The translations under genes and the position numbers were made by a program. Shown here in pieces: positions 1 to 35,301 of a stretch of DNA of 35,301 nucleotides; position 1 is the first letter of the stretch, and the number at the start of each line of letters is the position of its first letter. This DNA comes from an uncultured Verrucomicrobiota bacterium (lineage in GTDB: Bacteria; Verrucomicrobiota; Verrucomicrobiia; Opitutales; Opitutaceae), in assembly GCA_903960515.1 (NCBI GenBank), contig CAJCBL010000188.1:1-35301 (forward strand), written 5' to 3'. The notes under the pieces were generated by a model, which saw nothing but the letters and a program-made list of their open reading frames with translations, searched no databases and had not been told where the DNA came from.

Positions 1-27
1 CCAGGCGCGCCAAACCTCGGTAGCCGC

Positions 28-1047
28 CTACGCCAGCAGCCCGGCGTACAGGAACCAGCCGTAGGCGGCGATCATCACCGCGCCCATCAAGCGCGGCAGT
101 CGGCCCAGAGTGGCCACGAAGAGAAAGTGCACCGCAGCGGCCCCCACGATCACCAGCGCGGCGTGCTCGAAAAACCCCGGCACCGGCATCGGTTTTACCA
201 AGGCAAACAGCCCCAGGCACAGAGGAATGCAGATGTGCCCGTCGCCCACCTGGGAGCTAAAGACGATGTCGGGCCGGCGCCGCCAGCCGTAGTAGAGGGC
301 CAGCAGGCCGTTGGGCAGCACCATGAGCCACCCGCTCAACCAGCCCAGATTCTTCGCGCTGAGCAATCCCGTGGGGGTCTTCGACAGCCATGCCACCAAC
401 CAGTCGATACTCACATACAACAGCCACGCCCCCGCTCCCAGCAGCGCCAGATCGAGGGCGAGCCGCAGCGGATTGGGCGACTGCTTCTGCTGGAGGTTGT
501 GCTTGAGCACTTCGAAGACGTGGATGGCCTGCCAGAACACGAACAGGCCCACCAGCACCAGCCCGTCGCCAAAATCCAGTTTCCCATCCTGCGCCAGAGC
601 CCAGGTGGCCCCGGTGAAGAAGAACACCGCAAGTATGGTGAGCAGCAGCGAGAGGCGGTTGAGCGAGTGCTCCTGAGCCTGCACCTTGGCCTTGCCCGGA
701 GTCTTGCCTCCCTTGGGCGCGTCGCCACCGGGCATCACCCGCAGCCCCCAGACCAGCGCCGGCAAACCGATGAGCAGCGTGAGGTTGGTGGTGTTGTTGA
801 CCAATACGTTGGTAAACACGTCCTGGGCAGGGCCGCCCCGATCGATGACGATGTAAACGAAGATCAGATTCCCCAGCCCCGAGCAGAACGGCATCACTAG
901 GGTGCCCAACGCCGTACCCTGGAAACCATACTCGGTCATCGCGTTGAGCCGCCAGATTGTCAGCGCCGAGGCTAGGGCGAAGAGCCCGAGGAAGCCCAGC
1001 GGTGCCCATTCCCCCAACTGTTCGATAAACTGGATGAGATCGCTCAC
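28..1047 (-). CDS. Sodium/calcium exchanger-like membrane protein
   Basis: This is a polytopic inner-membrane protein of about 339 aa with roughly nine or ten hydrophobic segments. A stretch near the N-terminus (MPFCSGLGNLIFVYIV, then NVLVNNTTNLTLLIGLP) and another near the C-terminus (DIVFSSQVGDGHICIPL) look like the two alpha-repeats of the CaCA cation antiporter superfamily. Both are divergent, and the usual acidic ion ligand is not obvious. A hydrophilic Gly/Lys-rich loop follows the third or fourth segment. The frame stays open upstream to 1191, but that extension is Arg/Gly/Ala-rich and would overlap the hemE leader. I therefore chose the GTG at 1047, which leads straight into VSDLIQFIEQ. 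It is divergent from hemE. A divalent cation/Na+ antiport role is inferred from the fold only; the transported ion is unknown. Confidence 0.6.
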   Translation of the reverse strand: MSDLIQFIEQLGEWAPLGFLGLFALASALTIWRLNAMTEYGFQGTALGTLVMPFCSGLGNLIFVYIVIDRGGPAQDVFTNVLVNNTTNLTLLIGLPALVWGLRVMPGGDAPKGGKTPGKAKVQAQEHSLNRLSLLLTILAVFFFTGATWALAQDGKLDFGDGLVLVGLFVFWQAIHVFEVLKHNLQQKQSPNPLRLALDLALLGAGAWLLYVSIDWLVAWLSKTPTGLLSAKNLGWLSGWLMVLPNGLLALYYGWRRRPDIVFSSQVGDGHICIPLCLGLFALVKPMPVPGFFEHAALVIVGAAAVHFLFVATLGRLPRLMGAVMIAAYGWFLYAGLLA

Positions 1048-1241
1048 GGCCCACAATCTCGCCCCTGCCGCCCTCGCTTGGCAACGCCACAGTGCGCCAG
1101 CCCGCGGGGCCCCGAGCCCCTGCCTCAGGCGCAGGCCCGGAGAGGGCCGCCGGTAACCACCGCAGGGACTCCGGCCGGCCGCTGGCCCCAACTTCGGTGT
1201 TGAGGGTTGGCCGATCCGGGTTCGTTGTTCGCTGCTTCACG

Positions 1242-2267
1242 ATGACGCCCCGCCAACGCCTGCTTGCCGCCTGCCACAGCCAACCGCTCGACCGCCCCCC
1301 GCTCTGGATCATGCGCCAGGCCGGCCGCTATCTGCCTGAATACCGAGCGCTGAAGGCCAAGCACCCGTTCCTGGAGATGGTGCGCACCCCCGAGCTCGCC
1401 GCCGAGGTCACCCTGCAACCGCTTCGCCGCTTCCCCTTCGACGCGGCCATCATCTTCTCCGACATCCTCGTAATCCCTGAGGCCATGGGCCAGGGCTACC
1501 GATTCAAGGAGGAGGGCGGCATCGCGATGGATTCGCGCCTCGAGCGCTGGGAACAGGTCGAGCGGCTCAACGCCGATGCCGTGCCGGAACGCCTCAACTA
1601 CGTAGCCGAAGCCCTGCGCCTGGTCCGCCGCCAGCTCGGCGAGGAGCGCGCGCTGCTCGGGTTTTGCGGTTCACCCTGGACGCTCGCCGCCTACATGATC
1701 GAGGGCGGCGGCTCCGACGACTTCGCCCGGGCCAAGGCGATGTTCTACACCGACCGCCCCCTCTTCGAGAAACTCATGGACCGGCTGGTGCGCGCCCTCG
1801 TCTCCTATGTGCGGATGCAGATAGCCGCCGGCATCGACGCCGTCCAGATCTTCGATTCATGGGCCGGAATCCTGCCCGCCAACGAGTACGAGGCCGCCTC
1901 CCTGCGCTGGACGCGCCAGCTCATCGCCGGGCTGCCGGCCGGCTTCCCTGTGATCCTCTATGCCAAGGGTGCCGCCCCCAGCCTGGCCCCCCTGGGCGCC
2001 AGCGGCGCCACCGTGGTGGGTCTCGACTGGTCGATCGATCTTGCCACTGCGCGCCGTGCGCTGCCGGCCGGCATCGCGGTGCAGGGCAACCTCGACCCGG
2101 TGCTGCTCAGCACCACGCCAGCCGCCGTCTCCGCGGCCGCCTCACGCCTGCTCGAATCGATGCGCGGCCTGCCCGGCCACATCTTCAATCTGGGCCACGG
2201 CATCCTGCCCGAGGCGAAGATCGAGTGCGTGGAAGCGCTCTGCGCCACTGTCACCGCTTGGCGGTGA
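1242..2267 (+). CDS. hemE: Uroporphyrinogen decarboxylase
   Basis: HemE converts uroporphyrinogen III to coproporphyrinogen III by removing four acetate carboxyls, a cytoplasmic step of heme synthesis. The 341-aa product has the normal family length. Both signatures are present: PPLWIMRQAGRYLPEY at residues 19-34 and GFCGSPWTLAAYMIEG at about 140-155. The catalytic Asp is D74 (IFSDIL), the substrate Tyr is Y151 and the C-terminal His is H319 (NLGHGILPE). The ATG at 1242 gives the standard N-terminus MTPRQRLLAA; the frame is open upstream to 1092 but those residues do not look like protein. No other heme gene is adjacent. A composite repeat begins about 25 bp after the stop. The identification is secure. 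Confidence 0.97.
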   Translation: MTPRQRLLAACHSQPLDRPPLWIMRQAGRYLPEYRALKAKHPFLEMVRTPELAAEVTLQPLRRFPFDAAIIFSDILVIPEAMGQGYRFKEEGGIAMDSRLERWEQVERLNADAVPERLNYVAEALRLVRRQLGEERALLGFCGSPWTLAAYMIEGGGSDDFARAKAMFYTDRPLFEKLMDRLVRALVSYVRMQIAAGIDAVQIFDSWAGILPANEYEAASLRWTRQLIAGLPAGFPVILYAKGAAPSLAPLGASGATVVGLDWSIDLATARRALPAGIAVQGNLDPVLLSTTPAAVSAAASRLLESMRGLPGHIFNLGHGILPEAKIECVEALCATVTAWR

Positions 2268-2290
2268 TGGTCGCCAGACAGGAGGGAAGG

Positions 2291-2496
2291 CGGAGCCGTA
2301 ACCACGCAATCGTACCGCTTTGCGCTCTGGCAGTGCACGAGCTCCGGGCGCCCGCCGTAGGAGCGATGCACGCGATCTGCGCTCTGAATCGCGTGCAAGC
2401 ACGCTCCCACGACTCTCTCAAGAAACAGCGTCCTGTTTCTTCCCGTCCGGGGCGAAACCCGTTTTGCGGTGGGGACTGAATCGTTACGGCTGAGGC
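2291..2496 (+). repeat. Composite REP-doublet element, copy A
   Basis: The left end AGCCGTAACCACGCAAT and right end TCGTTACGGCTGAG are inverted versions of each other. Between them lie the conserved left arm (CGCTTTGCGCTCTGGCAGTG), the start tetranucleotide GTAG and the REP doublet with inverted copies of GCGTGC/GCACGC (2357-2410). This copy has about 65 extra bases between the doublet and its right end. That extra DNA contains a perfect 9-bp hairpin, AAGAAACAG/CTGTTTCTT, at 2420-2441, which the other copies lack. Confidence 0.8.
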
Positions 2497-2613
2497 CCTG
2501 TCGCGAATCCAAAGCCTAGATCGCTCTAAAGATCAGGCTGCGAGCGGGCGCAGGCCGCACCCTGCGGCTTCAGCCCCTACCTGATTCAGCCTTCAGCCCC
2601 GGCCCTTCATTGA

Positions 2614-2669
2614 CAGGAGAGTGCTTGCACGCGCTTGAGAGCGCCGCGCGCGAGCAAGCAACCTCCTGC
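2614..2669. repeat. Degenerate REP doublet, copy F
   Basis: This is an imperfect palindrome, GTGCTTGCACGCG opposite CGCGAGCAAGC, bounded by AGGAG and CTCCT. It matches the core of the other REP doublets here but lacks the outer conserved arms, so it is probably an old or independent copy. Confidence 0.55.
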
Positions 2670-2825
2670 TGCGGATGGGAATCCGCATGATCTTGAACGC
2701 GACTTGAAATCATCATCAAGCCGCGCGCATGGCCGGCCGGCGCCTGTGCGGGCGCACGGATTCTTGGGTCTCCCTCGTAGCGCCGAAGGCAGGCATGGCC
2801 TGCATTCAGCTCTCGGGAGCGAGTG

Positions 2826-3580
2826 CTACTTGTCGAATCTCCCGGCCTCGAAATCCCTCATCAGCTCGGCGTAGCGCCCACTGGCCTTCAACTTCGCCAC
2901 TCCTCGCTCAAAAGCCTGCGCAACCAGCTCGGCGCGCGCGGAACCTTTGCGGAAGATGGCGTAGCAGGGTTTCTCCTTCCACGGGCCAGGGTGCCTGCCT
3001 ATTAGAGCGAGCTGCGCTCCGAAAAGTTCTCCCGCAAAACCCTGGTGGCCACCTCGAAGGCACCCGGAAATACATCGATGCGTTTGGCCAGCAATTTCTT
3101 GAAGTTGAGCTGCTCGGTAGTCGCGTAGCCCAAGGTCAGGTGAACGCCCTCGGCATTGAGGTTCTCCAATTCGTCCGTGGCTGCATACCCTTGCATGCCC
3201 CCGATGCGATAGCCCTCGAGGTCCTTCAACTCGGTCCATTCGAAGGGCACATCCTTGCGGTGATAGAATACTACGGTGAGGTTCCCCAAGGCCGTTTGGG
3301 AAAAGCGGAATGTATTGAGCCGCTCTGCTGTCTTGGAAAAGGCGAGCGTGCCATCCCGCTCGCCAGCCTCCACCAGGTTGAGTGCCCGCTGCCAAGGGAA
3401 GAAATCGTAGACAACGGTGCCCCCTTCTCGGGTGAAGGACTCCGATACGATTTGCGACCACAGCCCTTAGTGAGGGAGCATTTCCGCGCAGAATGGCGGT
3501 TAATCCCCGTTGGCAAAACGAATGGTCTCACCGGCGGTGAGAATGGCCGACAGTGGACCAAGCCCCAAAATCAGCGCCAT
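2826..3580 (-). pseudogene. Periplasmic solute-binding protein (SBP family 3), decayed
   Basis: Reading the minus strand from ATG 3580 gives a short signal-like start (MALILGLGPLSAILTAGETI), then RFANGD-stop-PPFCAEMLPH-stop-GLWSQIVSESFTREGG. It continues in frame through FFPWQRALNLVEAGERDG and GGMQGYAATDELENL to RENFSERSSL. The two stops are TAA codons at 3500-3502 and 3467-3469, where family members usually carry an aromatic residue. A third stop at 3002-3004 marks a frameshift. The remaining C-terminus (WKEKPCYAIFRKGS...AELMRDFEAGRFDK) is in the neighbouring frame and ends at 2826. The restored product would be about 250 aa and resembles family 3 periplasmic binding proteins of the amino-acid/sensor type. 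It lies about 120 bp downstream of the broken kinase on the same strand, so the two probably formed one sensory unit. Three independent lesions make a sequencing error unlikely. Confidence 0.82.
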
Positions 3581-3698
3581 AAAATGGGATGCGAGATCCA
3601 CGCAGTTACGTGGGCGCAAATAGCGATGAATCAAGTTCACGGGCAAACCCATTTGAAATATGGCCGCTTTCGCGACCGGGGTTGTACCACTTTTACAC

Positions 3699-5883
3699 TC
3701 AGGAAGCCGGCGATTCGCCCGGGGCCAACGCGCGATATACGGCTTCGCTCAGCCCCTTCATGGTATAGGGCTTCAATATCAGCGCGCGAAGACCGTGAGC
3801 TGCGATGGTGGCCTGGGCCAGCGGAGCGGAAAAGCCCGTACCGAGAATCACCGGTAGGCCGGGCCGCAGCCGCAGGATTTCATCGGCCAAGTCCAGGCCG
3901 TTGAGTCCCGGCATGTGATAGTCGGTGAGCAGAGCGTCGAAGGCGTTGGGGGTGTCGCGAAACAGTTCCAGCGCTTTGCTTGCGCCCGGGCATTCGGTCA
4001 CCCGATAGCCGAAGGACTTAAGCATCCCTGCAGCCACAGCGCGGACGGCCGGTTCATCATCCACCACCAAGATATGTTGGCCGCGCCCGTGCGGGGTTGA
4101 CGTCTCGGGCCTTGAGGGCAGCACCGTACCGATCGCCTCAGGCAACAAGACCTCGAAGGAGGTTCCTTTGCCGGGCTCACTTTTGACTAGGATCTCGCCG
4201 CCAAGCTTGGTTACGATCCCGTGTGCCACAGCCAAGCCGAGGCCGCTGCCTTTGCCTGCCGTTTTGGTTGTGAAATAGGGTTCGAATATATGGCGAACAA
4301 CCTCGGGTGGCATTCCGGTGCCCGTGTCCCTGACACATATCCGGACCCAACGCCCTGCAAAAATCCCGTCGGCACCCTGAGTAAGTGAAACGGTGAGTAC
4401 ACCGCCTTGGGCCTCCATCGACTGACAGGCGTTGGTACCCAAATTGAGAAGCACCTGATGAAGCTGCGAAACATCGCCGAGTACCGGGGCGCAATTGGGG
4501 CTGATTTCGGTGCGAATCTCGATAGCCACCGAAAATGACGCACGCAATAGCCTGCAAATATCAAGCACCAGAGGCCCCAAGAATACAGGCGCCAGAGGAA
4601 CCCGCGCCCCCCTGCGGCTGATGACCAGGATCTGATTGACCAGATCGCGCGCCCGAGTGGCGGCCATGAGCAAGTCATTCATATCTTCGCGGACGGGATG
4701 CCCTTCCGCCAACTGCATCAAGGCCAACTCCGCATGACCGATGATCGGGGTCAGGATATTATTGAAATCGTGGGCGATGCCGCCGGCCAGGGTCCCGATG
4801 GCCTCCAATTTTTGCGCGTGGCGGAGTTGCTCCTCCAGCCGGGCATATTCCTCAGCGGCGCGGGTGCGCTCGCTGATGTCCTCGAGGATGCCCTCGGCAA
4901 AAAGAAAGACCCCGTCGTCGCCGAAGACGCCGCGCGCATGGATGGAGGCATGCACGGTGTCCCCACTTTTATGCCTGAGCTCAATATAGAACCCGGAGAC
5001 GGTTTTGCCCGCGCGCATCGCCCGGATGAAATCGTCCCACTGGGAGGGGACCACAGAAAGCCCCGCCAGGGCCTCCAGGGGGCGGTTCACGAGCTCTGCG
5101 GAAAATTCATAGCCAAGGGTTCGAGCCAACGCGGGATTTGCGCCTAGGAATCGCCCTTGCTCGGTAATCTGAAAGATTCCTTCAACCGCGTTCTCGACTA
5201 TGCTACGATATTTCTTCTCGGCATCGCTCAGTTTCCCCATCTGGGTTTTGATCTCGGCCCCCATTTCGACTAGCACTTCGATCAGCGGACGGAACTCTTT
5301 GATAGGGGTGTCGAGTTCGCCGTTCTGATACCGGCCGGCCCCGTAGGCGCGCACGAGGTTACCCAGAGCATTGAGTGGCTTGATCACAACGACACGAAAG
5401 ATCAGGCCGGTGGCGATCGCGAGCACCAGTACAACGACTAGCGACAGTACGATACCGGAGCCCAATATTCTCCGCTCCCCCTCTTTCACGCGGCCTTCCG
5501 AGAGCGCAATATCCACCAGGCCTACCGTCACTCCTCGGTGGACCACGGCCTTGGAGCGGCTGATACTCGGGGCCCCATTCCGCCTGTCGAAATCGAAGCA
5601 CACCACCCCAGACTGGTCGAGAATCCTTAGCCTCACCACCCGGTCATCTGGGGTGATAGGTCTGCCCGATGCGAACAATGCTTTGTTCGTCCATATTCCA
5701 GAGTGGAACGTCAAGAATACCCGCAAGCGACTCTGCATACTCATCAGCCTTGGCCTCCACCTGCCCTCTGGTGGCGCGTGCGACATAAAAATAGCTCAGC
5801 AGTACGGTGACCAGCGAGACCGCCGCCACGGTCAATATAAGCGTGAGAGTGAGCCTGCGGGCGATGGATTGTTGTCCTTGCAT
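3699..5883 (-). pseudogene. Hybrid sensor histidine kinase split by a frameshift
   Basis: The N-terminal part (5883 to 5644) reads MQGQQSIARRLTLTLIL, one membrane segment, then an extracytoplasmic stretch ending VPLWNMDEQSIVRIGQTYHPR-stop. The rest (about 5655 to 3699) resumes in another frame at TPDDRVVRLRILDQSG. It continues with a second membrane segment (IVLSLVVVLVLAIATGLIF), a HAMP linker, a PAS domain (KYRSIVENAVEGIFQI), a HisKA box GGIAHDFNN (His codon 4770-4772) and an HATPase domain with DTGTGMP and GKGSGLGLAVAHG. The C-terminal receiver has its phosphoacceptor Asp in LLTDYHMPG (codon 3921-3923). Dropping one base from the TATCACCCC run near 5650-5656 restores a protein of about 730 aa. 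All catalytic motifs are intact, so this is either a recent mutation or a base-call error. It is adjacent to the decayed solute-binding gene. Confidence 0.85.
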
Positions 5884-6616
5884 TCGTGCCGAGAAATTGG
5901 AAGCCAAACACGACTCAACTGCGCTTTTCTCGATCGCAAAAGCCAGCCAATGATTTCGCTAGGCGGTGGTGAACTTCGAGTGGAGGCGGAAACCGATTTG
6001 GGCCGCAGGGGGGCTAACGGCCGGTGGAAGAATTCGAGTGTTGGCGAGCGGGAGGAAGAAGTCAGAAGGGGGAAGGCACAAAGCAAGACGCTGCTGGAAA
6101 ACGGGGAAAAGCAAAGGTGGATCTGGATCGCAAACGCTCGACGGTCGAGGGTTCCCGGCTGCGGACACTGAAGAGCCGGGAAGAGCATGTCAATTTCCCG
6201 AACAGAGCTGGTCGCCCGGGCTGTACCCAAGCGCTCGCGCACCTTCGGGAGGAGCGAGGCCATATAACCAGAAGCCGAACACGCCGGTTGGTGTTCCCAC
6301 TGTGCGATGAGTGTTTCCCGGCGGCCACAGCCTTGCGCATGGCGGATACAGCAGGTCAATTCCCCGAGTGCGGGCCAAGGCGGCGCAGGCGGGGCAAACA
6401 GCCCGTGGCCGAGGCCGCGGTGGTCCCGGAGCGGCTAACCTGCGTTAACCGCTGCCTCATCTTGGAAGCCGATCGGGCTCAATCGTAACCATTCATTCGC
6501 AGGAGGGCGCTGGCACGCGATTCAGAGCGCAGACCGCGTGCAAGCATGCATCTACGACGGACCCCGGAGTTCGTGCACTGCCAGAGCGAAAAACGGTACT
6601 ACGGCATGGGTACGGC
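5884..6616. other. Intergenic region, no gene seen
   Basis: Overlapping frames here look like noncoding GC-rich DNA. On the minus strand two stretches (around 6140-6205 and 6310-6375) share a weak direct similarity: GAAATTGACATGCTCTTCC against GAATTGACCTGCTGTATCC, each followed by CCGGGAA. The right end is composite repeat copy B. Confidence 0.6.
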
Positions 6617-6620
6617 TTAG
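6473..6620 (-). repeat. Composite REP-doublet element, copy B
   Basis: This copy is inverted relative to A. Its right arm (CGTAACCATTCATTCG, plus-strand reading) comes first, followed by the REP doublet (6500-6565), the arm GTGCACTGCCAGAGCG and the end GGGTACGGCTTA. The last three bases, TTA at 6617-6619, are the TAA stop codon of the methyltransferase gene on the minus strand, so the element begins exactly at the end of that gene. Confidence 0.8.
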
Positions 6621-7789
6621 TCCACCCGCAGGATGTAGCCGCGCAGGTATTCGCTTTCCGGCATCGTCAACAGCACGGGATGATCCGGGGGCTGGTGACA
6701 GAACTCCAGCACCTGCACCTTGCGCTTGGCGTCATGTGCGGCCTCCGCCACCACCTCGCGGAACACCTCAGCGGTGACGTGGTGCGAGCAGCTGTAGGTG
6801 GCCAGCACGCCGCCGGGGGTGAGGCGCTTCATCGCGCGCAGATTGATCTCCTTGTAACCACGCAAAGCATTCTCCAGCGCGCTCTTGGAGCGGGCGAAGG
6901 GCGGCGGATCGAGCACGATGAGATCCCAGTCCTCGGTCTCCTCACGGGCCGCAAGATGGTCGAACACGTTTACCACCGTGAACTCGGCGGCTACGCCGTT
7001 GTGCTCGGCATTGCGGCGCGCCAGAGCCACCGCCTCATCCGAACTGTCGAGACCAAGCACGCGCTTGGCCCCCGCCTTGGCGGCGTGCAGGCCGAAACTG
7101 CCCTGGTTGCAGAAGCAGTCGAGCACGCGCCGCCCCGCCGCATAGCGGGCCACCTTCGAGTGCTCACGAGTCTGGTCGAGGTAGAAACCGGTCTTCTGTC
7201 CTCCTTGCAGATCCAGCCAGTATTCGAGCCCGCCGATATTCACCCAGCGCGGCTCGAAGGGCCGGCCCGAAAGCGTGCGCACCTCGGAGGGCAAGCCTTC
7301 CAGGCGGCGGATCGGGGCGTCGTTGCGCAAGATGATCTCCGCCGGCGCCAGCAACTCGCTCAGGGCGGCCAGCACCGCCTCCAACTGGCGCTCCAGCGCC
7401 AGCGTCTGTGTCTGAACTACCAGCACATCGCCGAACTGGTCGACAACCAGACCGGGCAGGTCATCGGACTCGCTCCACACCAGCCGGCGAGTGGTGGACG
7501 GGGCCACGTTGGGCTCGGAGCGGCGAGCGATGGCGCGCTGCAACGCCCCACGGATGAACACCGCATCGAAGGCGGCATGGTCGCGGCTGAACCGGCGCCA
7601 GGCGATCTGGGAGCGGCTATTGTAGATGCCGCTGCCCAGGAAACGCCCGCGCGCGTCGCGACATTCCACCGCCGTACCGTCGTATTCCTCCGACACAAGC
7701 GCCTCCAACTCGTTGCCGAAGATCCACGGGTGTCCGTGCAGGGCGCGGGCGGCGGCATTGTGCTTCAAACGAAGGGCGGGCTGGTTCAT
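6617..7789 (-). CDS. rlmI: Class I SAM-dependent rRNA methyltransferase, RlmI-like
   Basis: This is a 390-aa cytosolic enzyme matching the RlmI family, which methylates C5 of a 23S rRNA cytosine (C1962 in E. coli). An N-terminal PUA-type RNA-binding domain (about 1-80, including GHPWIFGNELE and GSGIYNSRSQIAWR) precedes the central EEHAD-like region (WSESDDLPGLVVDQFG). The Rossmann methyltransferase domain follows, with motif I (VLDCFCNQGSFGLHAA), the catalytic DPPPFARSK and YSCSHHV. The ATG at 7789 fits the family start (MNQPALRLKHN); the longer frame to 7873 runs through a transcription terminator and is rejected. The TAA stop is shared with a repeat end. The family is certain; the exact target nucleotide is transferred from E. 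coli. Confidence 0.92.
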   Translation of the reverse strand: MNQPALRLKHNAAARALHGHPWIFGNELEALVSEEYDGTAVECRDARGRFLGSGIYNSRSQIAWRRFSRDHAAFDAVFIRGALQRAIARRSEPNVAPSTTRRLVWSESDDLPGLVVDQFGDVLVVQTQTLALERQLEAVLAALSELLAPAEIILRNDAPIRRLEGLPSEVRTLSGRPFEPRWVNIGGLEYWLDLQGGQKTGFYLDQTREHSKVARYAAGRRVLDCFCNQGSFGLHAAKAGAKRVLGLDSSDEAVALARRNAEHNGVAAEFTVVNVFDHLAAREETEDWDLIVLDPPPFARSKSALENALRGYKEINLRAMKRLTPGGVLATYSCSHHVTAEVFREVVAEAAHDAKRKVQVLEFCHQPPDHPVLLTMPESEYLRGYILRVD

Positions 7790-7837
7790 GGCCCCGACTG
7801 TCGCCGCGCGCCACCCTGCGGGTAAACAAAAAAGCTC

Positions 7838-7867
7838 CCGGCCTTGTGGCCGGGAGCTAACCCCTAA
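7838..7867 (-). terminator. Intrinsic terminator after the small membrane protein gene
   Basis: A perfect 10-bp stem, GCTCCCGGCC, a TTGT loop and GGCCGGGAGC are flanked on the plus strand by AAAAAA. Read on the minus strand, the hairpin is followed by six T. It would stop transcription of the 56-aa gene before the methyltransferase gene. Confidence 0.9.
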
Positions 7868-7888
7868 ACACAAACCCCTTGAAATTGA

Positions 7889-8059
7889 TCAGGCCGTGCG
7901 GGCCAGCGCGCCAAGTGCCTCGTGCGTTTCGGAGGGCTGGGCGATCACCATGAAACCGCGGCTATTCTCGACAGCCACCGGTGCCCGCCGCACGGCGAGC
8001 AACATGGCGAACAGACCAGCAACGTGAACCAGGGCGACGACGGTGAAGAAGAGGGTCAT
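7889..8059 (-). CDS. Small single-pass membrane protein, unknown function
   Basis: The product is 56 aa, MTLFFTVVALVHVAGLFAML followed by LAVRRAPVAVENSRGFMVIA and a short tail. It has one strongly hydrophobic N-terminal segment and a basic stretch after it, so it is predicted to sit in the membrane with a short cytoplasmic tail. No family is recognised. Support for a real gene is indirect: an intrinsic terminator lies 20-50 bp past the stop on the same strand, and the peptide ends cleanly before it. The frame is open far upstream, to 8572, but that part crosses a heptad repeat tract and is not protein-like. A clear ribosome binding site is absent; AGGAAA lies about 20 bp upstream. Confidence 0.5.
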   Translation of the reverse strand: MTLFFTVVALVHVAGLFAMLLAVRRAPVAVENSRGFMVIAQPSETHEALGALARTA

Positions 8060-8776
8060 TGGGGTGGGGAGAAAAGGGTTTCCTGTTGTGCCCACTGAAT
8101 CGGCCATCTTTACAAGCACTTGAAGAAAACTTTGTAGGGTGGGTTCCCCAATTTGTTTCCGGGAGCAAACCACCGGTTCTCCCGGGCGAACCCGGCCCCG
8201 GGCCACCGGGCAGCCGCCCGAAAGGTTCGCGAAATGTTTCAAAAGCAGCCGGCCGAGCTGTGGCATGGAGCCCGTATGCGTAGTGCCGGCACCAGCGCCC
8301 CACCCTGGGAGGTGCAGGGGTGCCCACAGAAAGGCTGAATGCTGAATACTGAAAGCCGAAACCGGAAAGCGGCGACAGGAAAGGCTGAACCGCCCGCGTG
8401 GAGACAGTGCGGGCACAGGTTCCGGCCATTCAGCACAACCTCCCGGATACGGCCGCCCGGAGCCCGGGCCCTGGCGGGAGCCGGCGCGAGGCTCGCGCCC
8501 TGGAGCGCCGCCCCAGCGCAAGCACATTCCGGCCACGGTTGCCGGGCCGGGCGGCGGGCCAAGGTCGCACACCCGCCCGGGCTAGTGCCCGGGGCCGCGG
8601 AGGCGGACAGGTTTGCCCAGCCCCCGAATCGCAGAGTGCCCACCTTCCGGTCACCGAGAACCTCCCCATGCGCAGATCCACGCCGGGGCTGGCCCCCACC
8701 CGTAATGAGAAAATAGTTCACCGCCCGCCCCACCCTAGGTCGGCCAATGTCCGAGGGCATCCGCTAAAGTGGGCGC
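8060..8776. other. Intergenic region with heptad repeat tract
   Basis: No convincing gene is seen in these 717 bp. The region is very GC-rich with many long chance frames on both strands. It contains eight tandem degenerate heptads (8334-8389) and several short GC palindromes around 8170-8220. It probably holds the divergent promoters of the 56-aa gene and the 169-aa gene. Confidence 0.6.
8334..8389 (+). repeat. Tandem heptad repeat, GCTGAAA type
   Basis: Eight consecutive 7-base units occur: GCTGAAT, GCTGAAT, ACTGAAA, GCCGAAA, CCGGAAA, GCGGCGA, CAGGAAA, GGCTGAA. The same unit, on either strand, appears at 14312-14346 and 18465-18522. Confidence 0.75.
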
Positions 8777-9286
8777 ATGAACCTCCTCGCCTTCCGCCAC
8801 GCCCTGCTCTCCACCCTCGCCGCCGACCTGGGCGCCCGCAGCGCGCTCCAGCCGCCCTCCTACTCCCGCACCGCCGACCTCTGGCAATGTGCCGGGAGTT
8901 TCGTGACCGACGACGCCCTCGACTTCTCCGGCGGCGAATGCGCGCGGCGCGGCGACCTCGGCGTACTCACCCGCCACTCCCGGCCGCTCTCCTGGCTGCT
9001 GTTTGCGCTGCGCGAGGACAGCCGCCTCACCGGCGGTCCCTGGGCCGAGCGGGAGTTCTTCGGCCAGCTCGCCGATGCAGCCAACGCCTTCCTCGCCGCC
9101 CACCAGCCCGAGGAGGCCGACTGGCGCCCCCTCTTGTTGGCGGTGCTGCGCGAGGCCGAGGGGATCCTGCGCGAGCGCGACCTCGAGCGCGACCGCCCCG
9201 AGCCCCGCCGCGCCTTGCGCACACTGCCCCGCCCAATGCGCCCGCTGTCACCGCGTATCGGATTCGACCTGTACATCGCCGCCTAG
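8777..9286 (+). CDS. Conserved-looking hypothetical protein, 169 aa
   Basis: I do not recognise the family. The 169-aa product has no signal peptide or membrane segment. It starts MNLLAFRHALLSTLAADLGA, has an aromatic/acidic middle (ADLWQCAGSFVTDDALDFSG) and a predicted helical second half rich in Leu, Glu and Arg (LREAEGILRERDLERDR), and ends GFDLYIAA. Third-codon GC is very high, as in the recognised genes, and the start ATG is well defined, which favours a real gene over a shadow. It stands alone, facing the cheW gene tail to tail. It could be a small regulatory or structural protein; nothing supports a specific role. Confidence 0.65.
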   Translation: MNLLAFRHALLSTLAADLGARSALQPPSYSRTADLWQCAGSFVTDDALDFSGGECARRGDLGVLTRHSRPLSWLLFALREDSRLTGGPWAEREFFGQLADAANAFLAAHQPEEADWRPLLLAVLREAEGILRERDLERDRPEPRRALRTLPRPMRPLSPRIGFDLYIAA

Positions 9287-9423
9287 GCCGCAGGACTGGC
9301 CGCGCCCAACCCTGCGCCAGTAGGCATCCACGCCCGGAAAGCACACCGCTCCCTCACCGTCGGCCCCCGCCATTGGCGGCTGCGGTACGGGCTATGTGCG
9401 GCAAGCGAGCCCCCTACACACAG

Positions 9424-9450
9424 CAAAGCCGCGGGAGTGCCCGCGGCTCG
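9424..9450 (-). terminator. Terminator downstream of cheW
   Basis: The stem GCCGCGGG / CCCGCGGC with a short loop is flanked by AAA on the plus strand, giving a hairpin followed by TTT on the minus strand. It lies about 50 bp past the cheW stop. The T run is short, so efficiency is uncertain. Confidence 0.65.
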
Positions 9451-9502
9451 ATGAAAAGGTGCGCCCACTACAGTTCGGGGCGCCGCTGGTGGCCCACTGC
9501 GC

Positions 9503-10000
9503 TCAGAAGCCGCGCAGCGTCTCCGGTGAAATCACCTTGTCGATGTCGAGCAGCGTCTTGATCGCGCCCTTCACCTTGGCCATGCCCATGAGGTAGGCGG
9601 TGTCGACCTTCGCGCCGAACTCCGGAGTCTCCTCGATCTCGGTCTCGTTGAGGTTGATCACGTCCTCCACGGAATCGACGATCATGCCCAGCGTGATGTC
9701 GTGGCCGGCGGCCAGCACACGCACAACCACGATACAGGTGCGCTCGGTGGCCTCGGCGGCCTCCAACCCGAACTTCAGGCGCAGGTCGAACACCGGCAGC
9801 ACCTTGCCGCGCAGGTTGATCACGCCCTTCACGTAGTTGGGCATCTGAGGCACGGGGGTGATCTTCAGGAAGCGGATGATCTCGCGCACCTTCAGCACAT
9901 CCACGCCATAGGATTCGTTGCTGATGGAGAACGTAAGATACTTTCCGGTGCGGCTGACGTGATCCCGGGCGGCCGCGGTTGTGGTGTTTTCGACTTCCAT
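9503..10000 (-). CDS. cheW: Chemotaxis adaptor CheW
   Basis: CheW couples methyl-accepting receptors to the CheA kinase at the inner face of the membrane. The 165-aa product is one CheW domain after a short flexible N-terminus: KYLTFSISNESYGVDVLKVREI, then IRFLKITPVPQMPNYVKGVINLRGK, VLPVFDLRLKFG, and LGMIVDSVEDVINL near the C-terminus. The NLRG and PVPQMP motifs are characteristic. No cheA, receptor or cheY is next to it, but a CheX-like phosphatase gene lies 3.5 kb away, so chemotaxis genes seem dispersed. It has its own terminator and is separated from the upstream sigma factor by 146 bp. Confidence 0.95.
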   Translation of the reverse strand: MEVENTTTAAARDHVSRTGKYLTFSISNESYGVDVLKVREIIRFLKITPVPQMPNYVKGVINLRGKVLPVFDLRLKFGLEAAEATERTCIVVVRVLAAGHDITLGMIVDSVEDVINLNETEIEETPEFGAKVDTAYLMGMAKVKGAIKTLLDIDKVISPETLRGF

Positions 10001-10146
10001 GACGGGGAAAAAGTTGCGGCACGGCGGTGCGCCCTGCCTTTGACTAGGCTCCTAACGGTTCAACCGGGCCGGACTTTAGCCGTGTTTCGGAAACCCTCGC
10101 CGGTTGTGACGCGCGGCTGAAGGAAACACCCCACCCACCGCCGTAC

Positions 10147-10743
10147 TCAACTCCCCAATGCCGGCCCAAGGGCCCGCCGCAGGCGTTCGCGCGCCCGATA
10201 CAGGCGCATCTCCACCGCCTTGGTGGTGCAGCCGAGGATCTCGGCGATCTCGGCCTGCGGGCGCTCCTCATACTCGGCCAGCACCACGATCTCCCGCAGC
10301 TCGTGCGGCAACGCCGCCACCGCAGCACGCACCGCAGCCGCCGCCTCCCGACGTTGGGCCCGCTCGGAGGGCCCGGCGGCCGGGTCGGCCGGCTCCCAAC
10401 CGCCAGTGCCCTCGGAGGCGTCGGGTGCGAGCTTGGCCAGCGAGACCGCGGGATGCCTCCGCCACCAGCGCCGGCGGTTGCGGGCGAGGTTGGCTGCGAT
10501 CGTGAGTATCCACGGAGCGAACCGCGCTCCGGCGCGGTAGGTTTCCCGTCGTTGATAGAGCTTCACACAGGTCTCCTGCGCGAGGTCAGCCGCCTCGTGT
10601 GCATCCAGCAGCAGGCGGTAGAGAAAGCGTTTCAGCGGCAGCTCCCAGCGCGCCATCAACGCCGCCAGCGCCGCCTCTTCGCCGGCGGCCAGGCGCTGCA
10701 TCAGCGCCTCATCGGTGGGTTCGCTAGCGGGATAGGCGTCCAT
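10147..10743 (-). CDS. ECF RNA polymerase sigma factor (CnrH-like position)
   Basis: This is a 198-aa extracytoplasmic-function sigma-70. Region 2 lies at about 25-95 (FLYRLLLDAHEAADLAQETC, then ARFAPWILTIAANLARNRRR). After a Gly/Glu/Pro-rich linker, region 4 lies at about 135-190 (AVAALPHELREIVVLAEYEE, then IAEILGCTTKAVEMRLYRAR). There is no additional C-terminal domain. The gene is the last of three same-strand genes with 12 bp to the one before it. Those encode a membrane-anchored small protein and a periplasmic sensor-like protein, the cnrY-cnrX-cnrH order. It is therefore probably held inactive by the first gene product and released on a periplasmic signal. The regulon is not visible. 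Confidence 0.93.
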   Translation of the reverse strand: MDAYPASEPTDEALMQRLAAGEEAALAALMARWELPLKRFLYRLLLDAHEAADLAQETCVKLYQRRETYRAGARFAPWILTIAANLARNRRRWWRRHPAVSLAKLAPDASEGTGGWEPADPAAGPSERAQRREAAAAVRAAVAALPHELREIVVLAEYEERPQAEIAEILGCTTKAVEMRLYRARERLRRALGPALGS

Positions 10744-10755
10744 GCCGTGCTCAGG

Positions 10756-11244
10756 TCAGCGGTCCAGGCTGGGGCTTGGCGGCCCCTGGTGGTCGAGTGC
10801 GGCCAAGCGGGGCAACACCAGCGCGAGATAGCGGGCGCCCTGCTCCGGCGCCATCGCGGCTGCCACCCGGCGGACATGGGCCTCGGTCGACGCGCGGCAA
10901 ACCTCCGCCGTGCGCCGTAGTTTCAAAGCGGCGTCGGCAATCGCACTCGCCTCGCCCAGGGCCTGGGCCTCGACCAACCGGCCCCGCGCAGCCCTCACGG
11001 CGGCGCAATGCTGTGCGCACACCATGCTGTGCTCCTCGTGCAACCGGAGAACCTCCGCATACTGCCCGTCGCCCAGGCAGAATTCATGGCGCATCCAAAC
11101 CATGACGTCGCCGTCGCGGGCCGCCGCATGCGCCATGGGGTCGCAACTGAAATGGTAGCAGGCCAGCCCCGCGCCTGCGCCCAGCGCCAGCACCAGGCCC
11201 AGAGTGAGCCACAGATAACGCCGAGTGTGCCCAGGGCCGATCAT
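10756..11244 (-). CDS. Periplasmic metal-sensor-like protein (CnrX-like)
   Basis: The 162-aa product has an N-terminal membrane anchor (LWLTLGLVLALGAGAGLA, about 11-28) and a soluble, mostly helical periplasmic domain. That domain is rich in potential metal ligands: H31, C34, H53, C56, H69, H72, M74, C76, H79 and C80, with HEEHSMVCAQHC at 69-80. The layout matches CnrX/Spy-like periplasmic heavy-metal sensors, which detect ions such as Ni, Co, Cu or Zn. Its ATG overlaps the stop of the upstream gene (ATGA, 11241-11244), so the two are translationally coupled, and the ECF sigma gene follows at 12 bp. Assignment rests on architecture and context rather than strong sequence identity; an RseA-type envelope sensor without metal is the alternative. 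Confidence 0.72.
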   Translation of the reverse strand: MIGPGHTRRYLWLTLGLVLALGAGAGLACYHFSCDPMAHAAARDGDVMVWMRHEFCLGDGQYAEVLRLHEEHSMVCAQHCAAVRAARGRLVEAQALGEASAIADAALKLRRTAEVCRASTEAHVRRVAAAMAPEQGARYLALVLPRLAALDHQGPPSPSLDR

Positions 11245-11549
11245 GGCTCCATCGCGCGTACGTCGATCGCCGCCACATAGCTGGCCAGCACCCGTTCGCG
11301 ATCAGCAGCCGAATGCCTGGCCCCGGCGCCCAACCCGAGTGCGCCCGCACCGGCGGCCACCGCGCCCAGTGCCAGCACCCAAGCCAGCGGGTGCCGCCCC
11401 AGGTAACCGGCCCAAGTCAGGTCGGCCCACTCGCGAGCCTCCTCGATGCGCGCCAGGATCGCGCTGCGAAACCCCGGGTCCGCTGGTGGCGACACCTGCC
11501 AAGCCAGCAGGGCCGGCCGGAGGGATGAGTCATTGTCGGGAGGATTCAT
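11241..11549 (-). CDS. Small membrane protein, probable anti-sigma factor (CnrY-like)
   Basis: The product is 102 aa: a cytoplasmic N-terminal half (NDSSLRPALLAWQVSPPADP, then FRSAILARIEEAREWADLTW), a single membrane segment (HPLAWVLALGAVAAGAGALG, about 53-73) and a short periplasmic tail. This is the size and topology of CnrY-type anti-sigma factors, which bind an ECF sigma with a short cytoplasmic helix. It is the first gene of the trio and overlaps the sensor gene by 4 bp. The lead sequence has no clear Shine-Dalgarno, and a terminator-like hairpin separates it from the upstream tRNA. The anti-sigma role is inferred from position and topology. Confidence 0.68.
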   Translation of the reverse strand: MNPPDNDSSLRPALLAWQVSPPADPGFRSAILARIEEAREWADLTWAGYLGRHPLAWVLALGAVAAGAGALGLGAGARHSAADRERVLASYVAAIDVRAMEP

Positions 11550-11616
11550 GGCTTTGCGTTGTTATGCCGATCCTACACCGCGCGGAGGGGAAACCCTCGC
11601 TGATATTTTGACAGTC

Positions 11617-11637
11617 GCCTCCCCTCTTGGGGGAGGC
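11617..11637 (-). terminator. Hairpin between tRNA-Leu and the ECF operon
   Basis: A perfect 8-bp stem, GCCTCCCC, a TCTTG loop and GGGGAGGC lie 9 bp beyond the tRNA 3' end. There is no proper T run in the minus direction, so it may be a weak terminator or a processing hairpin. Confidence 0.5.
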
Positions 11638-11645
11638 ATGAAAAC

Positions 11646-11732
11646 TGGTGCCGAGGAAGGGAGTCGAACCCATACGCCGGTGAAGGCGCTAGACTCTGAA
11701 TCTAGTGCGTCTGCCAATTCCGCCACCTCGGC
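11646..11732 (-). tRNA. tRNA-Leu (anticodon CAG)
   Basis: On the minus strand an 87-nt cloverleaf starts GCCGAGG and ends CCTCGGC-A-CCA, with an encoded CCA. The anticodon stem CTAGA/TCTAG encloses the loop TTCAGAG, giving anticodon CAG. A long variable arm (CGCCTTCACCGGCG) marks a class II leucine tRNA, and the T arm has GGTTCGACTCC. It reads CUG leucine codons, which are very common in this GC-rich window. Confidence 0.96.
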
Positions 11733-12022
11733 TTCAGAGAGATGCGGACCTTGAACACCGCCTCGCTCACCCGCAAGCGCTATTTCCAACGATTTTTCAC
11801 CAGCTCCTTTCCCGAGCGCTTTCCGGCACCCAGGTATGCCGTGCCGGCGGCGTGCCACCGGGAAATCTTGGCCTGGCCGCGTCCACCCGGACCGCGAGGC
11901 CGCAAGCCGCACCGGCATGCCCAGCACCAGGCGCGCTGCACAAAAGCCCCAAGACATCCAAATGCCGGGCACGGGAAGAACCCGCCGCCCCAGGGCCCCG
12001 GCCTTCTACCTCGCAGCGGTGC

Positions 12023-12346
12023 TCAGACCGGCTTCTTGATAGCGGGCTTGGCGTGGATCCAATAACGCGAGACAACCAGGAAATTGTGCCTCAGGTCGTA
12101 GCCGAACTCGGTGTCGCAGATCTGGAGGCTGGTGGGCTCCTTCGTCTCGCCCTTCTGCCGCAGCAGAGTGCGCATCGCCTCATGGTCGCGGGTCACCAGC
12201 GCCTTGGCGGCGTTGAAGGCCTCCTCGATGCTGAAATTCTCCCCCCAGCAATGCGATTTCTGCGCTGCGGTTCCCTCATCCCGGGATGTCAGGGTAAATT
12301 GGAACAGCGAGTAGGTCTCGGGGGTGAGTTCGGGTAGGACGTTCAT
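12023..12346 (-). CDS. Small hypothetical protein, 107 aa
   Basis: I do not recognise this family. The 107-aa product is soluble, with no signal peptide or membrane segment: MNVLPELTPETYSLFQFTLT, then QKSHCWGENFSIEEAFNAAK and a basic tail WIHAKPAIKKPV. It has a single Cys-Trp and a second Cys in LQICDTEFGYDLRHNF. The ATG at 12346 is chosen because the upstream extension overlaps the pcm gene and is Gly/Arg-rich. It lies 140 bp downstream of pcm on the same strand and may be co-transcribed with it. GC is lower than in neighbouring genes. Confidence 0.7.
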   Translation of the reverse strand: MNVLPELTPETYSLFQFTLTSRDEGTAAQKSHCWGENFSIEEAFNAAKALVTRDHEAMRTLLRQKGETKEPTSLQICDTEFGYDLRHNFLVVSRYWIHAKPAIKKPV

Positions 12347-12486
12347 GGGAGGGTCTGCGCTTCGCTGGATGGATATGCGAGGGCATCGTCCCCATGAAGT
12401 CGAGGTAAAGTTTGCCCATTTCCACGAGCGGCCCGCTCGCGAAGCCCTGCAAATGTGCCCGGAATCTCCCTTCAGCGTTGCGCCGT

Positions 12487-13167
12487 TTACACCAGCGGGA
12501 CAAAGCGCACCGGGATCGATTCCTCGTCGAACAGGGCTCCGGCCTCCCCGCGGGTGAATCTGTGGAGCTGCTGCACCACGCGCCCCCCCAGCGGGATCAC
12601 CAGCCGCCCTCCGGGGGCCAGTTGCGCACCCAGGGCCGCGGGCAGATGCTCGGGGGCCGCCGTCACCACTATGCCATCGTAAGGGGCCTGTTCCATCCAT
12701 CCCTCGCGCCCGTCGCCCACTCGAAAGGCCACGTTGAGCACCCCCAACGCCCCCAACCTCCCCCGGGCCGCCCGCGCCAGAGGCTCCACCAGCTCTACGG
12801 TGCATACTTCGCGTACCAACGCGGCCAAGACCGCAGTCTGGTACCCGCAGCCGGTGCCGATCTCCAGTACCCGGTCTGTGGGCCGCAGCGCCAGCATTTC
12901 GGTCATCAGTGCCACGATGTAGGGCTGCGAAATCGTCTGACCGTACCCGATCGGCAGCGGGCCGTCCGCGTAGGCCTCCTCCTGCAGCGCAGCCGGCACG
13001 AAACGATGCCGGGGCACCGCCGCCATCGCGGCCAACACCCGCTCGTCTTGGATACCGCGCGCAGTCAATTGCTCGGCCACCATCGCAGCCCGCTCCGGCC
13101 CGCGGTCCAGGCCCCGGCCACCAGCCCCCGGATCGGGGCGAATACCCTCTGTGGGGAAGCTTACCAT
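12487..13167 (-). CDS. pcm: Protein-L-isoaspartate O-methyltransferase
   Basis: PCMT repairs aged proteins by methylating isoaspartyl residues with S-adenosylmethionine in the cytoplasm. The 226-aa product has the family order: MVAEQLTARGIQDERVLAAM, VPRHRFVPAALQEEAYAD, the active-site GYGQTISQPYIVALM, and the SAM motif VLEIGTGCGYQTAVLA. Motif II follows (YDGIVVTAAPEHLP), then LAPGGRLVIPLG and the C-terminal strand. Two starts are possible: ATG 13167, or the internal ATG 28 residues later (MVAEQLTARGI), which matches typical family N-termini. I give the longer. It is divergent from the CheX-like gene. Confidence 0.93.
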   Translation of the reverse strand: MVSFPTEGIRPDPGAGGRGLDRGPERAAMVAEQLTARGIQDERVLAAMAAVPRHRFVPAALQEEAYADGPLPIGYGQTISQPYIVALMTEMLALRPTDRVLEIGTGCGYQTAVLAALVREVCTVELVEPLARAARGRLGALGVLNVAFRVGDGREGWMEQAPYDGIVVTAAPEHLPAALGAQLAPGGRLVIPLGGRVVQQLHRFTRGEAGALFDEESIPVRFVPLV

Positions 13168-13473
13168 TTGCCGAAACTATCCATCCACTTCCCAGCGGCG
13201 AGCGGGCCGCCCTCGCGGCCGGGCTGGAGCAAGCCCATTGCGCGGCATACTCCGGCCCGCCCGCTGCCGCATTCTGCCCGAAAAATGGTGGGGCTACTCG
13301 CCGGCGCCTATCCTGCTGGTGCGCGCGAGTGCTGCCGCTCACCCCGCCCAAAGCACCCTCACTTTCCCCTTAGGTCGGACGGGCTCCGGCCGATTGGCAA
13401 ACCAGCCAGGATACAACGTCAGCCGGTGGAGGGACCTCCCTCGCTCCGCTCGTTGTGGCCGCCGGCCTTACTC
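13168..13473. other. Divergent intergenic region (pcm / cheX-like)
   Basis: No gene is supported. These 306 bp must contain the promoters of both flanking genes. No clear -35/-10 pair stands out, and the frames through it are shadow-like. Confidence 0.5.
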
Positions 13474-14007
13474 ATGCAAGACACCACTTTTCCAGACATT
13501 GAGACGCTCACCAAGCTGCTTGAGAACGCCATGCTGCGAGTCATGCAGACCACGGCGCACATGAACGCGAAGTTCATCCGTCGCCTCGCCCCCGAGGAGT
13601 CCAGCGGCACCCCGTTTTACAAGGCCGGGTCCCAAGACCCCCTCATCGTCGGCTCCATCGGCTTCACCGGCGAGGCCAACGGAATGGTCTACCTCTACAT
13701 GGAGATGGAACTCGCCGCCCAAATCGCCGCCGGCATAACCGGCATGACCCCGGCCGAGATGCTCCACGCCGACAACCACGACATCGTAAAGGACGTCGTG
13801 GGCGAGATCAGCAACATGACCGTGGGTACTTTCAAGAACGGCATCTGCGACCTCGGTTTCCAGTGCAAGGTCACCTTGCCAACCGTGCTGCGCGGCTCGC
13901 AACTTCAGGTGGAAACCGTCAGTGGCGCCCAGCGTTGGACCTTTGCCTTCGAGGTGATGGGCCGCCCGTTGATCGCCGATCTCTTCATACAGGAAGACAA
14001 GGGCTGA
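13474..14007 (+). CDS. cheX: CheX-like chemotaxis phosphatase
   Basis: This 177-aa cytoplasmic protein is of the CheC/CheX/FliY phosphatase family, which dephosphorylates CheY-P or related receivers. The signature lies at 98-136: HADNHDIVKDVVGEISNMTV. It gives the E-x-x-N pair E111/N114, followed about 22 residues later by P136 (KVTLPTV), as in CheX helices. The front half is IVGSIGFTGEANGMVYLYME, typical of the CheX beta-sheet. Only one ExxN motif is present, so it is CheX-type rather than a duplicated CheC. ATG 13474 gives a natural N-terminus. It stands alone with its own terminator, away from other che genes except cheW. Confidence 0.85.
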   Translation: MQDTTFPDIETLTKLLENAMLRVMQTTAHMNAKFIRRLAPEESSGTPFYKAGSQDPLIVGSIGFTGEANGMVYLYMEMELAAQIAAGITGMTPAEMLHADNHDIVKDVVGEISNMTVGTFKNGICDLGFQCKVTLPTVLRGSQLQVETVSGAQRWTFAFEVMGRPLIADLFIQEDKG

Positions 14008-14030
14008 ACTGCCCGCCATTTCCCTCGTTC

Positions 14031-14060
14031 AAAGGCCGGAGCCTCGCCCCGGCCTTTTTT
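14031..14060 (+). terminator. Intrinsic terminator of the cheX-like gene
   Basis: AAGGCCGG, an 11-base GC-rich loop and CCGGCCTT are followed directly by TTTT, 24 bp after the stop. This is a classic Rho-independent terminator. Confidence 0.92.
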
Positions 14061-14311
14061 GTCTCCCCGTTTCCCGCGCAGAGTAGATCAACCGGGAGGC
14101 AACCGGTCGCCCCGGCCGGCCGGAGCGCACGTCGAGAAGCTACGGACACGCGGGCCGCCCCTACGACCGGCCTCCCAGGAAAGATCGTCCTGGGTCTACC
14201 CGGCCTGGGCACACGCGTCTTTTGCGGATAGTGTCTGAATGTTTTCAGCGCACGCCGTGTTCATGCAGCTCCGACCACTTGGCGGCCCCGCGTTCGGGTC
14301 GGCAGAGGAAC

Positions 14312-14346
14312 GCTGAAGGTTGAGCACTGAAGGCTGAAACCGGAAG
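14312..14346 (+). repeat. Tandem heptad repeat, GCTGAAG type
   Basis: Five consecutive 7-base units occur: GCTGAAG, GTTGAGC, ACTGAAG, GCTGAAA, CCGGAAG. It is the same family as the tract at 8334-8389. Confidence 0.7.
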
Positions 14347-14471
14347 CTGGTTGCAAGGTCCCCGCGCGTCGATGGGTACGCTCGGGTCCCAGGTTTCCGG
14401 GTTCAGGCGTGCGCTTTCAGCCTTTGCGCAAGCGGCACAACACCACCTTCGCTGGGGAACAGGTCAAAGCG

Positions 14472-14613
14472 CTAAGGCCGTACCCCTTCATTCGTAGGAG
14501 CGTGCTTGCACGCGATTCAGAGTGCAGATCGCGTGCAAGCACGCTCCTACGGCGGACAAGTTCGTGCACTGCCAGAGCGCAAAGCGTTACCATTGCATGG
14601 TTACAGCTAAGCC
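14472..14613 (-). repeat. Composite REP-doublet element, copy C
   Basis: This copy is in the same orientation as B. Its plus-strand order is CTAAGGCCGTACCCC, TTCATTCG, the best-preserved REP doublet of the window (14493-14551), GTGCACTGCCAGAGCGC, CATTGCATGGTTACAGCTAAG. The doublet stem is nearly perfect over more than 20 bp: GTAGGAGCGTGCTTGCACGC opposite its complement. Confidence 0.82.
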
Positions 14614-14753
14614 GTGACGATGCAGACCAGAGTCGAGCGGCGAGAGCCCAAACGCCGGTGATGGGCTCAGAAGCAGGCGTGATTCCAAAGGGCTTGCTCG
14701 GTGATCAGACTCTCGCCGCTCTGCCCTGGGATCTCGACCGGCATGGTCACGGC

Positions 14754-15863
14754 TCACCTCTGCGGCGTACCCACGGCGAGCGGCAGCTCCACCAGTATCG
14801 AGGTACCTGTGCCTAGCTGGCTCTGGATGAGAACCCGGCCGTTGTGCAACTCGGCCATGCGCACCGCGATCGCCAAGCCCAGGCCGGCACTGCGCTTCTC
14901 GGTGAACAACCGCTCGAACTGGTCCGCACCGCGCACCGTGCGCAGAGTCTCGTCGCCGATGCCGCACCCTTCGTCGGAGAGGGTCATCCACAATTTGCCG
15001 TCGGTAAGGCGCGCATGCACCTCCACGGGATGCCCCGATGCTGAAAACTTGAAGGCGTTGTCGAAAAGTTCCTCGCAGAGCTTGGTGAGGTTCGCCTCGG
15101 ACATCGCCACCTCGGCGGCCACCGGGGCGAGCACCAGATCGGCGCGCCGGTGGTGCTGCTCGGCCATGCGTTCGGCCACCTCGACAAGCACCTTGAGGAA
15201 CTGAGAAGGCGGGGCCTGGCGCAACACAGCGATGCGCTCCGGCTCGGCGGCCACCAACTCGAGTTGCGCGTAGATCAGAAAGTTGCGGATGAGCCGGTGC
15301 AGCCGCTCGCCCGAACGCTGGATATCGCGCCCGATCTCGGCGGCCTCGGACACCTTCAATATCGCCGAATCGTCGCGCAAAATGTCTGCCAGCCCGATGA
15401 TGCCGGAGAGCGGGTTGAGCAGCTCGTGGGGCAACATCATGCTGATGTGGCTACGCAGCTTCTTGGCCCTGTCCTCGGCCTCACGCCGGAGGTCCTCGGA
15501 CTTGCGCAGCCGGGCGGCGATGAGCGCGAGGAGTTCCGCGAGATCGAATGGCTTGGGCACGTAGTCGTCGGCGCCCAGCGTCATGCCCTCGCGCATACCC
15601 TGGAAATCGGCCAGTCCGGTGATGAGCACTACAGGGGTGTTGTGCGTCTGCGGCCGGGCACGCAGCGCCCGCAGCACCTCGTAGCCGGTGATGTCGAGCA
15701 GGCCCACGTCGCAGAGCACAAGGTCGGGCAGCTCGCTGAGCGCCAGCTCGATGCCCACCTGTCCCAGGCCCGTATCGATAACCTCATAGCCGCTGCGCCG
15801 CAGCGCCGTGGAGAGGAGCTGACGCATCTCGTTTTCGTCGTCGATGACGAGGATTCTGGGCAT
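14754..15863 (-). CDS. Receiver-histidine kinase (response regulator receiver at N-terminus)
   Basis: The 369-aa soluble protein has two parts. A CheY-like receiver comes first (1-120: ILVIDDENEM, phosphoacceptor D52 in LVLCDVGLLD, K104 in DDYVPKPF). A coiled linker (LRKSEDLRREAEDRAKKLRS) follows, then a HisKA domain with the likely phosphorylated H146 in MMLPHELLNPLSG. The C-terminal HATPase has N-box CEELFDNAFKF, G1 DEGCGIGDE and G2 RSAGLGLAIAVRMAE. There is no membrane segment, so it is probably an intermediate of a phosphorelay driven by another kinase. ATG 15863 gives the canonical MPRILVIDDE start; the longer frame runs into the divergent permease gene. No output regulator is adjacent. 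Confidence 0.92.
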   Translation of the reverse strand: MPRILVIDDENEMRQLLSTALRRSGYEVIDTGLGQVGIELALSELPDLVLCDVGLLDITGYEVLRALRARPQTHNTPVVLITGLADFQGMREGMTLGADDYVPKPFDLAELLALIAARLRKSEDLRREAEDRAKKLRSHISMMLPHELLNPLSGIIGLADILRDDSAILKVSEAAEIGRDIQRSGERLHRLIRNFLIYAQLELVAAEPERIAVLRQAPPSQFLKVLVEVAERMAEQHHRRADLVLAPVAAEVAMSEANLTKLCEELFDNAFKFSASGHPVEVHARLTDGKLWMTLSDEGCGIGDETLRTVRGADQFERLFTEKRSAGLGLAIAVRMAELHNGRVLIQSQLGTGTSILVELPLAVGTPQR

Positions 15864-16059
15864 GGGAAGACAGCTAGAATCGGCAGGAACCCGGCAGAAC
15901 AGAAGGAGAAAGTTTAAGAACGAAGGGGCGGCAACAAATCCCCCGGCAATCCGAGGCCGACGAGACTCCATCCCGAGGTTTGACAGCGCCTCACCGCTCG
16001 CCACTGCTGCGCCCGCCGGCGCGGCTACCACCGCCGATATTCCGCGCCCAACCTTCACC

Positions 16060-16971
16060 ATGGACACAATCCTGCCCACGCTGCTCGCCCTCTTGGCCGA
16101 CGCCGCCCTGCCCTTCGCCGTTGGCATTCTGCTGGGCACCGCCATCGAGGTGTTCCTGCCCAGGCGTTGGTCGGAGCGCTGGCTGGTTGGCGGCCCGCGC
16201 TCGCTGCTGCTGGCCACGCTCGCCGGGGCTCTGCTGCCGGGCTGCGCGATGAGCGCGGTGCCGGTTGCCCGCTCCTTGCGCGCCCGTGGTGCCCCGCTGG
16301 GCACAGTGGCCGCATTCCTCCTGATCGCACCGCTGATCAGCCCCCACACCATAGCGCTCACCGCTGCACTCATCGGGGGCGGATTCGCTGTAGCCCGCCT
16401 CGTACTGCCGGTGATGTTCACCCTGGTCTTCGGCGCGTTGGCCAACGCCATCGTACAAACCCCGCCACCGGCACCCGCCGCGGAGGAATACGAACCCGCC
16501 GTCGCTGGAGAAGGGGGCTGCCACGGCGGCTGCGGTTGCGGTCACCGCAAGCCTAGCACTCCGCTGGGCCGTTTCGGGCGCCAACTCTGGGCCAACATCC
16601 GGGCGCTGGCGCCGCTCTTTGTCGGAAGCTTGGCGGTGGTGTCCATTGCCACCGCATTCATCCCGACCTCACGGATCGCAGAATATGGCGACAGTCCCCT
16701 CGCCTACCTGGTGGCGCTGGTGGCCGGGATTCCGCTCTATGTGTGCGACGGCGGCGAGGTGCCGCTCACCCGTTCGTTGCTCGCACTGGGAGTGGGCCCC
16801 GGCCCGGCGTTCACCTTCCTGCTGGGCTCGGTGGGCACCTGCCTGGCCACCATCACGATGGCCTTCGGTATCATCGGCAAACGCATGACCGCCGCCTATG
16901 TAGCCGGCACTCTCCTACTGGCGTTGCTGGGGGGATTGATCGTCGGCCACTGGCCGCTGTTGCAGCCGTAG
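16060..16971 (+). CDS. YraQ/DUF318-family permease with Cys/His-rich loop (SO_0444-like)
   Basis: The 303-aa inner-membrane protein has about eight membrane segments in two homologous halves. Each half carries the family motif in variant form: LPGCAMSAVPVARSLRARGA at 59-78 and GIPLYVCDGGEVPLTRSLLA at 223-242. The half-joining loop is EGGCHGGCGCGHRK, putting C154, H155, C158, C160 and H162 close together in a likely cytoplasmic metal-binding cluster. The family includes ArsP organoarsenical exporters and SO_0444-type Cu/Zn efflux permeases; the cluster favours the metal type. Start ATG 16060 is preferred, because the upstream residues are low-complexity and overlap the divergent kinase gene. 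The substrate is inferred. Confidence 0.8.
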   Translation: MDTILPTLLALLADAALPFAVGILLGTAIEVFLPRRWSERWLVGGPRSLLLATLAGALLPGCAMSAVPVARSLRARGAPLGTVAAFLLIAPLISPHTIALTAALIGGGFAVARLVLPVMFTLVFGALANAIVQTPPPAPAAEEYEPAVAGEGGCHGGCGCGHRKPSTPLGRFGRQLWANIRALAPLFVGSLAVVSIATAFIPTSRIAEYGDSPLAYLVALVAGIPLYVCDGGEVPLTRSLLALGVGPGPAFTFLLGSVGTCLATITMAFGIIGKRMTAAYVAGTLLLALLGGLIVGHWPLLQP

Positions 16972-17172
16972 TGTGGGTCCGGAGCCGCGCCCGTCGCCCG
17001 CGCGTCCCCTCACCCCACCGGCAAGCCCCCCCGCCCGCTCCACGAGTAGTAGTTTCCGCGATCCAAGCACGCTGCCACTGAAGCGTATCTCGTAACTGTG
17101 CATTGCCGGGGCCACGCGGGGCTATTTCCTTGAACCCCCGGCCCGCTGTCGCCGTAAACTGTCCCCCTTACC

Positions 17173-18315
17173 GTGAGCACGACCACCACATCCGCTGCCG
17201 ACCTCCCGCACTCCGAGGCGGCCGAACACGACCTCCGCTACGCCCAGTCGCCAGTAAACAGCGACCTTGCACCGGAAAAGAAGCTCAAGCTGTACACCGA
17301 CATGGTGCGCATCCGCTATTTCGAGGACCGCAGCCTGCGAGTCTACCAGCAGGGCAAGATCGGCGGCTTCCTCCACCTCTACAACGGCCAGGAGGCCGTG
17401 GCCGTGGGCACCTGTTCGCTGCTGGGCGAACACGACCACGTGATCACCGCGTACCGCGACCACGGACACGCGCTCTCGGTCGGCATGGGCATGGGAGAGC
17501 TCATGGCGGAGATGCAGGGAAAGTTCACCGGCTCTTCCAAGGGCAAGGGCGGCTCGATGCACTTCTTCTCCCCGGAGAAACACTTCTGGGGCGGCCACGG
17601 TATCGTGGGCGGCCAGACACCCCTGGGCCTGGGCATCGCCTACGCGCTCAAGTACCAGGGCAAGAAGGGCTGCTGCCTGTGCTACCTGGGCGACGGCGCC
17701 ATCAACCAGGGCGCCTTCCACGAATCGCTCAATCTGGCCGCCCTCTGGGATGTGCCGGTGATCTACATCATCGAGAACAACGGATACTCGATGGGCACCA
17801 GCCAGAAACGCTCCTCCGCTGGCGACATCCTCGCCCGCCGCGCCGCCGGCTACGGGCTGGAATGGGCCGTGATCAACGGCAACTCCATGTACGAGGTACG
17901 GGCCCGCACCTACGAGGCCATGCAGCGCGCCCGCGAACGCAGCAAGCCCACTCTGTTGGAGATGCGCACCTACCGCTACCGCGGCCACTCCGTGGCCGAC
18001 GCCAACGCCGAGAAGTACCGCACCAAGGCCGAGATCGAGTCCTACAAGCACGACTTCGACCCGATCTCGCTCTTCAAGGCCGTGCTCCTGCGCGAGGGCC
18101 TGCTCGACGAAGCCAAGGCGGAGGCCATCAACCTCGCCGTGAAACAGGAGGTCGAGGACTCCGTGCGCTATGCCGACGAGTCGCCGGTGGCCCCAGAGCC
18201 CGAGATCTTCACCGACGTGTACGCCGGCATCGACGAGGCGCCGTCCCAGCAGCACGGTACCCACTTCTTCAACAAGGACGCCCACTTCGTAGCCAACAAG
18301 CGGATCGCGGGCTGA
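17173..18315 (+). CDS. pdhA: Pyruvate dehydrogenase E1 component, alpha subunit
   Basis: The 380-aa thiamine-diphosphate subunit forms, with PdhB, the E1 heterotetramer that decarboxylates pyruvate and acetylates the lipoyl group of E2. The TPP motif is GDGAINQGAFHESLN to ENN (GDG 173-175, NN 202-203), with HGIVGGQTPLGLGIAYALK before it. The phosphorylation-loop-like TYRYRGHSVADAN is at about 272-284. Length and motifs fit pyruvate-type E1 alpha; a branched-chain enzyme is less likely given FLHLYNGQEAVAVG. The start is GTG 17173, without a clear Shine-Dalgarno. pdhB follows after an unusually long 211-bp repeat-filled spacer; E2 and E3 are not in the window. Confidence 0.95.
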   Translation: MSTTTTSAADLPHSEAAEHDLRYAQSPVNSDLAPEKKLKLYTDMVRIRYFEDRSLRVYQQGKIGGFLHLYNGQEAVAVGTCSLLGEHDHVITAYRDHGHALSVGMGMGELMAEMQGKFTGSSKGKGGSMHFFSPEKHFWGGHGIVGGQTPLGLGIAYALKYQGKKGCCLCYLGDGAINQGAFHESLNLAALWDVPVIYIIENNGYSMGTSQKRSSAGDILARRAAGYGLEWAVINGNSMYEVRARTYEAMQRARERSKPTLLEMRTYRYRGHSVADANAEKYRTKAEIESYKHDFDPISLFKAVLLREGLLDEAKAEAINLAVKQEVEDSVRYADESPVAPEPEIFTDVYAGIDEAPSQQHGTHFFNKDAHFVANKRIAG

Positions 18316-18321
18316 GCGCCG

Positions 18322-18443
18322 ATATTTTCGATTTTGGATTTCCACTTTTCGATTTCGCCAAACCAAGCGGAGTCGATCCCACCACCGCCGGCATCAAGCG
18401 CTTAGCTGGCGCTCTTCCGCCAATCGAAATCCACAATCGGAAA
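18322..18443. repeat. Inverted AT-rich heptad repeats between pdhA and pdhB
   Basis: A block of 7-base units (ATATTTT, CGATTTT, GGATTTC, CACTTTT, CGATTTC; 18322-18356) is mirrored by an inverted block (CAATCGA, AATCCAC, AATCGGA; 18421-18441). The two could pair over about 17 bases (18325-18341 with 18427-18443, 15 matches), making a long hairpin in the pdhA-pdhB transcript. Confidence 0.7.
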
Positions 18444-18464
18444 CCCGCCCTTTCCACCTTCAGG

Positions 18465-18522
18465 TTTCAGCCTTCCGCCTTTCCGCTTTCAGCCTTCAGC
18501 ATTCCGCCTTCAGCTTTTCCGC
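18465..18522 (+). repeat. Tandem heptad repeat, CTTCAGC type
   Basis: The units are TTTCAGC, CTTCCGC, CTTTCCGC, TTTCAGC, CTTCAGC, ATTCCGC, CTTCAGC and TTTTCCGC, ending four bases before the pdhB start codon. It is the reverse complement of the GCTGAAA heptads elsewhere. It occupies the whole position where a Shine-Dalgarno should be. Confidence 0.78.
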
Positions 18523-18526
18523 CGCC

Positions 18527-19501
18527 ATGCCTCTCATCACCTACCGCCAGGCCATCAACGACGCACTCGCCGAGGAGATCGCGCGCGACCCCAACGTATT
18601 CATCATGGGCGAAGAGGTCGCCCAGTACAACGGGGCCTACAAGGTCACCGAGGGCCTGCTTGAGCGCTTCGGCCCCAAGCGCCTGGTCGACGCTCCCATC
18701 AGCGAAACCGGTTTCCTGGGACTCGGGGTGGGCGCGGCCATGATGGGCCTGCGCCCCGTCATCGAGATGATGTTCTGGAGCTTCGCCTACGTCGCCTTCG
18801 ACCAGATCATCAACAACGCCGCCACCATGCGCTACATGTCCGGCGGCCAGACCAAGGTGCCCATGGTCATCCGCGGCCCCGCCAACGGCGGCACCAACGT
18901 AGGCTCCACCCACTCCCACACCCCCGAGATGTTCCTGGCCAACCAGCCCGGACTTAAGGTCGTGTGCCCGGCCACCGCCTACGACGCCAAGGGCCTCATG
19001 AAATCCGCCATCCGCGACGACGATACAGTCTGCGTCATGGAAAACACCCTCCTTTACGGCGAGAAATGGGAGGTGCCCGAGGGCGAGTACCTCATCCCTC
19101 TGGGCAAGGCCGACCTCAAGCGCGTGGGCAAGGACCTCTCCTTCATCGCCCACGGCCGCGCCGTCATCACCTGCCTGAAGGCCGCCGAGGTCCTCATGCG
19201 CGACCACGGCATCGACGCCGAGGTGCTCGACCTGCGCTCCATCCGCCCGCTCGACGAGCAGGCCATTCTGGAGACCGTGGCAAAGACCGGCCGCGTGGTC
19301 CTCGTAGACGAGAACAAGCCCTTCTGCGGCGTGGGCGCCCAGATCGCCTCGCTCATCGCCGACCGGGCCTTCGATTCGCTCGACGCACCGGTCAAGCGCG
19401 TATCCTCGCTGGATGCACCGCAGATCTACGCCAAGCCGCTGGAGGATCTCATGCTCCCCACCGTGGAGCGCATCGTGGCCACCGCGCTCTCGATCTGCTG
19501 A
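18527..19501 (+). CDS. pdhB: Pyruvate dehydrogenase E1 component, beta subunit
   Basis: The 324-aa partner of PdhA supplies the other half of the TPP active site. N-terminal signatures are MPLITYRQAINDALAEEIAR, VFIMGEEVAQYNGAYKVTEG and ISETGFLGLGVGAAMMGLRP. These are followed by MSGGQTKVPMVIRGPANGG, the HSHTPEMFLANQPGLKVVCP region and the C-terminal transketolase domain (DLSFIAHGRAVITCLKAAEV, EVLDLRSIRPLD). Length is standard for a free beta subunit. ATG 18527 is preceded by a pyrimidine-rich heptad tract rather than a Shine-Dalgarno. It is almost certainly in one operon with pdhA. It runs tail to tail with the pilus operon, 38 bp apart. Confidence 0.96.
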   Translation: MPLITYRQAINDALAEEIARDPNVFIMGEEVAQYNGAYKVTEGLLERFGPKRLVDAPISETGFLGLGVGAAMMGLRPVIEMMFWSFAYVAFDQIINNAATMRYMSGGQTKVPMVIRGPANGGTNVGSTHSHTPEMFLANQPGLKVVCPATAYDAKGLMKSAIRDDDTVCVMENTLLYGEKWEVPEGEYLIPLGKADLKRVGKDLSFIAHGRAVITCLKAAEVLMRDHGIDAEVLDLRSIRPLDEQAILETVAKTGRVVLVDENKPFCGVGAQIASLIADRAFDSLDAPVKRVSSLDAPQIYAKPLEDLMLPTVERIVATALSIC

Positions 19502-19539
19502 GGAAGGGTTGAGTCCGCATACCCGCGCGATGGCTACGG

Positions 19540-21531
19540 CTAGGGTGCCAGCACCTCTACGGTGCCGGCAGTAGGCTGCACCCCGCGAGGGGAGATCCCG
19601 CCGCCGGGCGCCGGCCGGGCGATCAAACGCTGCGGCCCTCCTCCGGGGCTCACCAGACTGGCGGTAACAAAGATGAGCAGGTTGCGCTTCGCGGCCCCCT
19701 CGCCCGACGAGCGAAACAGCCGGCCCACCGCGGGCAGGTCGCCCAGCAGCGGCACCTTGTCGTTGACCTTCCGCGTCTCCTCCCTCGTGAGACCACCCAT
19801 CACCAGCGTCGCACCGTCCCACAGCGTCACCCGGGTGGTCACCTCGCGGCGCGAAAATATCGGCTGATAGAATCCCGAGGGAATGGTTACCGTCCTGCCC
19901 CCCGACACCGCCAGGCTCGGCCCTCCGTACTCCACAAACCCCTCGAACTCGGTCACCACGGGATGGAGATCCAGGGTGATGCTGTGCTCGTCCTCCTCCA
20001 CTGTCGGGGTCACCTTCAGGTCCACGCCCACGTTCTCGGTGGTGAAATCCTGCGGAGTGCCCGCCGTGATCGTCACGCCCGCGGAGCCCGAATCGTTCGC
20101 ACCGCTCTGCCCCACCTGGCTCTGGATCTGGCCAAATTGCCGAGGATAGCGCAACTGCTGCGCCACAGTGATGCTCGCGGAATGTCCCGACAGCACCGTG
20201 ACCTTGGGGGCGCTCAGCAGGTCGCTGCCCTGCTTCTGCGAGAGCGCCCGGATGGTCGCACTCACGTCGAACTCCCCGATGAACCCGCTGATCTGGGCCA
20301 GCGGCGCAGCCCCCGCGCCCAGCGGCACCACCCCCGGCAGCACCGGTGCGCCCACGTTGGCCACCGTTTCACCATCGATCAAAATCGCGCTGCCGGTGTG
20401 GCTGCCTCCAAAGGCATCGGACACGCTGCGATTGGCGGTGGCGTACTTCTCCCTCGGCAATCCAGTAACCGGATCCACTCGACGCGAGGCGCCCCAGTCG
20501 ATCCCGAGCTCCTCCAGCGCCCCCTCCGCCACCTCGATGAACTTCGCCTCGATCTCCACCTGTCGCACGCTGGCGTAGCGCGCCAGGATGGTGCGGATGC
20601 GCGCGAGATTGCGGGCCGTCTGGGTGACGAGGATCGCCGAACCGTCGAACACCAGGCTGCTCCCCTCAACGCCATCGAACTTCACGCCGGCCTGCTGCAG
20701 GAACTCGCGCAGCCCCGCGTTCTCGCCGCCCCTACCGGAGGAATGCTCCTCGGCCGCCGGCCCCTTGCCTACGGTGGACATCGCCCCGCCTGCGGTCATG
20801 CGCGCCACCACCGCCCGCGACACCGCCAGCACCGCCGTATCCAGAGCGGTGCGCTCGCCGCCCGGGCGCACCACCACGGCATCGGCCTGCACCTCGTAAC
20901 CGTACCCCACCGACTCGGTGAGATAGTCCAGCACCCGGCGCAGCGACAACTGGCGCACCGCCAGGGTCACCGCCGGGTTCGCCTTTGTGGGATCGAGCAA
21001 CACGAGGTTCACGCCCCTCTCGCCGTCGCCACGATCGCACTCCAGCGCCAGCCCCGCCAACGTCGCCAACGCCCCCGCGAGGCTCGCGCCCGTGAAATTC
21101 ACCTCGGGCAACACGATCGCATCCAGTTTGCGCCCCAGCGCCGACTCCGCCCCCGCTGAGGCCAGCGGTCCGGGCACGACCCCGCCGGCCCCCGGGCGGC
21201 GCCAGGCCGCATCCACTTCGGCCACCATCTCGGCGCGGGTGCGCCAACGCTCCGCCAGTCCCTGCCTGCCGATGCGAGCCAGGAACGCCGCGGCGTCCGC
21301 ATTATGCGGATCCAGTGTCTCCACTTGGCGGAAGGTCGCCGCCGCCGCCTCGCTCTCGCCGGCGAGAAACTGGCAGCGCGCCCGCGCCACCAGCTCGCCC
21401 ACCTTCGCAGGCTCCCCGGCATCGGCCGCGGTGCACGCCCCCGCACACACCGCCACCGAGGCGGCCACCATGAGCCGCCTGCAACGGCAAGCGATCCACC
21501 GCCCCATCCCCGCATCTGTTGTTGTCTTCAT
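19540..21531 (-). CDS. Type IV pilus outer-membrane secretin, Amuc_1098-like
   Basis: This secretin forms the outer-membrane gate of a type IV pilus or related secretion system. The 663-aa product has a signal-like start (MVAASVAVCAGACTAADAGE region), a TPR-like helical part (FLAGESEAAAATFRQVETLD) and N-domains (VNLVLLDPTKANPAVTLAVR, RVLDYLTESVGYGYEVQ). The linking domain has ILVTQTARNLARIRTILARY and VRQVEIEAKFIEVAEGALEE. The C-terminal secretin core reads SAPKVTVLSGHSASITVA, VGVDLKVTPTVEEDEHSITL, TLWDGATLVMGGLTREE and VPLLGDLPAVGRLFRS. Its upstream neighbours match Akkermansia Amuc_1099-1101, giving the Amuc_1098 assignment. A GAGGAG ribosome binding site overlaps the stop of the preceding gene, with a 9-bp gap, so it is translationally coupled. 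Confidence 0.9.
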   Translation of the reverse strand: MKTTTDAGMGRWIACRCRRLMVAASVAVCAGACTAADAGEPAKVGELVARARCQFLAGESEAAAATFRQVETLDPHNADAAAFLARIGRQGLAERWRTRAEMVAEVDAAWRRPGAGGVVPGPLASAGAESALGRKLDAIVLPEVNFTGASLAGALATLAGLALECDRGDGERGVNLVLLDPTKANPAVTLAVRQLSLRRVLDYLTESVGYGYEVQADAVVVRPGGERTALDTAVLAVSRAVVARMTAGGAMSTVGKGPAAEEHSSGRGGENAGLREFLQQAGVKFDGVEGSSLVFDGSAILVTQTARNLARIRTILARYASVRQVEIEAKFIEVAEGALEELGIDWGASRRVDPVTGLPREKYATANRSVSDAFGGSHTGSAILIDGETVANVGAPVLPGVVPLGAGAAPLAQISGFIGEFDVSATIRALSQKQGSDLLSAPKVTVLSGHSASITVAQQLRYPRQFGQIQSQVGQSGANDSGSAGVTITAGTPQDFTTENVGVDLKVTPTVEEDEHSITLDLHPVVTEFEGFVEYGGPSLAVSGGRTVTIPSGFYQPIFSRREVTTRVTLWDGATLVMGGLTREETRKVNDKVPLLGDLPAVGRLFRSSGEGAAKRNLLIFVTASLVSPGGGPQRLIARPAPGGGISPRGVQPTAGTVEVLAP

Positions 21532-21540
21532 GGAAACTCC

Positions 21541-22998
21541 TCAGCGGCGCACCGGCTCGAGCCTACGCTTGGCCCCCGGTTTTGCCGGCCCATCCATCCT
21601 CGTGACTTCCGCCCACGCAGGCGCCTCGGCTACACCATCGATCCGATACTGCCCCGCCCCCACCCGCACCGTCGCCCCGGCGATCCCTTCCACGCGAGCC
21701 CCCTGGCCTCCCTCGCGCAAGACCGCGACCAACTCGGGGCCCGGGGTATTCACTCCCTCAGTCAACCGGCGCACCACGGCATCGGCCCCCCGCACCAGCG
21801 CCTCGGCAACCCACTGCCCCGCCGGCGTACGCACCAGCATCCACTCCTCCAGGGCGAGCGCCCCCGCCTCATCGAGCCCGCCGCGGCGCAGCCGCACCGT
21901 GCGCCCACCGACTGTATCCTCCAATACCACCCAACCGCCGTCGGCGCCGCCAGCGCCACCATGCCCGACCAGGCGCCAGCGGTAGTGCAACCGCCGCACC
22001 TCCACCAGTTCCACCGCTTTGGCTTCCGCCGCTACAGCGGCCGCCCCGGCGCCGGCCAGCCGCCAGTCCCGCCGGTCCTTGGCGTACTCAATCGCCGGCG
22101 ACCCAAAGACCTCGAACACCCACCCTGCCCCGGCCGCTTGCGCCCGCGGAGGCGCCCACGTTCGCCCAGGCAGGGCGGGTTCCAGGCGGGCGGTAACCGG
22201 AACCTCTGGACCCACCGGCGACAGCAGCTCCAGCGTCAAGGTGAACTTGCTGGGCGCCGACCCGGCAGCCTGCTTCGCATCGACCGGCAACGGCTCCACC
22301 CGCAATTCGCGCACCACCACAACCGGAGCCTCCAACCCGGCAAGGACCGGCAGATACCGCCGCAGGCTGGCAGTATCGCCAATGAACGACACCCCGCACC
22401 CGCGCGCATCCACCAGACCGGGAATACCCGGCGGCTGCACGCCCCGCCCACCCGCCGCAGCGTCTCCACCAAGCCACACGGCGGCCAGCGCTTGCGGGCG
22501 CGCCGCCCACAGCGCCTCCAGCGGCCGCTCAAGCGCCATCCGCTGTTTCCATACTGCGGACACCTCACCCAACGCAGGACCCTCGCGGGCGAACTGCCCG
22601 AAGCCGAACCGCTCGTCGGCCGCCAGCGCCACGCCCACAGCCTGCGCCCGCGCCCGGTTGCGCTCGACAAAACCAGTGATGTCCGCATACGCCTCGATGC
22701 GGCCGGCCGGCGCGGTGCCAGCCTCACCCACCTCGGCCACCGGGCCGAAGAGCTCCGCGCGCGCCCGCTCCAGCTCGGCCCTAAGTGCTCCCACCTCAAC
22801 CTCCACCGATGCGTTCGCCACGGCGCTGGCCTTCGCCAACTCCCGTCGCCCGGCCTCCAGCACGCGTCCGGCGCGCCTGCACCCCGCCTGCTCCCGGGCA
22901 AGCACTACTCCCGCAACCAACGCCAACGCCGCCAGCGCCCCCATGGACGCATAAAAGCCGGGATACGAGCCCAGGCGGTGCCTGAGTTCCGGATTCAC
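21541..22998 (-). CDS. Pilus assembly protein, Amuc_1100/Amuc_1099-like fusion (PilO/PilP role)
   Basis: The 485-aa inner-membrane protein starts at GTG 22998, which overlaps the stop of the upstream gene (GTGA). It has one N-terminal membrane segment (FYASMGALAALALVAGVVLA) and a coiled coil (VEVEVGALRAELERARAELF). A periplasmic ferredoxin-like domain of PilO/Amuc_1100 type follows (about 90-290). A separate C-terminal part begins WVFEVFGSPAIEYAKDRRDW and continues in beta-strands (MLVRTPAGQWVAEALV, VGAGQYRIDGVAEAP), resembling a PilP/Amuc_1099-type piece. Its likely job is to link the cytoplasmic PilM/PilN part to the secretin. Akkermansia has separate Amuc_1099 and Amuc_1100 genes, so this looks like a fusion; that reading is from architecture only. 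Confidence 0.72.
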   Translation of the reverse strand: MNPELRHRLGSYPGFYASMGALAALALVAGVVLAREQAGCRRAGRVLEAGRRELAKASAVANASVEVEVGALRAELERARAELFGPVAEVGEAGTAPAGRIEAYADITGFVERNRARAQAVGVALAADERFGFGQFAREGPALGEVSAVWKQRMALERPLEALWAARPQALAAVWLGGDAAAGGRGVQPPGIPGLVDARGCGVSFIGDTASLRRYLPVLAGLEAPVVVVRELRVEPLPVDAKQAAGSAPSKFTLTLELLSPVGPEVPVTARLEPALPGRTWAPPRAQAAGAGWVFEVFGSPAIEYAKDRRDWRLAGAGAAAVAAEAKAVELVEVRRLHYRWRLVGHGGAGGADGGWVVLEDTVGGRTVRLRRGGLDEAGALALEEWMLVRTPAGQWVAEALVRGADAVVRRLTEGVNTPGPELVAVLREGGQGARVEGIAGATVRVGAGQYRIDGVAEAPAWAEVTRMDGPAKPGAKRRLEPVRR

Positions 22999-24572
22999 AG
23001 CGGCACCTCCGGTTTCATCACCAGGGTGCAACTGAAGCGGAGCAGCCCTGGCTGGGCATCGTCGAACCGCTCGTCCTCTACTGCCGCCACAAAGCGCGAA
23101 GCCAGCAGCCCCTCGCGCAGGCGCCGCACCCGCTCCAGCGGCTCGGCCCCGGGCCGGCGCAGCACGCGGCCGGTCACGGCGATCCGCAGCCCCTCGGCGG
23201 GAGCCGCCTCCACGCCCGCCACTGCCCGGGAGCCCCCGAGGCCAGCGCCTCCCGCAGCGGGCCCCCCCGCCGGCTGCGGGCGCACCGCCAGCGAATCGAG
23301 CCACACATCCTCCACCTGGGTGAGCCGTTCCTGCATATCCACCAACCAATCCAGCCAGACCGAGCGCGCCGCTCGGATCGCCGCCAGCGCATCCAGTTGT
23401 TGGCGCAAGAGCGCCCTCTCGCGCTCGCCCTCGCGCTGTTTCTGCTCCGCCACGCGTTGAGGCACCAACCGCGCCGCCACCACGGAAGCTTCCCGCTCCA
23501 GCCCGAGCCGTTCCCTCCGCAGCACGAACAACGCAGCCAACAACCCGGCCACCGCCACTGCCGCCAGCCCCAGCCATCGGCCCTTGACCCGCCGGAAGCT
23601 ACGCTCCCGCCGCCGTGCCGGCGGCAGCAGATCGATCCCCGCATCGCCCGCCGCCAGCGCGAGACCGACCACCACGCCCATCTGCAGCGCAACCTTGTCC
23701 GCACCGCTGGCCCGAGCTCCGATGCGCACTCGCCGCAACGCGTCAAAGCCGGTCACTCGCACGGCCGCCCTCAAGGCCAGCAGGGCCACCTCGCCCGGGC
23801 CCACACCCTCATCGCCCCCAAGAAACACGTCGATCTGGCCCGCCCCAGCCGAAGCCCCGGAGCCCGCCATCCGTGCGAGCTCCACGGCGACGCGATCCAG
23901 CCACGGGGCAGCCTCTCGCTCGTGAGACTCCGACTTCGGGTCCGCTGTGGTCGCCAGGACCTGGGGTCGGTCCGGCGCGACCCCCGCTCCCGGAAGACCA
24001 ACCAGGCGTACGGCTATATCCGTCCGTTCCACACGCACCAGCAGCGCGGTGCGCCCGTCGATCCAGACCACCACGGCGGGCCCCACCACCTCAGGATAAT
24101 TGTGACGCAGCGCGCGCACCAGCGCCCAGCCGGCCGGGACGATCCGGTCCACCGTGAGCCCCCACCGCCCAATCTCGGCGCAAAGCCCCTCACCAACGGC
24201 GAGCTTCATCACCGCAACCACTTCGCGCTCCACCACCCCGGGCGACACCGGCGCATGGGCCCAGACCACATCCGCCAACGCACCGCCCGCGATCTGCCCG
24301 GCCTCAAAGCCGAGCACCTGCTCGCGCTGAGCGCCGGTAGCGAGCGGCAAGCCGACAGCCTTGAGCAGGGTCCGATGTGCCGCTGGGGCCACGACAACGA
24401 TGCCGCGCTTCGCCCATTCCGGAGGCGGCGGGCGCTCCCCATCCTGCCCGCACTCCACAGAGGGAGAGAAGGCACGATCCAACAACACCAGGTCGCCATC
24501 GGGTGTGAGGTCGAAGGCACCGACAACGCTCCTCCTGGCGCCGCAATCAAGGGCTACAGAACGAGCACGCAT
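22995..24572 (-). CDS. PilM-PilN fusion-like pilus assembly protein (Amuc_1101-like)
   Basis: The 525-aa product has an actin-like cytoplasmic PilM region (1-320), with phosphate-1-like ARSVALDCGARRSVVGAFDL and a later AVVVWIDGRTALLVRVERTD. Then comes an IDLLPPARRRERSFRRVKGR linker, typical of the PilM-PilN boundary. A single membrane segment follows (WLGLAAVAVAGLLAALFVLR), then a long coiled coil (EREASVVAARLVPQRVAEQK) and a PilN-type periplasmic domain (WLDWLVDMQERLTQVEDVWL, then LRIAVTGRVLRR). It would bridge the pilus motor platform in the cytoplasm to the periplasmic alignment complex. It is the first gene of the operon, starting at ATG 24572, and overlaps the next gene by 4 bp. Confidence 0.8.
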   Translation of the reverse strand: MRARSVALDCGARRSVVGAFDLTPDGDLVLLDRAFSPSVECGQDGERPPPPEWAKRGIVVVAPAAHRTLLKAVGLPLATGAQREQVLGFEAGQIAGGALADVVWAHAPVSPGVVEREVVAVMKLAVGEGLCAEIGRWGLTVDRIVPAGWALVRALRHNYPEVVGPAVVVWIDGRTALLVRVERTDIAVRLVGLPGAGVAPDRPQVLATTADPKSESHEREAAPWLDRVAVELARMAGSGASAGAGQIDVFLGGDEGVGPGEVALLALRAAVRVTGFDALRRVRIGARASGADKVALQMGVVVGLALAAGDAGIDLLPPARRRERSFRRVKGRWLGLAAVAVAGLLAALFVLRRERLGLEREASVVAARLVPQRVAEQKQREGERERALLRQQLDALAAIRAARSVWLDWLVDMQERLTQVEDVWLDSLAVRPQPAGGPAAGGAGLGGSRAVAGVEAAPAEGLRIAVTGRVLRRPGAEPLERVRRLREGLLASRFVAAVEDERFDDAQPGLLRFSCTLVMKPEVPL

Positions 24573-24791
24573 ACAGGGGATGCAGGGGGCGCTTTCCTAT
24601 TCCCACGATTCCACTACCGCAGCAAGGGCAATCTCGCCCTCCGTCGCCAGTCGTTGGCAACCGGCCCCGGAAACCTCGCCGAATTCCGGAACGGAGAGCG
24701 CCTCCGCCGAGGGCCAGGGAGGGGCGCTCCGGCTGTCAATGTCGCACCACGGCTACGCGAAAATACCGGGGCGACTGCGCGGCACCACCAC

Positions 24792-26612
24792 TTACGGCAG
24801 GCTCACGCGCAGGCGAAGGAAACGCCGGGCGTCACCGGCACTCAAAACCAGCGAGGCGCACACCAATTCCGTCTGCCCGTCGCCGTCGACATCGGGGTAT
24901 TCCACCACTGTGGTGACCTCCGCCGCGCCCCACGCGACGAGATCCGCCGAGGCCTCGTAACCGAAGATGAGATTCGCCGCCTTGCTCCGCCGATGGGTGA
25001 TACTGAGGGCCGGCGCGGCCGTGCCCGGCACGACCGCGCCGACCGGCATCACCCCCGACTGGCTCTGCATCGGCGGGGTGCCAAAGGCGTATTCCAGAAT
25101 ATTGGCCAGACCGTCGCCGTCGGGATCTTCAAGCGGGCCGGAGACCGCATCGTTGGTCTGATCGGCGCCCGAAAATTGGCTAAGACGCCACTCCGAGTAG
25201 CCGCCAAACTGCGCGTGAACCAGCAAAGTGGTACTTGCCGTGATGCTGGCGGAATCACGCACCGTCACCGTGAGCAGGTTGTCTCCGGGTTGCAGATCGA
25301 TGTCGCAGATACTCCAGGCGGTGGTACCCACGCCGGCCCCCTCCCCGCCTCGATCATTCCGCCACCAGATGCCGCCCACCGTCTTGCCTGCTGCTCCGGC
25401 GGCGGTCCCCTCAAGGGCGAGCAGCGAATTCGGTGTGCTCGTCAGGCCCGTGCTGGTAGGCAACGCGATTACCACGCTTGGGGCGGAGAGATCCGCGCCG
25501 GTGGGCACGTTCCAGAAGTAGTCATTGAGCGTGGTGACACCTCCCCCGGTGGCCACCCCTGTGCCAGTGGCCCAACTCGGGCCGGTGGCAATCGCGAGGA
25601 AGAGCGTGGAGTCGCCCGCCACTGGCGCATCGGTCACCAACCACTGGTCGGTGCCGGCAGCAAAAGCATAGGCACTGGTGTCCACCCCGCCACCACCCAC
25701 CCAGGGGGTGAAGGTCCAGTTGATCTTCGTAACGCCGCCCGGGATCGAGGCCGTGCCGGCGACGCTGCGCAGGGATACTGGCGGGGGCGCCGCCCAGTGC
25801 CACCCGGGCGCGGTGATGGACACGAGCGGAGCGCCCGTCATCGGTCGATTGCGCCACTGGGCCAGCATCCAGGGACGCAGGAAGGGGGTGGCGTAGGCGG
25901 TTGGCCAGATTGCATGTCCGCCGGTGGAATACCGAGTATAGATCGCCCGGCCCCCAGCCCGCCGCAGCGCGCTGATCGCGTCGTCGCTGCCGCGGATGCC
26001 CACGACGGTGTCGTCGAGCGCATGGAAGCACCAAACCGGCACCCCAACGATCCTCTCATAGGCCCCCGCGCCCACCCCGCTCATCGGAACGGCGGCTGCG
26101 AACAGAAACGGGTACTGGGTGAGTATCCGCCACGCACCGCCGCCGCCCATGGAGATGCCGGTAAGGTAGATCCGGTTATGGTCGATGGGGTAGTCCGCCT
26201 CCAGTTTCCCGATAGCGCGGGCAACCTGCTTGAGGGTGTCCACGTCCCAGCCGTGGGCCCGCCCGGCCTGCGGGGCGAGCATGAAGCAGGGCGCTGCCGC
26301 CTGACAGGGCGCCGACACGAGCGAGAGCGCGCCGTTGGCCTCGCGATCCAACTGGGAGGTGTTGTTGTCTCCACACTCGCCCACGCCGTGCAGGAATACG
26401 ATCAGCGGATACTCCCGCAATGGGTCGCAATCAGCCGGCACGAGGTAGCGGTACGGCAGATCGCGGAGTTCGGCGCCCACCTTGGGTATGGTCGCGTAAA
26501 GAAAATCCTCCGCAGCAGCTGCGCGAGCAGGCGGGGCGAGCGGGTTGGCGGCACCGAGCAATCCAGCCACGAGCCACAACCGGACCAGCGAAATGGAGCG
26601 AACGGGAAACAT
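24792..26612 (-). CDS. Secreted alpha/beta-hydrolase esterase with C-terminal extension
   Basis: The 606-aa exported hydrolase has a signal peptide (VRLWLVAGLLGAANPLAPPARAAA region) and a CE1/phospholipase-like alpha/beta-hydrolase domain (about 40-260). Its triad is visible: S154 in TGISMGGGGAW, D200 or D201 in CFHALDDTVVG, and H233 in STGGHAIWPTAY. The oxyanion-loop motif LIVFLHGVGECGDN is present. After it come beta-rich repeats (about 265-500), then DPDGDGLANILEYAFGTPP, a calcium-binding-like DxDxDG motif common in verrucomicrobial secreted proteins, and a C-terminal beta domain with another DVDGDGQ. The role is probably ester cleavage on plant polysaccharides or a related polymer; the substrate is unknown. 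ATG 26612 is preferred over the upstream GTG. Confidence 0.8.
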   Translation of the reverse strand: MFPVRSISLVRLWLVAGLLGAANPLAPPARAAAAEDFLYATIPKVGAELRDLPYRYLVPADCDPLREYPLIVFLHGVGECGDNNTSQLDREANGALSLVSAPCQAAAPCFMLAPQAGRAHGWDVDTLKQVARAIGKLEADYPIDHNRIYLTGISMGGGGAWRILTQYPFLFAAAVPMSGVGAGAYERIVGVPVWCFHALDDTVVGIRGSDDAISALRRAGGRAIYTRYSTGGHAIWPTAYATPFLRPWMLAQWRNRPMTGAPLVSITAPGWHWAAPPPVSLRSVAGTASIPGGVTKINWTFTPWVGGGGVDTSAYAFAAGTDQWLVTDAPVAGDSTLFLAIATGPSWATGTGVATGGGVTTLNDYFWNVPTGADLSAPSVVIALPTSTGLTSTPNSLLALEGTAAGAAGKTVGGIWWRNDRGGEGAGVGTTAWSICDIDLQPGDNLLTVTVRDSASITASTTLLVHAQFGGYSEWRLSQFSGADQTNDAVSGPLEDPDGDGLANILEYAFGTPPMQSQSGVMPVGAVVPGTAAPALSITHRRSKAANLIFGYEASADLVAWGAAEVTTVVEYPDVDGDGQTELVCASLVLSAGDARRFLRLRVSLP

Positions 26613-27035
26613 CGGGGTAATGCCGCACCTGTTGCAGGTCACCCGCTCGGTGCCCTCTCCTTATAGCCGAAATGTTCCATTTTTCCACGATGCCACTCGA
26701 ATTTGACCGGCCCCTACAGCGGCCCGCCGGGCCCCGCGTAGTCAAGCAACCCCGCCCCGGCCAAGCCCTCGCAAGTCCCGGCGATCCCGAGACCGCAGCA
26801 AGCTCAATTCCGCCTGCCGCCGCACCGGCTTGCGGCTCAAGTGGAGGTAGGCAAACAGCGATTAGTCACCATTCTTACTGAACTACACATTTTCGGCCTT
26901 GCTAATCCATACCAACCCTATCTAGTTTCATCGCATCAGCTCGACAACCCGCTGCCATATCTCTCCCGTCTCCTTCACCTGGGCCTACTTACAACCGGCC
27001 AAAATCCATTTCCCGCACTAACCGACCTCGACTCC
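26613..27035. other. Intergenic region, AT-richer leader of the sulfur locus
   Basis: No gene is seen. From about 26860 to 26990 base composition drops sharply toward A/T compared with the neighbours, with TTGCTA and TATCTA at 26899 and 26919 (spacing too short for a standard promoter). It likely carries the promoter for the downstream genes. I see no SAM-riboswitch-like structure. Confidence 0.45.
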
Positions 27036-27218
27036 ATGAGCGCCTCCACCGACACCGCCCCCACCTCCGCAACTGCATTGCCCGAATGGCTCGAGATCGT
27101 GCGCGAGCGAGTCGAGGGCCTGCGCTTTGGCATCGTCCAAATCGTCGTCCACGACGCGAAGGTCACCCAGATCGAGCGCACCGAGCGCACCCGGCTCTCA
27201 GGCCCGCGCGACAACTAG
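27036..27218 (+). CDS. YezD/DUF2292-like small protein
   Basis: The 60-aa cytosolic protein has the core EWLEIVRERVEGLRFGIVQI followed by VVHDAKVTQIERTERTRL, matching the YezD (DUF2292) family pattern of a helix and a two-strand hairpin ending in xxIExTExxRL. Family members are small and often sit at the head of sulfate or sulfur-assimilation gene clusters, as here before a sulfate-binding protein. Its molecular role is not established. ATG 27036 gives a short Ser/Thr/Ala-rich N-terminus; the upstream frame is noncoding in character. The gene ends 132 bp before the binding-protein gene, with a ten-C run in that gap. Confidence 0.82.
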   Translation: MSASTDTAPTSATALPEWLEIVRERVEGLRFGIVQIVVHDAKVTQIERTERTRLSGPRDN

Positions 27219-27350
27219 GCCAGCCCACTTTCGCCTTCCGGATCCACCGGCGGCCCCCCCCCCATCCAACTTCCAGCTACGACTGACCCGACATCGGGAA
27301 GCGTCCCAGATCCCTAAACAGAAACCAACATCCAGCCTCTGGCTCCTCCC

Positions 27351-28346
27351 ATGAAACTCCTCCGTCTCTTCTCCTCCGCACTCCTGCTCGGCGCCGCGCT
27401 CGCCGCCTCCGCCAAGGACATCGAACTGCTCAATGTGTCCTACGACCCGACACGCGAGCTCTACGTCGATTTCAACAAGGCCTTCGCCGCCCAATGGCTG
27501 GCCAAGACCGGCGACACCGTCACCGTGAAACAATCGCACGGGGGTTCCGGCAAGCAGGCCCGCTCGGTAATCGACGGCCTCGCCGCCGACGTCGTCACCC
27601 TCGCACTCGCTGGCGATATCGATCCGATCGCCAACGTCGCCAAACTCCTGCCCACCGATTGGCAGAAGCGCCTGCCCAACAACTCCTCGCCCTACACCAG
27701 CACCATCGTCTTCCTCGTACGCAAGGGGAACCCCCAGCACATCAGCGACTGGGATGATCTCGTGCGGCCGGGCGTGGCGGTGATCACGCCCAACCCGAAG
27801 ACCTCCGGCGGGGCCCGCTGGAACTACCTGGCGGCCTGGGCCTACGCCAAGCGCCGCCACGGCGGCGACGAAGGAGCCAAGCAGTTTGTCTCCTCGCTCT
27901 TCAAGAACGTGCCGGTGCTCGACTCCGGTGCCCGGGGTTCCACCACCACTTTCGTGCAGCGAGGTATCGGCGATGTACTGCTCGCTTGGGAAAATGAGGC
28001 CTTCCTCGCGCTCAAGGAATTTGGCGCCGAGAAGTTCGAGATCGTAGTGCCTTCGCTGAGCATCCTCGCCGAGCCGCCGGTGTCCATCGTCGACAAAGTG
28101 GTCGATCGCCACGACACCCGCGCCGTCGCCCAGGCCTACCTCGAGTTCCTCTACTCCGACGAAGGCCAGGACATCATCGGTCGCAACTTCTACCGCCCGA
28201 GCGCCCCGGCCGCGATCGCCAAATACGGTAAGCAGTTCCCCAAGATCGAACTGGTCACCATCGACTCCGAGTTCGGCGGCTGGACCACTGCCCAGAAGAC
28301 ACACTTCGCCGACGGCGCCGTGTTCGACCAGATCTACGCCAAGTAA
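27351..28346 (+). CDS. Sulfate ABC transporter substrate-binding protein
   Basis: This is a periplasmic sulfate (or thiosulfate) receptor of the Sbp/CysP family, 331 aa, the usual length. The signal peptide is [20 protein letters not shown], followed by [20 protein letters not shown]. Both family signatures are present: [16 protein letters not shown] (148-163) and VLLAWENEA (209-217). The oxyanion-binding [12 protein letters not shown] is at 62-73. The SBP gene is alone: the permease and ATPase genes (cysT, cysW, cysA) are not in this window, and a TonB-dependent receptor follows instead. There is no clear Shine-Dalgarno (leader CTCCTCCC). Sulfate is the family ligand; an organosulfur anion cannot be excluded given the context. 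Confidence 0.95.
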
Positions 28347-28595
28347 TACGCCCCCCCGCCGGGGATATCCGATCACATCGGGCCGGCTGCAGCAGCGGAA
28401 TCCCCGCTGCTGCGGCACCGCGAAGACGGTCCAGCCCTCTGTAAGCCCGCCTCCCACAACCGCGGGCCTGTCGCACGCTTACCGATTCCCGATGTATTCG
28501 CATGCCTAGGGCAGCGCTGTAGCCACACCTCCCGCTGCCGCGTGCCTGCGCTCCGTCCTGCTCCCCTACATCACTCCGACTCTCCTACTTTTCAG

Positions 28596-31229
28596 ATGAA
28601 CAAGTTCACCACGCTCAATCGCACCGCGACCACGCTCGCGGCGGCCGCCTTTTTGGCCGGGCTCTCCAGCCCGCTCCAAGCCCAGCCCCTGCCTCCCTCA
28701 CCCGAGGCCGACAATCCAGCCGCCACCGCATCCGGCGAAAAGATCGTCCTGGACGAGCTGGTCGTCACCAACACCAACTCCACCAAGACCGCCCTGCCGG
28801 TGCGGCCGGTTAGCGGAGTGTACGGCTTCAGCGCGGCCTACCAGGACATCCCGCGCAGCATCACCCAGATCAACCCGCAACAGTTCGCCCAGGACGTAAT
28901 CTCCAGCTACAGCGACTTCACCCGCTATTCGCCCTCGGTCAACCAGGCCACCGGTCAGCTCGCCAACTACGGCTCGTCGACCATGCGCGGCTCGCTCTCC
29001 GATGTGTATCAAAACGGTGTGCGCATGCTGGTGCGCCAGAGCAACAACCGCCCCTTCACCCTCAACGCCTACGAGGCGGCCGACATCGTAGCCGGCCCCG
29101 CTCCGGTGATCTACGGCCCCTCCGCGCGCACCGCAGGCTACTTCAACTACCTCACCAAGAAGCCGTATTTCGACGCCACCCACGGCAGCTTCACCGCCAA
29201 GCTCGGCCGGCTCTACTTCGACGGCGCCGGCATCCGCGACAACGAGAACGTACAGGTCGACGTGGGCGGCCCGATCATCCCCGGCAAGCTCGCCTACCGC
29301 GTGAGCTACCAGGGCGAGAACGTAGAGTCGTACTACCACAACGTAAACGACCGCTACCACGACCTCTACGGCACCCTGGGCTGGCAGCCGGTGGCCGGCC
29401 TCACTGTAGACTGGAACTTCGAGTACGGAACCTTCGACTGGAAGGTCAACAACGGCCTCAATCGCGTAACCAATGCCCTGATCCGCGACGGCACCGATCT
29501 CGCCGGCCCGGCCACCCCGATCATCCAGATCGGCACCGGCAACGCCGCCGCCTACTACTCTCCCGTGCTCACCGGCTCGGGCGACGTCACCGGGTGGCTA
29601 CGCCGCGCCAAATCGGGCAACAACTACACGGCTGGCGCCTCGGTGGCCAACCCCACCAAGAACACCGCCGCCGGCGCCGGCACCATCGTGGGCTATGTCC
29701 TCGATCCCACACTGGTGCATCCGGAGTCCCTCGACTCGCAGGCAGCCCTCAACGCCCCCGACTTCACCTCGACCACCAACGCTTTCAACACCCAGTTGCG
29801 CGTGAAGAAGGTGTTCGGCGACCAGTTCACACTGCTCAACAACACCATCTACCAGTACTACAACACCGATACCGCCTCCAACGGCGGCTTCTACAACTGG
29901 ATCACCACCAACACCCTCGAGAACCGCACCGAGGGCCTGTTCACCGCCAACTACTCGCTCTTCGGCCTCCCGGTGAAGCACCAGACCAACACCGGCCTCT
30001 CCTACCGCTTCGAGGAGGTATGGAACGTCAAGGACGCCCAGAAGGCCGGCTACGGCCCCACCGGCGACTACTACGACCTCACCGCCGCCGACTCCACCTT
30101 CACCCGCAACTCCCTCTTTGGCACCTCGGTGTATCCCTTCACCGGCACCGCCACCACCCCCGTGCTCACCAAGTACGGATACCTGAAGGGCTTCTATCCC
30201 TACCCGGCCTGGAGCGAGAGCCCCGACAACTCCGTGTCGCCCGGCGGCTCCGACCCCGCCCAGCCCTGGCTGAGCAGCGCCACCAACCACACCTGGACCA
30301 ACAGCCTCAGTTTCTACTCCCAGCACAGCATCGCCTTCGACGAACGCGTGCTGCTCGACCTCGGCTTCAGGCAGACCCGAGTGGCCTCGCGCATCCGTAA
30401 TCCTCAGCCGCTCAACGAAGCCAACGCCGCCATCACCGACGCCATCCAGCGCTGGCTGCCGAGCTGGTCGGGGAGTTTGAGCTACAAGCCGCTGCCCCGC
30501 CTGACCACCTACGCCACCTATGCCAACGTGGTGGCCACCAACGGCATGACCACCGGCTCGCCCACCTGGGCCACCGTAAACGGCGTAGCCAACAAGTACG
30601 ACCCGGCCAATTTCCACAGCGTCAGCGACCTGCGCGAGATCGGCGCCAAGTACGAGCTCATCCCCTCGCAGCTTGTGGGCGGCGTCTCCGTGTATAGCCA
30701 GACTCGCGACCTCACCCTCACCACCGTGCCCGGCGCCGACCCCGTTCTCGCCCGCGGCCAGTACCAGGGAGTGGAGACCAACCTGCGCTACCAGCCGGCG
30801 CGCAACTACTCGGTAGGCGTCAACTACACCTACATCGACGCCGTCACCCTCAACCAGAGCGTGAGCGCGCCCACCTCCCTGCTCGCGGACAACTCCACCA
30901 ACATCCTGGGCACCACTCCCTTGGGGCTTGGCAACTGGCGGGTTACCAACCTGCCGCGCCAGAACTTCACGCTCTTCGGGTCCTATGAGTTCGCCTCCGG
31001 CTTCGGCGTGAAGAGCGACCTGTGGCTGCGCAGCCCCTACATCGCCAACGCCAACGGCTCGGTGCGGGTGCCCGCAGAATACAGCCTCAACGTGGGCCTC
31101 TTCTACAACCAGCCCCGGTGGACCGTCGCCCTGGATTTCCAGAACGTGACCAACGAGCGCAACTTCGCCGGAGCGGCCACGCTGCTGGAGCCGTTCAACG
31201 TCCAAGCCCGCTACACGTACCGCTTCTGA
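28596..31229 (+). CDS. TonB-dependent outer-membrane receptor
   Basis: The 877-aa outer-membrane transporter has a signal peptide (LAAAAFLAGLSSPLQAQ) and a TonB-box-like segment VLDELVVTNTN (51-61). The plug domain (about 75-190) has QDIPRSITQINPQQF, STMRGSLSDVYQNGVRM and AYEAADIVAGPAPVIYGP. A 22-strand-type barrel rich in Asn/Thr/Tyr follows and ends with the terminal Phe of outer-membrane proteins (VQARYTYRF). The fold is FhuA/FecA-like; these receptors import siderophores, cobalamin, sugars or sulfur compounds. It lies directly after the sulfate-binding protein (249-bp gap) and before its own TonB gene. The substrate is inferred to be a bulky sulfate ester or sulfonate. Confidence 0.95.
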   Translation: MNKFTTLNRTATTLAAAAFLAGLSSPLQAQPLPPSPEADNPAATASGEKIVLDELVVTNTNSTKTALPVRPVSGVYGFSAAYQDIPRSITQINPQQFAQDVISSYSDFTRYSPSVNQATGQLANYGSSTMRGSLSDVYQNGVRMLVRQSNNRPFTLNAYEAADIVAGPAPVIYGPSARTAGYFNYLTKKPYFDATHGSFTAKLGRLYFDGAGIRDNENVQVDVGGPIIPGKLAYRVSYQGENVESYYHNVNDRYHDLYGTLGWQPVAGLTVDWNFEYGTFDWKVNNGLNRVTNALIRDGTDLAGPATPIIQIGTGNAAAYYSPVLTGSGDVTGWLRRAKSGNNYTAGASVANPTKNTAAGAGTIVGYVLDPTLVHPESLDSQAALNAPDFTSTTNAFNTQLRVKKVFGDQFTLLNNTIYQYYNTDTASNGGFYNWITTNTLENRTEGLFTANYSLFGLPVKHQTNTGLSYRFEEVWNVKDAQKAGYGPTGDYYDLTAADSTFTRNSLFGTSVYPFTGTATTPVLTKYGYLKGFYPYPAWSESPDNSVSPGGSDPAQPWLSSATNHTWTNSLSFYSQHSIAFDERVLLDLGFRQTRVASRIRNPQPLNEANAAITDAIQRWLPSWSGSLSYKPLPRLTTYATYANVVATNGMTTGSPTWATVNGVANKYDPANFHSVSDLREIGAKYELIPSQLVGGVSVYSQTRDLTLTTVPGADPVLARGQYQGVETNLRYQPARNYSVGVNYTYIDAVTLNQSVSAPTSLLADNSTNILGTTPLGLGNWRVTNLPRQNFTLFGSYEFASGFGVKSDLWLRSPYIANANGSVRVPAEYSLNVGLFYNQPRWTVALDFQNVTNERNFAGAATLLEPFNVQARYTYRF

Positions 31230-31290
31230 TCGAGCCAGTTTGGGCCGGCCGGCAGAACCGGCCGGCCCCCGATTTTCCGGTACAGCTACC

Positions 31291-32097
31291 ATGAGCACAT
31301 CCACTGAATTCACACTCCCCCGCTGGCCCGCATCCGCCCCGGCATCTTCGGGCTCCACCCGCGGCGACCGTTCATCAGTGGATTTGTGCCCCGCTCGGCT
31401 GCAGGACCAGGCCCGCACCCGCCGCATCCACACCGCGGTGGCGCTGCTGGTGGCCGTGGGCGGCCACGCCCTGGCCCTGCTCGCCTTCAACTCGCCTGGC
31501 ACCACCCGCCACCAGATCGCCTCCTCCACTACCGTGGAGCAGGCTGTGCCGCTCGATTTCACTGTCCCGCCCGAGGAGCCGCCGCCCACTGCGGTGGCCG
31601 AGACCGCCCCCGAGGCGCGCACCCAGGACACCCAGGACGGCCCCACTGCCGCCTCCCTGCCCGAGCCCATGTCCAGCGTAGGCGTGGCCGACATCACGGT
31701 GGTCATCCGACCGTCCATTCCCGTGAAAGCCTCAACCGACGCCGCCAGGTGGTCTGTCCCCGCCAGCCAACTGCGCCCCTCGGCCGCCCCGTCCCTCGCC
31801 CGCGTATTCAAGCTGGGCGAGCTCGACCGACGCCCCGTGCTGGTTTCAAGCGTGGAGCCGGTCTTCCCGGGGGAGCTGAGCACCTCCAGCGTCCAAGGCG
31901 TGGTGGTGGTGCACTTCATCGTCAACGCCCACGGCGCCGTAGAGTCGGCCGAGGTCGTATCCGCCCCGCACCCGTTGCTCGGCACCGCAGTCACCAACGC
32001 CCTGGCGCGCTGGCAGTTCCGCGCCGGCATGAAGAACGGCCGCGCCGTGAGCACCGAGATGGAGCAGCCCGTGCGCTTCAACCTGGCCGGCACCTGA
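31291..32097 (+). CDS. TonB energy-transducing protein
   Basis: The 268-aa inner-membrane protein passes proton-motive energy to the outer-membrane receptor. A long cytoplasmic N-terminus (1-45) precedes one membrane helix (IHTAVALLVAVGGHALALLA, about 46-67). A Pro/Glu/Ala-rich periplasmic linker follows (VPPEEPPPTAVAETAPEA), then a C-terminal TonB domain (VEPVFPGELSTSSVQGVVVV, VNAHGAVESAEVVSAPHPLL, ALARWQFRAGMKNGRA). The linker is short compared with E. coli TonB, and the cytoplasmic tail is unusually long. ATG 31291 fits the gap; it starts 61 bp after the receptor gene and is probably dedicated to it. exbB/exbD are not present in the window. Confidence 0.9.
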   Translation: MSTSTEFTLPRWPASAPASSGSTRGDRSSVDLCPARLQDQARTRRIHTAVALLVAVGGHALALLAFNSPGTTRHQIASSTTVEQAVPLDFTVPPEEPPPTAVAETAPEARTQDTQDGPTAASLPEPMSSVGVADITVVIRPSIPVKASTDAARWSVPASQLRPSAAPSLARVFKLGELDRRPVLVSSVEPVFPGELSTSSVQGVVVVHFIVNAHGAVESAEVVSAPHPLLGTAVTNALARWQFRAGMKNGRAVSTEMEQPVRFNLAGT

Positions 32098-32164
32098 GCA
32101 ACCCCGACCAACCGCGCCGCTCCGCCGGCGCAGCCCCGCCTTTCCCTCCGCAGTTATCCACCCT

Positions 32165-33355
32165 ATGAATTCCCGTCGCCAATTTCTTCGTCAGGCCGCC
32201 CTGGGCGCCGCCGCCATCTCCACAATTCCATCGCTGCTGCGAGGCGCCGGCGAAGCCCCGGCCTCCGCGGCAGCCGCCACCGCCCCCCAGCCCGCAGCCG
32301 GCGCTGCCGGCCGCCTCCTGCCCCTGGTCGACTGGCACAGCCACATCGTGACGCCCGGCGAGCTGCACTTCCTTTCCGGCCGGCCCCAGGCACCGCGCGT
32401 GTTCACCGACTCCCAGGGCCGCCAGCTCTTCGAGAACGTCACCACCGTTTCCAGCGTCGCCCGCGGCGCCTCGCCCACCTCACCCTCGGACATCGCCACG
32501 CGCATCCGCCATCTGGAGGCGAGCGGAGTGCAGCGCCAGCTCCTCACCTACACCGTGGCAATCGGCTACGACGCCACCCTGCCCGTGGAGGAGCTGCGCC
32601 CCTTCTTTCGCGGGCTCAACGACGAGCTCGCCGCCATCGTGCGCGCCCACCCCGACCGCTTCCTCGGAGTGGCCGCCCTGCCCACCACCGATCCGGTCTG
32701 GGCCGCCGAGGAGCTCGCCCGCGCCCACAAGGAACTGGGCCTCATCGGCGCCGCCCTGCCGCTCAACGCCTTCGCCACCCTCGAAAGCGCCCGCACCCTC
32801 GCCCCTGTCTTCGCAGCCGGCCAGAGGCTCAACTCCCACTTCTTCATACACCGAGCGCCGGCCAGCCCCAAGCTCCCCGGCCAGCCGCCGCTCATCGTGC
32901 CCACCGACATCGAATCCGTTCGCTGGAGCGTGATCAGCAACACCCACCTGGTGAACGGCGCGCTCACCCTGGGGCTCACCGATTTCCTCGAACCGTATCC
33001 GGATGTCTCGGTGCAGGTGATCATGCTCGGGGGCTTCCTGCCCTACCTCATCGACTCGATCATCGCCTCGGGGCCGAAGCTGGGCATCAAGGACCCGCTC
33101 CAGCGCCTGCGCCGAATCTATCTGGAGCCCGGCCCCTACTCGGGAAGCAACTCCGATTGGGTGGCCTACGCCGCCGCCAAGTTTGGCGCCGACCGTATCC
33201 TCTTTGGCACCGACTACGGTGTGGGAGGCGGCACGGCCACCGACCGGCTCACGCCCTCGCTGGCCAAGCTCGACGCCGCCCTCACCCCCGCTCAGCGCCA
33301 GCTCATCTACGTGGACAACACCCGCGCCCTGCTCAAGGCCAAGGGCATCTCCTGA
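32165..33355 (+). CDS. Tat-exported amidohydrolase (ACMSD-like family 2)
   Basis: The 396-aa periplasmic enzyme begins with a Tat signal (RRQFLRQAALGAAAISTIPS) and folds as an amidohydrolase TIM barrel. Zinc ligands of the ACMSD-type family are visible: H58 and H60 in VDWHSHI, H229 in HFFIHRA and D350 in ILFGTDYG. The usual HLGG motif, which carries the catalytic His in ACMSD relatives, reads MLGG here (M287 in VQVIMLGGFLPYL, codon 33023-33025). The enzyme may therefore be altered in chemistry or inactive. Family reactions are decarboxylation or hydrolysis of aromatic or amide substrates. It follows tonB by 67 bp and is probably co-transcribed. Its TGA stop also marks the first bases of a composite repeat. 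Confidence 0.88.
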   Translation: MNSRRQFLRQAALGAAAISTIPSLLRGAGEAPASAAAATAPQPAAGAAGRLLPLVDWHSHIVTPGELHFLSGRPQAPRVFTDSQGRQLFENVTTVSSVARGASPTSPSDIATRIRHLEASGVQRQLLTYTVAIGYDATLPVEELRPFFRGLNDELAAIVRAHPDRFLGVAALPTTDPVWAAEELARAHKELGLIGAALPLNAFATLESARTLAPVFAAGQRLNSHFFIHRAPASPKLPGQPPLIVPTDIESVRWSVISNTHLVNGALTLGLTDFLEPYPDVSVQVIMLGGFLPYLIDSIIASGPKLGIKDPLQRLRRIYLEPGPYSGSNSDWVAYAAAKFGADRILFGTDYGVGGGTATDRLTPSLAKLDAALTPAQRQLIYVDNTRALLKAKGIS

Positions 33356-33496
33356 GCCGTGACCATGCAATCATACCGCTTACACTTTGCGCTCTGGCAG
33401 TGCGGGAACTCCGGTGTCCGCCGTTGATGCTTGCACGCGATCTCCGCTCTGAATCGCGTACAAGCACGCATCTACGGCTGAATGGTTACGCCTGAG
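33353..33496 (+). repeat. Composite REP-doublet element, copy D
   Basis: The order is TGAGCCGTGACCATGCAAT, CGCTCTGGCAGTGCGGGAAC, a shortened REP doublet (33421-33478), then GAATGGTTACGCCTGAG. It begins with the TGA of the amidohydrolase gene, and its termini are inverted copies of each other. It runs in the same orientation as copy A. Confidence 0.78.
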
Positions 33497-34346
33497 GGGT
33501 GCCGCATCAGCCATCGTAGCTGGGTCGGACCTCGTGTCCGCGCACCGGTTTTGCCGCGCGCGGCTAAGGCCGACCTCACGAACAACGCGTAGTGCAGACG
33601 GCAAAGATCTTCGGAAATCGGGGTAGTGCTGCGCGCGACCGCCCAGAAGGCCAGCGCGATGGCGCCGAACAACCCAACTGCGAGCCAGCGGCCGCGTAAC
33701 CGGGCGTTGGAGGCGGCGGCAATAGACGAGAAACCCGAAATCCGTGGCGGGGCGAGAAGGGCCGAAGCGCGGGAGTTTCGTCTATCCCGGTCGGACGGTG
33801 AAGCGGGCGGAGCCTTCACCAGTGAATCAAGCGCTCCGCCCTTGAGTAGAGAGTTCCAGCACCGAACACAATCGAGCGCACCACGCGCAGCCACCTCTTT
33901 GTGGCGCGGTTCCGGGAGTTCGCGCTCCGCGGCAACGATGTGCCGCGACGAGAAATGGGGAACGGCATTTCCACATATCAGACTTGGGCGGCGAATAGGC
34001 TGCAGTCGCGCCCGGCGCCCAGTTGGGGGGCGGGCTGTGCATCCGGCGCGGTCGCTCCGCGCTATGTCTGTATTATTGAGCGCACTCATCCTATCGCGAA
34101 CAGTAGAGGGCTGACGTGCAATCGCCCTCCGCGGGCTCTATCGGTTTGATGCCTCGATCACCGTGCAGAGGTCTCTGCGAGCACAGAAGGTCCGCGAGGG
34201 GTCATAGATTCCCATGATACCGCGGAGGACGGAAAACACATCCCTATGACATAACGAAGCCGCCATAATCTCGCATTCTGCCGTTACCCCACAATGAGAC
34301 GCAGGCGACTAAGGCCTCGTCAAACACCCAGACCCTAGTCAGGATT
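33497..34346. other. Gene-poor, eroded intergenic region
   Basis: No gene can be supported in these 850 bp. A minus-strand frame (34089 to 33472) contains one hydrophobic stretch (RWLAVGLFGAIALAFWAVAR) followed by TPISEDLCRLHYALFV. It ends inside repeat copy D and has no family resemblance, so it is at best a relic. A small palindrome (CGGAC/GTCCG) lies near 33527. The last 200 bp are A/T-richer and form the leader of the GH12-like remnant. Confidence 0.5.
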
Positions 34347-34880
34347 ATGAATTCAGTACCCCGTTCCAAGATAACCAGGCTGTTCGCCTGGGCTGCGGCC
34401 ATTGGGCTCGCATCGCTCACCACCTCGGCCCTCGCATGGAGTTGGACCAACTCTGAGCAATACGGCAAGTGGACCGATTCGGAAGGATGGCTGCTCGAAA
34501 ACGACGTATGGGGCCCGTCAGGCGGCTGGCAGCAGACCATCTACGCCGATTCACACAGCTATTTTCAGGTGACCGGAAACCTGAAAGCGCAGCAATATAT
34601 CGCATCCTATCCGCACGCCTCCAAGGACATCGGCCGTCCCGTAAGCGACGTGGCCAACGCGGCGAAGCCGCTCATGGTGACCGTCGACGCGACTATCCCC
34701 ACCGATGTCGATTTCGGGCAGGCGACCCGATCGAACTGGCCCCCAAGAGCATCACGACCCTATACGGCAGTTATTGATCGAGGCCCCCAATCGATATTCC
34801 TAAACACAGCCGTTGGATTTACAGAAGTTAACGAAAGTGCCCGCCGTAGGAGCGTGCTTGCACGCGATATGCGCTCTTAA
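34347..34880 (+). pseudogene. Remnant of a secreted GH12-like glycoside hydrolase
   Basis: The frame starts at ATG 34347, with AGGATT upstream. It has a clear signal peptide (LFAWAAAIGLASLTTSALA) followed by SWTNSEQYGKWTDSEGWLLE, NDVWGPSGGWQQTIYADSHS, YFQVTGN and IASYPHASKDIGRPVS. This is the N-terminal third of a beta-jelly-roll enzyme resembling GH12 (ENDVWG and SYPHA are family-like). After DATIPTDVDFG (about 34717) the protein character is lost. In another frame a plausible C-terminus, PIELAPKSITTLYGSY-stop, ends at 34777. This suggests an internal deletion joining the two ends out of frame. The original frame then reads through repeat copy E and ends within it. Nonfunctional; family assignment moderate. 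Confidence 0.55.
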
Positions 34881-34923
34881 TCGCGTGCAAGCACGCTCCT
34901 ACGAATGAATGGTTACGCCTCAG
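34836..34923 (+). repeat. Composite REP-doublet element, copy E (left arm missing)
   Basis: It starts at GCCCGCCGTAGGAGCG, keeps an almost perfect REP doublet (GTAGGAGCGTGCTTGCACGC and its complement, 34846-34903) and ends GAATGAATGGTTACGCCTCAG. The left arm and left terminus found in A-D are absent. It lies between the GH12 remnant and the RAYT relic. Confidence 0.82.
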
Positions 34924-34960
34924 TCATCTTCCTCGTTCCCTTCGTTTCCCTCTGTAAATT

Positions 34961-35197
34961 GCTATTTATAGGATTAGGGACAGGTCGGTTCTGGCACACC
35001 AATATGTGGAAGTGGTTTCTGATGAAGGCCTAGGTGAAGATTTCGACCCCGCAAAATTCCGCCACCAGCCAGAGCTGGCGTCGCAGGATTTCCTTGGCCG
35101 GGTCGTCGATGACGCGCTCCCCCGCCACCCACCATGTCATGCAGTGGTACGCTGCCGGCCCGTCCTCGGGCGAAACCTTGCTGCGCCCCAGCCTCAT
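34961..35197 (-). pseudogene. REP-associated (RAYT/Y1) transposase fragment
   Basis: Minus strand from ATG 35197 reads MRLGRSKVSPEDGPAAYHCM, then TWWVAGERVIDDPAKEILRR, QLWLVAEFCGVEIFT, and a TAG at 35030-35032. Continuing in frame gives AFIRNHFHILVCQNR, with the HUH pair of Y1 transposases in NHFHILV (His codons 35012-35014 and 35006-35008), and ends at TAG 34961-34963. Relatives have an aromatic codon where the first TAG sits and continue for another 200 or more residues. This copy is therefore truncated right after the HUH motif as well as nonsense-mutated. RAYT enzymes mobilise REP sequences, and a REP doublet lies about 40 bp downstream. The family call is strong for so short a piece. Confidence 0.82.
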
Positions 35198-35251
35198 AAC
35201 GCCCGCAGAATAGTCACAACGGGGATTATGTCTAAGATTTCCGACTGTCCC
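34977..35251. repeat. Short inverted repeat bracketing the RAYT fragment
   Basis: GGGACAGGTCGG at 34977-34988 and CCGACTGTCCC at 35241-35251 are inverted copies (one extra G) on either side of the transposase relic. They may be the borders of the original element or of the deletion derivative. Confidence 0.5.
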
Positions 35252-35301
35252 CCTCTCTGGTCCCGGCACCGTGCCCGACGAGCGCAAGGACCACGTCGCA
35301 G

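Follow-up and report, generated by a model that had tools for sequence, protein, structure and literature searches.

A sulfur-linked five-gene locus of an uncultured Opitutaceae bacterium as a candidate TonB-dependent organosulfur uptake unit

Analysis of a 35,301-nt stretch of DNA (the window) from an uncultured Opitutaceae bacterium revealed five genes whose best reading, which we hold with moderate confidence, is a sulfur-starvation uptake unit importing an organosulfur compound. Its cargo may be a sulfate ester, a sulfonate or some different sulfur compound. The reading is carried by an operator-like motif upstream of the first gene and by a gene neighbourhood that recurs in relatives, both of which go beyond chance.

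Organization of the locus

The five genes all lie on the + strand in the order OscA-like protein, sulfate-binding protein (Sbp), TonB-dependent receptor (TBDT), TonB and a Tat-exported PF04909 protein (AHase). Pfam and NCBIfam profiles confirmed their presence, order and names as the earlier note on this DNA had given them, from a YezD-type protein to a Tat amidohydrolase. The DUF2292/YezD/OscA-like small protein (27036..27218; 60 aa) passed the PF10055 DUF2292 cut-off (52.4 versus 22 bits), missed that of the OscA equivalog NF033785 (39.2 versus 85 bits) and is the only match in the window's assembly. Its gene directly precedes sbp on the same strand with a gap of 132 bp, and the two thereby form an oscA-sbp unit. 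The periplasmic Sbp (27351..28346) passed the curated cut-offs of TIGR00971 (490.6 versus 155.5 bits) and NF008022 (514 versus 288 bits), and its alignment with 1SBP (E 1.4e-136) has the same letters at 8 of 8 positions that we take to be the sulfate contacts. It is a second genomic copy; the other, 89% identical, adjoins cysT-cysW-cysA-cysK on contig C151, where the cysTWA and cysK names were tested.

The receptor (28599..31229) exceeded the Pfam cut-offs for plug (PF07715; 37.3 versus 23.9 bits) and barrel (PF00593; 49 versus 27 bits); its frame is open from GTG 28542, and the ATG at 28599, which a signal-peptide-like stretch follows, is the likelier start. Its AlphaFold2 model (mean pLDDT 45.1, from an alignment of 4 rows) was of too low a quality for a fold search. 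TonB (31291..32097; PF03544 TonB_C, 54 bits) has a frame open from TTG 31240 and likely starts at the ATG at 31291, and AHase (32165..33355) follows with an RRQFL twin-arginine motif at its N-terminus and a PF04909 Amidohydro_2 score of 64.5 bits against a cut-off of 26.4. Among the five genes, Pfam identified no sulfatase, sulfonate monooxygenase or ABC importer part, and no iron gene by name. Judged from spacing and direction only, the set would form a single operon; the 252-bp gap between sbp and the receptor gene might contain a separate promoter. The search for known RNA families in the window returned nothing but one tRNA (11649-11732).

An operator-like motif upstream of oscA

A 32-bp motif was trained on 33 regions upstream of CymR-like Rrf2 genes in the sulfate clusters of relatives, with the window held out. 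Its single strong match within the window lies upstream of oscA (26901..26932, + strand; 21.1 bits, next best -1.45) and is taken as the putative operator for a regulator of the CymR-like Rrf2 type; in 200 block shuffles the score never rose above 13.0 bits. This match, like the neighbourhoods described below, strengthens the sulfur link of the unit beyond what the earlier, sequence-only reading could offer. The first motif background (102,919 bases; five matches of at least 8 bits, one of at least 15) contained two sulfur-linked receptor loci; a second background excluded both and covered more sequence. The genome's own Rrf2 protein, on contig C151, passed TIGR00738 Rrf2 (116.5 versus 73.3 bits), and its best equivalog match was CymR NF047409 at 81 bits, under the cut-off of 195.

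The motif also stands before receptor genes elsewhere: upstream of the TBDT of genome G117 at 13.8 bits (0 of 1000 region shuffles as high) and of that of G093 at 11.3 bits (2 of 1000), where the gap is common to a divergent gene. Before more distant TBDTs it scored 14.3 bits in G052 (0 of 1000 shuffles), 16.3 in G053 (0) and 8.9 in G005 (1), and was insignificant before the receptor of G046 (4.8 bits; 119 of 1000). Within the window the best score in the Sbp-TBDT gap was -8.9, and because the motif is missing there, co-transcription of the receptor with oscA can only be supposed. On the two contigs of a Kiruna MAG, nothing of at least 5 bits was found on L189, where a match was expected before oscA, and nothing of at least 8 bits on L077; this MAG is the relative closest in gene order, yet lacks the motif.

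Gene neighbourhoods in relatives

In each of the four assessable genomes the TBDT-AHase pair lies no more than 12 kb from genes of a sulfate cluster, and in three it adjoins them (L090, a 4.35 kb contig, was left out; L093, which is G093:C12, and L078, which is G117:C80, were each counted once). Under assumed cluster numbers and sizes, the rough chance is 1.8e-7 for four of four within 12 kb and 2.4e-6 for three of four within 2 kb. Lack of conservation in relatives had been named beforehand as a result that would count against the proposal; since the neighbourhood is conserved wherever the genes exist, that test leaves it standing. Local orders differ: the Kiruna contigs L189 and L077 together give OscA-Sbp-DUFa-TBDT-AHase, G093 has TBDT-AHase followed by DUFb-DUFa-OscA on the opposite strand, and G117 has TBDT-AHase-AHase2 with CysW and CysT about 8 kb further on.

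The unit is rare, receptors of this subfamily occurring in 3 of 150 family genomes; in all three AHase lies within the next gene or two, and the two are neighbours in L077 and L090 as well. TonB stands between receptor and AHase in the window unit only. Its absence from all four other TBDT-AHase units (L056, L055, L077, L090) removes the 'private' TonB of the earlier note from the defining parts. Plasmid records gave matches to both proteins, with AHase in 202 of 72,556 records, every one below 60% identity, and the TBDT in 14 records at 23-32%.

Receptors also neighbour Sbp outside this subfamily. More distant TBDTs are found no further than 2.6 kb from an Sbp paralogue in four of five genomes (G052, G053, G005 and G046; G077, on a contig of 3.7 kb, was not counted). 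At these loci no AHase is labelled. TBDT-Sbp neighbours occur also in the Pseudomonadota loci L178, L190 (by a LysR gene) and L182 (by an OscA-like ORF). The G046 paralogue is unlike 1SBP at 7 of the 8 presumed contacts, so its ligand may not be sulfate. These comparisons cover part of the Sbp loci of nine genomes. AHase homologues adjoin Sbp in Peristeroidobacter soli and a Steroidobacter MAG, and in Pseudomonas huaxiensis one adjoins a DszC/SfnB-like oxidoreductase and an SsuA-like protein, all under curated cut-offs. In G005 an AHase adjoins two NtaA/DmoA-family monooxygenases (the one tested scored 588 bits versus 279.7), with porin-like and NMT1-like genes nearby.

The Tat-exported PF04909 protein

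The AlphaFold2 model of AHase (pLDDT 88.3) has an ACMSD-like fold, and by both fold and sequence its nearest relatives are ACMSD, LigW and gamma-resorcylate decarboxylases (best rows at VIA-align Z about 30-31). The HxH / His / Asp pattern of H58, H60, H229 and D350, which we take to be the metal ligands, is present in 26 of 26 aligned rows. At the position of the HGG-stretch histidine, presumably catalytic in ACMSD-type decarboxylases, AHase has Met287, and all 26 aligned homologues have Met, Gln or Asn, which sets the protein apart from the ACMSD type. A sulfatase assignment was rejected, the fold and profile matches being PF04909 decarboxylases and hydrolases. Because the nearest folds are decarboxylases, nothing directly supports a role as sulfate-ester hydrolase. 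AHase also matched 8sm6 and 8fun, the amidohydrolase-related dinuclear oxygenases AibH2 and SfbO, at Z 26; such oxygenases combine a dinuclear Mn/Fe or Fe2 site with a Rieske reductase as neighbour (PMC10811679), and the five genes include no Rieske gene.

The AHase clade has 14 members with support of 100/100 in a tree that left out the fragment L092. Nine Pseudomonadota members have no sulfate-uptake gene labelled alongside; one of them, L085, carries a gene also seen in sulfate clusters, and six of the nine have another, common TBDT family upstream. Close homologues in Duganella and some Steroidobacteraceae have a different TBDT nearby and lack a labelled sulfur gene. A check of the sigma-54 regulators close to some AHase loci for a sulfur-type name gave none.

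Relation to known systems

In P. corrugata 28 and Pseudomonas sp. UW4, a DUF2292-type gene directly precedes sbp and is linked to sulfur starvation and chromate (PMC2996968, PMC3596284). The window shares this arrangement with the available descriptions of the Pseudomonas unit; it differs in the added TBDT, TonB and Tat amidohydrolase and in an OscA under the NCBI equivalog cut-off. The SftP-type precedent that had been invoked for the locus is borne out by the atsACBR-sftR-atsK-sftP cluster of Pseudomonas sp. UW4, in which a TonB receptor belongs to a sulfur gene set (PMC3596284), whereas the five genes of the window, compared with that account, include no arylsulfatase, alkylsulfatase, LysR regulator or sulfonate-type ABC importer. 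From the Opitutaceae sulfate cluster observed here, Rrf2-OscA-Porin_O_P-Sbp-DUFa-DUFb-CysT-CysW-CysA-CysK, the window has OscA, Sbp and the operator-like motif, but no porin, DUFa/DUFb or ABC parts, and TBDT-TonB-AHase after Sbp instead. With the PF04909 decarboxylases (ACMSD, LigW, gamma-resorcylate, iso-orotate) AHase shares fold and HxH / His / Asp pattern; it differs in Tat export and Met287. One amidohydrolase that frees sulfite is 4-sulfomuconolactone hydrolase; no mention of it was found in the literature searched, and it is not used as a precedent here.

In the passages considered, the amidohydrolase of a Gordonia study is just a co-occurring protein (PMC11852219), and PMC12581299 names no TonB receptor for sulfur. 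Among the open-access titles and abstract openings listed, a weak basis, none describes a TBDT adjacent to Sbp or a sulfur unit that includes a Tat amidohydrolase.

Discussion

In L057 and in 8 of 11 hand-picked loci of Opitutaceae, oscA and sbp are separated by a Porin_O_P-type gene. Neither the window nor L189 has a gene in this slot, and the window's assembly yielded no Porin_O_P, a single-protein query being likewise empty. The receptor might thus replace a missing sulfate porin and admit sulfate, thiosulfate, another small oxyanion or a metal chelate of one for Sbp to bind, with AHase as a passenger; the distant receptors near an Sbp paralogue in four genomes, with no labelled AHase, and the TBDT-Sbp neighbours in Pseudomonadota argue in its favour. 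However, small anions have no need of a TonB receptor, AHase accompanies the subfamily receptor in all three of its genomes and in L077 and L090, and the G046 paralogue departs from 1SBP at nearly all presumed contacts, and we regard this explanation as unlikely.

Read-through of two unrelated units, OscA-Sbp for sulfate and TBDT-TonB-AHase for an aromatic acid, lactone or similar compound free of sulfur, would agree with the kinship of AHase to aromatic-acid and related decarboxylases, with its Duganella and Steroidobacteraceae homologues beside another TBDT, and with the absence of the motif before the window TBDT and in the Kiruna contigs. We find it rather improbable in view of the sulfate-cluster closeness repeated across all four assessable genomes with differing local orders, and of the motif immediately before the TBDT in G117 and G093. 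Less probable still is a unit for the uptake of a siderophore, such as a pyochelin-like one, that came to lie next to sulfate genes. The sole PDB relative found with a 3-row receptor profile is the enantio-pyochelin receptor 3qlb (plug only, E 1.9e-12), but such plugs are common to several cargo classes, neither TIGR01783 for siderophore receptors (cut-off 223.5 bits) nor any other NCBIfam family matched the TBDT at E 0.01, and by name none of the five is an iron gene.

Import of an organosulfur compound under sulfur starvation therefore stays the best reading, and the interpretation of the earlier note, a larger sulfate ester or sulfonate imported and processed in the periplasm, is partly supported: motif and neighbourhood back the tie to sulfur control, whereas a sulfate-ester hydrolase lacks direct backing, given the decarboxylase kinship of AHase. 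As the motif suggests, a CymR-like Rrf2 regulator acting upstream of oscA would have the set expressed under sulfur limitation. The TonB-energised receptor would then actively import a sulfur-bearing organic compound whose size or scarcity precludes entry through porins, and the exported PF04909 enzyme may act on it in the periplasm, perhaps hydrolysing, decarboxylating or hydrating it instead of cleaving a sulfate ester. As its residues and the cluster on C151 suggest, the extra Sbp could bind freed or general free sulfate and pass it to the CysTWA importer encoded on the other contig; OscA may have some role in the sulfur response.

A wider proposal, which we put forward as speculative, is TonB-dependent organosulfur scavenging in which an HGG-altered, Tat-exported PF04909 enzyme releases a sulfur group in the periplasm and sulfate enters by the ordinary Sbp/CysTWA importer, TBDT-Sbp cassettes of like logic having arisen on several occasions, with dissimilar receptors, in Verrucomicrobiota and Pseudomonadota. 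To our knowledge, few outer-membrane receptors for organic sulfur are known. Organic sulfur can exceed 95% of the sulfur in aerobic soils (PMC3596284). If the proposal is right, Sbp and the sulfur motif would together guide the recognition of sulfur-cargo TonB receptors in a phylum rich in orphan receptors, and a testable role would fall to a PF04909 subfamily that lacks the usual histidine.

Composition of the unit and its genomic complement

Pfam and NCBIfam profile matches confirmed that the five genes at 27036-33355 on the forward strand are present and co-directional, with the families named in the earlier note. The oscA-like gene (27036-27218) encodes a DUF2292 protein (PF10055) that scores under the NCBI cut-off for OscA proper, and the sulfate-binding protein Sbp (27351-28346) scores far over the cut-off for both sulfate-binding models and carries, by alignment, the same letters as the reference structure 1SBP at the residues that we take to be sulfate contacts. 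Both plug and barrel were matched in the TonB-dependent receptor (28599-31229), as were the C-terminal domain of TonB (31291-32097) and, together with a twin-arginine motif, PF04909 in the exported AHase (32165-33355). Divergent from oscA lies an esterase related to PHB depolymerases (24792-26642, reverse strand; NF050058, 67.8 bits, under the cut-off of 150). At 19540-24572, also on the reverse strand, a secretin gene (PF00263) is adjoined by two large ORFs without Pfam match that resemble pilus or secretion assembly parts.

The source assembly (5.52 Mb in 379 contigs; completeness 96.8%) holds a single DUF2292 match, the window gene, and two Sbp genes that are 89% identical. The second belongs to a run on contig C151, Rrf2-Sbp-(DUFa fragment)-DUFb-CysT-CysW-CysA-CysK (names checked by family test). 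Since no ABC importer gene was found among the five genes of the unit, it would rely on C151 for sulfate entry to the cytoplasm. DUFa and DUFb, adjacent proteins of ~270 aa each, are regular in Opitutaceae sulfate clusters (L057:5500-7139, also L060, L062, L065, L069 and L055); DUFa is without Pfam match and DUFb reaches 27.7 bits to AstE_AspA_cat (cut-off 25). Porin_O_P follows OscA in 9 of 11 hand-picked Opitutaceae loci, with Sbp next in 8 of those 9; it was not found in the source assembly by a search whose control matched in 2/14 genomes or with a single-protein query.

Sulfate-cluster genes near the receptor and AHase

The earlier note had proposed an organosulfur uptake unit that lack of conservation of the neighbourhood in relatives would refute. 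A survey found the neighbourhood conserved where the genes exist: the receptor-AHase pair has a gene of the sulfate cluster within 12 kb in all four assessable genomes and within 2 kb in three, with random-placement chances of ~1.8e-7 and ~2.4e-6, respectively, under assumed cluster numbers and sizes. Receptor-AHase units were found in the window, in G117, G093 and a Kiruna Opitutaceae MAG, and on L090, a contig too short to judge and kept out of the assessable set; TonB stands between receptor and AHase in the window unit only. In G117 the receptor precedes two AHase genes, CysW and CysT start ~8 kb on, and the same contig further along carries OscA-porin-Sbp-DUFa-DUFb-CysTWA-CysK; in G093 the pair is followed by DUFb-DUFa-OscA on the opposite strand. 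One Kiruna contig (L077) starts inside Sbp and continues with DUFa, receptor and AHase; another (L189) carries OscA and ends inside Sbp, and the two ends have 17 identical bases in common.

Among 150 sampled family genomes, DUF2292 was found in 65 and Sbp in 76. AHase was matched strongly (E under 1e-70) in 4 (the source genome, G117, G005 and G093), and a same-subfamily receptor occurred in 3, by a threshold of >1500 bits against a profile of these same three receptors. The phylum sample yielded AHase in 3/387 genomes at E 1e-50, one of them (G231) with an in-frame TGA, and two congeners (G010, G056) gave no AHase match. Given these low counts, the receptor-AHase unit is rare and patchy. An AHase homologue with an in-frame TGA from another Verrucomicrobiota family (L196:9423-10463) has SsuA-like genes and a TonB receptor close by.

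An operator-like motif precedes most receptor units

A Gibbs search on 33 regions upstream of Rrf2 genes, with the C151 site in the training set and the window left out, returned a 32-bp imperfect palindrome, TTTAAttCCTACTaAATcAATGTAGATTAAAt, ~40 bp 5' of the start in most regions. Its top window match (26901-26932, 103 bp upstream of oscA) scored 21.1 bits, compared with −1.45 bits for the runner-up and a maximum of 13.0 bits in 200 block shuffles. As background, 173,823 bases of Opitutaceae loci gave four matches of at least 8 bits (top 10.8), and loci of other phyla, 700,384 bases in all, gave none of at least 11 bits. Upstream of receptors the motif scored 13.8 (G117), 11.3 (G093), 14.3 (G052), 16.3 (G053) and 8.9 bits (G005), matched by 0 to 2 of 1,000 simple shuffles, and 4.8 bits in G046, where 119/1,000 shuffles were as high. 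Of all the evidence for placing most receptor units in the sulfur regulon, this computed motif is the strongest. Counting against a general rule is its absence from the Kiruna MAG, on L077 at an 8-bit threshold and on L189 at a 5-bit threshold, though L189 carries oscA; none was found in the window's own Sbp-receptor gap. The nearest equivalog of the source organism's Rrf2 protein is CymR, with a score under the CymR cut-off. A strong, near-palindromic match to the motif in G117 (L056:11322-11353, 22.3 bits) precedes genes encoding a thioredoxin-fold protein and an aminotransferase.

Receptors beside Sbp in other genomes

Distant receptors (28-30% identical) in G052, G053, G005 and G046 have an Sbp paralogue 75 to 2517 bp away that is 42-49% identical to the window Sbp, with TonB, ExbB and ExbD within the same run in G052 and G046; the locus of a fifth, in G080, has no Sbp paralogue. 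The G046 paralogue differs at 7 of the 8 residues that we take to be sulfate contacts, which hints at a different ligand. Runs of receptor, Sbp paralogue, TonB, ExbB and ExbD at L146:3161-11011 and L145:12825-19159 are unlike in gene order, and their paralogues start with a GCC-containing stretch ahead of the binding domain. At L145:7955-9819 and L148:8777-10662, from two genomes of one genus, a divergent OscA-like gene lies directly 3' of a GAF/sigma-54 activator gene (Pfam assignment tested in L145).

Nine genomes picked non-randomly for AHase homologues, with part of their Sbp loci read, gave receptor-Sbp neighbours in three, and in two more AHase itself adjoins Sbp (L084, L089). At these three loci, in Povalibacter (L190:3935-8803), a Steroidobacter MAG (L178:13956-17487) and Asticcacaulis (L182:4861-8777), the receptor lies directly 5' of a second Sbp gene; the L190 pair adjoins a LysR gene and the L182 pair an OscA-like ORF.

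AHase and the proposed cargo of the unit

The AlphaFold2 model of AHase (pLDDT 88.3, 26-row alignment) is nearest to ACMSD, LigW, gamma-resorcylate decarboxylase and iso-orotate decarboxylase, the top matches reaching Z of about 30-31, with 17-24% identity across about 300-330 residues. H58, H60, H229 and D350, which we presume to be metal ligands, are present in 26/26 aligned rows and H261 in 16/26. Where ACMSD has the histidine of its HGG stretch, AHase has Met287, and Met, Gln or Asn occupies this position throughout the 26 rows. SfbO, a PF04909 oxygenase with a sulfate ion in its crystal and low-affinity activity on sulfonate buffers (PMC10811679), aligns less well than the decarboxylases (Z 26).

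In a 28-row tree the window enzyme groups with those of the Kiruna MAG and G117 (100/97), nested in a clade of 14 (100/100) whose other members are from Pseudomonadota. The label 'sulfur gene adjacent' (9/28 rows) needed 6 changes, and 49/500 shuffles were as low; sulfur-adjacent rows are therefore without clear clustering. What speaks most against AHase serving sulfur alone is that 9 of the 14 clade members have no sulfate-uptake gene labelled nearby. More distant relatives occur in organosulfur-type settings (L096, L095, G005, G231).

Earlier papers describe the oscA-sbp unit (PMC2996968, PMC3596284) and, separately, a TonB receptor within a cluster of sulfur genes (PMC3596284). Several lines of evidence support a link to sulfur for the unit as well as for the receptor with Sbp, and import of an organosulfur compound, which we judge slightly more probable than not, is the most economical reading.
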